Assembly: GCA_017983515.1 (NCBI GenBank)
Contig: JAGOBF010000005.1
Coordinates: forward strand, 124,001-188,000
Direction: 5' to 3'
Length of the DNA: 64,000 nt
Source of the DNA: Promineifilum sp.
Lineage (GTDB): Bacteria > Chloroflexota > Anaerolineae > Promineifilales > Promineifilaceae
This document shows, one piece after another, positions 1-64,000 of this stretch (its first letter is position 1; every line of letters starts with the position of its first letter). Below the pieces are notes generated by a model, which made no database searches, was not told where the DNA came from, and worked only from the letters and a program-made list of their open reading frames with translations. Both the position numbers and the translations under genes were made by a program.

Positions 1-879
1 CTCTCCTATCGCCGCGCGGCCGAGGAACAGGATTGGCAAGTTGCCGTGGATCTACTCGAATCGCAAGACGCGATCGAGACGGAGATCGTTGGCTTCAACA
101 AGGGCGGTGTCCTGGTCAGCCTCGGTCAGCTGCGTGGGTTTGTGCCCAATTCGCAGCTACGGCGCGATCGACTGCAAGAAAGTGACGGCGACAATCGGCA
201 GCGCTCTTACCAGTCGCTGGTCGGGCAGGCCGTCATGGCGAAGGTTATCGAGGTCGACCGGCCGCGTAATCGCCTCATCCTGTCCGAACAAGCCGCCTCA
301 CGCGAGATTCGCCAGGCGCGCAAAAGCGAGCTTTTCTCGACGCTTGAGGACGGCGCAGTTTATGACGGCGTGGTCGTCAACCTGGCCGACTTCGGGGCGT
401 TTGTGGACATCGGCGGCATCGAAGGCCTGGTGCATCTGTCCGAGATGAGCTGGAAACGTATCCAAAAGCCGGGCGATATGCTACAGAAGGGCGATCGGGT
501 GAAAGTTCAAGTCTTGAGCGTGGATCAGGATCGCCAACGGGTGGCCCTGAGCATGAAACGTCTGGAGGCCGACCCCTGGACGCGTATCGACGATCTTTAT
601 CGCGTCGGACAACTGGTGGAGGCCGAGATCACCCGCCTAACCAAATTCGGGGCCTTTGCCCGTGTCGATGATGATTATCAATTAGAGGGTTTGATCCATA
701 TTTCCGAGCTGGCGGATGATCGCGTCGAACAGGCGCGGGATATTGTGAAACCCGGCGACAAAATCACAGTCCGCATCATTCGCCTCGACTCGAAGCAGCG
801 TCAGGTGGGTTTGAGCCTGCGCCAGGTGGCGTCGGACAAATTCATGGAAGAAGACCTGGCGATGCTGAATACGATGTAA
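1..879 (+). CDS. S1-domain RNA-binding protein (ribosomal protein S1-like), 5'-truncated
   Basis: The reading frame is open from base 1, so the gene begins before the window; the GTG at 46 is internal and the residues before it (ending [14 protein letters not shown]) are typical S1-family linker. Three OB-fold S1 repeats are visible: one around [18 protein letters not shown], a second with [19 protein letters not shown], and a third with [22 protein letters not shown]. The tail after the last repeat is short. S1-family proteins bind mRNA at the ribosome or act as general RNA-binding factors. Whether this is the ribosomal S1 itself or a paralogue cannot be decided without the N-terminus. It lies 54 bp upstream of clpC on the same strand. 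Confidence 0.85.
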
Positions 880-933
880 TGGCGCCCTGTCGGCGTGCTG
901 TATTCGTAGCGATTTTCCCTGAGGTGGAACGCC

Positions 934-3453
934 GTGAACTCTAAAAATTGGGAACGATTTACTCAACGAGCCCGCCGGGTGTTGAGTTTGGCCCAGGATG
1001 AGGCAGAACGCCTCAATCACAGTTATATCGGTAGCGAACACGTCCTTATTGGTTTGCTGCTGGACGACGGGGGGGTCGCTGGCCGTGTTCTTCGCGAACT
1101 CGGCCTTGAAGTGACCCGGGTGCAAGCGATGGTCGAACGGCTGTCTGGTGGCCAGGGCACGCGCACCCCGTTCTCGAAGACGGAGCTTTCCCCCAGCACC
1201 AAACGCATTCTCGAATATGCGGTTGAAGAAGCGCGGCGTCTGGGCCAGCATTATATCAGCACCGAGCATCTGCTCCTGGGCCTGGCTCGCCAGAATGAAG
1301 GGCTGGCTATAGACGTTCTGCGAAAGTTCGGCATCAGCGCCGAACAGATCCGCCGGCAAACCCGCCGGATGCTGAAAGAAAATCCAGTTTCATCGGCCGA
1401 ATCGGCGACGCCCCAGCAACAAATGCCCCGCCGCCAGCCGCAAGCCAAGAAAGAAAAGAGCAAGACGCCGTTGGTCGACCAATTGGCGACCGACCTGACC
1501 GCGCTGGCCCAGGAATATGCCCTGGACCCGGTCATCGGCCGGCAGACGGAGATCGAGCGCGTCATCCAGATTCTGGCCCGCCGCACCAAGAACAACCCGG
1601 CCCTCATCGGCCAGCCCGGCGTGGGCAAGACGGCCATCGTCGAGGGTCTGGCGCAGCGCATCGTCGACGGCCAGGTGCCGGAATCACTGCAAAACAAACG
1701 CGTTCTGCAACTGGACGTGGGCAGCCTGGTGGCGGGCACGATGTACCGCGGCCAGTTCGAAGAGCGCCTAAAGCGTGTCATCGAAGAGCTGAAATCAAGC
1801 GACGCCATCCTCTTTATCGACGAAGTCCACATGCTGGTGGGCGCCGGCTCGGCCGGCAGTTCCGTCGACGCGGCCAACATCCTCAAGCCTTCGCTGGCCC
1901 GTGGCGAATTGCAATGTATCGGCGCGACGACGCTGGACGAGTATCGCAAGTACATCGAGAGCGATGCCGCCCTGGAGCGCCGATTCCAACCGGTGCGCGT
2001 CGACGAGCCGAGCGCCGAGGAGACGGTGCAGATCCTCAAGGGCATCAAGGGCGCCTACGAGCAGCACCACAACCTGCTCATATCGGATGAGGCCATCGAA
2101 GCGGCCGTCTTTCTGTCCACTCGATACGTCACCGAGCGCTTCCTGCCCGATAAGGCCATTGACCTGATCGACGAGGGCGCGTCCCGGGTGCGCATGTATC
2201 GCGTGCAGCAGCCCACCGACGTGCGCGAGGCCTATGAGAACCTGCGCGATTTGCGGACGCAACGCAATGAGGCGGTTGAGGCCGGGCGCTATGATGACGC
2301 CACTCGCATCCGCGAGCAGGAAGACAACATTCAGGAGCAGCTCAACGAATTGCGCGCCGGACAACTGGGCGCCGACGATTCACCGGTGCTGACGGCCGAA
2401 GATGTGGCCGAGGTGCTGTCCATGTGGACGGGCATCCCGGTTTACCAATTGACCGAAGAAGAGAGCGCTCGACTGCTGCGAATGGAAGAAGAGATGGAGA
2501 AGGCCATCATTGGTCAGAAAGACGCCATCGTCGCCATCTCCAAGGCCGTGCGGCGCGCCCGCGCCGGTCTGAAGGACCCACGGCGGCCGATCGGCTCGTT
2601 CATGTTCCTTGGCCCCACGGGTGTGGGCAAGACAGAACTGACCAAGGCCCTGGCGACCTTCCTGTTCGGCAGCGAGGATGCCCTGGTGCAACTCGACATG
2701 TCGGAATTCATGGAGCGCCACAACGTCGCCCGCCTCGTCGGATCGCCCCCCGGCTATGTAGGCTATGAAGACGCCGGGCAGCTAACCGAAGCAGTGCGCC
2801 GCCGCCCCTACTCCATCGTCGTCTTCGACGAGATCGAGAAGGCCCACCCGGAAGCGTTCAACCTGCTGCTGCAGATCATGGAAGAGGGACACCTCTCCGA
2901 CGCCAAGGGCCAGAAGGTCAACTTCCGCAACGCGATCATCATTCTGACATCCAACGTCGGTGCCGATCTGATCAAGAAGGGCGGCGGACTGGGCTTCAAC
3001 TTCAAACAGGACGCGGCTGTTCTCGTCGAAGAGAACTACCGCGACATGCAGAAGAAGCTCATGGAACAATTGAAGCGCAGCTTCCGGCCGGAGTTCCTCA
3101 ACCGTCTGGACAGCGTCATCGTCTTCCGCCAGTTGCAGCCGGAGGACATCCGGCAGATCGTCGACATCATCATCAGCGATGTCAACGTGCGTATGGACGA
3201 GCACATGCTGTACCTGGAAGCGACGGGCGAGGCCAAGGATTGGCTGGCCAAGCACGGCTACGACGCCGAATACGGCGCGCGTCCGTTGCGTCGCCTGGTC
3301 CAGCAGACGGTGGAAGACAAGCTGTCCGACGCCGTGCTGGCTGGTGAGTTCCAGGAGGGTGAGACAGTCATCATCGACGTAGCCGATGACGAGATCATCC
3401 TGCGCCACCCGACGCCGGATGAGGCCGGTGAGGAGCTGGCCGCAGCGATGTAG
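934..3453 (+). CDS. clpC: ClpC-type AAA+ unfoldase of the Clp protease
   Basis: This 839-residue class I Clp ATPase would unfold substrates and feed them to ClpP in the cytoplasm. Order of domains: double Clp_N repeat (about 5-150), first AAA+ module with Walker A GQPGVGKT near residue 226, a middle region containing a UVR-like segment (REQEDNIQEQL), second AAA+ module with Walker A GPTGVGKT near residue 560, then the C-terminal small domain. The UVR-like middle and the length mark ClpC rather than ClpA or ClpB. Start is GTG at 934, preceded by AGGTGG about 8 nt upstream. No mcsA, mcsB or ctsR lies next to it. An intrinsic terminator follows. Confidence 0.96.
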   Translation: MNSKNWERFTQRARRVLSLAQDEAERLNHSYIGSEHVLIGLLLDDGGVAGRVLRELGLEVTRVQAMVERLSGGQGTRTPFSKTELSPSTKRILEYAVEEARRLGQHYISTEHLLLGLARQNEGLAIDVLRKFGISAEQIRRQTRRMLKENPVSSAESATPQQQMPRRQPQAKKEKSKTPLVDQLATDLTALAQEYALDPVIGRQTEIERVIQILARRTKNNPALIGQPGVGKTAIVEGLAQRIVDGQVPESLQNKRVLQLDVGSLVAGTMYRGQFEERLKRVIEELKSSDAILFIDEVHMLVGAGSAGSSVDAANILKPSLARGELQCIGATTLDEYRKYIESDAALERRFQPVRVDEPSAEETVQILKGIKGAYEQHHNLLISDEAIEAAVFLSTRYVTERFLPDKAIDLIDEGASRVRMYRVQQPTDVREAYENLRDLRTQRNEAVEAGRYDDATRIREQEDNIQEQLNELRAGQLGADDSPVLTAEDVAEVLSMWTGIPVYQLTEEESARLLRMEEEMEKAIIGQKDAIVAISKAVRRARAGLKDPRRPIGSFMFLGPTGVGKTELTKALATFLFGSEDALVQLDMSEFMERHNVARLVGSPPGYVGYEDAGQLTEAVRRRPYSIVVFDEIEKAHPEAFNLLLQIMEEGHLSDAKGQKVNFRNAIIILTSNVGADLIKKGGGLGFNFKQDAAVLVEENYRDMQKKLMEQLKRSFRPEFLNRLDSVIVFRQLQPEDIRQIVDIIISDVNVRMDEHMLYLEATGEAKDWLAKHGYDAEYGARPLRRLVQQTVEDKLSDAVLAGEFQEGETVIIDVADDEIILRHPTPDEAGEELAAAM

Positions 3454-3496
3454 CGCCGGTTTCTTAACTGGCATCCCCAGCTAACTTTGTTACAGA

Positions 3497-3529
3497 AACC
3501 GAGTTTCCTCAGAGGAAACTCGGTTTTTT
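3497..3529 (+). terminator. Rho-independent terminator of clpC
   Basis: A perfect 13-bp stem (AACCGAGTTTCCT, 3497-3509, with its complement at 3513-3525) has a 3-nt loop and runs into six T (3524-3529). It begins 43 bp after the clpC stop. Confidence 0.93.
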
Positions 3530-3688
3530 CTGTTTACATAGACCCTATTGCGCTCGCGGAGCCGGGCGGCGTCGGCTGCGCCGCCAGACGACGTGTGGCC
3601 GCCATCACTCTTTCAGCGCTGGCTGCCACGCTTGCCACTTTGCCGCGCCGGTGGTCGATGACGGCAGAGCGGGACTCGCGCTCAGCGA

Positions 3689-5161
3689 TCAATCGCTACT
3701 TGCCAATCGTGTCGCCGCCACGGCCATCCCCAACACCATCCAGAAGATCGTCACTGCGTGCTGGAAGTCCATGTTGAAAAGGTAGTGGTCGAACACGCCG
3801 GCGACGAGCGCGCCAATGAGGGCGGCGTGCAGGCCCAGCCAGACGGCGTCCTGGCGTTCGTTGGCCCGCGCCGCACGGCGATGCCGGAAGGCGTAGACAA
3901 AGACGGTGCCGATGACGCCCAGGAAGGCGCTCAGGCCGAACAGGCCCATGCGCCCAGCGATGGTGAAGTAGACGCTGGCGACGGCCGTGTAAAGGTCGAT
4001 GTCGGGCGAACCGGCAAAGCCGACGCCGAAGACGGGATAGCGGGCAATGAGCCGCAGCGCGTCCTTGTATTCGCCGAAGCGCATCTGCGTTGCCAGGTCA
4101 GCTCCCTGGAAACCCTCGGTGAATCGACCGATATACTCCTGGGTGATGGGCAAGAACAGCAGCAGCAAGGCGACAGCGGCCATGTAGGGCAGCAGGCGAC
4201 GATAGCGAGCGACGGCCACAAAGCCAAGTCCGGCGGCCAAACCGAGCATCGCCCCCCGAGAGAAGGTCAGGATGAGTCCGACAACGACCAGCCCGGCGAT
4301 GCCCCAGATGATCCCGCGGCGGAAAAGGGGCTGCTTCGTCACCATCTGCGGGCCGACCAGCGCACCGATCATCAACAGCAGCCCGCCGAGAGAGTTGGGG
4401 TCAACCGAGGTGCCAATGGCCCGCTCAGAGAGTTCGGGGTTCTCCTCGATGTAGCGGATCACCCAGCCGCCCGGATAGCCGAGCCGGGTCAGGGCATTGA
4501 GCGCATTATTGGCCGTGTCGTCGGGCAATAGCCACAAGCCAATAGCGATCACAGCCGCGGCCGCGCCCATCAGCAACAGAAACTTGACCAGGCGCTCCAG
4601 GCGAAGCCACGTGCGGCAGTAGTCGATGACGATGATGACGAAGCCCAGACTAAGCAGGAGTTCGGCGAATTTGCGCAGGAGCGTCGGGGTCAGGGGGCCA
4701 TTGGCGAGACCGAAGATGAAGGCAAAGACGGCGACGATCATGAACAGGAGCAGCGGTAAGGCCACCGGCGCGGTGATGAGCCGTCGCTGGCGGCCGGTGA
4801 CGATACCCAACAGCCAGACGCCGATGGCCGCGCCCAAGGCGAAATCGAGGAAAGTGGGGGTGAGGCCGATGTCAAACGGCAATGTCGCGAAGGGCAACAA
4901 GGCCACGACGGCGATAACGGCGAAGAAGCCCAGCTCGATGTTGCGCAAGACCAGGATCGTCGACAACCCGCCAAGGACAACGGCCGCCCCGGCAATCGGC
5001 CCGCCGAAGGCCAGGACGACGCCCGCCAGCACAGCCGTCGCACCGACCAGCAGCCCCAGCGCCAGCGCCGAGTCGGCCGGGTTGAGCTCTGGGAAGTTCT
5101 TGTTCTCCCCTGCTCCGCGATCCGCCTGCTCCCCTGCCTCGCGGCGCTCAGCGGCGGTCAT
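3689..5161 (-). CDS. O-antigen ligase/polymerase-like membrane protein
   Basis: A 490-residue polytopic membrane protein with roughly a dozen hydrophobic segments after a short charged N-terminus. It resembles the Wzy/WaaL (O-antigen ligase) family: DPNSLGGLLLM before a TM segment, then FSRGAMLGLAAGLGF, then a long extracytoplasmic loop. Such proteins polymerise or transfer lipid-linked glycans on the outer face of the membrane. Its ATG overlaps the TGA of the upstream membrane glycosyltransferase (ATGA), so the two are probably translationally coupled. Substrate is unknown; ligase and polymerase roles cannot be separated by sequence. Confidence 0.82.
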   Translation of the reverse strand: MTAAERREAGEQADRGAGENKNFPELNPADSALALGLLVGATAVLAGVVLAFGGPIAGAAVVLGGLSTILVLRNIELGFFAVIAVVALLPFATLPFDIGLTPTFLDFALGAAIGVWLLGIVTGRQRRLITAPVALPLLLFMIVAVFAFIFGLANGPLTPTLLRKFAELLLSLGFVIIVIDYCRTWLRLERLVKFLLLMGAAAAVIAIGLWLLPDDTANNALNALTRLGYPGGWVIRYIEENPELSERAIGTSVDPNSLGGLLLMIGALVGPQMVTKQPLFRRGIIWGIAGLVVVGLILTFSRGAMLGLAAGLGFVAVARYRRLLPYMAAVALLLLFLPITQEYIGRFTEGFQGADLATQMRFGEYKDALRLIARYPVFGVGFAGSPDIDLYTAVASVYFTIAGRMGLFGLSAFLGVIGTVFVYAFRHRRAARANERQDAVWLGLHAALIGALVAGVFDHYLFNMDFQHAVTIFWMVLGMAVAATRLASSD

Positions 5162-7521
5162 GGCGCGTCCACCTTTACCAGCGTCAGGGTGAGAAAGTCG
5201 TCGGTCAGCCGGCCGTCCGGAACCACCTGCTGCAGGCGATCAAAGCCGCCGTCGGCCGTGCGCGTGTAAACCCCTACGATAAGGGGATAGGCATCGGGCG
5301 GCGCAGCCAGATCGACGGCCAGCGTGAAGGGCAATTCAACCACCTCACCGATGCCCCATGTCTCCGTCGGCTGCGGCGGAGTATCGGCCGCGGCATAGCG
5401 CGTCGTATCCCCACCAACGATCTGGGCGAAGAAGGCTAAGTTATCCGGCAACGGCTGAGACGGTCGCCAATAGGTGATCAGTTCAACCGTGTCGCCCGCC
5501 GGCACGCGCCGTGGTTCCACGGCAAAGCCGACCAACTCCAGGCCGTGCTCGAAAAAGAACGAGACGGGATTCGGAACTGGCCCCTCCTCGGCGGCAAGGG
5601 GCAGTAGGCTCAATAATACCGCTTCGCGGCCGTCGGTCGTCCTCAATCGCTCCTCAGTGTGATAATCATAAAGTCCCACGACCACCTCCAGATCGGCCGG
5701 GGCAATGGCCGTCGTGGGGATGGTCAGCACGTATTCGTCCACCAGCCTTTGCCCCGGCAGGAGGAAGCTCGTCGGCTCAAGCCCCGCGCCGGGGTACATG
5801 TCGCGCTGGGCGATAGGGCGACCGAGTACCGGGTCATTGAGGTGGATGAAGACGCTCCAGTCGCGATCCATGGCTTGCAGCACTTCCCACTCCAGCCGGA
5901 CGCGCACTGAGGAACCCGGCCGAGGAGAATCGTATTCTACGTCATAACCCGCCAGGCGCATGCGGTCGCCAAATACCACGTCAAGGCGCTCGGCCGGCGG
6001 TTGGGATGCAGGGGGAGGTTGATAGGCGGGACGAATCCATAACCAGGGGGCGGCCGCGGCGACAGCAAACAGCAACACGGCAACTCCGCCGAGCAAGTAG
6101 GCGCTCACAGGCTTTCGCCAACGGCTCAGTCCGGCCACCCAATCGCCGACCGCGGCCAGTCCCAGGGCCATCAAGGTCGCCAGGGACGAGATGGCCGTGA
6201 AGACCAAACGGCCCTGCGACGACCACGTGGTGGTAGCCCACTGGATGAGGCCATAGACGACGGCCGCCGAAAAGATGAGGTTGACGATTAGTCCAAAGTG
6301 ACGCTCCACGATCCGGAGCAGTCGCCCGAACCACGGCCCCTGGCCTGTGCGCCACTTGCCGAATTCGACGCGTATCACCCGGACGAGATGAAGCATGAAT
6401 CCGGCCACGCTGAGCACAAGAACCGAACTGAGGACGGTGTAGATCCAAAACGACATCGGGACGTTGACGCCGCCGAACAAGCCCCAGAACGACATCATGA
6501 AGCCGCGACGTTCGCCCCAGAGCTGCGCCAGCGACGCGTCGTGCCCACGCTGGCCCAAGACGGCGATAAAGGCACTCCAGCCCAGCCAGTCGCCATAGAG
6601 GACGATATTGCGATAGTACCACCAGCCGGCGACGAGGAGCGCGGGGATGAGCATCAGGACGACAGCCGCCACCAGCCCGGCGACGGCCGACGACAGCGCG
6701 GGCGACCGGGAGGGCACTCCTCTTCCCCGATTCTCCTGCTCGCCCACAAGCCGCTGCCAGGCGGCCACGACAGCCGTACCGAAAGCCATCGGAATCAGAC
6801 CCAGCGTCCCCTCTTTGGTCAATGCGGCCAGACCGATGATCAAACCCAGCACAATCCACTCCCACCAGCGGACGGGGGAATAAACGATCTGCCGACGCCT
6901 GACGATGCGGATCATGAGCAGCAGCGCCAGCGAGGTCAGCGGCAAGGCCAGATTGTCGTTGTTGACCGCGCCGCTGATGAAGAGAAACATGGGCAGGAAG
7001 GCGTTGATCGCCGCCGCACCAAGGGCGATTTCGGGGCGGTTGGGGGCCGTCTCAGCGGCGATGCGGTAAGTCAGGTAGACGGTGGCGGCGCCCAATAATA
7101 CCGAGAAGAGACGCACAACGCGCACGGCCAGCAGCGCGCCCGACCACGGATCGGCCCTGGGATCGTGGACGGCCAGATTGGTATTGCCGTCGGCGGTGAG
7201 GATACCGTTATCGACGTGGGGATTCAGTCGCCGGGCCGTGTCCATATCCGACTGGTCGATCCAAAACGTTAGCGCCGCGCCAAGATAATAGTAGAGCGGC
7301 GGCTGGCTGGCCTCCTGATTCCACGGCCCAGCCAGCGCCGGGTCGAACACCTGCACCGGCAACGGATTGCCATCGGCCAAATGGCGCACCATCGGATAGT
7401 GCCACAATTCGTCCGACGCCTCGAAGGCCGGCGTCACGAGCGCGTAGGTGAACCCCAAAGCGACGTAGAGGGCCAGAATCAGCGCCAGAAGGCGGTGCTC
7501 GACGGAGTGATGCGAAGGCAT
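5158..7521 (-). CDS. PMT/ArnT-like membrane glycosyltransferase with C-terminal beta-domain
   Basis: About 787 residues from the chosen start. The N-terminal part is a polytopic GT-C-type module: the first extracytoplasmic loop carries ASDELWHYPMV and then NQEASQPPLYYYLGA, as in the DUF2142/ArnT/PMT group that takes sugars from polyprenyl phosphate. The last 250 or so residues are soluble and beta-rich (AGYDVEYDSPRPG, VVVGLYDYHTEERL), and the protein at 20870-22789 carries a similar module. The frame is open to 7614, but the ATG at 7521 begins directly before the first TM segment and has a TGCTACAAT box 7 nt upstream, so I prefer it. The gene is coupled to the O-antigen-ligase-like gene by ATGA. 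Confidence 0.82.
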   Translation of the reverse strand: MPSHHSVEHRLLALILALYVALGFTYALVTPAFEASDELWHYPMVRHLADGNPLPVQVFDPALAGPWNQEASQPPLYYYLGAALTFWIDQSDMDTARRLNPHVDNGILTADGNTNLAVHDPRADPWSGALLAVRVVRLFSVLLGAATVYLTYRIAAETAPNRPEIALGAAAINAFLPMFLFISGAVNNDNLALPLTSLALLLMIRIVRRRQIVYSPVRWWEWIVLGLIIGLAALTKEGTLGLIPMAFGTAVVAAWQRLVGEQENRGRGVPSRSPALSSAVAGLVAAVVLMLIPALLVAGWWYYRNIVLYGDWLGWSAFIAVLGQRGHDASLAQLWGERRGFMMSFWGLFGGVNVPMSFWIYTVLSSVLVLSVAGFMLHLVRVIRVEFGKWRTGQGPWFGRLLRIVERHFGLIVNLIFSAAVVYGLIQWATTTWSSQGRLVFTAISSLATLMALGLAAVGDWVAGLSRWRKPVSAYLLGGVAVLLFAVAAAAPWLWIRPAYQPPPASQPPAERLDVVFGDRMRLAGYDVEYDSPRPGSSVRVRLEWEVLQAMDRDWSVFIHLNDPVLGRPIAQRDMYPGAGLEPTSFLLPGQRLVDEYVLTIPTTAIAPADLEVVVGLYDYHTEERLRTTDGREAVLLSLLPLAAEEGPVPNPVSFFFEHGLELVGFAVEPRRVPAGDTVELITYWRPSQPLPDNLAFFAQIVGGDTTRYAAADTPPQPTETWGIGEVVELPFTLAVDLAAPPDAYPLIVGVYTRTADGGFDRLQQVVPDGRLTDDFLTLTLVKVDAP

Positions 7522-7528
7522 TGCGAAA

Positions 7529-7557
7529 ATTGTAGCAGCGGGCGGCCGTTCCGTCAT
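7529..7557 (-). promoter_or_regulatory. Extended -10 promoter, probably leaderless
   Basis: Minus-strand TGCTACAAT (7537-7529) lies 7 nt before the ATG at 7521, with ATGACG (7557-7552) at 17-bp spacing as a partial -35. Initiation at the usual distance would place the RNA start at or within a base or two of the start codon. Confidence 0.55.
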
Positions 7558-7648
7558 CGTCGTCTCAACGATGCCAACCCTACGCCTATCTGGCGCAGCG
7601 CCGCGACGAACCATGAAATGATGCCACGATGAGCCACAACATCACGAT

Positions 7649-8836
7649 TCAACCGGCGACGATTTGGGCGTAGAAGTTGCTGGCTTGCGCGGCAATCGCC
7701 TCCCATCCGTAGGCTCTTGCCGAATCTCTCGCACCCTCTCCTAGTCGCCCTGACAAAGACGGATCGGCCGCCAGACGCATGACGGCCTCGGCTAGCGCCA
7801 CCGGATCGTTTGGCGGCACAAGCCACATGTTCTCTCCGTGGCGAAATTCCGGCGATTCCTCGACAGGCGTGGTCGTGACCAGCGGCCGGCCGTGCGACAG
7901 GACGGCCATGAGCGTGCCTCGCCGCAAGGAGACGCCGTCACGATAGGGCATGACCATCAGGTCGGCCGCGGCCAAGCAGGTGGAGACGCGCACCGGCGAG
8001 AGAAAGCCCGTCCAGTGCACTCGCCGGCCCAAACCGGCCGCCTCAATGCGGTCGCGCAGTCCTGCCAGAAAGGCCTGGTTATTGTCGGGATCGCTGTCGC
8101 CTGTCCGGCCGCCGATAAAAGCCAGGTGATAACGGGCGTCAAGACGGGCCAGCGCATCGATGAGCGTATCCGCGCCTTTGGTCTCGTTCAGAAAACCAAA
8201 ATAGCCCAGCAGGACATCATCTCCGGCCAACCCAAGCCCGTCGCGCGCTTCCGCGATCTCCACGTGGTTCGGTTCATGAGCCGCAATGTTGCTGCCGATG
8301 GGAATTTGCCGCACCGGCCCGCCGGCCCAGTCCAGGAGCTGGCGGTAGTCGGCCGGGTTAGTGGCGATGCAACCTTGGGCGCGGCGAGCCAAGCCGCGCA
8401 CGGCCCCCTCGCGCAACCCGCCAGCCTTGGGAAACAGGTAGGGCACGCGCAGATCGTGAAAGGTAACAACGGTGGGCGCGATGGCTTTCAATCGCCAGGG
8501 CAAAAAAGAGATGGCCGGGCTGCGCATATTGAAGGCCGCCGCCTGATACTGAAGATTGACCACTTCGAGATCATAACGAATGACCAGATCGGCGACGGCC
8601 GAGAGCGACGGCCAGCGCCAACGGCCGATGCGCGGATGCAAACGCGCATAGCCGAGGTCGAGCGGTTCGCGCACGGCAGCCAGGGTTCGCGGCGCGTCAC
8701 TGGGCCGCGCCCGGGTGGATGTGATGACATGGATTTCATGCCCCAAGACGTGGAGCGCACGCGCCAGCTGCTCCGTGAACGCGCCCACCCCGCCTTCCAT
8801 GGGCGGAAATTCGCCGGTGACCAGGCCGATGCGCAT
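7649..8836 (-). CDS. Glycosyltransferase family 4
   Basis: A 395-residue GT-B fold enzyme. The N-terminus MRIGLVTGEFPPMEGGVGAF is the standard GT4 opening with the glycine-rich acceptor loop. The C-terminal half has the donor-binding region (GFLNETKGADTLIDAL, then GENMWLVPPNDPVALAEAV). It presumably adds a sugar from a nucleotide donor to a lipid-linked glycan at the inner membrane face; donor and acceptor are unknown. It starts 4 bp after the stop of the GT2 gene upstream, so the two are co-transcribed. It probably belongs to the run thioesterase-TatD-GT2-GT4. Confidence 0.87.
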   Translation of the reverse strand: MRIGLVTGEFPPMEGGVGAFTEQLARALHVLGHEIHVITSTRARPSDAPRTLAAVREPLDLGYARLHPRIGRWRWPSLSAVADLVIRYDLEVVNLQYQAAAFNMRSPAISFLPWRLKAIAPTVVTFHDLRVPYLFPKAGGLREGAVRGLARRAQGCIATNPADYRQLLDWAGGPVRQIPIGSNIAAHEPNHVEIAEARDGLGLAGDDVLLGYFGFLNETKGADTLIDALARLDARYHLAFIGGRTGDSDPDNNQAFLAGLRDRIEAAGLGRRVHWTGFLSPVRVSTCLAAADLMVMPYRDGVSLRRGTLMAVLSHGRPLVTTTPVEESPEFRHGENMWLVPPNDPVALAEAVMRLAADPSLSGRLGEGARDSARAYGWEAIAAQASNFYAQIVAG

Positions 8837-8840
8837 GACG

Positions 8841-9773
8841 CTAATATCCCGCCGGACGCAAGCCGGAACGCAGCACGTCGTAATAGGCGCGAACGCGTTG
8901 TCGCCGCAGCGCCGGTCTGCTGCCGAGAAGCCCTTTCACTCCTTCCAACGCCAATTGCCAGGCATAATGGGCCAGGAGGAAAGCCCGCAACGCGCCGGCC
9001 AACACGCGCCCGTGATACTTGCGGAAATAGCGCAGCTTGGCCCGCTGGAAGTTGATGTGGCGGGCAGTGACGGCCTGCTCGCTGCTTTTGCCGATGTGGT
9101 GGATAACCTGGGCCGCCGGATAGTAGACCACGCGCCGGCCGGCCGCCTTGATACGCCGGCACCAGTCCAGTTCCTCGGAATACATGTAGTAGCCCTCATC
9201 CAGGCCGCCGATTTCTTCGTACACGGTACGCGGAACCATGATGCAGGCCCCCGTCAGCCAGTCCACGTCGGCCGTGGCATCGTCGGGCAGGTCAAGCGCA
9301 TAATAGCGCCGCAGCACGCCGGGGGCCAAGCCTTCCAGCCACGTACTCTCCAGGAAGCCGGTGGCCGCCGTGGGAAAGCGCCGGCGCGACGACTGGATGC
9401 TGCCGTCGGTGTTGAGCAACTGCGGCCCCAGCGCGCCGACATCGGGGCAGGCTTGCAGGAAGGCTACCATCTTCGGCAGCACGTCTGCCAGAATGACTGT
9501 GTCGGGATTGAGCAACAACAGGTAAGTGCCCAACGCTTCGGCCAAGCCCAGATTGTTCCCGCGTGGAAAGCCCACGTTCTCAGCGCACGGTATGAGGCTC
9601 ACCCAGGGGAATTCGTCGCGCACCATGGCGACGCTGTCGTCGGCCGAGGCGCTGTCGACAACGATGACTTCCACCGACAAAGTACCCCGGCCGGCATCGA
9701 TAGAGTGCAGGCAGTTCCGCAGCAGATCGCGGACGTTCCAGTTGACAATGATGATGGATAGATCGGGCGACAT
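8841..9773 (-). CDS. Glycosyltransferase family 2 (rhamnosyltransferase-like)
   Basis: 310 residues, GT-A fold. It opens with DLSIIIVNWNVRDLL, has the nucleotide-sugar site EVIVVDSASADDSV, an NPDT metal-site variant (LLLNPDTVIL), and the later block TGACIMVPRTVYEEIGGLDE followed by SEELDWCRR. This arrangement is typical of the rhamnosyltransferase-like GT2 branch used in O-antigen and exopolysaccharide assembly. No TM segment is obvious. It lies 12 bp after TatD and 4 bp before the GT4. Confidence 0.88.
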   Translation of the reverse strand: MSPDLSIIIVNWNVRDLLRNCLHSIDAGRGTLSVEVIVVDSASADDSVAMVRDEFPWVSLIPCAENVGFPRGNNLGLAEALGTYLLLLNPDTVILADVLPKMVAFLQACPDVGALGPQLLNTDGSIQSSRRRFPTAATGFLESTWLEGLAPGVLRRYYALDLPDDATADVDWLTGACIMVPRTVYEEIGGLDEGYYMYSEELDWCRRIKAAGRRVVYYPAAQVIHHIGKSSEQAVTARHINFQRAKLRYFRKYHGRVLAGALRAFLLAHYAWQLALEGVKGLLGSRPALRRQRVRAYYDVLRSGLRPAGY

Positions 9774-9785
9774 GGCGGCAGGAGG

Positions 9786-10613
9786 TCAATGGACGGCGGG
9801 CAGTTGGAACAATCGCTCGGCATTTGTGGTGGTGATGTGAACGATTTCCTCGACCGGGAGGCCACGCAACTCGGCCAGGCGCTCGGCCACAAGACGCACG
9901 TAGGCCGGCTCGTTTCGCTTGCCGCGATACGGTTGAGGCGTTAAATAGGGGGCATCCGTCTCAATCAATAGACGCTCCAATGGCGCGCGCGTCGCCACGG
10001 CGCGCATTTCGTCCGCTTTCTTGTACGTGAGCGGCCCGGTAAATCCCAGATAAAAGCCCATCGCAAGCGCCGCTTCGGCCATAGCCCAGTCGCCGGAGAA
10101 GGAATGGAGCACTCCCGGACGCTCATCTCCGCGAAGCGGTGAAGCGGCCAATTGGGCGAGGGTGTCCTCGTTGGCCTCGCGATTGTGGATGATGACGGGC
10201 AGACTCAACTCATGGGCCAGCTCCAGTTGTCGCGCCAGCGCGTGATGCTGGATCTTCGGCGGAGTCTTGTCCCAATAATAATCGAGGCCAATTTCGCCGA
10301 TGGCGACGACTTCCGGGCGCGCGGCCAGCCGCCGCAATTCATCGATCCAGTCATCTTGCCAGCCGGCGGCCGAATTGGGATGTACCCCAACAGCTGCATA
10401 GACGCCTTCAATTCTGGCCGCCAGCTCCAGTACCGCCCCGGTATTGCCGAGATCGATGGCCGGGACAATAATCCGGCCGACGCCGGCCGCGCCGGCCCGG
10501 GCCACTACTTCATCCCGATCCGCGGCAAAGGAATTGACGTCCAGATGGCAGTGGGTATCGACCAAACCGGCCGCTGACCGAACCATGCCGGCGGCAAACG
10601 AATCGTCGCCCAT
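9786..10613 (-). CDS. tatD: TatD-family metal-dependent hydrolase (DNase)
   Basis: 275 residues with an amidohydrolase-like TIM barrel. Metal ligands are visible: DTHCHLD near the N-terminus, a Glu in GEIGLDYY, His in VIIHNREA, His in GVLHSFSGD and Asp in ETDAPYLTP. TatD proteins are 3'-5' exonucleases acting on DNA or RNA ends. The start overlaps the stop of the thioesterase gene by one base (TAATG), so coupling is likely. Its position next to glycosyltransferases probably reflects operon sharing rather than a glycan role. ATG at 10613 fits; an internal ATG ten codons in (MVRSAAG) is an alternative. Confidence 0.92.
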   Translation of the reverse strand: MGDDSFAAGMVRSAAGLVDTHCHLDVNSFAADRDEVVARAGAAGVGRIIVPAIDLGNTGAVLELAARIEGVYAAVGVHPNSAAGWQDDWIDELRRLAARPEVVAIGEIGLDYYWDKTPPKIQHHALARQLELAHELSLPVIIHNREANEDTLAQLAASPLRGDERPGVLHSFSGDWAMAEAALAMGFYLGFTGPLTYKKADEMRAVATRAPLERLLIETDAPYLTPQPYRGKRNEPAYVRLVAERLAELRGLPVEEIVHITTTNAERLFQLPAVH

Positions 10614-11110
10614 TATGATGGGTCGCCTGTCGCGCCGCCCATGATGCGGGCCATAAACTCGTCGGGGACCTGCACGGTGACGATTTCGCCATGCGCACAG
10701 ACCTCATCGTGGGCCAGCAAGTCGATGCTGACGATGACTTTACGTCCCTTGATCTCCTTGACCCGGGCGCGCAATTCCAGCGGCCGGTCGATGGGCGTGG
10801 GCTTCAGGTAATCAACGTGGAGCGAAGCGGTCAGAAAGCGCAGGGGCGGCTCAGTGTCCATCGCTCGGCCCTGGGCGCGGTACATCGCCGCGGCGGCCGT
10901 GCCGGTGCCATGACAGTCGATCAGCGAGGCAATTAGCCCACCATAGACGAAGCCGGGCACGGCCATATGATAGGGTCGGGGCTGGTAAACGCAAACGGCT
11001 TCGTCGCCGTCCCAATAGCTCTTGATCTGCAAGCCGTGTTCGTTGAGACGGCCGCAACCGTAACAATAGCTGACTTCATCGGGGTAGTAATCTTGGAACG
11101 CTTTCATCAT
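10613..11110 (-). CDS. PaaI-type hotdog thioesterase
   Basis: 165 residues from the ATG at 11110; the frame stays open to a TTG at 11137. One hotdog domain is visible: HMAVPGFVYGGLIASLID followed by CHGTGTAAAAM, matching the acyl-CoA thioesterase group with the HGG-like motif replaced by VYGG. An N-terminal CYGCGRLNEHGLQI contains the CxxC and LN pattern seen in this family. It probably hydrolyses acyl-CoA esters in the cytoplasm; the substrate is unknown. TAATG coupling links it to tatD. Confidence 0.8.
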   Translation of the reverse strand: MMKAFQDYYPDEVSYCYGCGRLNEHGLQIKSYWDGDEAVCVYQPRPYHMAVPGFVYGGLIASLIDCHGTGTAAAAMYRAQGRAMDTEPPLRFLTASLHVDYLKPTPIDRPLELRARVKEIKGRKVIVSIDLLAHDEVCAHGEIVTVQVPDEFMARIMGGATGDPS

Positions 11111-11138
11111 GTTGGGTAGGCCTGCGGCGGCATTCAAT

Positions 11139-11218
11139 AGGTCAGTGGTCCGTATCCGCTATCAAGTCTTCAGTACGATTATTAGTCTACTGAAAACTGA
11201 GCACTGATTACTGACCTC
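11139..11218. repeat. Nested inverted repeat with 7-bp tandem units
   Basis: AGGTCAGT at the left end is complementary to ACTGACCT at the right, and inside it TTCAGTA pairs with TACTGAA. The right arm consists of four 7-bp units at 11189-11216: ACTGAAA, ACTGAGC, ACTGATT, ACTGACC. It fills most of the gap between the thioesterase and the phosphohexomutase. Confidence 0.6.
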
Positions 11219-11229
11219 ATAAACACCGA

Positions 11230-12651
11230 TCACACCTTCAAGCCGGCAATACGCAATCCGTCTTGAAGGATATCTTGCACTTTGTCTTCATGGGTCGTCT
11301 CAGTATAGACGCGAATGATCGGCTCTGTGCCGCTGAAGCGGATCAGCAACCAGCCGCCATCTTCCATGAAGAACTGGAAACCATCAAGCGTCGAGATATC
11401 GGTGACCTTCAGGCCGCCAATCGTCTCCGGCCGCGCGGCCAGCACGCGAGCACGCACTTCGTCGCGGCGCGACGTCTCGAAGGCCGTGTCGATGCGGTCA
11501 TAATAGTGCGGCCCAACCTTTTCGAACAACCAGTCGAGTAATTGTGATGGCTTCTTGCCCGTCTTGACCATCAGGTCGAGCAAGTAGAGGCCGCCCAGAA
11601 TGCCGTCCCGATCCGGTGCGTGACCGCGAAAGGCATAGCCACCGCTTTCCTCGCCGCCGATCATTGCGCTAACTTCGGTCATTTTCGGCGCAATATACTT
11701 GAAGCCGACGCCGGTCTCGTAGACGGGAACATGATAAATCTCGCCCAGTTTGTTGAGCATCTTGGTGGTGGAAATCGTCTTGACGATGGGGCCACGCTCG
11801 CCGCGAATCTCCAGGAAGTAGTAGCCCAGCAAGCCGAATACACGTAGTTGATCGATAAATTGGCCATTCTCGTCGCCCAGGCCCACGCGGTCGGCGTCGC
11901 CGTCGGTAATGATCGCCACGTCGGCGTCGAGCAGCCGGACGTAGCTCAAGCCGTCATCGACGTTGGGCGGAATCGGTTCGGGGCGGGCCATCTTGGGAAA
12001 GATCGGATTGCGCTCATTGTGCACTTCGTGGACGCGCGTGGCCCCCCCCGACAGCAGCCGGGGAAACCAGCCCGCGCCGTTACCCCACATGCAATCGACC
12101 AGCACATGGAAGCCCGCCGCCTTGATCGGCCCCATATCCACCAGGCGGTGCAACAACGCGATGTAGTCCGGGGCCGGATCGAACTTCACGACCAGACCGT
12201 CGCTCATCGCGTCATCGAGCTTCATGCGTTTGACCCCTTCGATCTCGGGAATGGCCCCCTCGATGCGCTTCAGGTCGCCAGGCGGGATCGCCCCGCCGGT
12301 CGCATCGCGGACCTTGAAGCCGCAGTCCTGGGGCGGGTTGTGGCTGGCGGTAATGTTGATCGCTCCGGCCGCGTTTCGGGCGGGCACGGAGTAGGAGATG
12401 GCCGGGGTAGGCGTGTTGCTCTGGGTCAGCCAGACCTTGATGCCGTTGGCGGCCAACACTTCGGCCGACGCGGCGGCAAAATACTCGGCCTCGAAGCGCT
12501 GATCGTAGCCGATCACTGCCCCCTTCTCGGCCAGACCCTCCTCATGTAAAAAGGTCGCGAAACCCTGCGCGCAGCGGCGCACGTTGTCAAAGGTGTAGTC
12601 CTCGGCGATACGGCCGCGCCAGCCATCAGTTCCGAATATAATTTTAGTCAT
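11230..12651 (-). CDS. Phosphoglucomutase/phosphomannomutase family protein
   Basis: 473 residues of the alpha-D-phosphohexomutase superfamily. It interconverts hexose-1-P and hexose-6-P and would feed sugar-nucleotide synthesis for the surrounding glycan genes. The phosphoserine loop is TASHNPPQ with Ser103, the metal loop is TDGDADRVG, the sugar-binding loop is [10 protein letters not shown], and the C-terminal phosphate loop is [13 protein letters not shown] chose ATG at 12651 because AGGAGG sits 4 nt upstream; a longer frame reaches 12687 but adds nothing family-like. Glucose versus mannose specificity is not decidable here; gmd next door makes a mannose-1-P role attractive. Confidence 0.9.
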
Positions 12652-12778
12652 GAGCCTCCTTTCTAGAGCATCCACAGATCTTATCATTGCACCGATTTTC
12701 AGAGGTGTAACGGCGCAAAGGGATCCTCAGTAAATGGTTCCGACATTCGTCAGAAAACAGCCGGCAGACCTCGCCCGG

Positions 12779-13780
<1,002 letters not shown>

Positions 13781-13797
13781 TCATTGCCGGCCTGATT

Positions 13798-13826
13798 AGT
13801 ATAACCCAACCGGCTAAGAGGGTAAA
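13798..13826 (-). promoter_or_regulatory. Probable gmd promoter
   Basis: Minus-strand TTTACC (13826-13821), a 17-bp spacer and TATACT (13803-13798), about 44 nt before the gmd ATG. A GAGAGA stretch precedes the ATG as a weak ribosome site. Confidence 0.5.
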
Positions 13827-13898
13827 TCTTGTACCCATGACTATGCGTACCAACAGGTGGGTGCGTTTATCAATCAAGGGCATCTCGTAGTCCGTCCG

Positions 13899-14663
13899 TC
13901 AGTTATGGCGCAGACCGTAGACGATATGGGAATGACGGCGGCGAATAGTCAACGGCAGGAATTGCTCCATATGCGCGTAGCGCTCCAAACCCCACATGAC
14001 AAAAGCCTCGAACCGGCCGCTCGTCGCCTCTTCGCGTTGCTCGGCCGAGCGGGTGATGCCGGGTGGAAACGGGGGCATATCGATGTAGTCGACAGCCGCA
14101 CGACCGCCGACCACTAGTTGCCTCATCTCGTCCCAACTGAGGCCGCCCAGCCCACTGCGAGAGTTGTGGGCTCCGTTGTCGGCATTAGGACAAAATAGTG
14201 CCAGCGAGCCACACAATTGGCGCAATCGTGCGACGTACGATTCTCTGCCCTCTGCGGACAGACGCTGCAAGACCTCCGACGATAGAGCCAAGTCAAAGCT
14301 ACCACTGACCGACGCCAACGTATCCAGATCAGCCAGCAGTGTGGCCGCCGGAGGACGGATGGTTGGTGCGCCGGCCATTTTCTCAAGAGTCGCCAGACTC
14401 GTTCCTAGGCGCTCAAGCGCCTGCGGACGGTCATCCACGACGGTGACTGTCGCACCCCATTCGGTCGCCAGGAGCATGAAATCAAGACTGGCCCCATACT
14501 TTTGCGGCAAGCCGGCAATCAGCATGGTTTTTGGTGGGTCTGAGGAAGATAGGAAAGAGCTTAATACACGTCGCTTGACATAATATTCATAAGCCGTGCC
14601 CATTCCTTCGCCTTCAGCGAGGGCCGGCGGATACAGATCTCTTACGGATAAGGATGTCTGCAT
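13899..14663 (-). CDS. SAM-dependent methyltransferase-like protein
   Basis: 254 residues. A Rossmann-type layout is seen: TMLIAGLPQKYGASLDFML in the place of motif I, VTVVDDRPQAL as motif II and FDLALSSEVLQRL where the motif post-I acidic region falls. Motif I is divergent (AGLPQKYG rather than GxGxG), so SAM binding is plausible but not certain. It starts 4 bp after the stop of the small Cys-containing gene upstream, so the two form a pair. Role in the glycan cluster is unknown. Confidence 0.6.
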   Translation of the reverse strand: MQTSLSVRDLYPPALAEGEGMGTAYEYYVKRRVLSSFLSSSDPPKTMLIAGLPQKYGASLDFMLLATEWGATVTVVDDRPQALERLGTSLATLEKMAGAPTIRPPAATLLADLDTLASVSGSFDLALSSEVLQRLSAEGRESYVARLRQLCGSLALFCPNADNGAHNSRSGLGGLSWDEMRQLVVGGRAAVDYIDMPPFPPGITRSAEQREEATSGRFEAFVMWGLERYAHMEQFLPLTIRRRHSHIVYGLRHN

Positions 14664-14667
14664 CAGC

Positions 14668-14955
14668 TTATTCTTCGCGCGGCTCGTAGGTCATGACGGG
14701 GCGGTAGACACAGCGGCAGCTCATGCCTTTGCTACATTCCGGCAGCGGCAAAAGAGGCGCGTCATCGGGCAAATATTCGGCATCGGGATCCAGCGACTGG
14801 CTGGCCAAACACCCCTCTCCGTCTACCTCTATACGAACCCCGCGAATAGACCCCTTAGCCTTCATACCCAAGCGATAGGCGGCCAAAGTTTTCTCGGCAT
14901 AATCCGGCCGCTTGGCCATATCCTGATGAAAATCGTTCAACCAATTAAAAGACAT
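14668..14955 (-). CDS. Small hypothetical protein with C-terminal Cys cluster
   Basis: 95 residues and not recognised. The N-terminal half (WLNDFHQDMAKRPDYAEKTL) looks helical; the middle (RIEVDGEGCLASQSLDPDAE) looks like strand plus turn; the end PECSKGMSCRCVYRPVM carries three closely spaced Cys that could bind metal. Good spacing to the methyltransferase-like gene (4 bp) and a GAGAG stretch before the ATG support it being real. No function is proposed. Confidence 0.6.
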   Translation of the reverse strand: MSFNWLNDFHQDMAKRPDYAEKTLAAYRLGMKAKGSIRGVRIEVDGEGCLASQSLDPDAEYLPDDAPLLPLPECSKGMSCRCVYRPVMTYEPREE

Positions 14956-15065
14956 AGGCTCTCTTCCTGCGCAATGTAGCGTAAATTTCTTGGCTAGCGC
15001 GCCGAATACCGGCAGGCATATACGTTAAGAAACTTTTGTCTCGGCACTTAACGCTGGTGGGTCAA

Positions 15066-15503
15066 TCAAACGTCGCACCAATCGCGAACGGCCGCCAACC
15101 TTTTCGGCCCGATCCCCTTTACGAGCAACATATCATCTATAGTCGCCAACGGCCGCGCGGCGATGATCGATGCAGCCAAGGCCGGACCAATTCCGGGCAG
15201 ATTCTGAAGCTCCGCCAATGACGCCGTATTGAGGTTGATCGGCCGAATCGTCGGCGTTGACCGGCGGCCGAACACCCGGCGAAAAGGCTCCGGCCGCTCC
15301 TGCTTCAACTTGGCTATCAGGGACGGTATCAAGTCGCGCCGCTGGCAGTAGTCGACCACCAGCATGGCCTTGCGGCCGACAGTCATATCGCCCGCAAAGT
15401 TCTGATACACCTCATAGAAGTGATCGAAGCAAAACTGCGTCAATTCCTCGTCGTTGTAATGGGCAACCAAAAATTGGCGGATGGTAGCGAGCGAAGACGT
15501 CAT
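15066..15503 (-). CDS. Effector-associated-domain plus helix-hairpin-helix protein
   Basis: 145 residues in two parts. Residues about 5-75 (IRQFLVAHYNDEELTQFCFD to LIPSLIAKLKQERP) match the pattern of the effector-associated domains (EAD, all-helical death-like adaptors) that link ATPases or caspase-like proteins to effectors in bacterial conflict systems. Residues about 85-145 are a ComEA-type double HhH: NLNTASLAELQNLPGIGPAL and LLVKGIGPKRLAAVRDW, which binds DNA non-specifically. EAD assignment rests on pattern recall. The gene stands alone, with 62 bp to the radical SAM gene upstream and 110 bp to the next gene. It may be a DNA-sensing adaptor; that is inference. Confidence 0.7.
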   Translation of the reverse strand: MTSSLATIRQFLVAHYNDEELTQFCFDHFYEVYQNFAGDMTVGRKAMLVVDYCQRRDLIPSLIAKLKQERPEPFRRVFGRRSTPTIRPINLNTASLAELQNLPGIGPALAASIIAARPLATIDDMLLVKGIGPKRLAAVRDWCDV

Positions 15504-15565
15504 GGTCGAGAGATTAGGGCTAGTGTCGGGACATGAAGCATACTTTTATCGGCACCGTTCGTTTG

Positions 15566-16687
15566 TCAACGAGTGGGCGCTGGCTCATTCACAGAGATGC
15601 TGTCCGGCGAAATAACCTTGAGCCCGACCCGCGCCAGCGTCGGCGGATCGATCAGCATGTTGGTGTAGGAGGCATTCGCCAGGGGGCAATAGCACTCCTT
15701 GGCCGCGATGCTGCGCCGCACCTCCCTGATCTTGTCGCCAAACCAGATCTCCTTGAAATCATAGTTGTAATCTCGCAGATTGCCCAGATCGTCGGCCCGC
15801 ACACAGCAGGGCCAAATCGTGCCGTCAGCATAAATCTGGGCGCTGGCCCAACCTGCATAGCAATCGATGACCTGCGTCTCCTCTTCCAGTATGCGCTTGA
15901 CCAGCTTGTAGTACTCCACCCGAAAGGCCTCAGTGATGCGCGACACGCCTTTGTAACGCTTGCCCTCGACGTAAGCAATGAGGCGGTCAATGGCCGCGTT
16001 ATACTGCTCCGGGCTAGGGGTGATGGGCAGGCCAACGGTATCCAGTTCCACCCGCGGCTCGGCGATCTCGGTGATGAACTGATCGGCGCCGGACTGCTCG
16101 GCATAGGCGATCAATTCGTCGAGGTGGCCGACGCTGAAAACGGATACGACCGAGTGAATGCCGATATTCAGATTGGGCAGACTGTCCCGCAACGCCAGTA
16201 ACTGCCGCAAGCGCTCCTCAAATTTGATGAAATTGCCGGGAACGCCGCGGATCAAGTCGTGCTTCTCGCCCACCCCATCCAGCGACAGATTAATGATGAG
16301 TTGGCTGTCGGGGCAAGAGCGGGCGATACGCTCCACCTTGTCAGGAATCGTGCCCAGGAGGCTGTTGGTCGGGATGTTAATGATGCCCGGCCGGCAATGT
16401 TTGTAGGCCAACTGAGCCAGTTCAACGATATGGGGGAACATGAACGGCTCGCCGCCGCTGATTGTGAACCAGTAGGGCGCATTTCCCAGGGATGCCAGCG
16501 ACTTGTCCCATTCGTCGAGTGTCAACTCGTTTTCGCGCTTCATCCAGATGTTGCACGTCAGACAGCGCGAATTGCAGCGGGGCGAAGGGGATAGTGTAAT
16601 ATTGAGCGGAAGCAGCTTGGGCCAACCAAGACGGCGGTAGGCCTGAAATAGCGGTACGCGGGCCAATACGCCCAGCATTGAATTCAA
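15566..16687 (-). CDS. Radical SAM protein with SPASM-like C-terminus
   Basis: 373 residues. The [4Fe-4S]/SAM motif is C38-x3-C42-x2-C45 (CNSRCLTC), and the SAM-binding block FTISGGEPFMFP follows. The C-terminal region has Cys residues in CYAGWASAQIYADGTIWPCC and later ECYCPLAN, consistent with an auxiliary cluster of the SPASM or twitch type. Such proteins modify peptides or sugars by radical chemistry; the substrate cannot be told. ATGA coupling to the GT2 gene upstream and location inside a glycan cluster suggest a sugar or lipid-linked substrate, but that is inference. Confidence 0.85.
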   Translation of the reverse strand: MNSMLGVLARVPLFQAYRRLGWPKLLPLNITLSPSPRCNSRCLTCNIWMKRENELTLDEWDKSLASLGNAPYWFTISGGEPFMFPHIVELAQLAYKHCRPGIINIPTNSLLGTIPDKVERIARSCPDSQLIINLSLDGVGEKHDLIRGVPGNFIKFEERLRQLLALRDSLPNLNIGIHSVVSVFSVGHLDELIAYAEQSGADQFITEIAEPRVELDTVGLPITPSPEQYNAAIDRLIAYVEGKRYKGVSRITEAFRVEYYKLVKRILEEETQVIDCYAGWASAQIYADGTIWPCCVRADDLGNLRDYNYDFKEIWFGDKIREVRRSIAAKECYCPLANASYTNMLIDPPTLARVGLKVISPDSISVNEPAPTR

Positions 16688-17574
16688 AGTGACTCTAACT
16701 CCTTGGTCGTCTCAGCGATTTCCCAGATGGTATGGCTGCGGTGAGCCTTGTAATCCTGTCGTCCCAGATAGCGGCCGTAGACCTCCAGCGCCACCACTCG
16801 GGCCGTCCACCAAAGCTGTTTCGGCCGCCAGTCCATGTTGCGCAGCAGCAAGCCGGCGATCTTCGTCCCGCTCATCGTGCTGACGGCATAGCCCAGCTGA
16901 TTTTTCATCTCCAGATGACCGGCATAGATACGCCGCCTTTGTCGCAGGAAATCTTCGACGGTCTCAGGCCCCTTGTTAAAGACTACAGCGTCCGGCACAT
17001 AACGAACCGCATACCCCTGGCCGCGAACCAGCGGCTCGACACTGGCCTCATCGACGGCCGTGTGCGGGGGAATGCGCTCGAATACCTTGCGGAAAGCGAT
17101 CATTTCCCCGGCCTTGAAGCCGCGCAAATTCATCTCGTGATGCAGATTCCAAAGCAAATGTGCGGCAAAGCCCATAAATGTCGCCGGATCGTTGACCGGA
17201 ATGGGGCGAGAAGCAGTCATGCCAATCTCTGGGTCGGCAAAAGGTCGTAGCAACCGCTCAATGGCTTCCTCGGCCGGCAGCAAGTCGGCGCTGCTGAGCA
17301 CCAAGACCTCACATCGCGCCTCATTAATGAAGACATTCATCGCCGAGGCTTTGCCCTGGCGAGTCGGCTGGCTGAGAAGGCGAATTCGGCCATCCGAAAT
17401 CGCGGCTTCACGCACGATATCTTCCGTGCCGTCGGTGCACCCGCTGGCGATGACGAGAATTTCGGCGATCTCCACTCGCTGGAAGCTGGACGCGCGAACA
17501 CGGGCCAACAGGCGGCCGATGTTGGCTTCTTCATTGTGGGCCATGATACCCAGAGAGCAGCGAATAGTTTCCAT
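16684..17574 (-). CDS. Glycosyltransferase family 2
   Basis: 296 residues with the GT-A opening CSLGIMAHNEEANIGRLL, the donor-site strand EILVIASGCTDGTEDIV and an LVLSSADLLPAE acidic site in the DxD position. The following region (PFADPEIGMTASRPIPV) matches GT2 enzymes that transfer to lipid or sugar acceptors. A weakly hydrophobic segment (TFMGFAAHLLWNLHH) may lie on the membrane. It overlaps the radical SAM gene (ATGA), so the pair is translated together. Confidence 0.83.
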   Translation of the reverse strand: METIRCSLGIMAHNEEANIGRLLARVRASSFQRVEIAEILVIASGCTDGTEDIVREAAISDGRIRLLSQPTRQGKASAMNVFINEARCEVLVLSSADLLPAEEAIERLLRPFADPEIGMTASRPIPVNDPATFMGFAAHLLWNLHHEMNLRGFKAGEMIAFRKVFERIPPHTAVDEASVEPLVRGQGYAVRYVPDAVVFNKGPETVEDFLRQRRRIYAGHLEMKNQLGYAVSTMSGTKIAGLLLRNMDWRPKQLWWTARVVALEVYGRYLGRQDYKAHRSHTIWEIAETTKELESL

Positions 17575-17663
17575 TGTGATTCACTCGGAGACGGCCGAGC
17601 GCCGGATGCCGGTCGAAGTCTAGTCCATCGGAGGCGCAGGCGTCAAGCCGGTTGTGCTAATGC

Positions 17664-18785
17664 TCAGGCGTTGAAAAATTGAGCGATGGCCTCGGCAACA
17701 ATAAGCGGGGCCTCGGGCGACAGGTCGGGATACATGGGCAGGGACAACAACGACCGTGCCGCGTCCTCCGTCACGGGCAAGCTGCCCGGCCGATATCCCA
17801 AACGCGCATAGGCAGGCTGTAGATGGACCGGTGCGGGATAGTGAATGGCCGTGCTGATGCCTCGCTCGCGCAGATGAGCGCGGAGTTCCTCGCGTCGCTC
17901 CGTGCGAATGGCGTAGAGATGGTAGACGGGGCGGTCGCCTGGTCGAACGACGGGCAAGACCAGGGGCAAGCGGGATAATCTCTCGTCATATGTCGCCGCC
18001 AATCGCCGCCGGCTGTCATTCTCCTCGTCCAGATAGCGCAGCCGCACGCGCAGGATAGCCGCCTGCAGTTCGTCGAGACGACTGTTAAATCCGGGCTCAT
18101 CACTGATATAACGCTCACGCCAGCCATACTGGCGCAGTGAAAGCAGGCGCTCGGCCACGTCCGCGCGCGAGGTGGCTATCGCCCCACCGTCGCCCATAGC
18201 GCCTAGATTCTTGGTGGGATAGAAGCTGAACGCGGCAGCATCGCCCAGCGTACCGACCAGGCGACCGGCATAGCGCGCGCCGTGGGCCTGGGCGCAATCC
18301 TCGATGACCACTAGCCCATGCTCCCGCGCGAAGGTCAGGATGGGCGTCATGTCGGCCGGGCATCCGTAGAGGTGGACGGGGATGATGGCCTTTGTACGCC
18401 CGGTGATGGTCTTCTCCAATTCTCGCGGGTCGAGGGTCAGCGTACCCGATTCTACGTCCACCAAACGGGGGCTCGCGCCGGATAACTCGATAGCGGCCAC
18501 CGTCGCCACAGCGGTGTGACTGACGGTGATCACTTCGTCCCCCGGTCCGATGCCACAGGCTCGCAGCGCCAGCAGCACCGCGTCCGTCCCCGAAGCGACG
18601 CCGGCCGTGTGCGACAGGCCGAGATAGCGCGCGAACGCCTCCTCAAAAGCCGCTACTTCGGTGCCCAGAATATACCAGCCACTTTCCAGCACCGCCGCAA
18701 CGACAGGGTCAATCTCCGGCTGCAGGCGACGATAGGCCGCTTTCAGATCGACAAAAGGGATCATTTCGACAGCGGCCGTGGTCAT
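17664..18785 (-). CDS. DegT/DnrJ/EryC1/StrS-family sugar aminotransferase
   Basis: 373 residues. PLP-dependent aminotransferase of nucleotide keto-sugars. The family opening IPFVDLKAAYRRL, the phosphate-binding SGTDAVLLAL, the Asp of VVIEDCAQAHGA and the PLP lysine Lys192 in FSFYPTKNLGAMGDGG are all present. Expected product is an amino-deoxy sugar nucleotide. TAATG coupling to the SDR gene upstream suggests that this SDR or another makes its keto-sugar substrate. Confidence 0.93.
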   Translation of the reverse strand: MTTAAVEMIPFVDLKAAYRRLQPEIDPVVAAVLESGWYILGTEVAAFEEAFARYLGLSHTAGVASGTDAVLLALRACGIGPGDEVITVSHTAVATVAAIELSGASPRLVDVESGTLTLDPRELEKTITGRTKAIIPVHLYGCPADMTPILTFAREHGLVVIEDCAQAHGARYAGRLVGTLGDAAAFSFYPTKNLGAMGDGGAIATSRADVAERLLSLRQYGWRERYISDEPGFNSRLDELQAAILRVRLRYLDEENDSRRRLAATYDERLSRLPLVLPVVRPGDRPVYHLYAIRTERREELRAHLRERGISTAIHYPAPVHLQPAYARLGYRPGSLPVTEDAARSLLSLPMYPDLSPEAPLIVAEAIAQFFNA

Positions 18786-19792
18786 TAGAGGTAGTGCTCG
18801 CGATGGGCGCGGAAGTATTCAATCGTCCGAGTCAGACCCTCGCGCAGGCCGACTTGCGGCCGCCAGCCCAGCTTGCTGCGAATTTTGCGATAGTCACCGT
18901 AGAAGTCGCCGATGTCGATGCGTCTGCGATCCTCGGGGAACGGCTTGAGCGCGAAATCGCCGCCGCCGTTCACCTCGATCATCAATCGTGCCAGATTAAG
19001 CAGGTTGATCGGCTCGTCGCCGCCCAGGTTATAGATTTGCCCATCAGCCACGTCATGGGCCGCGGCCATCAGCATGGCCTCCACCACGTCGTCGACGTAG
19101 TTGAAATCGCGCACCTGTAAACCGTCGCCAAAGATATTGAGGGTCTGCCCCTCCAACAACTGCCGTATCCACCAGCCAATGAACGTCTGTCGAGCGTCGC
19201 GAATGCGCATGCGCGGCCCGAAAGTATTGGTAAGCCGTAGTGATACGGCCCGCAAGCCATAGACGTTGTGATAGACGATATGGTACCACTCGCCGGCCAG
19301 CTTGTTGATGCCGTTCACGTCAGTGGGCTGCAAGGGGTGGCGCTCGTCAACCGGTAAATAGGTAGGGCGGCCGTAAATCTGCCGCGTGCTGGCGAAGACG
19401 ATTTTGGCCGTCGGATTGCCGTGGCGGCAGGCCTCCAGCAGGGAGAGTTGGCTGCGGGCGTTGATCTCCAGATCAGTATAAGGGTCGATCATGCTGTCGG
19501 TATGACTGACCTGTCCAGCCAGATTGAAGATGATGTCCTGCTCCTGAACCAGGTAGCGCAATCCGTATTCATCGCGTATATCGGCAATGTTGATGCGCAA
19601 CCGATCCTCAATGTTATGGACGTTGAAGATATTGCCGCCGTATTCGGGGATCAGCGAATCGACGATTAATACGTCAGCACCCAGTTCGACGAGGCGATGG
19701 GCCAGATTCGAGCCGATGAAGCCCAAGCCGCCCGTGATCAGGACGTGCTTGCCGCGAAAGCCAGCCAGGTGGTCAGTTGGAACCGTCGGCAT
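18785..19792 (-). CDS. NAD-dependent epimerase/dehydratase-family SDR with Asn in place of catalytic Tyr
   Basis: 335 residues. Extended SDR fold: NAD-binding ITGGLGFIGSN (about 19-29), acidic VDSLIPEYGG after the second strand, FASTRQIYGRP with the Ser/Thr of the active site. At the usual YxxxK the sequence reads DVNGINKLAGEWY, giving Asn160 where Tyr is expected, with Lys164 kept. This substitution is the notable point: chemistry must differ from ordinary 4-epimerases or 4,6-dehydratases, or another residue serves. It overlaps the GT2 gene upstream by 20 bp and the aminotransferase downstream by one base. Confidence 0.88.
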   Translation of the reverse strand: MPTVPTDHLAGFRGKHVLITGGLGFIGSNLAHRLVELGADVLIVDSLIPEYGGNIFNVHNIEDRLRINIADIRDEYGLRYLVQEQDIIFNLAGQVSHTDSMIDPYTDLEINARSQLSLLEACRHGNPTAKIVFASTRQIYGRPTYLPVDERHPLQPTDVNGINKLAGEWYHIVYHNVYGLRAVSLRLTNTFGPRMRIRDARQTFIGWWIRQLLEGQTLNIFGDGLQVRDFNYVDDVVEAMLMAAAHDVADGQIYNLGGDEPINLLNLARLMIEVNGGGDFALKPFPEDRRRIDIGDFYGDYRKIRSKLGWRPQVGLREGLTRTIEYFRAHREHYL

Positions 19793-20564
19793 AAGTTTGA
19801 TTAGGGGTTGGAGTTGGGTTGTCGGCCGCGGCCGGCCGAGCGCCTTCTTTGCGCCATACCAGTCTGGTCCACAACCCGGTTAGATCGCGCGCCACCTGGG
19901 CCAGACGGCGAAAACGGAAAAACTGCGATTTGCCGTAGGCGCGGTGAAAGTGGTGTACCGGCGTTTCGGTCAGCCGAAAGCCGGCATCCTGAACTTTCTT
20001 CATCAGCTCGACGCAGATGACGCCGCTGTCGCTGGTCAGGGCGATGTTGTCGAATACTTCGCGGCGCATCAACCGAAAATCGCAATCGACATCTTTCAGT
20101 TTGAGACCGAAGGCGAGCTTGATGGTGTACTGATAGATACGGCCGATGATAATGCGGTGCAAGGGGTCCTGGCGCTCGATCTTCCACCCGTTGATAAAAT
20201 CCACGTCATCGCTAATCAGCGCCGCCAGATTCTTCAACTCGCGCGGATCGTACTGCGCATCGCCGTCGGTGTAGAAAATCCAGTCCCGAGTCGCGCTGTA
20301 GAAGCCGGTGCGCAGCGCGCCGCCATAGCCTCGATTCTGGGGATGGTGGATGATCCGCACCTCGTTGGGATAGATGCGCGCCAGTTCATCGAGAACGGCG
20401 GCCGTGTGATCCTGGCTACCATCGTTGACCACGATAACCTCGTAATCGTCGGTCAATTCGCGCAAGGTCAGGAGGACGGAGATGACCATGCTGCTGATGG
20501 TTCCAGCGTCGTTGTAGGCCGGGAAGAAGGCGGAGATACTGCCGGTATTGTTCATAACAGTCAC
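19773..20564 (-). CDS. Family 2 glycosyltransferase, dolichyl-phosphate-sugar synthase-like
   Basis: 263 residues. Opening SISAFFPAYNDAGTISSMV, donor site EVIVVNDGSQDHTAAV, GYGGALRTGFYSATRDWIFY and the metal site TDGDAQYDPREL mark the DPM1/undecaprenyl-phosphate-sugar synthase branch, which makes polyprenyl-phosphate sugars for GT-C enzymes such as the PMT-like proteins nearby. No C-terminal TM pair is seen. Start is GTG at 20564 or the in-frame ATG at 20555; ribosome site evidence is weak for both. First gene of the GT2-SDR-DegT run. Confidence 0.87.
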   Translation of the reverse strand: MTVMNNTGSISAFFPAYNDAGTISSMVISVLLTLRELTDDYEVIVVNDGSQDHTAAVLDELARIYPNEVRIIHHPQNRGYGGALRTGFYSATRDWIFYTDGDAQYDPRELKNLAALISDDVDFINGWKIERQDPLHRIIIGRIYQYTIKLAFGLKLKDVDCDFRLMRREVFDNIALTSDSGVICVELMKKVQDAGFRLTETPVHHFHRAYGKSQFFRFRRLAQVARDLTGLWTRLVWRKEGARPAAADNPTPTPNQTYADGSN

Positions 20565-20869
20565 GCGGGGAGAGGCTTTGACGCCCCTGCCCCATCCCTT
20601 CCAATCTTACCGTCTCGCGTCTCTTTCGCCCAATCGCGTGCCCAAGCTCACCAAGGAGTAATCCGCAGGTTAAGCAGATTACGCAGCTTCTTCAGAGCTG
20701 CATTTGGAAAATAAGGGTACGCCTAAGCCAGACAAGTTATCTATCGGGTGTCAGGTTGCGGACAGGGATTACTTGTTATGTCAATAATGAGACGAGGTTC
20801 ACGGGGGCCAAATTCGCAGATTACCCTGAGCCACAGACTTTAGAGATGGGCTTGAGCATAAAAACAGGG
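20565..20869. other. 305-bp intergenic region
   Basis: No gene is supported here. It holds the 9-bp tandem-like repeat at 20661-20686 and directly after it a small hairpin (GCAGCT at 20683-20688 with AGCTGC at 20696-20701). A weak TTGGGC/TAAGAT pair about 50 nt before the GT2 start could be its promoter. Confidence 0.5.
20661..20686. repeat. Degenerate 8-9-bp tandem repeat
   Basis: Three consecutive units: ATCCGCAG, GTTAAGCAG, ATTACGCAG. Short repeats of this style recur in intergenic DNA of several bacterial phyla; other copies in this genome cannot be counted from one window. Confidence 0.45.
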
Positions 20870-22789
20870 CTAGGGAGCAACCGTTATGTCAACGAGTTGC
20901 GCGAAGGTGGTATTCCGCATTGTTTCGAGACGCGCGCCCGATGCGGCGTCATACAGACCGATGACCAACTTATAGGTGCCAGGAAGGGTCTCTGCGGGCA
21001 ATTCGATGGCGTAAGGGTCGGATACGGTTTCGGCCGCGGGCCAACAGGTAGAGGGCCAGCGCCCGCCAACCGGCCACCCGTCTTGTTGAGCGATTATCGT
21101 CTGTGACGAATCGAGCAGCTGGACAAACACGGTGTAGGGCCGCAGGGTCGGTCCATCCGCGCGCCAATAGAGTGTCAGGTCGAGAACGCCGCCGGCCGCG
21201 GCCGTGGTCTGGGGAAAATTGTAGCCGATCAGTCTTATCGTGTGATCGCCGGGTGCGATAAATGCCTCATCCGTCACGGCCGCCGGAACGGCCGGCGCGA
21301 TCTCCGGCCGCTCAATCGGCAGAATGACGGCATAGAATGTGCGCCAACTCAGACCAATGCTGAGGGCCAGGACTAATTGGGCTACGAGCATCAACCATAG
21401 TCCGAGCCGATCGCTCGACCGGCGGGCAAATAGCCCCCCCGCCACCACGGCCGCCGCCGGCATAAACACCAGCCACAGACGGCCGACTTCCCCGCGGGTC
21501 GAACCAGCCAGGTTGATCACAACGAGCAGCGCAAGCAGAAGCAAAGCAATTCGCGCATCCGGCGAAGTCCCTTCCACGCGGCGAACAGCGCCCCATGCGC
21601 GCCACAGCAGGCCCACGACGACCAACGGCCCAGCGAACAGGAAGAGGTCGATGAGATTGGAACCAAGCCACCAGTCATAGCGGCGCACGCTGGTCACCAG
21701 TTCATAGTGCTGATCGAGACCAACCCGAGCCACCACCCAGGGCGCGACGCCCCAGCCAAGCCAATAGACCAGCCAGAACGCCGCAACCGCCACGGCAAAA
21801 CCCAATACCATCGTCCATCTGCGAAGGGCAGGCTCGTGGCTCGACGAGGGTCTTAAGGCCCACCAGATCGCGTAAAACCCTAACAATACCCCCCAGGCGA
21901 CATTGCCGAGGCTCAGGAAGCTCATCAGCGAGACAGTCAACCCGGCCGCCAAAATCGAGGCCAGACGCCCTTCCTGAAGCCCCACAACCAGCCAAAGCAG
22001 AGATACGAGCGACAAAAAGGCAAAGATCTGATCAGGTGTGGGCACGAAGACGAGCAGGGCGGGCAACGTCCCAGCCAATAAAGCCACTGCCCGCGCCGGG
22101 ACGCGTCCAAACCACAGGCGGCCGAGGTGATAAGCGGGCAGGATGGTCAAGGCCCCCAGGAACACTGGCAACCAGGCCCACAAGAGAAGGGAGGCAGCCG
22201 TCGCCGGCGGCCGGGCCAGAAGCCAGAGGTCGGTACAGCGCCAATAGGTGGCCGGTCGAGCCAACCATGCGGCCAACCCCGGCAGCCGGCGTAGAGCATG
22301 GTCGGTCAACCAGTGTGCGGCGACGAAACCGGGCGGATGGGTGCGGGCGTGATCATTGTCAAAAGAGGTCATCAACTCGGGGAACCGGCGCAGGGCCGCG
22401 CCCAGATCGTCGATTTCGCCGGCCGTGGCCAAATAGCCGCTGGAGGCCTTCGACAGGGTGCGGTCGACCAGCTCCGCGCCGACGGCCGGGCGGTCGGCAT
22501 AGACGAAAGCCAGTTGCAAGGCCACGTTAAGAAGAATAAGGGCGGTCAGGGGCAGAACAACCCGGTCATTCTCATGGCGCAGCCACCAACCGCCCAACGC
22601 CGCCAACAACATCGCTACCAGCAGCGAGGGCCACCAGCGCGCCACCGGACGCAGCAAGTACGGCCAGTACCATTCGCTCGTTTCCGGGGCCGGGCCGCGC
22701 AGACTGGGCCAGGCATCGGTCAAGATGAGTCCCGCCAGAACAAGCGCAAGTAGCAGAAAGAGAAAACCCAGGAGGCGGCCGCGCGGCAT
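20870..22789 (-). CDS. PMT-like polytopic glycosyltransferase with C-terminal beta-domain
   Basis: 639 residues. An N-terminal TM segment, then further hydrophobic segments, with a first large outer loop containing DNDHARTHPPGFVAAHW, the position where GT39/ArnT-type enzymes have their catalytic acidic residue and the PPG/PPL turn. About 500-639 is a soluble beta-rich module (TIRLIGYNFPQTTAAAGG, LVIGLYDAASGARLETM) similar in layout to that of the 5158-7521 protein. Likely transfers a sugar from polyprenyl phosphate on the outer face. The ATG at 22789 lies 8 nt after a -10 box. Confidence 0.78.
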   Translation of the reverse strand: MPRGRLLGFLFLLLALVLAGLILTDAWPSLRGPAPETSEWYWPYLLRPVARWWPSLLVAMLLAALGGWWLRHENDRVVLPLTALILLNVALQLAFVYADRPAVGAELVDRTLSKASSGYLATAGEIDDLGAALRRFPELMTSFDNDHARTHPPGFVAAHWLTDHALRRLPGLAAWLARPATYWRCTDLWLLARPPATAASLLLWAWLPVFLGALTILPAYHLGRLWFGRVPARAVALLAGTLPALLVFVPTPDQIFAFLSLVSLLWLVVGLQEGRLASILAAGLTVSLMSFLSLGNVAWGVLLGFYAIWWALRPSSSHEPALRRWTMVLGFAVAVAAFWLVYWLGWGVAPWVVARVGLDQHYELVTSVRRYDWWLGSNLIDLFLFAGPLVVVGLLWRAWGAVRRVEGTSPDARIALLLLALLVVINLAGSTRGEVGRLWLVFMPAAAVVAGGLFARRSSDRLGLWLMLVAQLVLALSIGLSWRTFYAVILPIERPEIAPAVPAAVTDEAFIAPGDHTIRLIGYNFPQTTAAAGGVLDLTLYWRADGPTLRPYTVFVQLLDSSQTIIAQQDGWPVGGRWPSTCWPAAETVSDPYAIELPAETLPGTYKLVIGLYDAASGARLETMRNTTFAQLVDITVAP

Positions 22790-22797
22790 AGATTTGG

Positions 22798-22826
22798 AGA
22801 ATAGATGAGAAAGGGTTACTCGTCAA
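22798..22826 (-). promoter_or_regulatory. Sigma-70-type promoter, probably leaderless
   Basis: Minus-strand TTGACG (22826-22821), a 17-bp spacer and TATTCT (22803-22798), ending 8 nt before the ATG at 22789. Confidence 0.55.
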
Positions 22827-22847
22827 CGACGGCCGGAAAAGCGTGCT

Positions 22848-22877
22848 TTGGAAACGCTTGCCCTCCTGTGTTATGAT
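22848..22877 (+). promoter_or_regulatory. Promoter of the GT2-GtrA fusion gene
   Basis: TTGGAA (22848-22853), 18-bp spacer and extended -10 TG-T-TATGAT (22869-22877), about 50 nt before the ATG at 22928. It is divergent from the promoter at 22798-22826. Confidence 0.5.
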
Positions 22878-22927
22878 CGCCACAGTCAACGCCACGGCTC
22901 AGGCGGCCCAGGCAGCGGAATCATTTC

Positions 22928-25156
22928 ATGCAGCAACCACCCGCGTACACGACCCATCACGATCACCGCGGCATTTCGTCGGCCGACGAGGTCGATTTGA
23001 CCGTGATCGTGCCTACCCGTAATGAGTCGAACAACATCAGCCCTCTGCTGGACAGGCTGGAAGCCGCCCTCGAAAATAAAAGCGCTGAAATTCTGTTCGT
23101 CGATGACAGCACCGATGAGACCGCAACTATCATCCGACGCGAAGCGGCAAGCCGCTCTCTGCCCATTAGACTCATCGCCCGGCCGGAGAGCCGGCGTAAC
23201 GGGTTGAGCGGCGCGGTCGTCGAAGGGATGGAAGAGGCGCGCGGGCGGTGGTTCTGTGTCATAGATGCCGATTTGCAACACCCCCCGGAATCGATCCCCC
23301 AGTTGTTGGCCCAAGCTTCCCGCACGGGGGCTGATGTGGTCATCGCCAGCCGGCGGGCCGATATGTGGGGGCCGGTCGGGTTGAGCCGTGCCCGTGCGCT
23401 CACCTCGCAGCTTCTCACCATCCTGGCGCGCATGGTTTTCCCGCGCGTGTTGAAGAATGTATCCGATCCGCTAACAGGCTTTTTCCTCGTCCGGCGCGCG
23501 GCCATCGACATCGTCACACTCCAGCCGGAAGGGTTCAAAATATTACTGGAGATTCTCGCTCGTCACCCCGACCTGCGCGTCACCGAATTGCATTTCGAAT
23601 TCGCCCCGCGCCGTGAGGGCCAGAGCAAGGCCGACCTTAATGAGGGTATGCGCTTCTTTCGCCACCTGACGCGCCTGCGCCTGACAGTCAATCAGCATCT
23701 CATTCGTTTTCTGATCGTGGGCCTAATGGCCGTGATGCTCAACCTGGCGTTGTTGGGCGGGCTGGCAAGCGCCGGGTGGCCGGTGCTCCGAGGGGCGACT
23801 GTGGCCGGCGCGGCAACCATTGCCGGTCTCCTGCTGGGCGAGATATGGGTGTTCAGCGATCGGCCACGCGGCCCGGTTAGTCGTCGGTTGGCGGGCATTC
23901 TGCTCCTCGGCTTTCTTTTCCTTTTCATCGTCTATCTGCCCGTGATCTGGGGGGTGGCGGTGCGTCTCGGCGCACCGGTTCTTGTGGGCGGGCTGGCTGC
24001 CATGTTTGTCGCCGGATTCGTCTACTACCTGTTTTCCGAGCAATGGATTTGGACGCGCGGCCTGATGATGCGTCCACGCGAAAACCTCTATTACGATATC
24101 CACGGCATACTGGCGATGGCGTCGCAGATCCCGCTGAACGATCTCGAATACTTTCTGGCGTCCACGCCGCCTGCTCGGGTCGATCTGCAACTTCGCGTTG
24201 ATCGCCACGGAACGCCCAGCCGCGTACCAGGGGCCATCTGCTATGATGAGCAACTCGGCCGTTTCGGCTTTGGCCTGACAGTGATCCCCGGCGATTATAC
24301 GGAGATCGTCGTATCGCCCCTGTTGGAAACGTCGCCCGCCTTTGTCTATACCAACGTTGTAGAGCCGGTCTTGCGTTGGCTCATGGTCACCAGAGGCTAC
24401 TCCTTGGCGCGTGCCGGGGCGGTACGGTCGGACAAGAGAAAGGGCAAAGAGTCGCCGCAAGGCTGGCTTTTCACGGGTCGCTCGGATCTCGGTTATGCGT
24501 TGGGCCGACTCTGTCGGGAGGAACAATTCACCTTCATGGGCGATGATCGCGTCATCATCAGCCGCGATGGGCTGCTGCACAGCTTCCCCAAGCTCGTGAC
24601 CGCGCGGCCGGAAATGCTGCCTGGCCAAGCCCGCACACTTCGCGCCTCCGTCGCCTTGCGCACCCAGCGGTTATTGTACTCTCGACCCATTCGCGGGTTG
24701 GGGTTGTTTCTCAGCCAGCGGCGGCTGCCGGCGGCCACCGTCAATACCTATCTGCAACGGATCATCCCCCAACCCAAATATCCACTCCATTCCCTGATCG
24801 ACGGTATCGTCTATAGTGAGGTGGCGCTTCCGACCCTGCTCACCGTGCTGGAAAAAGGAGGCAAAGGGGCCGTCCCCCTGTCACTAGAAACGGCCATCGA
24901 CCGGCTACTTGAACCCGATTATTACGCTTACGGTTTCCGACCCTACCCGCTCCTGATGGAAGCGCTTTCCACGTGGGACGGCCGCGATTGGCTCGAAGAA
25001 GAGCGCCAGATTTTGCGCTCCGGGCTGGCCCGTTGTCGCGTCCTCAGCTGGGGCCATGAAGACGACACGTGGTGGAAAGAGATCATGTCGCTCATACGCG
25101 ATCCTCTGGAAGGCGGCCAGCTTTACCAGGCCTCATCCTCCATCAATCCGGTCTAA
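22928..25156 (+). CDS. GT2-GtrA fusion with degenerate HprK/PEPCK-like C-terminal domain
   Basis: 742 residues in three parts. About 22-245: GT2 of the DPM1 type (DLTVIVPTRNESNNISPLL, VIDADLQHPPESIPQLL). About 250-375: GtrA-like four-helix membrane domain. About 385-742: a soluble region whose pattern follows HPr-kinase/PEPCK-like P-loop domains: VTRGYSLARAGAV, then GRSDLGYALGRL at 517-528 where a GxxxxGKT loop is expected, and FTFMGDDRVII with Asp539-Asp540 at the Walker B place. The P-loop Lys is missing (Tyr523 at GK), so kinase activity is doubtful. GT2-GtrA pairs make or flip polyprenyl-phosphate sugars; the third domain may regulate this. The domain call is from pattern memory. Confidence 0.75.
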   Translation: MQQPPAYTTHHDHRGISSADEVDLTVIVPTRNESNNISPLLDRLEAALENKSAEILFVDDSTDETATIIRREAASRSLPIRLIARPESRRNGLSGAVVEGMEEARGRWFCVIDADLQHPPESIPQLLAQASRTGADVVIASRRADMWGPVGLSRARALTSQLLTILARMVFPRVLKNVSDPLTGFFLVRRAAIDIVTLQPEGFKILLEILARHPDLRVTELHFEFAPRREGQSKADLNEGMRFFRHLTRLRLTVNQHLIRFLIVGLMAVMLNLALLGGLASAGWPVLRGATVAGAATIAGLLLGEIWVFSDRPRGPVSRRLAGILLLGFLFLFIVYLPVIWGVAVRLGAPVLVGGLAAMFVAGFVYYLFSEQWIWTRGLMMRPRENLYYDIHGILAMASQIPLNDLEYFLASTPPARVDLQLRVDRHGTPSRVPGAICYDEQLGRFGFGLTVIPGDYTEIVVSPLLETSPAFVYTNVVEPVLRWLMVTRGYSLARAGAVRSDKRKGKESPQGWLFTGRSDLGYALGRLCREEQFTFMGDDRVIISRDGLLHSFPKLVTARPEMLPGQARTLRASVALRTQRLLYSRPIRGLGLFLSQRRLPAATVNTYLQRIIPQPKYPLHSLIDGIVYSEVALPTLLTVLEKGGKGAVPLSLETAIDRLLEPDYYAYGFRPYPLLMEALSTWDGRDWLEEERQILRSGLARCRVLSWGHEDDTWWKEIMSLIRDPLEGGQLYQASSSINPV

Positions 25157-25193
25157 TCCCACTCATACTTAATGATCCACCACTGCTAACACT

Positions 25194-25892
25194 ATGGATT
25201 ACAGAAAACCCGCCGTTTTCGGCGAAAATTGGTCACCCAGCCGCTACCAGGTGCTGCCCTACTTTGAGTGGGAGAAGTCCGTACTGGCCCGTCCTGACAT
25301 CCGCCGCATTCTGGAGATCGGTTGCGGTAACGGCTGGAATTTGAGCCGTTTCGCGCAGAACGGCCGCGTTGCCTTCGGCCTCGATACCGTGCCGCAGCGC
25401 GTCGCCCTGGCCCAGACCCACGGCCCGGCGCTGCTGGCCGATGGCCTTCGCCTTCCGTTCGCGGCCGGCAGCCTGGACATGATCTACATCCAACACGTGC
25501 TGCACCACATCGGCGACGTGGAGCGCGCCCTGGTCGAGGTGCGGCGGTGCCTGCGTCCCGGTGGCGTTCTCTTCCTGGTGGAGACGGTCGAGGACAATCC
25601 TATCATCCGCTGGGGACGCCGGCTCTATCCGAGTTGGTTGGGCGACGAGATCAATGCGCCATTTACCTTTGCCGGGTTGGCGACGCAGGTAGCCGACAAC
25701 GGCTTCCGCGTGCAACGGGCCGGGCAATATAGCGTCTTGTTCTGGCTGTGGGAGATCATGCCGGATCAATTTCCTCCGTTGGAAAAGTTGACGCCTTACG
25801 TAGTGCCAGTCGAGCGCGCTCTACAGAAGGGCGTTCGCCGGCTCGGCGCGCATTGCTACTTGGTAGCCGAAAAGGAGACTCTCGGCCGCTAA
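25194..25892 (+). CDS. Class I SAM-dependent methyltransferase (Methyltransf_11 type)
   Basis: 232 residues. Motif I is ILEIGCGNGWNLSRF, motif II acidic residue in FGLDTVPQRV, motif post-I LLADGLRLPFAAGSLDMIY, and the helix IQHVLHHIGDVERALVEV with RCLRPGGVLFLVE complete the family pattern. The acceptor is unknown. It lies between a glycosyltransferase and a flippase gene, so a glycan or lipid-linked substrate is likely but inferred. The flippase gene starts 11 bp after its stop. Confidence 0.9.
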   Translation: MDYRKPAVFGENWSPSRYQVLPYFEWEKSVLARPDIRRILEIGCGNGWNLSRFAQNGRVAFGLDTVPQRVALAQTHGPALLADGLRLPFAAGSLDMIYIQHVLHHIGDVERALVEVRRCLRPGGVLFLVETVEDNPIIRWGRRLYPSWLGDEINAPFTFAGLATQVADNGFRVQRAGQYSVLFWLWEIMPDQFPPLEKLTPYVVPVERALQKGVRRLGAHCYLVAEKETLGR

Positions 25893-25903
25893 CGGCCGGC
25901 GCC

Positions 25904-27184
25904 ATGTCCTCCCTTCGTCTGCGCCTTCAGTTTTTGGGGCTGTCCTCCTCTGCTCTCCAGAGTGGTTTCCTGGCCGTGGCGATGATTGTCGCCGGCGGTT
26001 TCGATTATGCCGCCAACATCGTCGCCGGCCGTCGCCTCATCCCCCTGGAGTTCTCCGTGTTTGTCACGGTGACCGCTGTTCTACAAGTTATGGTGCAGGC
26101 GACCAACGTCATTCGCAACGTCGTCGCCTTTTACACGGCCGAGTCAACCGTTTTCGCCGACGCCTCGGAGCGCGTCGGCATGGTCTTGCGGCGCTCCTGG
26201 CGCTGGGCTTGGCGCTGGGGGCTGGCGGCCGCTGCCACAATGGCTTTGGCGGGGCCGGTTCTGGCCCGGTTTCTGCGAGTCGACTCGCCCTGGCCCTTAT
26301 GGGCGGCGGCCCTGACACTGTTGTTGCTGTTTTTGCGGCCAGTCACCGACGGCACGCTGCAGGGCGTCCAGCATTTTTGGGGCCTCGGCTGGGTGCAAAT
26401 CCTGCAATCCATCGCCCGTCTAGGCTTCACTATCCTGCTGATAGGGCTGGGCGGGCAAGCGGCCGGGGTCATCCTGGCCTTGCCGCTAGGCAGCATTCTG
26501 GCGCTCGGCCTCGCTTTTCTGCTCCTGCGGAACTATTTTCGGGCGTCCCCCTCATCGGCCACGCCGCGACCCATTAGCCGGCAATACTCCCTGATCACCC
26601 TCGTCGGTTTACTGGCCTTCGCGCTCATGGTCAATATCGATCCAATCCTGGTACGGCGCTTGTTTGGTGACGCCACCGCCGCCGCCTATGCCCCCATCGT
26701 GACTTTGGGCAAGATGAACCTGTTCATCCCTCTGGGCATTGGCCTGGTTCTCTTCCCCAAGGCCACCCAACGGCAGGCGGCCGGGCGAGACTCGCGGCCG
26801 GTCTTGTTGCTGGCCCTGGCAGCGACGCTGTTACCCGGCCTGGCACTCACACTATTCTACTGGATCGCGCCGGGGCACATCGTCCACACCGTCTTCGGCG
26901 AAGCTTATGCCGCTCCCGGTGCGGTGCTGGCGCTCGTCGGTCTGGCGACAACACTCTACGCCGGAGTCAACATCTGGCTAAATTACGCCCTTTCCCTTGA
27001 GCGGTACGGCTATATCTACGCCCTGGCAACGATTGTGTCCGCCCAGATCGGGGCCATGCTGCTGTTCCATGCGCGACTGGAATCCATTGCCCTTATCATG
27101 ATAGCGACCGGAGTCACGGCCAATCTCGCCGGATTGCTGACGACATTTCATAAACAGGCCCCACCTCACGTAAAACAGGCGTGA
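25904..27184 (+). CDS. Polysaccharide flippase-like membrane protein (Wzx/MATE superfamily)
   Basis: 426 residues from the ATG at 25904 (the frame is open further upstream but overlaps the methyltransferase). About 12 hydrophobic segments are spread evenly, as in MOP-superfamily exporters: SGFLAVAMIVAGGFDYAANI, LGWVQILQSIARLGFTILLI, NIDPILVRRLFGDATAAAY in the central loop, and LAGLLTTFHKQAPPHVKQA at the end. It would move lipid-linked oligosaccharide across the membrane. No good ribosome site is visible; coupling to the methyltransferase is likely. Confidence 0.82.
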   Translation: MSSLRLRLQFLGLSSSALQSGFLAVAMIVAGGFDYAANIVAGRRLIPLEFSVFVTVTAVLQVMVQATNVIRNVVAFYTAESTVFADASERVGMVLRRSWRWAWRWGLAAAATMALAGPVLARFLRVDSPWPLWAAALTLLLLFLRPVTDGTLQGVQHFWGLGWVQILQSIARLGFTILLIGLGGQAAGVILALPLGSILALGLAFLLLRNYFRASPSSATPRPISRQYSLITLVGLLAFALMVNIDPILVRRLFGDATAAAYAPIVTLGKMNLFIPLGIGLVLFPKATQRQAAGRDSRPVLLLALAATLLPGLALTLFYWIAPGHIVHTVFGEAYAAPGAVLALVGLATTLYAGVNIWLNYALSLERYGYIYALATIVSAQIGAMLLFHARLESIALIMIATGVTANLAGLLTTFHKQAPPHVKQA

Positions 27185-27273
27185 TTTTTAGTTGAGGACG
27201 ACCACGACCATGAGCTAGAATTGATCAGGTCGTTCCAGTCTATCTATTCCTGCTCCTGGGGTCGGAGGCTTTC

Positions 27274-29118
27274 ATGCATGATTATTATCTAACGAAGTCG
27301 GATTTTAAGGTCGCCCAGTCCTGTCCGACCAAGCTCTTCTACCACAAGAGGCACTATCCGACCCGCGAGGAAGGCGACGAATATCTAGGCCATTTGGCCG
27401 ATCAGGGATATTTGATTGAGGCTTTGGCCCGCCTATTTTATCCCGACGGCCGCTGGCTGGGATTTCAAAAGGATGTGGAAGCGGCGGCGTGGGACACGAT
27501 GGCCGCCTTGTCGGGCAACGGAACACTATTCGAGGCCACGCTCATCAGCGGCGGCAAACTGGCCCGCGTCGATATTCTGGTTCGGCGGGGCGATGTTTTC
27601 GAGCTGATTGAGATCAAGTCATGCAGCTTTGATCGCCAAAAAAACGACGAGCTCGTCCAAAACGGCCGGCCCAACCTCTTTCGTTCCCCTCGCTCCCCCG
27701 ATGGAATTCGCAGCGAATGGCGGCCGTATCTCGAAGACGCCGCTTTTCAGACCAGCATTCTGCAAGATATTTTCCCCGGGGCGACGATCATCCCTTACTT
27801 GCTCATGCCCGACACCAGCCGCGCTTGCCACATTGACGGGCTGCACCGCCGCTTTGCCCTGCGCCCGGCGCAAGATCACCAGGATCAGTTACCCTATTCC
27901 GACTATACCGGCGACCCGCGAGAGATCCGGCGCAATCCGATGCTGGTGCGCGTCGACGTCTCCGCGGAGATTCAACTGCTCCTGCCCGAGGTCCGCCGCC
28001 GCGCGGATACGTACGTCAAGAGCCTGATCCCGGAATTAACCCGCATCGCCACGCCGCCGTCCACCCACTGCCGCGCCTGCGAGTATCGCATCCCGGACAA
28101 TCAAGAGAGCGGCTTCCATGAATGCTGGGGGCAGATGGCAACGATCAAGCCCCATATTTTCGATCTGTACCACGTGAGCCAGATCCGGAGCGGCGATGGG
28201 CCGGCGGCCGACCAACTGATTGCCCAGGGCAAAGCCGGTCTGTTCGACATGCCCGAGAAATACCTCGCTCGCAGCGACGGCACCCTCGGCGAAAATGCGC
28301 GCCGCCAACGAACACAGATTCAGTGCACCAGAGACCAACGCGAGTGGATCAGCGACGAACTGCGAGATGCCCTGGAGTCACTGACCTACCCGTTACATTT
28401 TGTCGATTTTGAGACCTGCGCGCCGGCCATCCCTCGCTACCAGCGGATGCATCCTTATGAGACGATTGCCTTTCAATGGAGTTGCCACACCATCGTTACC
28501 CCTGATGCCCAGCCACGACACGCCGAGTGGCTGCAAGCAGCCGACATCTTCCCAAACCCGGCTTTCGCCAAGTCTCTCCGCCGGCAAGTGGGTGATGAGG
28601 GATCGATCCTGATCTGGTCGACCCACGAGAAGACTGTGTTGCGATCGGTTCAAAAACAATTGGCCGAACGCGAAGACGGTGAAGGCGATACCGTGGAGTG
28701 GATCGGCCGTTTGTTGGCCGGCGAGCGGATGACTGACCTGAACGACCTTACCCGCAAGCATTACTTCCATCCCCGTATGGGTGGGCGCACGTCGCTCAAA
28801 GTCGTGGCCGATGCGGTGTGGCAAGCCGATCCCCACATCCGCGCCCGCCTGCCGCACTATCATCGGGAGATGGGCACAGGATCAACAAGCCCTTACCAGG
28901 CGCTGCCGCCGCTAGTCATCGGCGACAGGCAAATTGCGGTAGCCGAGGGCGTGGGGGCAATTCTGGCATACTACGCCCTAATAGAGCGGATGACGGCTAA
29001 CGCCACCCTGGAGGTCAGCCGTTGGCGACGCCTGCTCTCGCAGTATTGCGAGCTGGATACGATGGCCATGGTGATGGTGTGGTGGCGCTGGCGACGGCTA
29101 ACCGGGCAGATGGCATAA
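27274..29118 (+). CDS. DUF2779 protein with Cas4/RecB-like Fe-S nuclease domain
   Basis: 614 residues. The N-terminal half looks like a PD-(D/E)xK nuclease with an iron-sulfur cluster: Cys17 (SCPTK), catalytic Asp100 (RVDILVRR), Glu113-Ile-Lys115 (LIEIKSC), then Cys266-x2-Cys269 (CRAC) and Cys284 (HECWG), the Cas4/AddB cysteine layout. The C-terminal half starts with LHFVDFETCAPAIP (Asp378, Glu380) and ends with YCELDTMAMV, the DUF2779 pattern, akin to DEDD exonucleases. Probable DNA nuclease of repair or defence type; no Cas genes are near. GGAGG lies about 7 nt before the ATG. It overlaps the convergent AAA gene by 21 bp. Confidence 0.82.
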   Translation: MHDYYLTKSDFKVAQSCPTKLFYHKRHYPTREEGDEYLGHLADQGYLIEALARLFYPDGRWLGFQKDVEAAAWDTMAALSGNGTLFEATLISGGKLARVDILVRRGDVFELIEIKSCSFDRQKNDELVQNGRPNLFRSPRSPDGIRSEWRPYLEDAAFQTSILQDIFPGATIIPYLLMPDTSRACHIDGLHRRFALRPAQDHQDQLPYSDYTGDPREIRRNPMLVRVDVSAEIQLLLPEVRRRADTYVKSLIPELTRIATPPSTHCRACEYRIPDNQESGFHECWGQMATIKPHIFDLYHVSQIRSGDGPAADQLIAQGKAGLFDMPEKYLARSDGTLGENARRQRTQIQCTRDQREWISDELRDALESLTYPLHFVDFETCAPAIPRYQRMHPYETIAFQWSCHTIVTPDAQPRHAEWLQAADIFPNPAFAKSLRRQVGDEGSILIWSTHEKTVLRSVQKQLAEREDGEGDTVEWIGRLLAGERMTDLNDLTRKHYFHPRMGGRTSLKVVADAVWQADPHIRARLPHYHREMGTGSTSPYQALPPLVIGDRQIAVAEGVGAILAYYALIERMTANATLEVSRWRRLLSQYCELDTMAMVMVWWRWRRLTGQMA

Positions 29119-30741
29119 TATGATCGAGACAGTTATCTCGCGAGATGGATCATTGTTCATGCGCAGCCGATAATCCTGGCGGCTCTCTTGCTTTCCATTG
29201 CCGCTCACATAATCTTTATGATGATGCATTACGTGGGCAACCGCCTCGGCCACAACCACAAACTCCGGATTGCGGACGAGCATCAACAGTACAGCACCAG
29301 CATCGTGGGCCGTGGGAAGACCCATCAGCTGATCCACTTCGCTCAAAAATCGTTTTTGTCCCGCCCAGGTGTGGCATTTGACTGCCATCATGCCTTCTCC
29401 CTCTAACCCAATACCCAAATCGGTACGGGCTATCGGCAACAACTCCAGGCTACCCATCTCATTATCAAGCCCAGACTGAAGAGTCAGCAGCAGTTGATCG
29501 CGCAGTTCCTCATCACTCTTGCGCGCGTAAATGCCCGGCAGACGGGCAAATTGAGCGCCGACATCCTCGACGATTTGCTGCACCCGCGTGTAGACCTGAC
29601 GAATGGTAGCAGCCCTATCGGTGCGGCGCGGCCCGCTCATTTGGGTCGCCATCGCGGGCGTCAACGGCGTTGTGCCTTTGGCCAACCGCCTCTTTTCACT
29701 ACTCTTGAACTCGCGCAGCCAGTGGGCAAACAAGCTGCTGTCAGGCCATAGATGGTCGCCGGTGGCGGCCAGGACACCATAGCACTTGAGCCGATCGATA
29801 GCCAACTCAATTTCCTGCTCTCCATAAGGCAAGCGGCCGACAGGTTTTTCCTGGGCCACAGTGGTCGCCACGTCACGTTCCACGTCACTGAAGTTGCCCC
29901 ACCACTGCTCGAAATAAGGACTCATCTCTGACGCAAGCCTCTGATTGAGTTGGCTCGGTTGTGGGCGCTCGCCCTGCGCTTTGGCCATCAACCAATCCGC
30001 GGCCACGGCCTGGACAAAAAACGGCAGCGTCCCGGCATGATGTCGAATGAAGGCCACGTCTTCATCATCGGCCACAATTCCCACACTGCGGGCCGGAATC
30101 TTGACCAGATCCTCCAAATCGCCGGGGCTGAGGCCAGAAAGATAGATGGGTGTCGGAAAGAAGATGTTGTAGAAGGGCGACGTGGGCGGCAGGCCGACGA
30201 AGTTGCCAAGTCGATTATTGTCCCAATAAGATGCTGTGACATAGGCCAGTTCGTAATCCCACACACCAGCCAGCGCGCGTAACTCCGTCAAGAAGTCGGC
30301 GTTGAAGTTGGCCGTTCGCAACTGGTCGAATTCATCCATCAGCAAGACGATGCGACGACCACCAAACTCGTAGAGCAGCGATTCCAGCTCGTATACGTCG
30401 GCCGTGGGCCGCGCGCGGTCTATGCCCGCGGGCACCCGGGGCAGGCTGCTCAGCAATTTGCGGTAGACGCGACCATAAAATTCAGCCGCCGTCTTGCACG
30501 CAGAGACATCTACATAGATCATCAGATAGCGTCGCGGGTCGGGCAGAAAGGAAGCCATCACCTCGGGATGAGAGATGTATTGCAGAAACGAAGTCTTGCC
30601 CGCTCGCCGCAGTCCCAGGATGCTGACGCAGTGGGTCTGTGCGCCGGCCAATGTTTCAAAGAATTGGCGGGTTTGGCCGGTCCGGCCGAAGAAGTTGTCC
30701 GGTAATCTAACCGGCGGGCCAACCACATAGGGCGTTTTCAT
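29098..30741 (-). CDS. AAA/STAND-like ATPase with C-terminal nuclease-like region
   Basis: 547 residues from the ATG at 30741, which overlaps the TGA of the upstream ATPase gene (ATGA). Walker A is GLRRAGKT (43-50), Walker B is IVLLMDEFDQL (Asp136, Glu137). After a winged-helix-like middle, the last 140 residues (KSDEELRDQLLLTLQSG, RTDLGIGLEGEG, GQKRFLSEVDQLMGL, AGAVLLMLVRNPEF) follow the pattern of PD-(D/E)xK restriction-like domains; Asp441 and Lys455 fit, but the Glu of ExK is absent (Ala453). I infer a nucleotide-driven switch in a conflict or repair system. The nuclease assignment is tentative. Confidence 0.78.
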   Translation of the reverse strand: MKTPYVVGPPVRLPDNFFGRTGQTRQFFETLAGAQTHCVSILGLRRAGKTSFLQYISHPEVMASFLPDPRRYLMIYVDVSACKTAAEFYGRVYRKLLSSLPRVPAGIDRARPTADVYELESLLYEFGGRRIVLLMDEFDQLRTANFNADFLTELRALAGVWDYELAYVTASYWDNNRLGNFVGLPPTSPFYNIFFPTPIYLSGLSPGDLEDLVKIPARSVGIVADDEDVAFIRHHAGTLPFFVQAVAADWLMAKAQGERPQPSQLNQRLASEMSPYFEQWWGNFSDVERDVATTVAQEKPVGRLPYGEQEIELAIDRLKCYGVLAATGDHLWPDSSLFAHWLREFKSSEKRRLAKGTTPLTPAMATQMSGPRRTDRAATIRQVYTRVQQIVEDVGAQFARLPGIYARKSDEELRDQLLLTLQSGLDNEMGSLELLPIARTDLGIGLEGEGMMAVKCHTWAGQKRFLSEVDQLMGLPTAHDAGAVLLMLVRNPEFVVVAEAVAHVMHHHKDYVSGNGKQESRQDYRLRMNNDPSREITVSIILCHLPG

Positions 30742-31751
30742 GCGTGCGATCCCTCCGGCCCACCAACCCACCCCTCATTCCTATAGCCCTCGATAACCAT
30801 TTGCTCGATTACCTTTTCCACCTCTATGGCCTCGATAGGACGCCGCTCATATCGTCGATTAGCCAAACTCACCAGACGATGGCAAATCGTCTGGATCAGA
30901 AACGGGTGACCCTTCGTAAATTCCCAGATTCCGGCAACCGCTCCATCATTGATAATCAACAGTCCTTCCACCGGTCTCCGGATGAGGGTTATCGATTGTT
31001 GGAAATCAAGCGGCGGCACCTCGTAACGCGCGGTAAGATTCGTTAGGGATGTCCAGAAGGGTTCCAGCAAGGCAGCCGAGCCGCAGAGCAAAAAGACAAT
31101 GCGCGCTCGATGCTGAATCTGTGATCGCAAGTAGACCAGCACTTCCGGCTCGAGTGTCCCTGCTTCGATGCCGGCGCGGATTTCCTCAAATTCGTCAATC
31201 GCCAACAGGATTAGGCCGTCGTCGGGCAAGGTCTCCTCAAGCCGGTCGAGAGAGCGGTCGAAGGCCGCAAAGGCCGTGGCGCCGGGCACGGCGTCATCCG
31301 GGGTCGAAGGCTCCAGGCCTGACAAAGTTACCCGGCGGTAAATGTCCCGCGCCAGGCGGCGCAGCCATTCATCCGTCGGCCGTCCGGCATAACGTTGCAG
31401 GTCGATGTAAGCAGGGAAAAGCCGGCGCGCCCGCCCTTCGCGAAGCGGCCGACCGCGTTCACCTTCCACTAACTGATAGAGTGTCGACGTCTTGCCGATA
31501 CGACGCGGGCCGTGGAGCAAGAGCGCGTTTGGCTGACCGGCGACGGACAGATTCTCGTCGAACCAAGCAAAGAGGTCTTCGCGCCCGACATAGAGAGAGG
31601 ATGAGACGCCGGTCAAGGGGCGGCCAACAATAAACGGATTAGCGATCAGTGCCGCGGCCTCAGGTGGCGCAATATCCATAGGATTCGGTAGTTCCTTATT
31701 CACGTCCAGCGCCACGGCCCACGTGCCGACCCCCGCAAAACCGCCGCGCAT
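30738..31751 (-). CDS. AAA-family ATPase, partner of the following ATPase
   Basis: 337 residues from the ATG at 31751. Walker A is GPRRIGKT (81-88) and Walker B LILLAIDEFEEI (Asp186, Glu187). The fold resembles the STAND-like AAA group, with GHPFLIQTICHRLV in the sensor/winged-helix area. No effector domain is fused. An in-frame ATG at 31679 (just before IAPPEAAALIANPF) is an alternative start; neither has a strong ribosome site. It is translationally coupled to the nuclease-like ATPase at its 3' end, and both are served by a clear promoter at 31877-31905. Confidence 0.82.
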   Translation of the reverse strand: MRGGFAGVGTWAVALDVNKELPNPMDIAPPEAAALIANPFIVGRPLTGVSSSLYVGREDLFAWFDENLSVAGQPNALLLHGPRRIGKTSTLYQLVEGERGRPLREGRARRLFPAYIDLQRYAGRPTDEWLRRLARDIYRRVTLSGLEPSTPDDAVPGATAFAAFDRSLDRLEETLPDDGLILLAIDEFEEIRAGIEAGTLEPEVLVYLRSQIQHRARIVFLLCGSAALLEPFWTSLTNLTARYEVPPLDFQQSITLIRRPVEGLLIINDGAVAGIWEFTKGHPFLIQTICHRLVSLANRRYERRPIEAIEVEKVIEQMVIEGYRNEGWVGGPEGSHA

Positions 31752-31876
31752 GGTAATAGAACGCCCAATCGGGCAATCATCCGTTACGAGTTGTTGGTAC
31801 TACCGATAAATCTGTTGATCGTTTCCGACCCGGACGAGCGCGACCGATGCCCACAAGGTGCATCGATTGCGACAAC

Positions 31877-31905
31877 ATTATAGGTAATATGTATCAGGGC
31901 GACAA
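31877..31905 (-). promoter_or_regulatory. Promoter of the AAA-ATPase pair
   Basis: Minus-strand TTGTCG (31905-31900), exact 17-bp spacer and consensus TATAAT (31882-31877), about 120 nt before the ATG at 31751. A small inverted repeat (GCCC-AATC-GGGC, 31763-31774) lies in the leader. Confidence 0.65.
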
Positions 31906-31914
31906 GCGGTAAAT

Positions 31915-33084
31915 TTAGCGGCTGTGGGCGACCAGGATATGACGGTAAAGCGCGGCTAACTGCCGGGCGGCCACGGCCCAACTGAATTGAGCACTGCGTT
32001 GATATCCCGCTGTGCTGAGTCGTTGCCGAGCCGCCGGATCGCTCAACAGCTCGATCATGGCCCTTGACCAACCGGATTCGTCGTGGGGAGAGAGCAACAC
32101 GGCGCTACCGCCACCAGCCACTTCGGGCAGACTGGAAGCATCGGACGACAGCACCGGCGTGCCGCAGGCCATCGCTTCCAGCAACGGCAAGCCAAAACCC
32201 TCATACAGGCTGGGGAAAGCCAGGAGATCGGCCGCCGAATAGAGCGCGGGCAGATCGGTGTCATCGACAAAACCCGCTAGCTTGACGCGCTCTCGCAGCC
32301 CTTGCCGCTCTATTTCCGCCGGCAGTCCCTCATCCAGCCAACCCTTGCCACCTACGATCACCAGCGAATGGGGATGATGGTCGGCGACGGAACGAAAGGC
32401 GCGCACCAGCATCTCGTAATTCTTGCGCGGCTGGACGGTGCCGACGGCCAGCACGAACGGTCTTTGCAGTCCATAACGGACCGAAACCGCGTCAAGGGCG
32501 GCCGCATCGACTACCGGCTGGAAGCGTTCGTTGACGCCGCTATACAGCACGGTAATGCGCTCCGCAGCCACGCCCCAGAACGATTGTAAATCACGTCGCG
32601 TCGATTCCGAATCGGCCAGGATATGAGTGGCCCGAGCAACCGACCACGGTACGACGCGGTTGAGATAATCGACCAACTTGGGCGGAAAGGTCTTCGGGTA
32701 GTGGACAAAGGACAGGTCGTGGACGGTCAGGATAGTCGGAATTCGGCCGCTGACGGGCGGCAGAACGAAGTCGGGCGAATGAAACAGATCTAGCGGGCCG
32801 GTGAAGCTCTGAACCGGCAATGGCAGGCGCGCACGATACCAAAGCCGGTACAGCCAGCGCTCATCAAACGGCGCAGGGTAGTGAACAACGCCCGGCGCGA
32901 CCGGCAAAGGATCGGCAACGGGCATGACAGCCGGTGGCCGGGCCGAGAATAACTTGTAGGCGAAGTCGGGCGCCTCAACGACCAGGGCCTGAATCAAGTC
33001 GCGCGTGTAACGGCCGATTCCTCCACCCTGGGTCAGCGCGGCCGTGACGTCAAAACCAATGACCGCCCTGCTCCGGCCGACCAT
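31915..33084 (-). CDS. Glycosyltransferase family 4
   Basis: 389 residues. GT-B fold with the acceptor-side opening VIGFDVTAALTQGGGIGRYT, VHDLSFVHYPKTF in the middle, a donor-side VGTVQPRKNYEMLVRAF, and the retaining-GT4 signature SLYEGFGLPLLEAMACGTPV with Glu-x7-Glu. The mannosyltransferase-like pattern is the closest resemblance; specificity is unknown. It is coupled to the GtrA gene by TAATG and is the last gene of the run uxs-like, ligase-like, gtrA, GT4. Confidence 0.9.
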   Translation of the reverse strand: MVGRSRAVIGFDVTAALTQGGGIGRYTRDLIQALVVEAPDFAYKLFSARPPAVMPVADPLPVAPGVVHYPAPFDERWLYRLWYRARLPLPVQSFTGPLDLFHSPDFVLPPVSGRIPTILTVHDLSFVHYPKTFPPKLVDYLNRVVPWSVARATHILADSESTRRDLQSFWGVAAERITVLYSGVNERFQPVVDAAALDAVSVRYGLQRPFVLAVGTVQPRKNYEMLVRAFRSVADHHPHSLVIVGGKGWLDEGLPAEIERQGLRERVKLAGFVDDTDLPALYSAADLLAFPSLYEGFGLPLLEAMACGTPVLSSDASSLPEVAGGGSAVLLSPHDESGWSRAMIELLSDPAARQRLSTAGYQRSAQFSWAVAARQLAALYRHILVAHSR

Positions 33085-33647
33085 TACTCCACGTCGTTAT
33101 AGGTCCAGTGACGGTTGGCGAAAAAGTTCCAGAACAGCACGACCAGCACGGCCACGGCCAGCGACAGGTTATCGGCCAGCCGCGTCGTGTAAGCCTGTAG
33201 TGCCCCGACGTTGCTCACCAGTGAACGGAAGACGGGGGTCATGAAAAAGACAATGGGAATGCGAATTAGCACGCCCACGGCGCTGACGATGAAGAACATC
33301 GTGAACTGCCGCCGCCGCGACCGCGACCGCGAATCCGGATAAGTCCAATAACGGTTCCAGAGGAAATTACTGAACACCGCCGCGACGAAGGAAATCGCCG
33401 AGGCGATAGTCGGGCCTAGATGGGTGATAAAGTAATTGTCGATACCGAAGCCGCTCAAAAGGACGTATAACCACGTGCCCGGCAGGACGAGGGCGTTAGC
33501 CGGGTTCAGCAGCAAATTGAAGATGCCGAAATCGACGATAAATCCGATTCCGCCCACGACGAGAAATTTGATGAAACGCTCGGCTTCCTTGGGCTTCACC
33601 CCAAAACGGCTCGATACGTCGGCAAAGTATGTGATCATTCTGGACAT
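33084..33647 (-). CDS. GtrA-family membrane protein
   Basis: 187 residues with four hydrophobic helices. The first is FIKFLVVGGIGFIVDFGIF, and VFSNFLWNRYWTYPDS and NFFANRHWTYN after helices two and four are the family hallmarks. GtrA-like proteins are thought to move polyprenyl-phosphate sugars across the membrane or to dock with a GT2 partner. It sits between a ligase-like protein and a GT4, with a 2-bp gap and a TAATG overlap. Confidence 0.9.
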   Translation of the reverse strand: MSRMITYFADVSSRFGVKPKEAERFIKFLVVGGIGFIVDFGIFNLLLNPANALVLPGTWLYVLLSGFGIDNYFITHLGPTIASAISFVAAVFSNFLWNRYWTYPDSRSRSRRRQFTMFFIVSAVGVLIRIPIVFFMTPVFRSLVSNVGALQAYTTRLADNLSLAVAVLVVLFWNFFANRHWTYNDVE

Positions 33648-33649
33648 TC

Positions 33650-35206
33650 CTAATCCACCACCTGGCTCCGCTTGTCTATAGACTGCTCAGGCGGACTTTC
33701 CAGTTGGAAGCCGGACCAAGCGAATAATTGTAACAGGCCAATCATCACGCCCAAGTGCACGTAAATATTGTTCACGTAAAGTTTATCAACCAGATGATGT
33801 ACTGCCAACGCCACCCAGACCGCCAATAGTCCCACGACAATCCCACGCTCCGGCCACGCTATGCGTTGGGCAAGCCGGATGGACTGGCCCATGAGTACGA
33901 TCCAGAAGACGACGTAGGCCAAAAGGCCCGGCAACCCGACTTCGGCCAACAAATTCAAGTAGTAATTATGTGCGTGACCCAGCGCGTCGGGAAAGTTCAA
34001 TAGATCATAGTCGCCGTAGGCGGCGGCATAGTTCCCGAAGCCGACCCCCGTCCACAGGTCGTCGCGTGCCATAGCGACGGCCGCCTGCCAATGGGCCAGC
34101 CGCTCGATGACCGAATAGTTGGCGTCGTTGATATCTACTCCGCGCACGTCGTCCAGCGTAAATTCATCGCGAAAGCCGCCGAGACGGTCAACGACGGCCT
34201 GGGCCGGCGCGAACTCGGCCGATGTGCCAACCAACAGGCCGCCCCCCAACAATACTGCCGACGCGCCCATGAGCAAGAAGCCGGGCAGCAACCGCCGGGA
34301 ACTGAAAAGGGCCACCACAGCCAGACCCGCCAGAAATCCAAGCCAGGCCCCACGACTCCAGGAAAGGATCAAGCCCAGCGAACCGGCGATGGCCGCTACC
34401 AGCGCGATGCCCAGCCAAACGCCATAGGGCGACAGATGCCGGCTCGTGCCATGGCCTCGCCGGCGCTCACCCCAGGCTACCAGAAGCCCCAACAGCAGGC
34501 CGATAGCCAGCAGCGCTGTCAGGTTCATGTAACCCCCGAATGGGTTGGGTTGTTCAAAGGTTCCGTAGGCTCGGTAAAACCGGCCCAGCACAAGGAAGTG
34601 CTCCGGCCCCTTGCCTCGCAGGCCAAATTGCCAGATGCCGATAAACGCTTGCACCGTCCCCGCCGCCAGCAGCATGACCAGCACAAGACGCATGACGGCA
34701 GGGAAACCGGCCGGCCGCCGAGAAGGATCATTCGACAGATCGAGGATCAACCAGACGATCAATCCGATTTCCACCCACTTCAATAGCTCAATCAATCCCA
34801 GGGGGATCGAGTAGGCATCCAATAGGGTCGCGGCGGCGATCAGGATGAGCAATAGCCAGGGAATGTTGAATACAGTATAAGGGACGCGCAACCGCCGGCG
34901 AGACAACCCCGTCCCGATCCAGGCTGCCAACGTCAGCAATAGGGCGATTTGCCCGCTGTCCAGCAACGTGGGGCCAAAGATGATGGCCTCTAGCGCACCG
35001 AAAGGGCCAAGGAGTAAGGCCACCGCCAGGCCGAATAGTGGGTAGAGGATGGCGACGACCAGCAGCGCCGCGCCAACCACCAGCCCCGCCGCTAGGGCCA
35101 ACGGTAGCCGGAAGATGAGCAGGGCCATGACGACGGCCGCCGCATAGACGACCCACTCGCTTGACGGCCCTCGGGCAAAACGCGGCGATGCAAGACGACT
35201 GATCAA
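33650..35206 (-). CDS. O-antigen ligase/polymerase-like membrane protein
   Basis: About 518 residues. Polytopic with a Wzy_C-type arrangement: [38 protein letters not shown], then [19 protein letters not shown] late in the protein. This is a second such protein in the window (the first is at 3689-5161), so at least two glycans or two steps are served. The frame is open to an ATG at 35272, but that start would overlap the SDR gene by 70 bp; a TTG at 35206 overlaps the SDR stop as TTGA, which I prefer with low certainty. Confidence 0.85.
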
Positions 35207-36147
35207 ATTCGCTGCCGAAAATATTCGATAGTTTGCGCCAGCCCTTCTTCGACTGAGACGCGGGGTTCCCAACCGAGAATGGAGCGAGCGCGGGTAATGT
35301 CGGGCCGGCGCACCTGGGGATCATCGACGATGCGATCGTCCGTCGGTTCGATGCAGACGATCTCCGAACTGCTGTTCGCCAGTCGAACCATCATCTCGGC
35401 CAGTTCCATGACGCTCATCTCCATGTCCGGATTGCCGATATTAACCGGCATCGGCTCATCGGAGAGAAGCAAACGATAGATTCCCTCGATCAGATCGCTG
35501 TAGTATTGATAGGCGCGGGTCTGTTGGCCGCGGCCGTAGACGGTAATCGGCTGATTGGTGAGGGCCTGATAGATGAAGTTCGGCACGGCGCGGCCGTCGT
35601 TCAGCCGCATGCGCGGCCCATAGGTATTGAAGATGCGCACAATGCGGGTCTCCAGACCGTGATAACGATGATAAGCCATGGTAATGGCCTCAGCGAATCG
35701 TTTGGCCTCGTCATAGACGCCACGCGGACCGATGGGATTGACGTGGCCCCAATAGGATTCCGGCTGCGGATTCACCTGCGGGTCGCCATAAACCTCGGAC
35801 GTGGACGCCAGCAGAAATCGCGCGCCCTTTTGCTTGGCCAGACCCAATGTGTTGTGCGTGCCCAGCGAGCCGACCTTAAGCGTCGGAATAGGATGCTCAA
35901 GATAGTCATTGGGGCTCGCCGGCGAGGCAAAGTGGAGGACGGCGTCGACCGGACCGGAGACGTAGATATATTGGCTGACGTTATGCTTGATAAAGCTAAA
36001 TCGCTCGTGCCCATAGAGATGGGCGATATTGTCCATGCTGCCGGTAATTAGATTATCCATACCGACAACCGTATGTCCCTCGGCGATAAAGCGATCACAC
36101 AAGTGCGATCCCAGGAATCCGGCGGCGCCGGTAATTAATACTCGCAT
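35203..36147 (-). CDS. UDP-glucuronate decarboxylase-like SDR (UXS type)
   Basis: 314 residues. NAD-binding [34 protein letters not shown], catalytic Ser/Tyr/Lys in [12 protein letters not shown] and [13 protein letters not shown], and [20 protein letters not shown] give the UXS (UDP-xylose synthase) pattern. It would make UDP-xylose from UDP-glucuronate. No UDP-glucose dehydrogenase is in the window. GGAG lies 4 nt before the ATG. First gene of the four-gene minus-strand run; divergent from fni. Confidence 0.88.
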
Positions 36148-36286
36148 ATGATCTCCGGATGTATGACGGCCCGTGTGGATGGAGCGTTTTGATCGGCCCT
36201 CAACTGATGATTACCAGGCAATCCATTTTCTTGATTTCAATCCTTGATTTTACCCCCGGCAGAGAGTGCGGGCGAATCCGCGTCCG

Positions 36287-36295
36287 TGCTATAAT
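36287..36295 (+). promoter_or_regulatory. Extended -10 promoter of fni, probably leaderless
   Basis: TGCTATAAT (36287-36295), a perfect extended -10, ends 8 nt before the ATG at 36304. No -35 is seen at 16-18 bp. Confidence 0.65.
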
Positions 36296-36303
36296 CTATT
36301 GTC

Positions 36304-37374
36304 ATGGATAACGGAGCGACCTTACCTCCTGCCCCGACGCAGGAAGTTGACATTCACGACAAGCGCAAAGCCGATCACATCCGGATCAACCTGGAAGAAG
36401 ATGTAGATTTCAAGAAGCTCACCAATGGTCTGGAAGCTTACCACTTCATGCACCAGGCGCTTCCGGAACTGGATCTGGCGACAATTAGTACGACCACTGA
36501 GGTGTTGGGCAAAACGCTCCGCACGCCCCTACTCATTTCGTCCATGACCGGGGGTACGGCCAAAGCGCGCGAGATCAACCGCACGCTGGCCGCGGGCGCT
36601 CAGGCCACGGGCATGGCCATGGGGCTTGGCTCAATGCGAGCCGGCATTGAAGACCCGGCGCTGGAGTCTACCTACCAGGTGCGCGACGTCGCTCCCGATA
36701 TCCTGCTGTTTGCCAACCTGGGCGCGGTGCAGCTCAATTACGGCTATGGAATAAGCCAGTGTCAGCGCGCGGTGGAAATGATCGAGGCCGATGCTCTCAT
36801 CTTGCACCTGAATCCCCTGCAAGAAGCCGTACAACCCGAAGGCGACGGCAATTTCGCGGGGTTACTCGATAAGATTGAGGCCATTTGCCGGCATCTGTCT
36901 GTGCCGGTCGTAGCCAAGGAAGTGGGCTGGGGATTCTCGCGCGAGGCGGCCCGGCAACTGGCGAACGCGGGCGTGGCCGCCATCGACGTGGCCGGAGCGG
37001 GGGGAACTTCCTGGAGCCAGGTCGAAATGTACCGTGCCCCCACCGCCCGCCACGCCCGAATCGCCGGGGCATTTATCGACTGGGGCATTCCTACGGCCGA
37101 CTCGATTCGCTACTGCCGCGAGGCTGCGCCCCACCTGCCCATTTTTGCCAGTGGTGGCATCCGCGACGGCATCGAGGCAGCCAAATGTATCGCGCTCGGC
37201 GCGTCGCTGGTCGGGTTGGCCGGCGAATTTTTGCGCGCGGCCGACCGGGACGGCATTGAAGGCGTCGTGGAATTATCCGACACGATCTCCCAGGAATTGC
37301 GAGTGGCGATGTTTTGCGCGGCCGCCGGCGATCTCCATAACCTTGCCCAGACACCGCTGTACAAAACGTTCTAA
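36304..37374 (+). CDS. fni: Isopentenyl-diphosphate delta-isomerase, type 2 (FMN-dependent)
   Basis: 356 residues, TIM-barrel flavoprotein that interconverts IPP and DMAPP in the cytoplasm using reduced FMN. The family opening [64 protein letters not shown] and [10 protein letters not shown] are all present, and the C-terminal phosphate site is [20 protein letters not shown]. The type 2 enzyme is unrelated to the type 1 Nudix enzyme. The prenyl synthase gene starts 28 bp after its stop, so the two make prenyl precursors together, perhaps for the polyprenyl carriers used by the adjacent glycan genes. Confidence 0.96.
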
Positions 37375-37402
37375 TCGAAACATTCATCCCTTACGTGACG
37401 CC

Positions 37403-38434
37403 ATGACGAACCCACTTGATACCCTATCGGCTGCTTTCCTGCCGGCCATCGACGCCGAAATGCGGACCGTACTCGGCGCTGATGAGCCAAGTCGTGCCGC
37501 CAACCCCTTTTATGGCATGATCCATTACCATATGGGCTGGGCGAATGACCAGTTGCGGCCGATTGAGAGCAACGGCGGCAAACGCATCCGGCCCATCCTG
37601 TGCTTGTTGGCCTGCGTCGCCTCCGGGGGTGACTGGGAGCAGGCCGTCCCGGCCGCCGCGGCCATCGAGATTCTGCATAATTTCTCGCTCGTCCACGATG
37701 ATATTCAGGATAACAGCCCCACCCGGCGCGGTCGTCCCACGCTCTGGACGCTCTGGGGCCAACCCCAGGCGATCAATACCGGCGATGCGATGTTCGCCAT
37801 GGCCCATCTGGCGCTGAGCCGCCTGGCGGAAGAGGGGGTGCCGCCGGCCGTTGTCGTGCGCGCCTTGCGCCGGTTCGACGAGACGTGCATCGCCCTGACC
37901 CAGGGTCAGTATACCGACATGAGCTTCGAGACGCGAGACGCCGTCGACGTCGAAGAATACATCGCCATGATCACCGGCAAGACGGCCGCCTTGATCGGCC
38001 TGGCCGCCGAATTAGGCCCGCTGGTTGCCCGCGCCGATGACCAGCGGATTCGCGCGTTTGCCGACTATGGTTTGAATATGGGGCTGGCCTTTCAGGTTCA
38101 GGATGACATTCTAGGCATCTGGGGTGACGAAGACCTGACAGGAAAATCCGCGGCCACCGACATCACTACGCGCAAGAAGACCTTGCCCGTCCTCTACGCC
38201 CTTTCGAAGAGCCCACAACTACGAGAGCTGTATGATGGCGAAGTAACCGGACAAGAATTTGTCCGCCGGGTGGTGCCGATTTTGGACGAGACCGGCGCGC
38301 GCCGCTTCGCCGATGATGCCGCGGAACGATACACCAACATGGCAATCGCCGGGCTGTCGGCCGCACAACCCGTCGAGCCGGGCGCCGGCGCCTTGAGAGA
38401 TTTGACCGCCACCTTGTTGCGGCGCGATTTCTAA
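37403..38434 (+). CDS. Short-chain prenyl diphosphate synthase (FPP/GGPP type)
   Basis: 343 residues. An all-helical trans-prenyl synthase: first Asp-rich motif LVHDDIQDN, second QVQDDILGIWGDED, plus GGKRIRPILCLLAC and TGKTAALIGLAAELG. It condenses IPP with allylic diphosphates; chain length is not decidable by eye. I chose the ATG at 37403; the open frame upstream lies within fni and is a shadow. A terminator follows and is shared with the convergent rpoC. Confidence 0.93.
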   Translation: MTNPLDTLSAAFLPAIDAEMRTVLGADEPSRAANPFYGMIHYHMGWANDQLRPIESNGGKRIRPILCLLACVASGGDWEQAVPAAAAIEILHNFSLVHDDIQDNSPTRRGRPTLWTLWGQPQAINTGDAMFAMAHLALSRLAEEGVPPAVVVRALRRFDETCIALTQGQYTDMSFETRDAVDVEEYIAMITGKTAALIGLAAELGPLVARADDQRIRAFADYGLNMGLAFQVQDDILGIWGDEDLTGKSAATDITTRKKTLPVLYALSKSPQLRELYDGEVTGQEFVRRVVPILDETGARRFADDAAERYTNMAIAGLSAAQPVEPGAGALRDLTATLLRRDF

Positions 38435-38438
38435 CAAA

Positions 38439-38470
38439 AAGACCGGACAACCACGCGGTTATCCGGTCTT
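38439..38470. terminator. Bidirectional terminator between the prenyl synthase gene and rpoC
   Basis: AAGACCGGACAACC (38439-38452) pairs with GGTTATCCGGTCTT (38457-38470), 14 bp with one mismatch and a 4-nt loop. In the minus direction it runs into TTTTTG (38440-38435), so it is better placed for rpoC. Confidence 0.85.
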
Positions 38471-38498
38471 GCTCGTCAATTACCTAACCTTTGGAAGA

Positions 38499-41400
38499 TT
38501 ATTCGCCTTCAGCGTCCTCTTCGTCGTCTTCCCAGGTCTCTTCTCCTTCGACATCTTCCACCGCGAGGTCGGCCACGTCTTCTTCTTCCCAGCCTTCCTC
38601 GTCCTCATCCCAGTTGCTATGCTCGTCAACTTCATATTCGCTGACGATGGCCACGCGCGAAGCATCGGCCGCCGCGGCGGCGATTGCCGCCAGAATCTCA
38701 ACGTCTGTGTCGTCGTCGATCAAGGCGCTGCTGGTCAGACGTGTCGCTCCGGCCGCTAGCTCGGGATCCATGAAGAAATCTTCCGGCAATTCCAGAGGTT
38801 CGTTTTCTTCCGGACGGAAGCCCGTGCCGGCAGGGATCAGTTTGCCGATGATGACGTTTTCCTTCAGACCGATGAGACGATCTTCCTTACCGGCAATGGC
38901 CGCCCCGGCCAGCACCTTGATGGTATGCTGGAAGGAACTGGCCGACAAGAAGCTGTCGGTGTTGAGTGATGCTTTGGTAATGCCCAAAAGCACCGGCTCG
39001 GCCTGCGCCGGCTGACCGCCCTCGATCTCCACTTCCTCGTTCCTTTCCTGGAAAAGAGGTGCATCGACCAGATCTCCGGGCAGCATGTCCGTGTCGCCAG
39101 ACTCAGTCACCACAACCTTGCTCAACATTTTGCGAATTATCACCTCAAAATGCTTGTCGTGGATGTTCTGTCCTTGCGGACGATAGACCTGCTGCACTTC
39201 GCGCAAGAGGTACTGCGTCACGGCATCGCGACCCAGAATCTCCAGGATGCGATGCGGATTGCGTGATCCCTCAGTCAACTGATCGCCGGCCTGAACCTGT
39301 TGGCCGTTACTAATGAGCAGCCGAACACCGGCGGCGATTTCGTAATCGCGCTCCTCGCGACTCTCCCAAGTGACCCGCAGGCCGCTTTCGTCGCGGGTCA
39401 CACGGCCCGGATGGCGAGCGTGGATAATCTCATCGCCGCTCTCGGCCAACGTTTCGCCGACCACAACTTCCTTGTTGTTCTCCACCAGGATGTTCCATCC
39501 GGACGGCACCTCGTAGATATCATCGACGAGTTTCATATTGGTAACGCCCACGTGCCGCACGCTATCAACCACGCGCAGCGCGCCGATACCGTCGATTTCC
39601 GTCATGACCGCTTCGCCGCGGGGCCGCTGACGAGCTTCAAACAGCTCTTCAACTCGCGGCAAACCTTGGGTGATGTCACCACCGGCCGAAGCGGTACCGC
39701 CGGTGTGGAACGTGCGCAGCGTCAACTGCGTGCCCGGCTCGCCGATAGATTGCGCGGCCACAATGCCGACGGCCACCCCCAGGTCCACGGGCTTGCCGCG
39801 GGCCAGGTCGGTGCCGTAGCACTTGCGGCAGATTCCCAGCCGCAACTCGCAGGTCATAGGCGAGTGAACGTAGACCTCGCTTACGTTGATCCCGTCCACG
39901 GCATCTGCCGTTTCGGCGGTGAAATAATCGCCTTGGGCAATCAGGATTTCGCCGGTCTCCGGGTCGGATACCGTCTCGGCCGCGACGCGGCCGATTAGTC
40001 GTTCGGCCAGTGTTTGCTTGCCAAAGTTATCACTGCGCCGCACCCAGATGCCCTTGTCCGTGCCGCAGTCCTCTTCCATGATGATGATGTCCTGGGCCAC
40101 GTCGACGAGTCGGCGTGTCAGGTAACCGGCGTCGGCCGTACGCAGGGCGGTGTCAGCCAACCCCTTACGTGCGCCATGGGTAGAGATGAAGTATTCCAGC
40201 GCTTCCAGACCTTGCCGGAAGTTCGACTGGATGGGCACCGGGATGATTCGACCCTGCGGGTCGGCCATCAGTCCGCGCATACCGGCCAGCTGGGTAATGG
40301 GGCCGAAGCCACCCTTGCCCGCGCCCGACAGGGCCATGATCGCCAGCGGCCCATAGGGATCCATGGCCTTCTTCACGGCGTCAGCCACTTGATCCTTGGC
40401 CTCATTCCACTGCTCGATGGTCCGCTGATACTGTTCGTCTTCCGTCAAGAGGCCGCGGCGGAACTGGCGGTCGATCTCGTCGACCCGCTTCCGCGCGCCG
40501 TCGAGAATGTCGCCACGCTGCTCAGGAATGGTCAGGTCGGCCACAGCCACGGTTGTGCCGGATACGGTGGCGAACCGGAAACCGATATCCTTGATCGCGT
40601 CAACCATCAAGATGGTATCTTCATCGCCGATAATCTGGTGGACGCGGTTGATCAGCGAGTTGACGCCGGCCTTGTCCAGAATGCGATTGACGAAACGCGC
40701 TTGTTCGGGCAGGGCCAGATTAAACAAAGCGCGGCCGGGCGAGGTCTCGATGATCCGCGTGCGCGCTCTACCGTCAACGTAGCGCGTGCCGTCATCCTTC
40801 CAATAGGTGCGGGTCTGGACTTTGATTTTGGCGTGAATATCCACATAGCCCAGCTCATAGGCGGTTTCGATTTCCTCCAGGCTGCTGAAGATACGACCTT
40901 CGCCCATCCTGCCATCGCGGATCATGGTCAGGTAATAGACACCAAGCACCATGTCCTTCGAGGGGCCGACGATCGGCTGACCGTCGGCCGGCTTCAGAAG
41001 GTTGCGCGAGGCCATCATCAGAGACTTGGCTTCTTCGACGGCCTTGTCCGACAGGGGCACATGAACGGCCATCTGGTCGCCATCGAAGTCGGCATTAAAG
41101 GCCGCACAGACCAGAGGATGCAACTGAATCGCCTTGCCCTCGACCAGCTTGGGCATAAAAGCCTGGATGCCCAGACGATGCAGCGTCGGCGCGCGATTTA
41201 GAAGGATGGGCCGGCCCTGGATGACTTCCTCCAACACCTCCCACACCTCCGGCGGCTGGCGCTCCATAAAGCGCTTGGCGCCCTTCACGTTGCTGGCATG
41301 GCCGTACTCGACGAGCTTGCTGATGACGAACGGCCGGAAGAGTTCCAGAGCCATCGTCTTCGGCAAACCGCACTCGCCCATCTTCAGCTTGGGGCCAACA

Positions 41401-42962
41401 ACGATCACCGATCGGCCGGAATAGTCAACGCGCTTGCCCAGCAAGTTGCGGCGGAAACGCCCCTTCTTGCCCTTCAGCATATCCGAAAGGGATTTCAGTT
41501 CGCGACGGCCGCGGCGGCTCAGCGCCTTGCCGCGCTGGCTATTGTCGATCAGGCTGTCGACGGCTTCCTGCAACATGCGCTTTTCGTTGCGCACGATGAC
41601 ATCGGGCGCGCCCAGCTCCAGAAGCCGCTTCAGGCGGTTATTGCGGTTGATGACACGACGATAAAGGTCGTTTAGGTCAGACGTCGCAAAACGGCCGCCG
41701 TCCAACTGCACCATCGGGCGTAGATCGGGCGGGATGACTGGCAGTACGGTCAGGATCATCCACTCCGGCCGGTTGCCGCTAGCGCGCAGCGCCTCGACCA
41801 CCTGGAGGCGCTTGGTCGCGCGTTTGGCCGCCTGTTTGGAGCGGCTCGTGCGCACTTCACGCCACAAGTCGCGCGACAGTTTTTCCAGGTCCATATTCCG
41901 TAAAATCTCGTGGAACGCCTCGGCGCCCATGGCCGCACGGAATACGTTGCCGAATTTGCTCTTGTATTCGCGATACTTGTTCTCATCCAGGAAGGTCATC
42001 TGCACCAGTTGCTCAAGTTGATCGCGGTTGGCCTGGGCCTGTTGCCGCAAGCGGATGAGCCGCTGATCCATGCGCTCGCGCAGATCGTCGCCGGCCGAAC
42101 CAATTTCGACTTGCAACTCCTCAATCTCGCGATTAAGTTCGGCAAGCTCTTGCTTTTGATCGTCCTCGAGCGCCTTCTGGGTCGTCTCCAGGCGCTCCTT
42201 GGTGATCTCCTGCACTTGCACGATGTGCTCGCGGCCAACTTTCTCGCCCTTTTGAACGAGCAGCTCGCCGGACAGGATAATATCCTCGGACGCGACCGAG
42301 TTCTTGAGGTTGGTCAGGCGCTGTTCAATGACTTTGGCTTCCTGAACAAGCTCATCGGTACGGGTGCTGATCCGATCATCAAAGGTGTTGATCAGTTCGT
42401 CGCGAGCCGCTACCAACTCGCTGACTTTGGTGGTCTCTTCGGCCGTGGATTCTTCGAGTTGCTCCACCAGCTTCGATTCCAACTGGGTTTCGGCTTCCTG
42501 CAACTCTTCACCGAGCCGCTTGAGCGCGCGCTGCCGCGCGTCCTCATCGACACTGGTGATGACGTATTGAGCAAAATAAAGGACGCGGTCGAGATTACGA
42601 CGGGATATATTCAGAAGCAGGCCCATATAGCTGGGAACGCGGCGCGTATACCAGACGTGGGCTACCGGCGCGGCCAGTTCAATGTGGCCGAGACGCTCGC
42701 GACGTACCGAGGATCGGGTAATCTCGACCCCACACTTGTCGCAAACGATGCCCTTATAGCGAACATTTTTATATTTACCGCAATAGCATTGCCAATCCCT
42801 GGTGGGACCGAAAATCGCTTCACAAAACAAGCCGTCCTTCTCAGGACGCAACCTGCGATAGTTGATCGTTTCAGGTTTGGTGACTTCACCGTATGACCAG
42901 GAGCGAATTTGCTCCGGGGACGCCAGGCTGACGCGTAACGAGCGGAAATCGGTTGTCTCCAC
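38499..42962 (-). CDS. rpoC: DNA-directed RNA polymerase subunit beta'
   Basis: 1487 residues. Zinc ribbon Cys59, Cys61, Cys74, Cys77; catalytic Mg site [12 protein letters not shown] near residue 625; a second zinc site around [13 protein letters not shown]. Residues about 140-330 form a Glu/Lys-rich predicted coiled coil inserted after the N-terminal zinc region, and the last 45 or so residues are almost all acidic with several Trp. The start is GTG at 42962, with GGGAGGT 6-7 nt upstream. rpoB is not adjacent: the upstream neighbour is a methyltransferase-like gene, and rpoC has its own promoters and a 160-nt leader. Confidence 0.97.
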
Positions 42963-43073
42963 TAATGACCTCCCAAAATCATTAAGGCTCTACCCTTCCG
43001 GAAAAAGCGCGATCCGATAAATTCTAAGCGTGATCAGCGTGATCGTAGAATAATTCAGTGGTTAAACGCGCAA

Positions 43074-43103
43074 AAGAGCGACTGGGCAACTGCCAGCGCT
43101 CTT
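43074..43103 (-). promoter_or_regulatory. Hairpin in the rpoC leader, possible attenuator
   Basis: On the minus strand AAGAGCG-CTGG, a 7-nt loop, then CCAG-T-CGCTCTT form an 11-bp stem with one bulge, followed by TTTTG. It lies between the promoter at 43131-43158 and the rpoC start. It resembles a weak intrinsic terminator, so it could attenuate rpoC; this is inference. Confidence 0.45.
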
Positions 43104-43130
43104 GGGCACGTTCTCTGCGAACTATCTTTA

Positions 43131-43158
43131 ATTATATCGGCATTCGTCGATATGTCAA
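43131..43158 (-). promoter_or_regulatory. Consensus promoter P1 of rpoC
   Basis: TTGACA (43158-43153), 16-bp spacer and TATAAT (43136-43131) on the minus strand: both hexamers are perfect. Expected RNA start near 43124, about 160 nt before the GTG. Confidence 0.85.
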
Positions 43159-43196
43159 GTTTTCCACTGAAATTAACGTTACCCACGCGATCTAGA

Positions 43197-43236
43197 ATTA
43201 TATCACATAAGCTTCAAAAGACAAGCAGTTTATGTG
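43197..43236 (-). promoter_or_regulatory. Second promoter and inverted repeat upstream of rpoC
   Basis: Extended -10 TG-A-TATAAT (43205-43197). Just upstream, CACATAA (43204-43210) and TTATGTG (43230-43236) form an inverted repeat with 19-nt spacing that covers the -35 area; it could be an operator or the end of the upstream transcript. No good -35 is seen. Confidence 0.45.
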
Positions 43237-43279
43237 AACTTATGCCATCGATAACCGGCCTGCGATGGTCGCCAAGACC

Positions 43280-44098
43280 TCAACGTAGCCGGATATGAGC
43301 TTGCCCGCGAAGCGTCCGGTTCAACTGTTGCACGTCAATTTGGAGCGCCTCGCCCCATCGGGCAACGACGGCCAGTTCATTCTTCCGCTTGCTGTCATCC
43401 AGCACGATCAGACTCGACTGATTCAGGGAAGAGGCGAAGAAAGGCAACGCCGGGTAGCGTGACAAAGTGGCTACAGATTTCGGCCCGTCAACCAGCAACA
43501 GGTCAATATGCCCGGCCCGCTCTAATATCTGCTGCGCCCCAACCAACGAATACCAGGGAGCGCCGGAATCGGGATTGTTTTCAAGTGGCGCATGCAGAAT
43601 CGTCACGTAGTCAGCCAAGCCTTCGTGGACAATCGTCGACGTCATGACAGCGTGCCACTTTTCGTCTTCTTCGAGGGAATAGATGTGGCCCCGTCCTAGT
43701 TGCCTGAGCAAACTCCCGATGAGAAGCGTGGAAACGCCGGCCCCGCATTCCACGACCGTGCGATAATCATTATACTGGATGGTGGAAAGCAGGTTCTGTA
43801 AGTTGTCGGCCTCCATCGCCCATAAGCCATAAGGCAGGAAGGTTTTCCCAAACAAAGGTTGCAAATTGATGAACGCACGTAATTCCCGATTTTCGTTTTC
43901 CAGCCCCAGCATTCCGGGACGCCTACGGCCTACATAATACAAAACGATAAGAACTGTCAAGGCCCAGGCTATCGTGACGCCGGCAGCCAGAGGCTGATAG
44001 ATAAAGTAAACGACCAGGTACAACGCCACAGTCGAAATGAAGGCTATGCCCGCGACAAGCAGAAGCCGGCCACGCATGATGGTGTTGGAGGTAGACAT
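43280..44098 (-). CDS. Membrane-anchored methyltransferase-like protein
   Basis: 272 residues. Two hydrophobic segments at the N-terminus (LLLVAGIAFISTVALYLVVY, then AAGVTIAWALTVLIVLYYV), a linker, and a Rossmann domain: VVECGAGVSTLLIGSLL as motif I, IYSLEEDEKW as motif II and HIDLLLVDGPKSV after the fourth strand. The pattern resembles SAM-dependent methyltransferases; the substrate is unknown. GGGAGG is about 11-12 nt before the ATG. It follows prfB by 27 bp and is the last gene of the xseB-ftsY-prfB run. Confidence 0.72.
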   Translation of the reverse strand: MSTSNTIMRGRLLLVAGIAFISTVALYLVVYFIYQPLAAGVTIAWALTVLIVLYYVGRRRPGMLGLENENRELRAFINLQPLFGKTFLPYGLWAMEADNLQNLLSTIQYNDYRTVVECGAGVSTLLIGSLLRQLGRGHIYSLEEDEKWHAVMTSTIVHEGLADYVTILHAPLENNPDSGAPWYSLVGAQQILERAGHIDLLLVDGPKSVATLSRYPALPFFASSLNQSSLIVLDDSKRKNELAVVARWGEALQIDVQQLNRTLRGQAHIRLR

Positions 44099-44125
44099 AT
44101 ATATGTGTTCCTCCCAGAACTCGCA

Positions 44126-45251
44126 CTATACTTCTGACATCTCGACGCCACCGGTGGAGTCCGAATCATGGCCCACCTGCTGCCGGAGATAGGCTTCCAT
44201 AAAGTCGTCGAGCCGGCCATCGAGCACCGCCTGAGTATTGCCGACCTCATGCCCGGTTCGATGGTCTTTCACCATCTTGTAGGGTTGCAAGACGTAGGAA
44301 CGAATCTGACTGCCCCAGCCCGCGTCCACATCTTCTCCCTTCAACGCCGCTATTTCCGCTTTCTGCGTGCGCTGAGCCAGGTCAAAGAGTTGCGCTTTCA
44401 GGATATTCATCGCCACCTGGGTGTTTTGGGTCAGCGAGCGCTGGTTTTGGCAGGAGACGACCAAGCCGGTCGGGACATGGGTGATGCGCACGGCCGTTTC
44501 GTTCTTCTGCACATGCTGCCCGCCGGCCCCACTGGCCCGAAAGCGGTCGATGCGCAGATCCTTCTCGTCGATCTCGATTTCGATATCTTCGGCCACATCA
44601 GGCCAAACTTCGACCTTGGCAAACGAGGTGTGGCGTCGGCTGGAGCCATCATAGGGGGAGATACGCACCAGCCGGTGGACGCCACGCTCCGATCTCAGCC
44701 AGCCATAGGTATAGCTCCCCTCAATCGACATCATGCAACTCTTGATTCCTGCTTCGTCGCCGGCGCTCTCATCCAACACTTCCACCTTCATCCGGTGGTG
44801 CTCGGCCCAGCGAATGATCATGCGCTGGAGCATCTGCGCCCAGTCCTGGGCTTCGGTGCCGCCCGCGCCGGCATGAATGGCTACGATAGCTCCCTCGTCG
44901 TCATACTCGCCCGACATCAACGTCTGGAACTCCAGTTGAGCCACGTCGGCCGACAGCCGCATAACCTCCGTCTCCAGTTCGTCGTAGAGTCCTTCGTCTT
45001 CCAACTCGGCCAGCTCCAGATTGTCACTCAATGAGCGGCTAAGCGACTGCCAGACGCCGACCTGTTCCCGCAACCGGGTAAGCTCGCGCATGACCTTCTG
45101 CCCCTCAGCCGGATCATTCCAGAAGCCGGCATCGGCTATTTGCTCTTCGAGTTCCGCAATTCGCTCTTCCTTAGCGGCGAGGTCAAAGACGCCCCCGAAG
45201 CAAATCGATGATGTGGATCTGTTCCGTCAATTGATTAACTAATTCATCCAT
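44126..45251 (-). CDS. prfB: Peptide chain release factor 2, with programmed +1 frameshift
   Basis: The gene reads ATG at 45251, 22 codons ending in CGG GGG CGT CTT, then TGA at 45185-45183; shifting +1 gives GAC CTC GCC (DLAAKEERIAELEEQ) and continues to 44126, for 374 residues. This is the classical RF2 autoregulatory site. RF2 releases peptides at UGA and UAA. The GGQ loop (RASGAGGQHVQKNETAV) and domain 3 are intact. Read without the shift, the protein would seem to start at 45091 and lack its N-terminus. Confidence 0.95.
45182..45197 (-). promoter_or_regulatory. prfB +1 frameshift site
   Basis: Minus-strand CGG GGG CGT CTT TGA C: slippery CTT, in-frame UGA, and a G-rich Shine-Dalgarno-like stretch directly upstream. 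When RF2 is scarce the ribosome pauses at UGA and shifts. Confidence 0.93.
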
Positions 45252-45325
45252 TATATTTGTGTCTCCCGTAGCGTTAGATGATTCCGCAAACGACCCGCCT
45301 ATCAACCCTCAACGGCCGGACCTAT

Positions 45326-46231
45326 TTATTGGCCGAAAAGCCCTTCGATGAACTGGTCAGCATCAAAAGGCGCCAGGTCCTGAATCCGCTCACCGGTGCC
45401 AATAAACCGCACTGGCAGACCCAGTTCGCGGTAGATGGCGAAGACCATCCCACCCTTGGCCGTGCTATCCAGCTTGGTAAGAATCACACCACTGGCGTGA
45501 ACCGACTCCTTGAACTTGGCGGCCTGGGCCAGCGCGTTTTGGCCGGTGGGGGCATCCAGCACGAGCAACACATCATGGGGCGCGGCATGGACGCTCTTGC
45601 GGCAAACGCCGTGGACCTTCTCCAGTTCCTTCATCAAGTTAAACTTCGTATGGAGACGGCCGGCCGTGTCGATGAATAGCAAATTGTAGCCACGAGCGCG
45701 CGCAGCGCGGATACCGTCATAGGCTACGGCCGCTGGATCGCCGCTCGGCTGGCCGGCAATGACCGGCACGTCCGCCCGCTCGCCCCAAATCTCTAACTGA
45801 TCGATGGCCGCCGCGCGAAATGTGTCCCCGGCGGCCAGCATCACCTTATAGCCCAGGCCTTTGTAGCGCTGAGCCAGCTTGCCGATGGTCGTTGTCTTGC
45901 CGGAACCGTTCACGCCGACGATCATGACGACGGTGAGCAGGCGTCGCTCTTCCATCTCGAATAGTGGTGGATCGACCAGAATGGCCCGCAGTTGGCCGCG
46001 CAGAGCATTGAGCAATTGATCGGCCCGGTATAATCCTTCCTTACGCACCTGTTCCCGCAAGGCATCAACCAGATAAACAGTGGTCGGCACGCCGACGTCG
46101 GCCTGGATGAGCAAAGCCTCCAGGTCTTCCCAGGTTTCCTCCGTGATGTCGCCTGCACCCAATACCGTGGCGATCTGACCGAACACCGACTGGCGGGTAC
46201 GGCTTAATGACTCGCGAATACTCTTGAACAA
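45326..46231 (-). CDS. ftsY: Signal recognition particle receptor FtsY
   Basis: 301 residues, SRP-type GTPase that receives SRP-ribosome complexes at the membrane. NG domain only: helical N part, then GVNGSGKT (106-113), [46 protein letters not shown] and [13 protein letters not shown]. The acidic A domain of some FtsY proteins is absent, as in many non-proteobacteria. The start is TTG at 46231 with GAGG 5 nt before it. It lies between xseB (55 bp) and prfB (74 bp). Confidence 0.96.
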
Positions 46232-46286
46232 ATTGACCTCAAAGTGTGTTAGATAAAGGCGGGATGAAGTAGGGGAGTGGCAAAGC

Positions 46287-46514
46287 TCAGTCCGGCGTGG
46301 ATAACGTGATAATTTCGCCGTCTTCGGTCAACTGCTCGATTCGGAGCTGCGCCTTATCCAGCAAGATGCCGCAGTGCGCGGCCAGCCGGCGGCCGCGCTC
46401 GAACAGACTCAACGAAGCGTCCAGCGTCAAACTGCCGGATTCCAGTTCGGCGACAGTCTGTTCCAACTCCACCAGCGCATCTTCAAAAGAAAGCTGATCA
46501 ATCCCTTCATTCAT
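46287..46514 (-). CDS. xseB: Exodeoxyribonuclease VII small subunit
   Basis: 75 residues, the usual length. The XseB pattern is clear: SFEDALVELEQTVAELESGS then LTLDASLSLFERGRRLAAHC. It forms a coiled-coil bundle around XseA in ssDNA degradation. The large subunit gene xseA lies 8 kb away at 54346-55578 on the other strand. ATG at 46514 is 7 nt after a TACAAT box. Confidence 0.95.
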   Translation of the reverse strand: MNEGIDQLSFEDALVELEQTVAELESGSLTLDASLSLFERGRRLAAHCGILLDKAQLRIEQLTEDGEIITLSTPD

Positions 46515-46521
46515 AGGGCCG

Positions 46522-46550
46522 ATTGTAGTGCATCATAACAGCTTCTTCAA
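46522..46550 (-). promoter_or_regulatory. Promoter of xseB-ftsY-prfB, probably leaderless
   Basis: Minus-strand TTGAAG (46550-46545), 17-bp spacer and TACAAT (46527-46522), ending 7 nt before the xseB ATG. It sits just after the hppA terminator. Confidence 0.6.
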
Positions 46551-46560
46551 ATCCCTTAAG

Positions 46561-46595
46561 CAAAAAAGGGTGGAAGTCACTGATGACTTCCACCC
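46561..46595 (-). terminator. Rho-independent terminator of hppA
   Basis: A perfect 12-bp stem (46568-46579 with 46584-46595, 4-nt loop) is followed on the minus strand by six T (46567-46562). Confidence 0.94.
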
Positions 46596-46658
46596 TGATT
46601 CAAACGCCGGGCTGCGATGCTGGCGCTAACGATTCGGCCAACTCGCCGGCCGGACCGC

Positions 46659-48998
46659 CTATGACTTCTGGGGCACCGCGGCCAACGGCTCAGCCTCTCG
46701 CTTGGAACGCACGATGGCCCAACCCAACAGAGCGATTAGCAAAATAGTCACGATAATCACGCCAATGGTGCGGTCGTTGTAGCGAACGACGATGGGAGCG
46801 ATGATCAGACTGACCAGATTGACGACCTTGATCATCGGATTCAACGCCGGGCCGGCCGTATCCTTGAGCGGATCGCCAACCGTATCGCCGACGACGGCCG
46901 CCTTGTGTCTTTCCGAACCCTTGCCCGTGTTGGCTTCGACATTGCGCTCTTCGTCTTCGATGAGCTTCTTGCCGTTGTCCCAGGCCCCGCCGGTATTGGA
47001 CATAAACACGGCCAGCAGCATACCGGAAACGATGATGCCCGCCTGGAAGCCGCCCAGCGCCTCAACCTGAAGTAACAGACCGACGGCGATGGGGGTGACC
47101 ACGGCCAGGATGGCCAGATTGATCAAGTCTCGTTGCGCGGCAACGGTGGAGATCGTGACGGCGCGAGCGTAATCCGGTTTTCTGGTTCCTTCCAGAATGC
47201 CCGGAATGCGGAACTGGCGGCGAACTTCGTCGACCATCTGCCCGGCCGCCCGGCTGACGGCGCGAATGGCCAGTGATGAGAACATCCACGGCAACGCCCC
47301 GCCCAGCAACATGCCGACGAAGACGAGCGGTTGCGACACGCGGATGCCGCCGGCCAGTGCTTCGGGATTCACCAATGATACGTCGGTGATAAACGACCCA
47401 AACAGAGAGACCGCAGCGATGACCGCTGAACCAATGGCGATACCTTTGGTGATCGCCTTGGTCGTGTTCCCCACGGCATCGAGATCAGCCATGATCTTGC
47501 GCGCTTTCGGCTCCAGGCCGGCCATCTCGCCAATGCCATTGGCGTTGTCGGAGATGGGGCCAAAGGAATCCATGGCCACATTGTTGCCGGTCAGCGTCAA
47601 CATGCCGATGCCGGTCATGGCGATGCCGTAGAGCACAAACGTGAACTGGATGAACTCGGGCGAGAAGCGTTCAGAGACGAACTGTTCTGCCGGGATGCCG
47701 GTGTAGATGAGAATCGCCGCCACGATCGTCGCGGCAATGACGATGACCGACCAGACGGCCGATTCATATCCCGACGCCAGGCCGGAGAGGATGGTCGTGG
47801 CCGGGCCGCCGGACGTACTGTCGCGAATCTCCTTAACGGGGCGGTAGTGCGTGCCGGTAAAGTAATCGGTCAGCCGGTCGATGATGATCGCCAGCCCCAC
47901 GCCCACGGCTGTCGAAAGGAACGGCCGCCACCACCCGCCCGGAACGGTGTCCATGTAGAACAGGGCGATGATGCCGAAGAGGACGACCGAGATGGCCGCC
48001 GAGGTCAGGAAGCCACGGAAGATGGCCTGCATGGCGTTGCCGCTGTCGTCGGACTGGCCTTTCACGAGATAGGTGCCGATGATGGAGGCTACCACGCCAA
48101 TGCCACGAACCAGCAGCGGGTAGAGGATGTACTCATTGTGGCCGGTGATCAGCGTCAACGTCACGCCCAGGATCAGGCCGGAAACGATCGTGACTTCATA
48201 GGACTCGAAGATGTCGGCGGCCATACCGGCGCAGTCGCCTACGTTGTCGCCGACGAGGTCGGCAATGACGGCCGCATTACGTGGGTCGTCTTCGGGCATG
48301 TCGTGCTCAACCTTGCCCACCAGGTCGGCGCCGACATCGGCAGCCTTAGTAAAAATGCCGCCTCCCACGCGCATAAACAGGGCGATCAGGGTGCCGCCAA
48401 AACCAAAACCCAACAGCGCGTCGGGCGCCGCCTTGCCGAAGAGCATGAAGATCAACGTGCCGCCCAACAGGCCCAGGCCGTCGGTTAGCATGCCCGTGAT
48501 CGTACCGGTGCGATAGGCGATGCGCAGCGCGTCCTTAAAGCTTGTGCGCGCGGCCGAAGCTACCCGCACGTTCCCCTCGACAGCCATGCGCATGCCCAAC
48601 TGGCCGACTGTGAGCGAGAACCCCGCGCCCATGACAAACGCCACCGCGCGGCCGATGCCGACGATCAGCCGGATGGTTTGCTCGCTATATCCGGCAAAAA
48701 CTTCCAGCGAAAACTCGGTAGGGGGAACAATGTAGACGCTCAGAAACAGCGCTATCGTGAGGAGCACGATGAAGGGCAGAATCGTCCGCAATTGCTGGTT
48801 TAGATAGGCATTCGCCCCCTGGCGAATAGCTTCCCAGACTTCTATCATTTTCTCGGTGCCCTTGTCTTCGGCCAGGATTTGCCGGCGCAAAAACAACGCA
48901 TAGAGAAGACCGACAAGGGCGATAGCTAACACCAACCACGTGGCGATGACCTCAAAATTAGTCAGGCCCATTTCCAGAAATCGGAATACCTCTTCCAT
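46659..48998 (-). CDS. hppA: Membrane-bound proton-translocating pyrophosphatase
   Basis: 779 residues with about 16 TM segments. It couples PPi hydrolysis to ion pumping. PPi-binding motifs DVGADLVGKVEHDMPEDDPR and GDNVGDCAGMAADIFESYEV are intact, as are the acidic residues near the C-terminus (GKKLIEDEERNVEA). The signature reads VGNTTKAITKG: Lys after GNTT is the established mark of K+-independent H+-pumping enzymes, where K+-dependent ones have Ala. GGAGG lies 14 nt before the ATG, a long spacing; an in-frame stop directly upstream fixes the start. Confidence 0.96.
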   Translation of the reverse strand: MEEVFRFLEMGLTNFEVIATWLVLAIALVGLLYALFLRRQILAEDKGTEKMIEVWEAIRQGANAYLNQQLRTILPFIVLLTIALFLSVYIVPPTEFSLEVFAGYSEQTIRLIVGIGRAVAFVMGAGFSLTVGQLGMRMAVEGNVRVASAARTSFKDALRIAYRTGTITGMLTDGLGLLGGTLIFMLFGKAAPDALLGFGFGGTLIALFMRVGGGIFTKAADVGADLVGKVEHDMPEDDPRNAAVIADLVGDNVGDCAGMAADIFESYEVTIVSGLILGVTLTLITGHNEYILYPLLVRGIGVVASIIGTYLVKGQSDDSGNAMQAIFRGFLTSAAISVVLFGIIALFYMDTVPGGWWRPFLSTAVGVGLAIIIDRLTDYFTGTHYRPVKEIRDSTSGGPATTILSGLASGYESAVWSVIVIAATIVAAILIYTGIPAEQFVSERFSPEFIQFTFVLYGIAMTGIGMLTLTGNNVAMDSFGPISDNANGIGEMAGLEPKARKIMADLDAVGNTTKAITKGIAIGSAVIAAVSLFGSFITDVSLVNPEALAGGIRVSQPLVFVGMLLGGALPWMFSSLAIRAVSRAAGQMVDEVRRQFRIPGILEGTRKPDYARAVTISTVAAQRDLINLAILAVVTPIAVGLLLQVEALGGFQAGIIVSGMLLAVFMSNTGGAWDNGKKLIEDEERNVEANTGKGSERHKAAVVGDTVGDPLKDTAGPALNPMIKVVNLVSLIIAPIVVRYNDRTIGVIIVTILLIALLGWAIVRSKREAEPLAAVPQKS

Positions 48999-49415
48999 AC
49001 TCGTTTATTCAACCTCCTAATAGTACAAATATTAATGAAACAACGAATTCATGAAGCCGCCCATAAAGGCCATCCTGTCAGCAATCAGGGCACAAAACAC
49101 CAGCGCAGATGCTTGGTGTATAGTGACACTCAAAGGTAGCTCGTTGTTGCTCGGGCAATCCACAATGCCCAATTCATCTTCAGTCGTTTGGACAATCCAC
49201 GTTGATGGCATAAACATAACTTAACAATTCGAAAAATCAAGAATTAGGCTGTTTCCTTTTTCGGCGTTGTGCAGGTGCGTAGCTTAAGGGCGATATGTTC
49301 AGCGGGTACGTCCGGATTTATCAACGTGAGCGCAGTCGACGCGGCCGAAAGAGTAACCCTCGCCCTTGCACATTGGAGTATAATGGTCTTCGAATTCCAA
49401 TCGACGTGGATGCCC
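48999..49415. other. 417-bp divergent intergenic region
   Basis: Between hppA and the deacetylase-family gene. It holds a TATAAT (49379-49384) for the rightward gene and a weak TTGATT/TATGTT pair (about 49220-49245, minus) that could serve hppA. A 61-codon minus-strand frame (49032-49217) has no family resemblance or ribosome site, and I do not call it. Confidence 0.45.
49379..49384 (+). promoter_or_regulatory. -10 box of the deacetylase-family gene
   Basis: TATAAT 31 nt before the ATG at 49416; no convincing -35 at 16-18 bp. Confidence 0.5.
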
Positions 49416-50450
49416 ATGACGACACTCTTACTACATTATCCCGCGCTGGGCCATACGAAGGCCCAACACCCGGAAAGTCGCCAACGTATGTCCGGTTTGC
49501 TGCCGGCCCTTGAAAGCCGCGGATTGCTATCCGATCTGTGGCAACCGCCCACCGAGCCGGCAACGGTCGAACAATTGCGGCGGGTTCATACGACGGAGCA
49601 CATCGAATACGTACGCCACATGTCGGAACGCGGTGGCGGCTTGCTGGATCAAGGCGACACGTACGTGACCGGCGAGACCTTTGAACTGGCGCGCTCGGCG
49701 GCCGGCGCTTGTGCCGCAGCTGTCGATCACATCATGTCCGGCGAGGCAAAGAACGGGTTTGCGCTGGTCCGCCCACCGGGCCATCATGCCGAAACAGATC
49801 GGGTGAGTGGCTTCTGCATTTTTAATAACGTCGCCGTGGCCGCACGACAGGCGCAGGTGGAACATCGCGTCAAGCGTGTGGCTATCGTCGACTTCGACGT
49901 CCATCACGGCAACGGCACACAAGACATTTTTTTTGAGGATGATTCCGTCCTGTTCATTTCAATCCATCTCTATGCCCCCTACTTCTATCCGGGCATCGGC
50001 GGCATACACGAAATCGGCGTCGGTCGTGGAAAAGGATATACAGTCAACGTTCCTTTCCCGCCCCATGTCGGCGATCGCGGTTACGGTCGCGTATTTGATG
50101 AACTGATCGAGCAGCGTCTCCAATGGTTCCAGCCGGAATTGATTTTGGTCTCGGCCGGCTTCGACGCCCATTGGCGGGACCCGCTGGCCATGGCCGGCAT
50201 GAGCCTCACCGGTATGGCCGACATCACCCGTAAATTGATCGGCTACGCCGCTAGCTTATGCGACGGCCGCATCCTTTTCGTCCTTGAGGGCGGCTATCAG
50301 CTCGACGTCCTGTCGATGGGCGTAACGAACGTGTTTCATGCTCTACTGGGCCATGATGTCATCGAGGATCCAATCGGCCCCATGAGCCAACAGGAGCACG
50401 ACGTGTCCGGTTTATTGGAGCGCCTGAAGCAACATTACTTGCTAAAATGA
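49416..50450 (+). CDS. Histone deacetylase/acetylpolyamine amidohydrolase family
   Basis: 344 residues from the ATG at 49416 (another ATG lies two codons upstream). Zinc-dependent deacetylase with the arginase-like fold: LVRPPGHHAETD with the paired His, VDFDVHHGNGTQDIFF with the zinc-binding Asp and His, and SAGFDAHWRDPLAM with the third ligand. The catalytic-loop Tyr area reads LEGGYQLDVL. Bacterial members deacetylate polyamines, acetoin-pathway proteins or others; the substrate is unknown here. Stands alone with its own -10 box. Confidence 0.93.
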   Translation: MTTLLLHYPALGHTKAQHPESRQRMSGLLPALESRGLLSDLWQPPTEPATVEQLRRVHTTEHIEYVRHMSERGGGLLDQGDTYVTGETFELARSAAGACAAAVDHIMSGEAKNGFALVRPPGHHAETDRVSGFCIFNNVAVAARQAQVEHRVKRVAIVDFDVHHGNGTQDIFFEDDSVLFISIHLYAPYFYPGIGGIHEIGVGRGKGYTVNVPFPPHVGDRGYGRVFDELIEQRLQWFQPELILVSAGFDAHWRDPLAMAGMSLTGMADITRKLIGYAASLCDGRILFVLEGGYQLDVLSMGVTNVFHALLGHDVIEDPIGPMSQQEHDVSGLLERLKQHYLLK

Positions 50451-50585
50451 GCCAACCATCTGATAATAACGGCCGGAAGTTGACCATAATCACGGATCGG
50501 TTGTATCTCTTCAAATCCGCGAGATTTTGTGACTGCGCCATTCGGGGTGTGACAGGAAACGTGCCGCCGGCGCAAAGGAAGTACT

Positions 50586-53339
50586 ATGGACGATCAAACC
50601 GATGACCGCAACCCCGGCATCCCACCGGTCGGTACTCCGCAAGAACTGGAAGAAGCCCTAAAATGGCTGGAAGACCTCACGGCTCGCCAGGGGAAAACCG
50701 CCGAGGTGAAAAATCAATCCGCAGCCCCAACACTTGATTCGCCCTTTCGCGGCCTGATCGACAACGAAGACGGTGACCTGCCGGACTGGCTGCGCGAGGT
50801 CCCTAAGCCCCCCGACGCCGATAATCTGGAAGAGACGGAGCCGGAAAGCCGCCTGGACTGGTTGTCCAAAATGGCCCAGCGGGAATCGATTGAAGAACTT
50901 CCCACTCTGGAGTGGCGGCGTTTGTCGGAGCCGGCCCAGAGCGCGATCCTGGCCGGCCAGGCGAGCAACCTGCCGGCCGATTTGCAATTCGGGACAGACG
51001 AGGAATCCGAAGGCTTCTCCGACGACATCGACGAGACCGGCAAAGAGGATGTTTTCCTCGGCGAGACCGACGAGACAGAGGAGCAGAGCGCCGAATTTGC
51101 CCGGATCCATTCGGATATTGAGGAGCAGGAAGAGGAACCATTGGTAGCAGTCCCGGCCGAGAATGGCGACGAGGGGAGTGGCAGCGCGTCCGATTTGGCC
51201 GTGGCAGCGGACACCGATGAATTCAGCGAAGGTTCGGATGCCGATGAGCCGGATGTGGCCGGGCCGCCAACGGCCGAATTCGAGCCGGACGACTACTTGC
51301 CGCCTATTGATGATCTGGACGCGGCTATGGCCTGGATCGAAGAATTGGCCGCCAGCCAGGACGCACCCATCGAAGAAATACCGAGTGTGGCCGACCGTGC
51401 TTTGGCCTCCAAGCTCATGATGGAAGCCGGCCTGACCCCTATCGTCTCGCCGCTGGACGAGCTAGGCTCAGAATCCTCCTTGCTGGACAGCCTCACCCCT
51501 ACGCACCCCTTCATCGAGGAAGAAGACTTCGCCGATACCATCGTCCTGGTCGAAACATTGGCCGCAGACCAGGAGGAGGCCGTTGAATTTCCTGCTGTGC
51601 GCGGGGAAGTCGAGATCATCGAGTCCACTGAGTGGAGAGCGGGTGAAGTTGAACCAGTGATTGAATCCGCACGCGAAATGGACGAGAGCATCGTCTACGA
51701 AGACGAAGCCGTTGAGGAGCTATCGTTTGACGAAGCCATGGCCTACCTGGACGAGATGGCCGGCCAGCAAGAAGTTGAGGAGCTCGACGCGGCCCAAGCC
51801 GAGCCGTTGATCATCACCTTCGGCCCGGAAGCGGCAGACGCTGAAGAACCGACGGATGAATCCAGCGAGTCCAGCGATGAGCAAATCGTTGAAGAGCAGG
51901 TAATTGACGCCCTCCTAATTGAAGGTGCTTTTGTCGAAGACGAAATCCATAAAGACCCCCGCATCGAGGAAACTACTGCTGATGACTGGCTCACTATAGA
52001 GCCCAGCATCGAAGTTGACATAATTAAAGATCCGTCGCTTGAAGAGCTGGATACCGAAGTCGGCATCGAAGTGCTTTCCGCCGAAGAACCGGGCGCCACG
52101 ATTGGCGATGAGGCGGCGTTATGGATGGCCGAAGAGGTGGAACCCGATTCGCTCTCCGCCGCAGACGTCCCCTGGCTCGATAGCGTGGCCTATGCGGCCG
52201 TCGTCGCGCCGACAGATGAACTCGATGAACCGGAACTGCACCGCGAGCCGATCGGCGAAGAGGCAAATGCCGGCAGCGACCAAGGAGGCGACGGTTTGGA
52301 AGCAACCCTGTTGAGTCTCGACGCGTTGGCATTGCCGTCGGGTAGATCGTTGGCAGAGATATCGACCCATTTGCAAGTTGCCCAAATGTCGTCGTGGCGG
52401 GACGTTGACTCAGCTCTCGACTGGCTGGAGGCGGCTCTGACCCAGGAGACAGGCGTCACTGCCCCAGCAGACGAATTAGACGACATCAACTTGCTAGAGA
52501 GCATGCCCGAAGACCCGGACGCGGTTCTAGCCTGGCTGGAGCAGATGGCGGCCGAGGAAGAGCAGAGACCGGCCGCGCCCTCTGTGGCTTATGATGAGCC
52601 GTCGATGGTCATCACTACGCCGCAGCAAGGGGATTCATTTGTGGAAGAACTGGCCGAGGCCGATCTACTCAATATGCCCGATGATCCGGATGAAGCGATG
52701 GTCTGGCTGGAAAGTCTGGCCCAAGGTCGCGGCACGACCGGGCAAGCCGCGGCGGTGGAGGCAGGCATGGCGGCCGAACTTCCTCAACCCGAATGGAGTG
52801 AGGCGGTCGAACCTATGGCATTGGAGACGGAGGCGACCGGCGAGGTGGAACCCGAACCCGCTTCTGTCGGCGAGCCGGCGGTAATGGATGATGTAGACAG
52901 CGAGGCCGAACTTCTCCACTCGTCCGAGACATGGGCCGAAGACGTTGGCATGTCATCGGAATACGTTCCGGAGACTGAGGCGCCAACAACTGAGCAAGTC
53001 GCAGTTGACACGCCGTTCGATCCGCTTGAGGGCCTAACTGAAGACGACCTCGACCTCATCCTGGGCGGCGAATCGGGACAGGTAGCCGGCGAAACCGGGC
53101 CGGCGGACGTTTCGATGATGGAAGCTGTCGAGCCAGCCCCGGAGCCGGTCATACTGGAGTCAGCCACGCCTGAAATCGCGGAGGCGGCACAGACCGCGAA
53201 ACCCGGCCGGAAGCGCGGGCGCGCCAAGTCGGCCGCCACTCAGGAGGAAGTGCAGGCTTCCGAGCCTCCGGCCCCGGCGACGCCCGAACCCGAACGCCCG
53301 AGCCCATCCTGGCTCGATCTCTTGAAACCCTTGGAATAA
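50586..53339 (+). CDS. Large acidic protein with W-L-E repeats
   Basis: 917 residues, dominated by Glu, Asp and Ala, with no TM or signal segment. A unit of the form (D/E)-x2-x-A-x2-W-(L/I)-E-x-L-A occurs about six times: 17-36 (LEEALKWLEDLTARQG), 239-259 (DAAMAWIEELAASQD), 380-396 (FDEAMAYLDEMAGQQE), 606-621 (VDSALDWLEAALTQE), 642-660 (DPDAVLAWLEQMAAEEE), 699-716 (DPDEAMVWLESLAQGRG). Single W-L motifs also occur (LPDWLREV, SRLDWLSKM, SPSWLDLLKPLE at the end). A short basic patch (KPGRKRGRAK) precedes the C-terminus. No family or function is recognised. AAAGGAAG lies 5 nt before the ATG. ndk follows by 52 bp. Confidence 0.8.
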   Translation: MDDQTDDRNPGIPPVGTPQELEEALKWLEDLTARQGKTAEVKNQSAAPTLDSPFRGLIDNEDGDLPDWLREVPKPPDADNLEETEPESRLDWLSKMAQRESIEELPTLEWRRLSEPAQSAILAGQASNLPADLQFGTDEESEGFSDDIDETGKEDVFLGETDETEEQSAEFARIHSDIEEQEEEPLVAVPAENGDEGSGSASDLAVAADTDEFSEGSDADEPDVAGPPTAEFEPDDYLPPIDDLDAAMAWIEELAASQDAPIEEIPSVADRALASKLMMEAGLTPIVSPLDELGSESSLLDSLTPTHPFIEEEDFADTIVLVETLAADQEEAVEFPAVRGEVEIIESTEWRAGEVEPVIESAREMDESIVYEDEAVEELSFDEAMAYLDEMAGQQEVEELDAAQAEPLIITFGPEAADAEEPTDESSESSDEQIVEEQVIDALLIEGAFVEDEIHKDPRIEETTADDWLTIEPSIEVDIIKDPSLEELDTEVGIEVLSAEEPGATIGDEAALWMAEEVEPDSLSAADVPWLDSVAYAAVVAPTDELDEPELHREPIGEEANAGSDQGGDGLEATLLSLDALALPSGRSLAEISTHLQVAQMSSWRDVDSALDWLEAALTQETGVTAPADELDDINLLESMPEDPDAVLAWLEQMAAEEEQRPAAPSVAYDEPSMVITTPQQGDSFVEELAEADLLNMPDDPDEAMVWLESLAQGRGTTGQAAAVEAGMAAELPQPEWSEAVEPMALETEATGEVEPEPASVGEPAVMDDVDSEAELLHSSETWAEDVGMSSEYVPETEAPTTEQVAVDTPFDPLEGLTEDDLDLILGGESGQVAGETGPADVSMMEAVEPAPEPVILESATPEIAEAAQTAKPGRKRGRAKSAATQEEVQASEPPAPATPEPERPSPSWLDLLKPLE

Positions 53340-53391
53340 AACGAACCCCCGGACGGGGCGTCGAAACATTTAACACATTGGAGCTATTTTG

Positions 53392-53841
53392 ATGGAACAA
53401 ACGTTAGTGCTAGTGAAGCCGGACGGCGTTCAGCGTGGATTGGTCGGGCAGATCATCACCCGTTTTGAACGCCGGGGCCTGAAGCTAATCGGCATGAAAT
53501 TCATGCAGGTAACACGGGAGCTGGCCGCCAGTCATTATGAATCCCACGTCGGCAAACCGTTTTATGAGGGACTTGTGGACTATATTACCTCAAGCCCAGT
53601 GGTAGCTATGGTTTGGGAAGGCAAAGACGGCATCCAGGTCGCGCGCACGACGATGGGCGCGACGAACGCCGCCGCCGCGGCCCCCGGCACGATTCGAGGG
53701 GATTTTGCCGTGGAGATCGGCCGCAATCTCGTTCACGGCTCAGATGGGCCGGAAAGCGCTGCCCGTGAAGTGGGCCTGTTTTTCGCGCCCGAAGAACTGG
53801 TCGACTGGTCTCGCGCGACAGACCGCTGGATACGCGAGTAG
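53392..53841 (+). CDS. ndk: Nucleoside diphosphate kinase
   Basis: 149 residues. Transfers the gamma-phosphate of ATP to NDPs through phospho-His115 in IGRNLVHGSDGPESA. The opening MEQTLVLVKPDGVQRGLVGQ, ASHYESHVGKPFYEGL and RTTMGATNAAAAAPGTIRGD are standard. The ATG at 53392 has GGAG 8 nt upstream; a TTG codon just before it is not the start. A perfect palindromic terminator follows. Confidence 0.97.
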   Translation: MEQTLVLVKPDGVQRGLVGQIITRFERRGLKLIGMKFMQVTRELAASHYESHVGKPFYEGLVDYITSSPVVAMVWEGKDGIQVARTTMGATNAAAAAPGTIRGDFAVEIGRNLVHGSDGPESAAREVGLFFAPEELVDWSRATDRWIRE

Positions 53842-53869
53842 TTCCCCCTCCTGACCGGCTTACAAATAA

Positions 53870-53895
53870 AATAGGGCCTCCGCGGAGGCCCTATT
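53870..53895. terminator. Palindromic bidirectional terminator between ndk and rsfS
   Basis: A 26-bp perfect palindrome, AATAGGGCCTCCG joined to its complement, lies between the convergent genes and includes the rsfS stop codon region. A/T-rich flanks (AAATAAA on the left) suit termination, mainly for the minus strand. Confidence 0.8.
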
Positions 53896-54238
53896 GAATT
53901 CGCACGACCACGCGGCCTTTGTGCCAAAGTGATTCGAGATCATAGTAGGCACGCTTTTCGACCGCGAACAAGTGCACCACCACGTCGCCAAAATCGACCA
54001 GTATCCAGCCGTCGGCGGGAGTGCCTTCAACCCCCTTGGGCCGGCGGTCGCCTTGCTTTTTGGCTTCGATCTGGGCCGCTTGCATCAAGGCACGTAATTG
54101 GGGTTCAGATTCCCCGCTACAAATGACGAAATAGTCGGCAAAGACGGCTTGGGAGTGGATATCGAGCACGAGAATATCGAGGCCCTTCTTCTCCTGAAGC
54201 GCATCGACCAGTAAGCGAGTTAATTCAAGACCTTCCAG
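53891..54238 (-). CDS. rsfS: Ribosome silencing factor RsfS, probable CTG start
   Basis: 115 residues from CTG at 54238. RsfS binds uL14 and blocks subunit joining. Core pattern: KKGLDILVLDIHSQAVFADYFV, then GTPADGWILVDFGDVVVHLF and RAYYDLESLWHKGRVV. Family members start MEGLELAR-like; here that position is LEGLELTR, encoded CTG GAA GGT, with GGAGGT 5 nt upstream. In-frame ATGs at 54319 and 54328 would add 27 or more residues unlike the family, and a TACAAT box (54271-54276) lies downstream of both. The divergent gene is xseA. Confidence 0.9.
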   Translation of the reverse strand: MEGLELTRLLVDALQEKKGLDILVLDIHSQAVFADYFVICSGESEPQLRALMQAAQIEAKKQGDRRPKGVEGTPADGWILVDFGDVVVHLFAVEKRAYYDLESLWHKGRVVVRIQ

Positions 54239-54270
54239 AGAGCACCTCCAGCACTTAATAATGTGGGCGC

Positions 54271-54276
54271 ATTGTA
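54271..54276 (-). promoter_or_regulatory. -10 box of rsfS
   Basis: Minus-strand TACAAT (54276-54271), 32 nt before the proposed CTG start. Its position makes the upstream ATG candidates unlikely. Confidence 0.5.
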
Positions 54277-54345
54277 GCCTGTTTGGGTCGGCCTTGCCAT
54301 AGTCAGGTTGCGCACCCATTTTCCACAAGCTAGACTCTGTCCTCT

Positions 54346-55578
54346 ATGTTCCCATTTCTAAATCCTTCCACCGGAGCCGACAAAGGTATCTGGACCGTGG
54401 GCGAGCTGACCGCCTACATTCGGGAAATGTTCGAGCTTGACTACCGCTTGCAGGACGTCGAGATTACTGGGGAGCTTTCGAACTTCACCCGCGCCGCATC
54501 CGGCCATCTGTACTTCACCCTGAAAGATGGTGCGGCCCAGATCAAATGCGTCATGTGGCGAACCCAGGCCGAGCGGCTGCGGTTCAGGCCGGCCGAGGGG
54601 GATGCCGTCTTAGCACGCGGCCGCATCTCCGTTTATGAGGCCTCAGGAGTCTACCAACTTTACGCCGAGCGTCTGCAGCCCGCCGGGCGCGGTGATCTGG
54701 CGGTAGCCTTCGAACGTCTTAAGGAATCGCTGGCTGCCGAAGGCTTGTTCGACTCCGAATACAAGCAGCCCATCCCCCGCCGACCGCGCAAGATCGGCAT
54801 CGTCACCTCGTCCGGCGCGGCCGCTCTGCGCGACATCCTGACCGTGTTGCAGCGCCGCAATCCGTTCGTAGCGGTTCTCATTGCGCCCACCCTGGTGCAA
54901 GGCGAGTCGGCCCCGGCCCAAATCGTTCGCGCCCTGCAGTGGCTCGACGGACGTGATGACGTCGACACAATCATCATCGCCCGTGGCGGGGGCTCCATCG
55001 AGGATCTGTGGGCTTTCAACGACGAACGGGTGGCTCGCGCCATTTTTGCCGCCCGGCATCCGATTATCAGCGGCATCGGGCATGAGACCGATTTCACTAT
55101 CGCCGATTTCGTGGCCGACCTGCGGGCGCCCACGCCGTCGGCGGCAGCCGAGCTGGCTGTGCTCGACTTGTCGGAGATTCGACCGGTTCTGCGATCATTA
55201 GCCGCGATGCTCGATGACAGTCTGAGCGAGACTGTCGTCAGACGTCGTGAGTTTTTGGCTACGCGAATCCAATTGCTGTGGCTGCTTAACCCACGTCGCC
55301 TGGTCGATTCTGACCGGCAACAGATCGATATACTAACCGATCGCCTGACCCGCAATGTGCACCGCATCTATGATCGGCAGGCCAGCCGCCTGGCAATCGC
55401 GCGGGCCAGTCTGATGGCCGCCAGCCCGGAAGCAGCCCTGGCGCGCGGGTTTGCCGTCGTTCGCGATGCCAACGGCCGGGTGATTAGCCAGATAGCGCAA
55501 GCTCAACCGGGCGAGGCTATCGTCATTCAGGTGAGCGATGGCAATTTCGGGGCGCGGGTGAATGGACAAACTCCCTAA
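54346..55578 (+). CDS. xseA: Exodeoxyribonuclease VII large subunit
   Basis: 410 residues. N-terminal OB fold (LQDVEITGELSNFTRAASGH, LYFTLKDGAAQIKCVMW), then the catalytic core with IPRRPRKIGIVTSSGAAALR, IIIARGGGSIEDLWAFNDE and ISGIGHETDFTIADFVAD, then a coiled-coil part and the end GFAVVRDANGRVI. Degrades ssDNA with XseB, whose gene is at 46287-46514 on the other strand. The ATG is 18 bp from an alternative rsfS start on the other strand. Slightly shorter than the usual 400-460. Confidence 0.95.
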   Translation: MFPFLNPSTGADKGIWTVGELTAYIREMFELDYRLQDVEITGELSNFTRAASGHLYFTLKDGAAQIKCVMWRTQAERLRFRPAEGDAVLARGRISVYEASGVYQLYAERLQPAGRGDLAVAFERLKESLAAEGLFDSEYKQPIPRRPRKIGIVTSSGAAALRDILTVLQRRNPFVAVLIAPTLVQGESAPAQIVRALQWLDGRDDVDTIIIARGGGSIEDLWAFNDERVARAIFAARHPIISGIGHETDFTIADFVADLRAPTPSAAAELAVLDLSEIRPVLRSLAAMLDDSLSETVVRRREFLATRIQLLWLLNPRRLVDSDRQQIDILTDRLTRNVHRIYDRQASRLAIARASLMAASPEAALARGFAVVRDANGRVISQIAQAQPGEAIVIQVSDGNFGARVNGQTP

Positions 55579-55619
55579 GCGAAGCCACCCTACCCGGTGG
55601 ACGACTCACGAACGAGCCG

Positions 55620-57131
55620 TCAGTTGTGACTCCAGAAGGCGATATCACCAGCAGCCAGTGGGTAGGGGCGGCCGCCAATCGTGGGCACAATCAGGATGGA
55701 ATTGCCGGTTTCCTGGCGCACCGGCAAAACAATGGCCTGGCTATCCGGCGACCAGATGCGATGACTGAGCGCGTACTGGTCGAAATACGGCAAGAACTGA
55801 GCCAAATAGGGAAGGGTGGGCTCAAAATTCAGCAGTCGCAAGCCCTCACCCGCTTCAATATCAAACACCGAAAGGGTCAGAAATCCTTGGCCGAATTGGG
55901 CTTCCGGCAGGGAAACCAGCCGGCCGACAGCGCGGGACTTCTCCATCGTTCCCGCATAAATGTCCTCACCCTGCACGTTATCACCGATGGTGATAAATGC
56001 GATTTGCCGGCCGTCGGGCGACCAGAAAAAGGCTAGCACGGCCTGCGTACTAATAACCCGTTCTTTACCCGTAGCGACATCCAGCACGGACAATGGCCCC
56101 CAAAAGGGATGTCCACTTATCGCACCCTTGGTAAAAGCGATCTGGTCGCGCGTCGGACTCCAGCTGAGAACTGTCGATCCCACCTGTTGATGGGTCGAGC
56201 GCTCGCCCGTCTGCGTGTCGACCACGACCAGCGAACTGAGGCCGCCTTCCGACTCTTCGGCAAAGGCCCAATAGCGGCCATTCCGCCCGATTCCCGGCGC
56301 TTGAAACACGCCTGGAATTGCCAGGTTATCCGCCCCTGCTTGGCCATCGAGGTCAATTACAGCCAGGGTATTATCCGCGCCCCGTCCCCCGGCATGGGCC
56401 AATATTTGGCGACCATCATCCGACCAATCCCAATAGAATGGATTGCCGGAGGCCAATTGGCGGCTGTCGGAATTCCCGTCGCCGGCGATCACGTTAAGGC
56501 TCAGAGAATTACGCGGTCGGTTGGCCAGAAAACCGAGATTTTGGTTATCCGGTGACCAGAACAGATAGATGGGTGGCTCATTGGCGCTGTAATAGATTTG
56601 GTGATCGCGCAGCGTGCCGGTTCGGGCGGCGTCGTTCAGCACGTAGATGGCTCCGCTCATAGCCCGCGTGCCGATAATAGCGACCTGTTTGTCGTCGGGA
56701 GACCACGTCGGAAACTGAAAGCTGGTCTGATCGCTTTCCAGCGTCAAAACACGCCGGTCGTCCCCGAAGGGGGACATCGTCTCGATTTGCCCATCCTGAT
56801 TGATGACGGCAATACGGTTCACCGTGGGCAAGCTGGACGGCTCAGCCGGTGATGTGGGCAGCTGAGCGGCGGCGGCGGCCACAACGGTTGCGGGGGCGGC
56901 CGTCGGCCCGGCCACGAGGACGCTGCTTTCGGGCAGCACGCCAACCCTTGCCCGCCTTTCGTCCTGCTTTCGGTAGACAAAATAGGTCAGGACCGACGAG
57001 AACACCAGCCCGGCGATGATAATCAGCGTGAGCGTTATTGCCAGGCAACTGCGCCCCTTCGTGGAAGGCAGTGAATCGTCAATATCAGCATCGTTGAAGT
57101 CAAACGGGTCGGGCACTGGATCGTCGTACAT
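55620..57131 (-). CDS. Membrane-anchored TolB/WD40-like beta-propeller protein
   Basis: 503 residues. A short acidic cytoplasmic start (DDPVPDPFDFNDADIDD), one TM helix (LAITLTLIIIAGLVFSSVLT, about 29-50), an Ala/Pro-rich stalk, then repeats of the PD40 kind: FPTWSPDDKQVAII, YLFWSPDNQNLGFLAN, YWDWSDDGRQILAHAG, VLSWSPTRDQIAFTKG, FFWSPDGRQIAFIT, HRIWSPDSQAIVLPVR. At least six blades are seen, so an outer-face propeller, probably for protein binding. Not part of a visible Tol system. TGCTACAAT lies 6 nt before the ATG. Confidence 0.85.
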   Translation of the reverse strand: MYDDPVPDPFDFNDADIDDSLPSTKGRSCLAITLTLIIIAGLVFSSVLTYFVYRKQDERRARVGVLPESSVLVAGPTAAPATVVAAAAAQLPTSPAEPSSLPTVNRIAVINQDGQIETMSPFGDDRRVLTLESDQTSFQFPTWSPDDKQVAIIGTRAMSGAIYVLNDAARTGTLRDHQIYYSANEPPIYLFWSPDNQNLGFLANRPRNSLSLNVIAGDGNSDSRQLASGNPFYWDWSDDGRQILAHAGGRGADNTLAVIDLDGQAGADNLAIPGVFQAPGIGRNGRYWAFAEESEGGLSSLVVVDTQTGERSTHQQVGSTVLSWSPTRDQIAFTKGAISGHPFWGPLSVLDVATGKERVISTQAVLAFFWSPDGRQIAFITIGDNVQGEDIYAGTMEKSRAVGRLVSLPEAQFGQGFLTLSVFDIEAGEGLRLLNFEPTLPYLAQFLPYFDQYALSHRIWSPDSQAIVLPVRQETGNSILIVPTIGGRPYPLAAGDIAFWSHN

Positions 57132-57137
57132 GTCATG

Positions 57138-57146
57138 ATTGTAGCA
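57138..57146 (-). promoter_or_regulatory. Extended -10 promoter, probably leaderless
   Basis: Minus-strand TGCTACAAT (57146-57138), 6 nt before the propeller gene ATG at 57131. The same 9-mer precedes the gene starting at 7521. Confidence 0.55.
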
Positions 57147-57233
57147 TCAGGGCGGCCGTATGCCCGCAGCGGTTTAACAAGCGTTTAGTAACGCACCACA
57201 CCCTCATCTGATGTTAGATAGACTGGCGGCGCG

Positions 57234-57242
57234 TGATAAAAT
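57234..57242 (+). promoter_or_regulatory. Extended -10 promoter, probably leaderless
   Basis: TGATAAAAT (57234-57242) ends 7 nt before the ATG at 57250. TTAGAT at 57214-57219, 17 bp upstream, is a poor -35. Confidence 0.45.
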
Positions 57243-57249
57243 GGAGCCC

Positions 57250-57711
57250 ATGACAAATCACGAAAATAACATTTCCGAGAATGCGTTGTCCGGCTTTATT
57301 CAGGCCGCCGGCGTCATTTTGGCCGTCTCCTATCCGGTATTGGCCCTGTCGGCCGGCGTTCGTTCCTTCTACCAACTATTCCTCAAGGAGGGCGTGACCA
57401 ATCAGCTGCCGGCGCTATTGAGCGGCGTGGCCGCCATTCTCTATTTGTTGGCGACGCTGGGCTTTGTCATTCGCAAGCGATGGGCCTGGCGCTTGTCGGT
57501 TTCCATCCTCAGCTTCGAGTTGGCGATGGTACTGCTGATCGGCACGCTCAGCGTGTTCTACCCGGACGCTATCGGCCATACTGTCTGGGGACGATTCGGG
57601 GCCGACTACGCCTACTTTCCGCTCATCCAGCCATTGCTCGGTCTGGCCTGGTTGTTCCACCGCCAGACCCGAACTACTTACGGCATCGGGAAGCTGGCTG
57701 TGGATGCCTAA
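57250..57711 (+). CDS. Small integral membrane protein, function unknown
   Basis: 153 residues with four hydrophobic helices: AAGVILAVSYPVLALSAGV, ALLSGVAAILYLLATLGFVI, VSILSFELAMVLLIGTLSVF, and YFPLIQPLLGLAWLF. The N-terminus is hydrophilic (MTNHENNISENALSG). No family is recognised beyond a general resemblance to DUF-type small membrane proteins. The ATG at 57250 is chosen over the frame start at 57211 because of the -10 box at 57234-57242. Convergent with glpX, 26 bp between stops. Confidence 0.75.
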   Translation: MTNHENNISENALSGFIQAAGVILAVSYPVLALSAGVRSFYQLFLKEGVTNQLPALLSGVAAILYLLATLGFVIRKRWAWRLSVSILSFELAMVLLIGTLSVFYPDAIGHTVWGRFGADYAYFPLIQPLLGLAWLFHRQTRTTYGIGKLAVDA

Positions 57712-57737
57712 CCACAGCGCTCCTGGGGGCGGCGAGC

Positions 57738-58706
57738 TTAGCTCTCCAGCGCATACTCGGCCTGGATGAAGCGGCGTGTCCTCGTCTTGGCGCGAATGAG
57801 GAGTGAGTGCGTCTCGGCGTGGCTGCCCTTATAACTGATTCCCGGCAGGATGGGTGTGCCGGTCAGACCGGTGGCGGCAAAAAAGATGTCATCGCTGGCG
57901 ACCAACTCGTTGACCGTGTAAATTTTGCGGCTGTCCATGCCGGACTGGGTGATGGCCGCTCGTTCTTCGGCTGATTGCGGCGCCAGTCGGGCCAGCATCC
58001 CGCCGCCCAATGCACGCACGGCACAGGCCGCCAAAACACCCTGAGAAGCGCCGCCAATGCCCAGTAAGATGTCCACACCTGTGCCCGGCATAGCCGCCTC
58101 CAGCGCGCCCTCGGCATCCCCCTCCTGTCGCAGGTAAATGCGAGCGCCAGTAGCTCGAATTTCCTCGATAAGCTCATGATGGCGCAGGCGCTGCAACACG
58201 ACCACGACCAGATCGCGCACGGCCTTTTTCTTAGCCCGGGCGATAAGCGCCAGTGTCCAGGCTGCCGGGGCGTCCATACATTCGGGCACTAGGACGTGGG
58301 CAGCGTCGCGATCGACGACGATTTTGTCCAGGTATTCGGCCGGCCCGGCCGACCAGATGCTGTGCCGGGGAGCGACCGCTATCACCGATACTGCGCCGGG
58401 TTTCCCTTCGATCAAGAGTTGCGTACCATCAATCGGGTCGACCGCCAGATCGCACAGCGGCTGACCCATGCCGAAGGTGACGCCCTCACCGAGAGCCGCC
58501 TTGCCGTCGACGATCCGGTCTTCGCCGATGGCCACGCAACCGCCGATGCCCAAGGCAACCAGCATGTTGTACATCGCTTCGGTGGCGGCGGCGTGGGCAG
58601 CGTCAAAATTGCCCGAACCGATCCACCGCCCGGCAGCCAGCGCGGCCGCTTCGGTCACCCGGGCCAAATCGAGGCCAATATTGCGAGAATCAAGGGCAGC
58701 TTCCAT
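57738..58706 (-). CDS. glpX: Class II fructose-1,6-bisphosphatase (GlpX type)
   Basis: 322 residues. Removes the 1-phosphate of FBP in gluconeogenesis; some members also act on sedoheptulose bisphosphate. Typical blocks: RNIGLDLARVTEAAALAAGR, CVAIGEDRIVDGKAALGEG, VDPIDGTQLLIEGKPGAVSV (metal loop), LLGIGGASQGVLAACAVRAL and DDIFFAATGLTGTPIL. Two carbon-flow partners, gap and yvcK, lie within 6 kb on the same strand. It is 16 bp downstream of the SulP gene, so the two are probably co-transcribed. Confidence 0.94.
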   Translation of the reverse strand: MEAALDSRNIGLDLARVTEAAALAAGRWIGSGNFDAAHAAATEAMYNMLVALGIGGCVAIGEDRIVDGKAALGEGVTFGMGQPLCDLAVDPIDGTQLLIEGKPGAVSVIAVAPRHSIWSAGPAEYLDKIVVDRDAAHVLVPECMDAPAAWTLALIARAKKKAVRDLVVVVLQRLRHHELIEEIRATGARIYLRQEGDAEGALEAAMPGTGVDILLGIGGASQGVLAACAVRALGGGMLARLAPQSAEERAAITQSGMDSRKIYTVNELVASDDIFFAATGLTGTPILPGISYKGSHAETHSLLIRAKTRTRRFIQAEYALES

Positions 58707-58722
58707 GGCTTATCGTCCCTGT

Positions 58723-60921
58723 TCAGGCAGAGGATTGCTCTGCTTCAAAGTCAACAGCCGTCAGCAATCCGGCCGCTTCCCAGGCCTGCATGCCGCCGTC
58801 AACCAGGCTGATGTCGCTATAGCCGAGTTCACGCAGCACGGCCGCGGCTCGGCGGCTGCGCCGGCCCGATTGACAGACCAGCACAACCGGCTTGTCATCC
58901 GCGAGCAACAATCCGTGTTCGAGCAGCGTTGACAGTGGCACAGATTGCGCTTCGGCGATGTGGGAGCGCCGAAATTCGCGTGGTTCGCGCACGTCCAAGA
59001 TGATCGGGCTTTCGGCGGAAGGGATTGCCCGCAATCTCTGCCACAGATCGCGTGGCTTGATGAGGCTGCCGGCCGGGGCCTCAAGCGCTACCTGACCACC
59101 GCCTGATCCAATGCCGGACAAGGAGATATCGATCAGATCAAAACGTTTGGGCAGATTCTGGCATTCGCGAAAAACACGCACCGGGCATTCGTAGATGCAG
59201 ATAGCCGGATCAAGAACCCGATGAAATAAATAGTCGACGGCTCCATCCTCGTCGAGTAAGTTCCGCTTGCCCACATAGAACAAACACCCCGTCGTCTCCA
59301 TCAATCGGCGCGCCCGCTCGCTCACGCGCACCAGAAACACGTCCCCGCCCCGATCCCGGTAGGTACGAATCAAACTCTCCAGCATATGGATGCCGCTGAA
59401 ATCCACCTGGTTCACGTGATGCATCCGAATGAGCAGAAATATTTGCAAAGGATTGCGCGCAGCCAGTTCCAGGATTTCCTCCTCGATATGGCTGACCGCT
59501 CCGAAATAAAGATCACCATGAATTTCGACAATGCCCAACTGAGGACATTGTGGTGCCTCAGGTCGATACTCGAAGTGTTCAAAGCCTTTATCTGGCACCA
59601 CCACTTGCACGCGCGGGGCGCTGGTTCGAATCAGATAGAGCACAAAGGAGAGCAGGATGCCTGTCAGCACGGCAAAATCCAGTTCCAGGAACACCGTCCC
59701 CAGAAAGGTAACGACCATGATGACCGCATCGCCCGGTGCGCCCTGGAAGATACGGCGGATCTCGGCCTGATCAATCATGTTATAAGCGGTGAGGATAAGC
59801 GTGCCGGCCAGCGCGCTGATGGGCATATACCGACCCAGGGGGCCAACGGTCAGCATCACCAACAGGACGACCAGGCTAGCCACGATGGACGCTACGCGGG
59901 TGCGCGCGCCAGAGCGGTACTTCACGGCCGAGATCGAAAAGGAGCCAGAAGTCGAATAGCCGCTGAACAAACCGGAAAAGATATTGGCTATCCCCTGACC
60001 CACAAACTCCTGGTTGTTATCGAGGCGTTGCCGAGTCTGGGTCGCCAGCGAGCGTGATACGGCGGTGGTCTGCACCAGACCAATGGCGGCGATAGCCAGC
60101 GCGCCGGTCGAAAGTTTCCCGATCAAATCCAGATCAAGCAGAGGTAAATTGGCAAACGGCGGTATTTTGCTCGGCAGTTGGCCGATTACGGCCACATCGG
60201 CCGCGCGTTCTCCCAGCAGATAGACGGCCAGCGTAGCGGCGACAATACTGATGAGCGTCCCCGGCAGCCGGGGGGCCAGCCGGCGCAAAACTAGAATTAA
60301 CAGGATCGTGCCGATGCCCAATGCGGCCGTGAGAACCTGGGTCTGGGGCAAGGCCAATAGTGTCCCTCGCAAGGCGGACAAGACGTCGCGCCCGGGAACA
60401 TCCAGCCCCAGCAGAGGATCAACCTGGCGCACGGCGATGAGAACGCCGGCCCCCGTCGAGAAGCCGACGATGACCGAATGGGAAACGAAATTGACGATAA
60501 ACCCCAGCCGGAACAGGCCAAGGGCTAATTGAAAGAGGCCGACCATGACCGCCAGCATACCGGCGGCCACGATAAAATCAGGCGATCCAGGCGCTCTCAG
60601 AATCACTAGGGTGGACAGAAGCAACAAGGAAATGGTGTTTGTAGGGCCAGAGTGAAGCTGGTCGGAAGAGCCCCACAATGCGGCGACAAGGCCACCGACG
60701 ATGGCCGTGTAGAGACCCATACTGGGCGGCAATCCCGCCAGCAAGGAGTAGGCAATAGCCTGAGGAAGCACGATCACCCCCACCGTGAACCCGGCGATCA
60801 GGTCCGGGCGAAGGTTGGCGCGATCATACTCTCGAATTAACCGCACCGGCTGCCGCAGGTAGCGCAGGGCGGGCAATATCGCGCCTCGTGGTGACCATCT
60901 TAATGTCGCGGTTGTCGCCAT
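58723..60921 (-). CDS. SulP-family anion transporter fused to STAS and rhodanese domains
   Basis: 732 residues. About 40-420: polytopic SulP/SLC26 core, beginning LRPDLIAGFTVGVIVLPQAI, with FFSGYSTSGSFSISAVKYR-like text late in the core (IFSGLFSGYSTSGSFSIS). About 450-560: STAS domain (GIVEIHGDLYFGAVSHIEEE, NQVDFSGIHMLESLIRTY). About 635-720: rhodanese domain with active-site Cys683 in VCQSGRRSRRAA and SLVDGGMQAWEAAG. SulP proteins carry sulfate, bicarbonate or other anions; the rhodanese fusion suggests sulfur or sulfate use, but substrate is not determined. GGGAG lies 5 nt before the ATG. Confidence 0.92.
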   Translation of the reverse strand: MATTATLRWSPRGAILPALRYLRQPVRLIREYDRANLRPDLIAGFTVGVIVLPQAIAYSLLAGLPPSMGLYTAIVGGLVAALWGSSDQLHSGPTNTISLLLLSTLVILRAPGSPDFIVAAGMLAVMVGLFQLALGLFRLGFIVNFVSHSVIVGFSTGAGVLIAVRQVDPLLGLDVPGRDVLSALRGTLLALPQTQVLTAALGIGTILLILVLRRLAPRLPGTLISIVAATLAVYLLGERAADVAVIGQLPSKIPPFANLPLLDLDLIGKLSTGALAIAAIGLVQTTAVSRSLATQTRQRLDNNQEFVGQGIANIFSGLFSGYSTSGSFSISAVKYRSGARTRVASIVASLVVLLVMLTVGPLGRYMPISALAGTLILTAYNMIDQAEIRRIFQGAPGDAVIMVVTFLGTVFLELDFAVLTGILLSFVLYLIRTSAPRVQVVVPDKGFEHFEYRPEAPQCPQLGIVEIHGDLYFGAVSHIEEEILELAARNPLQIFLLIRMHHVNQVDFSGIHMLESLIRTYRDRGGDVFLVRVSERARRLMETTGCLFYVGKRNLLDEDGAVDYLFHRVLDPAICIYECPVRVFRECQNLPKRFDLIDISLSGIGSGGGQVALEAPAGSLIKPRDLWQRLRAIPSAESPIILDVREPREFRRSHIAEAQSVPLSTLLEHGLLLADDKPVVLVCQSGRRSRRAAAVLRELGYSDISLVDGGMQAWEAAGLLTAVDFEAEQSSA

Positions 60922-61038
60922 GCCGCTCCCTTACGACGGCAAGATGCTGTCATTGTAATGAACCAGATCATCGGGTTTGTTTCGCAACGCTCCCATTCTA
61001 TGTGAATCAACGAGAACCGGCAAAACGGCAGCGCCCGA

Positions 61039-61668
61039 TCAATCCACTTCCAGGACCTTGTAAGGGTAGACGTTGTAGATGTTCGTCTCGCTATAGAACG
61101 TGCTGACCGTCTCGTTCGGTCGATAGACGTGGATGTGTCCGTGCAAATGGTAGCGGGGCTTGAAGAGGCGAAGAAAGCTCAAGAAAACCTTGAAGCCAGT
61201 ATGGGGCAAATCCGGCCGGTCGTGAATCCCATAGGCAGGCGAATGAGTCACAAGGATGTCCAGCGCGCGGCCGAACCGCCGCCGATTCCACAATAGCCGT
61301 GGCACCATCTGGGCCACGACGAGGCGCATCTCCGACTCCGAATACATGTATTCGGCATGGGGCTTGTAGCGCATGGAACCCTGTAAACCGGCCAGGATCA
61401 AGCCTTTCCGGGCTACAATTTGGCCGTGAATGTCCGTGCCGCCGCGCACCTCGCGCCACGTGCGGCCGTGTTCCGCATACTGTGGCCCTCCGTCGTGATT
61501 GCCCCTAACGAACACCAGCGGTGCGTCGAGCGCCGACGTGAGGAAGTCAAGGTAGTAAAGCGGCAGATCCCCGCAGCCGATGATCAGGTCGATATCGGGC
61601 AAAAGATGTCGCGTCTGGCTATTGTATAGCTTGTCCAGTACACGATCGCTGACGGCCAGGATTTTCAC
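61039..61668 (-). CDS. Calcineurin-like metallophosphoesterase
   Basis: 209 residues from GTG at 61668, which overlaps the MazG-like TGA as GTGA; an ATG at 61680 is the alternative. The protein starts VKILAVSDRV, the usual KILAVSD opening. Motifs: GCGDLPLYYLDF, VRGNHDGG, LVTHSPAYGIHD and HLHGHIHVY, so two metals can bind. Motif I is SDRV where DxH is usual, so one His ligand is missing. Phosphodiesterase or phosphatase of unknown substrate. Confidence 0.85.
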   Translation of the reverse strand: MKILAVSDRVLDKLYNSQTRHLLPDIDLIIGCGDLPLYYLDFLTSALDAPLVFVRGNHDGGPQYAEHGRTWREVRGGTDIHGQIVARKGLILAGLQGSMRYKPHAEYMYSESEMRLVVAQMVPRLLWNRRRFGRALDILVTHSPAYGIHDRPDLPHTGFKVFLSFLRLFKPRYHLHGHIHVYRPNETVSTFYSETNIYNVYPYKVLEVD

Positions 61669-61970
61669 GGATCCGGCCACTCGCGATGCTGATTTTGTTC
61701 AAGCTTGGCAAGAATGGCTTGCTCCAGATCGATGCCGCTGATGCTGGCTAGCTGGAGAAGATAGAGCGCGACGTCGGCCAGCTCACCGGCCAGGGCGTCA
61801 ACGTCGCGGGCGTCCTCGCGCCACTGAAAGTGTTCGAGCACCTCGGCCGACTCCAGCACCAGCGAAATAGCCAGATTGCGCAGGGTTTGCGGCTTGGGCG
61901 ACTCGGACCGGTACCAGCCCTTGCCGTCCACAAATGCGTGCATGCGTGATTCCAGTTCTTTCAATTCCAT
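61665..61970 (-). CDS. MazG-like nucleotide pyrophosphohydrolase
   Basis: 101 residues, all-helical. The metal site is LVLESAEVLEHFQW followed by ELADVALYLLQLA, the E-x2-E...E-x2-D pattern of the RS21-C6/MazG group; NLAISLVLE opens the helix. It would hydrolyse dNTPs or modified dNTPs to monophosphates (house-cleaning). The gene is coupled to the metallophosphoesterase downstream. A TACAAT box lies 9 nt before the ATG. Confidence 0.9.
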   Translation of the reverse strand: MELKELESRMHAFVDGKGWYRSESPKPQTLRNLAISLVLESAEVLEHFQWREDARDVDALAGELADVALYLLQLASISGIDLEQAILAKLEQNQHREWPDP

Positions 61971-61979
61971 CGTCCGCCC

Positions 61980-61985
61980 ATTGTA
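61980..61985 (-). promoter_or_regulatory. -10 box of the MazG-like gene
   Basis: Minus-strand TACAAT (61985-61980), 9 nt before the ATG at 61970. No -35 is seen, since the gap terminator occupies that region. Confidence 0.35.
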
Positions 61986-61990
61986 ACCAT

Positions 61991-62034
61991 AAAATAAAAC
62001 TGCCGGCCACCCTCTTGACGTGGCGGCCGGCAGT
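61991..62034 (-). terminator. Rho-independent terminator of gap
   Basis: ACTGCCGGCC (61999-62008) pairs with GGCCGGCAGT (62025-62034), 10 bp perfect, followed on the minus strand by a T-rich run (TTTATTTTA, 61998-61990). Confidence 0.85.
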
Positions 62035-62139
62035 CGATTGCAATACCAAGCGAGCAGAATAGTGGCGATTACCCGAGCATCAGGCTTCGAAGAGAATCAG
62101 CTGCCTAAGTCCCGATAGTCATATTCTGTGAATGTCCGC

Positions 62140-63159
62140 CTAAAGGCGCTCAGCGACGAAAGCGGTCAGGTCGGCCAAGCGCGAAGCATAGCCCCACTCG
62201 TTGTCATACCAGGTCACAACTTTGATGAAGTTACCGTCGATAACGTCGGTGGACAGAGCATCGACGGTGGTCGAGGCCGGGTCGCCTTTCAGATCCATAG
62301 AAACAAGAGGCTCTTCGGTATAGTTCATCACCTTGCCCAGCCAGCCGGGGGCTTCGCTAGCCGCCTTCAGCACCGCATTGAGTTCTTCCTTGGTGGTCGA
62401 CTTCTCGATCTCGGCCGTCAGGTCAACGACCGAAACGGTAACGGTCGGGACGCGGAAAGACATGCCGTTGAACTTACCCTTCAGGCCGGGCAGTACCAGG
62501 CCAACGGCCTTGGCCGCGCCGGTGGAAGTGGGGATGATGTTGTTGGCCGTCGTCCGGGCGCGGCGCAGGTCCTTGTGGGCCACGTCCAGAATGCTCTGGT
62601 CGTTGGTCATGGCGTGGATGGTGGTCATCAGCGCGCGCTTAATGCCGAAATTCTCGTCCAGTACCTTGGCTACGGGAGCCAGGGCGTTCGTGGTGCAGCT
62701 GGCGTTGGAGATGACGTCCTGAGTGGCCGGGTCATAGGTCTCTTCGTTGACGCCCAGCACAAACGTGCCGTCAATGTCTTTGCCGCCGGGAGCCGAGATA
62801 ATGACTTTCTTTGCGCCGGCGGTCAAATGCGCTCCGGCCGTGGCCTTGTCGCGGAAACGCCCCGTGCACTCCAGGACGATGTCGACGCCCAAGTCCCCCC
62901 AGGGCAGTTTAGCCGGATCCTTCTCGGCGTAGCTCTTCAACTTCTGGTCATCGACGTAGATGTCGCCGTCGCGCACTTCGACTTCGCCGGGGAACTTCCC
63001 ATAGGTCGAGTCGTACTTGAGCAGATGCGCGTTCGTCTCCGCGGGCATCAGGTCGTTGATGGCTTCTACATCGAGAACGCCCTGGTAATTCTCGTAAATA
63101 GCTTTGAAAACTTGGCGGCCGATACGGCCAAAGCCGTTGATACCAACTTTGATAGTCAT
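62140..63159 (-). CDS. gap: Glyceraldehyde-3-phosphate dehydrogenase, type I
   Basis: 339 residues. Phosphorylating, NAD-type [21 protein letters not shown], the Asp-containing [18 protein letters not shown], active-site Cys155 in [16 protein letters not shown], the [14 protein letters not shown] His region and [12 protein letters not shown]. Works in glycolysis and gluconeogenesis. AAAGGAG lies 9 nt before the ATG. Its promoter -10 is at 63260-63265 and a terminator follows at 61999-62034, so it is monocistronic. yvcK, the gluconeogenesis factor, is directly upstream. Confidence 0.97.
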
Positions 63160-63259
63160 GATGTAAATCTCCTTTCGATTTGAAATGGTGGTTTCGGTGT
63201 TAAGCGAGTGTAGATCAAGTGGGGATGCGTTCGCAAGAAACGAAACTGCACCAAACGTG

Positions 63260-63265
63260 ATTATA
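63260..63265 (-). promoter_or_regulatory. -10 box of gap
   Basis: Minus-strand TATAAT (63265-63260) about 100 nt before the gap ATG; -35 is poor. Confidence 0.5.
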
Positions 63266-63312
63266 GCCCAACTTCAGCTTAACCGAAAGGGTACGAGTGA
63301 TCTTGATGACAA

Positions 63313-63336
63313 ATGTCATGTGCCGCCCCATGACAT
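63313..63336. repeat. Inverted repeat upstream of gap
   Basis: ATGTCATG (63313-63320), 8-nt loop and CATGACAT (63329-63336), a perfect 8-bp pair. It lies between the yvcK stop (63347) and the gap -10 and may be an operator or a weak terminator. Confidence 0.5.
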
Positions 63337-63346
63337 CGGCTCATAT

Positions 63347-64000
63347 TTATGACAGTAGATTGAGGACTGTACGAGCCAGCTTTCTGCTGTCATGCCGCCA
63401 CGGGCGAGCTTCATCGACCAGGTCAGTGGTAATAAGCCGTACCCCTTTGATCGCTCCAATTTGCACAAACTGCGTATCACCGCCACCTGTATCCGGCGCG
63501 ACCGAAAAGTTATCGTTAGCAACCACTACATCGATCAACTGATCCGGGACGTGGCGACGAATGGCGTTGACGTGATCGGCCGCCGAGTAATCAACCGTCT
63601 CGCCCGGTTGGGTCGCCAGGTTGCAGATGTAGGCCACCGTTGCCCGGCAGTGAACCAACGCCTCGGCCAGGTCGGTGATCAACAGATTGGGCAGGATGCT
63701 GGTGTACAAGCTGCCCGGCCCCAGCACGATTAGATCGGCCTGAAAGATGGCGCGCACGGCCGGCGGATACGCCCGGACATCCTGCGGGTCAAGCCGGACG
63801 GTTTCGACGCGACCGCGCGCCTCGGGGATAGCCGATTCCCCGACCACTTCAACGATTTCCCCATCGCTAACCGCCACATCGGCGACAAGCGTAACGTTGT
63901 CCAACGTCGACGGTAAAACCTGCCCCCGCAATGCCAGGACGCGCTGGGCGGCCAGTAGTGCCTCGTCGAAGCTGCCGGTAATCCCGGTCAGGGCTGCCAG
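63347..64000 (-). CDS. yvcK: YvcK/CofD-like gluconeogenesis factor, N-terminus off the window
   Basis: The frame is open to base 64000 (beginning LAALTGITGSFDEALLAAQRV), so the start lies beyond. YvcK proteins bind UDP-GlcNAc and are needed for growth on gluconeogenic carbon; they also affect cell shape. Family blocks: QVLPSTLDNVTLVADV, QADLIVLGPGSLYTSILPNL, VAYICNLATQPGETVDYSAA and DVVVANDNF. The catalytic-like fold is that of CofD. gap follows 187 bp downstream, which fits a shared carbon-flow theme with glpX. Confidence 0.92.
   Translation of the reverse strand: MAALTGITGSFDEALLAAQRVLALRGQVLPSTLDNVTLVADVAVSDGEIVEVVGESAIPEARGRVETVRLDPQDVRAYPPAVRAIFQADLIVLGPGSLYTSILPNLLITDLAEALVHCRATVAYICNLATQPGETVDYSAADHVNAIRRHVPDQLIDVVVANDNFSVAPDTGGGDTQFVQIGAIKGVRLITTDLVDEARPWRHDSRKLARTVLNLLS

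Follow-up and report, generated by a model that had tools for sequence, protein, structure and literature searches.

What does a kinase-like domain do at the end of a lipid-sugar synthase once its own active-site motifs have gone? The question is raised by a protein of 742 residues encoded in the window, the 64,000-nucleotide stretch of Promineifilum DNA analyzed here, in which a GT2 domain and a GtrA part are followed by a third domain (Table 1). The preliminary description of this DNA had read that third domain as a dead HPr-kinase/PEPCK-like fold that could sense a nucleotide or phosphate. The analysis below leads to a pseudokinase that is probably kept as a structural, regulatory, or docking module of the synthase.

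Domain layout and fold of the fusion protein

The reading frame and its three motifs are real, and VTRGYSLARAGAV (residues 487-499), GRSDLGYA (517-524), and FMGDDRVII (536-544) lie at exactly the residues given in the preliminary description. The order proposed there, GT2, then GtrA, then an additional C-terminal part, is borne out by Pfam, which places GT2 at residues 25-193 (E 1.4e-27) and GtrA at residues 260-375 (E 9.5e-5; 23.0 bits, just below the cut-off of 26.1) and finds no family in the last 358 residues. The GT2 residues D59, D60, D113, and D115 are invariant in 23 fusions. Membrane helices are located at residues 257-281, 286-308, 317-346, and 351-369 of the full-length model. A phmmer comparison of residues 1-384 with PDB sequences yields the dolichyl-phosphate-mannose synthase (DPMS) of P. 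furiosus (5mlz, E 3.5e-50) across residues 22-375, a match that identifies the first half as a likely type III DPMS-like enzyme, not a loose GT2-GtrA pairing. The structural match to 5mm1 spans 314 residues (Z 27.9). The P. furiosus enzyme (5mlz/5mm1/9ep0) shares the GT2 domain and the four-helix GtrA-type membrane part with window residues 22-375, but it ends after the membrane part (374-residue construct) and lacks a PEPCK/HprK-fold domain. The GT2-GtrA half is thus a predicted polyprenyl-phosphate-sugar synthase with a cytosolic GT2 domain, in which the lipid would be held by the four-helix GtrA part.

DPMS/GtrB-type enzymes carry their GT2 domain on the cytosolic side. According to hydropathy and the full-length model, four transmembrane helices separate GT2 from the C-terminal domain, so both are predicted to lie on one side of the membrane. 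The model consequently puts the C-terminal domain on the GT2 side, that is, in the cytosol.

Table 1. Positions of the fusion protein, its parts, and the neighboring genes in the window
Feature	Position	Strand	Evidence
DegT/DnrJ/EryC1 sugar aminotransferase	17664..18785	-	Pfam
NAD-dependent sugar epimerase/dehydratase	18785..19792	-	Pfam
GT2 glycosyltransferase, same locus	19773..20564	-	Pfam
Multi-spanning membrane protein with DNDHARTHPPG stretch, GT-C-like by appearance	20870..22789	-	No Pfam match of its own
Triple-fusion ORF, 742 aa: GT2, GtrA/DPMS transmembrane part, PEPCK/HprK-fold domain	22928..25156	+	
GT2 catalytic domain, residues 24-223, with conserved DDS and DAD motifs	22997..23596	+	PF00535 E 1.4e-27
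GtrA/DPMS-type four-helix membrane part	23696..24034	+	PF04138 E 9.5e-5, full-length model, hydropathy, 5mm1 Z 27.9
PEPCK/HprK-fold pseudokinase domain, residues 388-724	24089..25099	+	AlphaFold model, structure search, hhalign
Arg495 at the LHxA His site of intact homologues (HprK His140 position)	24410..24412	+	
Degenerate P-loop GRSDLGYA, residues 517-524; Tyr523 at Lys position, Ala524 at Thr position	24476..24499	+	
Asp539-Asp540, retained (HprK Asp179 region)	24542..24547	+	
FPKLVTA, residues 553-559, retained variant of the family motif (F/Y)PKPxT	24584..24604	+	
R589-P601-N606-Q610-PK617 block, in degenerate and intact members	24692..24778	+	
Methyltransferase (Methyltransf_11), downstream of the fusion	25194..25892	+	Pfam; 11/14 f1 loci
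Predicted membrane protein, flippase-like by appearance only	25748..27184	+	No Pfam match; homologues in relatives' same loci

The fold of the C-terminal domain was approached through a model of residues 388-742, built by AlphaFold on A1, the profile alignment made from the homologues in the window's own family (pLDDT 86.7, pTM 0.87). The best Foldseek matches are exclusively PEPCK (E 1.5e-5), and HprK/P 1knx is found at E 1.4e-3. In VIA-align, ATP-PEPCK comes out on top (Z 13.7; 269 residues, spanning model positions 1-348), ahead of HprK/P (Z 11.0, 137 residues). This result upholds the HprK/PEPCK assignment that the preliminary description had made for residues 385-742, and the domain is modeled with a PEPCK/HprK fold. 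At the level of profiles, hhalign connects the domain to the intact-motif family at E 4.8e-83 and to ten generic HprK-related proteins, themselves gathered with the A1 profile, at E 3.8e-19. These ten proteins match HprK_rel_A (to 2.5e-20), HPr(Ser) kinase, and PF07475 Hpr_kinase_C (to 5.5e-6); the intact relatives match HprK_rel_A (6.6e-9), HprK_rel_B (2.8e-7), HPr(Ser) kinase (5.7e-6), and Hpr_kinase_C (1.2e-5).

Direct searches yield far less. HprK_rel_A (TIGR04352) matches 8 of the 19 relatives in the window's family, at best with E 4.1e-5 and below the cut-off of 200 bits, and the window protein matches neither this model nor TIGR00679 or PF07475. The intact homologue of Kibdelosporangium banguiense (L034) scores 25.8 bits against TIGR00679, which has a cut-off of 240. 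No match to the window's own C-terminal part was found in Pfam, NCBIfam, PDB sequences, or plasmids, and the profiles A1 and A3 recovered no HprK or PEPCK from PDB sequences, the single chance match being Microcephalin (E 0.79). The link to the fold therefore depends on structure and on homologue profiles. A plain membrane or GT extension is ruled out by the soluble α/β fold. Chance resemblance of the motifs is ruled out as well, as 20 intact homologues have LHxA, [A]xTDTGKT, and (S/A)DD aligned at these three positions, in addition to the two hhalign results.

Compared with the known members of the fold, the domain shares the core of HprK/P (TIGR00679, PF07475; 1knx, 1kkl, 2qmh) at model positions 103-348 (Z ~11) and the position of its Asp pair. 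It differs in having lost the equivalents of the Walker A Lys/Ser and of His140 and in being fused to a membrane glycosyltransferase. With ATP-dependent PEP carboxykinase (1ii2, 1j3b, 1aq2), the resemblance extends over the whole domain including the N-terminal part, but identity is 7-13%, the length is ~350 instead of ~530 residues, the P-loop and His are lost, and the gene context is unrelated. The nearest sequence families of the intact homologues are the HprK-related kinases A/B (TIGR04352, TIGR04355), ScmC, and the lasso-peptide kinases of the paeninodin type, which are HprK-like and phosphorylate a small peptide substrate (PMC8498205). The family studied here scores far below the cut-offs of these families and belongs to a lipid-sugar operon instead of peptide cassettes, and the window copy is degenerate.

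Active-site decay and sequence constraint

With the C-terminal domain alone as query, homologues were found in 19 of 98 genomes, a count that includes the genome of the window itself; all 19 genomes belong to one Chloroflexota family, that of the window (f1). The homologues show the same triple fusion wherever the contig is long enough. The A1 profile extends the set to full-length relatives in the Chloroflexota families f51, f61, f63, f83, and f86 and gives weak matches to stand-alone HprK-related proteins. A further relative, L034 from the actinomycete Kibdelosporangium banguiense, has intact motifs; one additional full-length relative was found among 396 Actinomycetota genomes.

The active site of HprK/P is composed of His140, Lys161, Ser162, and Asp179 (PMC9399212). 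All 20 sequences outside f1 carry an LHxA-type His, [A]xTDTGKT, and DD, and all 20 contain the HprK/P Walker A pattern (G/A)x4GK(S/T), which is absent from the window protein. In window numbering, His471, His495, Lys523, Thr524, His562, and His584 are invariant in the 20 intact sequences and are replaced by A, R, Y, A, E, and Y in the window. The alignment with these homologues confirms that the P-loop Lys is lost, as first proposed from the sequence; Tyr523 takes its position. The His140 position, a His in all 20 intact homologues, is Arg495 in the window, and the Asp179 position is retained as D539-D540. The PEPCK catalytic signature, GxxxxGKT with a preceding His, is likewise absent. Homologues with an intact P-loop, in which the preliminary description saw a way to check its proposal, do exist ([A]xTDTGKT), and some of them are themselves GT2-GtrA fusions. 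In the window's own genome, which is 69% complete, no intact copy that could replace the kinase role was found.

The decay is a family trait. The LHxA-position His is absent from 19 of 19 f1 members and replaced by Y, R, K, or Q, and each of the four histidines that never vary outside f1 survives in 0-6% of these 19 members; the polar GT2 invariants are kept at 84%. A GKT remnant persists in 11/19 members, without the first A/G of Walker A and without the histidine. The P-loops of the window's genus read GRSDLGYA, GRGDMGYG, GPTDLGYG, and GLADMGYG, with Lys and Thr lost and the DD pair retained. Other positions have been preserved across f1, namely D539/D540 (17-18/19), K555 (17/19), and T558 (18/19), and R589, P601, N606, Q610, and K617 are mostly kept. 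In two members, L018 and L019, the Asp pair is partly or wholly missing along with about 70 residues, and the C-terminal part is shortened. A test of polar versus nonpolar loss is weakly significant (p about 0.03), and the near-total loss of all four histidines is the stronger sign of decay. Lacking the LHxA-position His and the Walker A Lys and Thr, the window protein is unlikely to bind ATP in the ordinary way. Given the retained Asp-Asp and FPK..T motifs, another ligand is possible for the domain.

In the tree, the 19 f1 sequences group as a single clade (100/99), with the intact f86 fusions next to it; the simplest reading is that intact motifs were ancestral and were lost step by step. 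Close f1 pairs have dN/dS values of 0.00-0.10 in the N-terminal part of the domain and 0.17-0.20 in its C-terminal part; within the window's genus, the N-terminal part gives 0.10-0.18, values that are only indicative because of high dS. The core and the C-terminal part evolve faster than the N-terminal part. By these rates, the domain appears to be under constraint and not decaying freely.

Several irregular copies were noted. In L003 (G007:C458), from the window's genus, an in-frame TAG precedes the last part of the domain, which reflects either a lost tail or an assembly error. Between L008 and L013, 5% of synonymous sites differ in the P-loop core (equivalents of residues 487-562) but about 30% in the rest of the gene, a pattern suggestive of local gene conversion or recombination. 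The GT2 part of an f86 fusion (L068:7192-7862/L040) is split over two reading frames by an apparent frameshift or an assembly error.

Gene neighborhoods of degenerate and intact members

In f1, the methyltransferase follows the fusion in 11 of 14 loci, and GT-C-like and flippase-like membrane proteins are encoded nearby. The window shows this arrangement inside a sugar-modification locus with an aminotransferase, an epimerase, and a second GT2. Homologues of its GT-C-like protein occur in the same loci of relatives (cluster c4), and one of them matches PMT_2. The flippase-like protein probably starts inside its listed ORF. Farther downstream, a 614-residue ORF (27274-29118, + strand) contains the cysteine-rich stretch HCRACEYRIPDNQESGFHEC as well as HFVDFETCAPAIPRY, and we take it to be reminiscent of DUF2779/RecB-like nucleases.

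The gene order of the intact group was established by tblastn with representative proteins across the neighborhoods. It reads GT2, GtrA, HprK-like, GT-C (PMT_2), PF04185 phosphoesterase, Ig-like membrane protein, GH99-like, and sometimes PHP. This operon is present at L066-L082 and L034, in several Chloroflexota families and one actinomycete, and constitutes an unnamed system around an apparently intact HprK-like kinase. The degree of fusion varies. In f61 and f83, the first operon genes are separate, with nearly abutting or overlapping reading frames; L072 and L081 encode a GtrA+HprK fusion; f86 and Kibdelosporangium have the GT2+GtrA+HprK fusion. Another fusion type derived from this operon joins GtrA, HprK, and GT-C (PMT_2-like) in a single 1211-residue ORF (L073:5649-9284, - strand). 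Gene order and domain order coincide, as is classically seen when genes of one operon fuse and their products work together.

The PF04185 phosphoesterases begin with a signal-like stretch, and most end with a membrane helix. The phosphoesterase gene adjoins 14 of 18 intact loci, and of the four exceptions three lie on short contigs; in f1 it adjoins 0 of 14 loci. This correlation may stem from one evolutionary event and falls short of statistical proof. In 32 f1 genomes, one partial match to the phosphoesterase was found, in a genome without the fusion. The pairing of a secreted phosphoesterase with the intact kinase suggests that a phosphate may be added inside and removed outside.

Probable role of the pseudokinase domain

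The explanation that we consider probable is that the window protein is a type III DPMS-like synthase whose cytosolic pseudokinase is retained as a structural/regulatory or docking module. It starts from the computed fold, fusion, decay series, constraint, GT2-side placement, and common operon. The ancestor would have been a kinase with intact motifs, encoded by the next gene in the operon and fused by the joining of adjacent genes. In f1, the active site would first have lost its histidine and its polar lining; in the window's genus the P-loop Lys and Thr would have gone next, with the core fold under purifying selection throughout. The window domain would no longer transfer phosphate from ATP. 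Instead, we infer that it gates GT2 or fixes its position, or that it provides a docking site for partner enzymes encoded in the glycan locus. In view of the faster evolution of the core and C-terminal part and the losses in L018 and L019, some of the domain may just be in decay, and residual ligand or metal binding may persist, given the retained Asp pair 539-540, Lys555, and Thr558.

Some pseudokinases of other folds have turned out to be repurposed rather than dead. Applied here, the Asp pair, Lys555, and Thr558 would bind a metal or a non-ATP ligand, and the domain would catalyze or sense something else. The high retention of these residues, the largely kept R589-K617 positions, and the strong constraint on the N-terminal part fit such a site, but the invariant histidines of the intact group have all disappeared, as have many of its other polar invariants, and two relatives have lost the Asp pair itself, which leaves this reading rather unlikely. 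The sensor proposed in the preliminary description, which would couple lipid-sugar supply to the energy state, is less likely again: the fold is nucleotide-binding, the domain would lie beside GT2 in the cytosol, and 11 of 19 relatives have a GKT remnant in the loop, but the window loop has neither Lys nor Ser/Thr, and in the remnants both the initial [A/G] of Walker A and the histidine are missing.

Least likely is a relic: with the partner phosphoesterase gone, the kinase would have become jobless, and its fused remainder would now be a disappearing passive tail. The distribution of the phosphoesterase (adjacent to most intact loci and no degenerate one, and confined among f1 genomes to one without the fusion), the shortened C-terminal part of L018 and L019, and the TAG in the C-terminal tail of L003 would agree with it. 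Against it, the reading frame is intact in nearly all of the 19 genomes, dN/dS in the N-terminal part is at most 0.10 in close pairs and remains at the low values given above in the window's genus, and some residues are invariant family-wide; in-frame copies, low dN/dS, and invariant residues are therefore unlike a passive tail.

A bolder idea, about as improbable as the sensor, concerns the intact members, which could be a new kind of kinase within lipid-linked sugar synthesis with phosphate as a one-way tag. The cytosolic HprK-like domain would phosphorylate the lipid-linked sugar or its polyprenol, GtrA would carry the product across, the GT-C enzyme would use it, and outside the cell the phosphate would be stripped by the operon's own PF04185 phosphoesterase, which is secreted and membrane-anchored. 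In f1, the phosphoesterase and the kinase motifs would then have disappeared together, with the domain retained as a pseudokinase.

Both halves of the protein belong to known folds and families, and what appears new is the fusion, the pseudokinase series, and the operon. No description of a polyprenyl-phosphate-sugar synthase fused to a PEPCK/HprK-fold domain, of the series, or of the operon was found in the open-access literature searched, and open-access searches on HPr kinase with GtrA, HprK-related kinases, and their fusions returned nothing relevant. Public family libraries leave the C-terminal domain unnamed, and we know of no studied example of a pseudokinase of the PEPCK/HprK fold. The conserved operon order supplies concrete partners in the GT-C transferase and the secreted phosphoesterase. 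Within one fusion architecture, the series from intact motif to complete loss makes the job of the active kinase in lipid-sugar synthesis testable, and the same natural series could show what role remains for a pseudokinase of the PEPCK/HprK fold.
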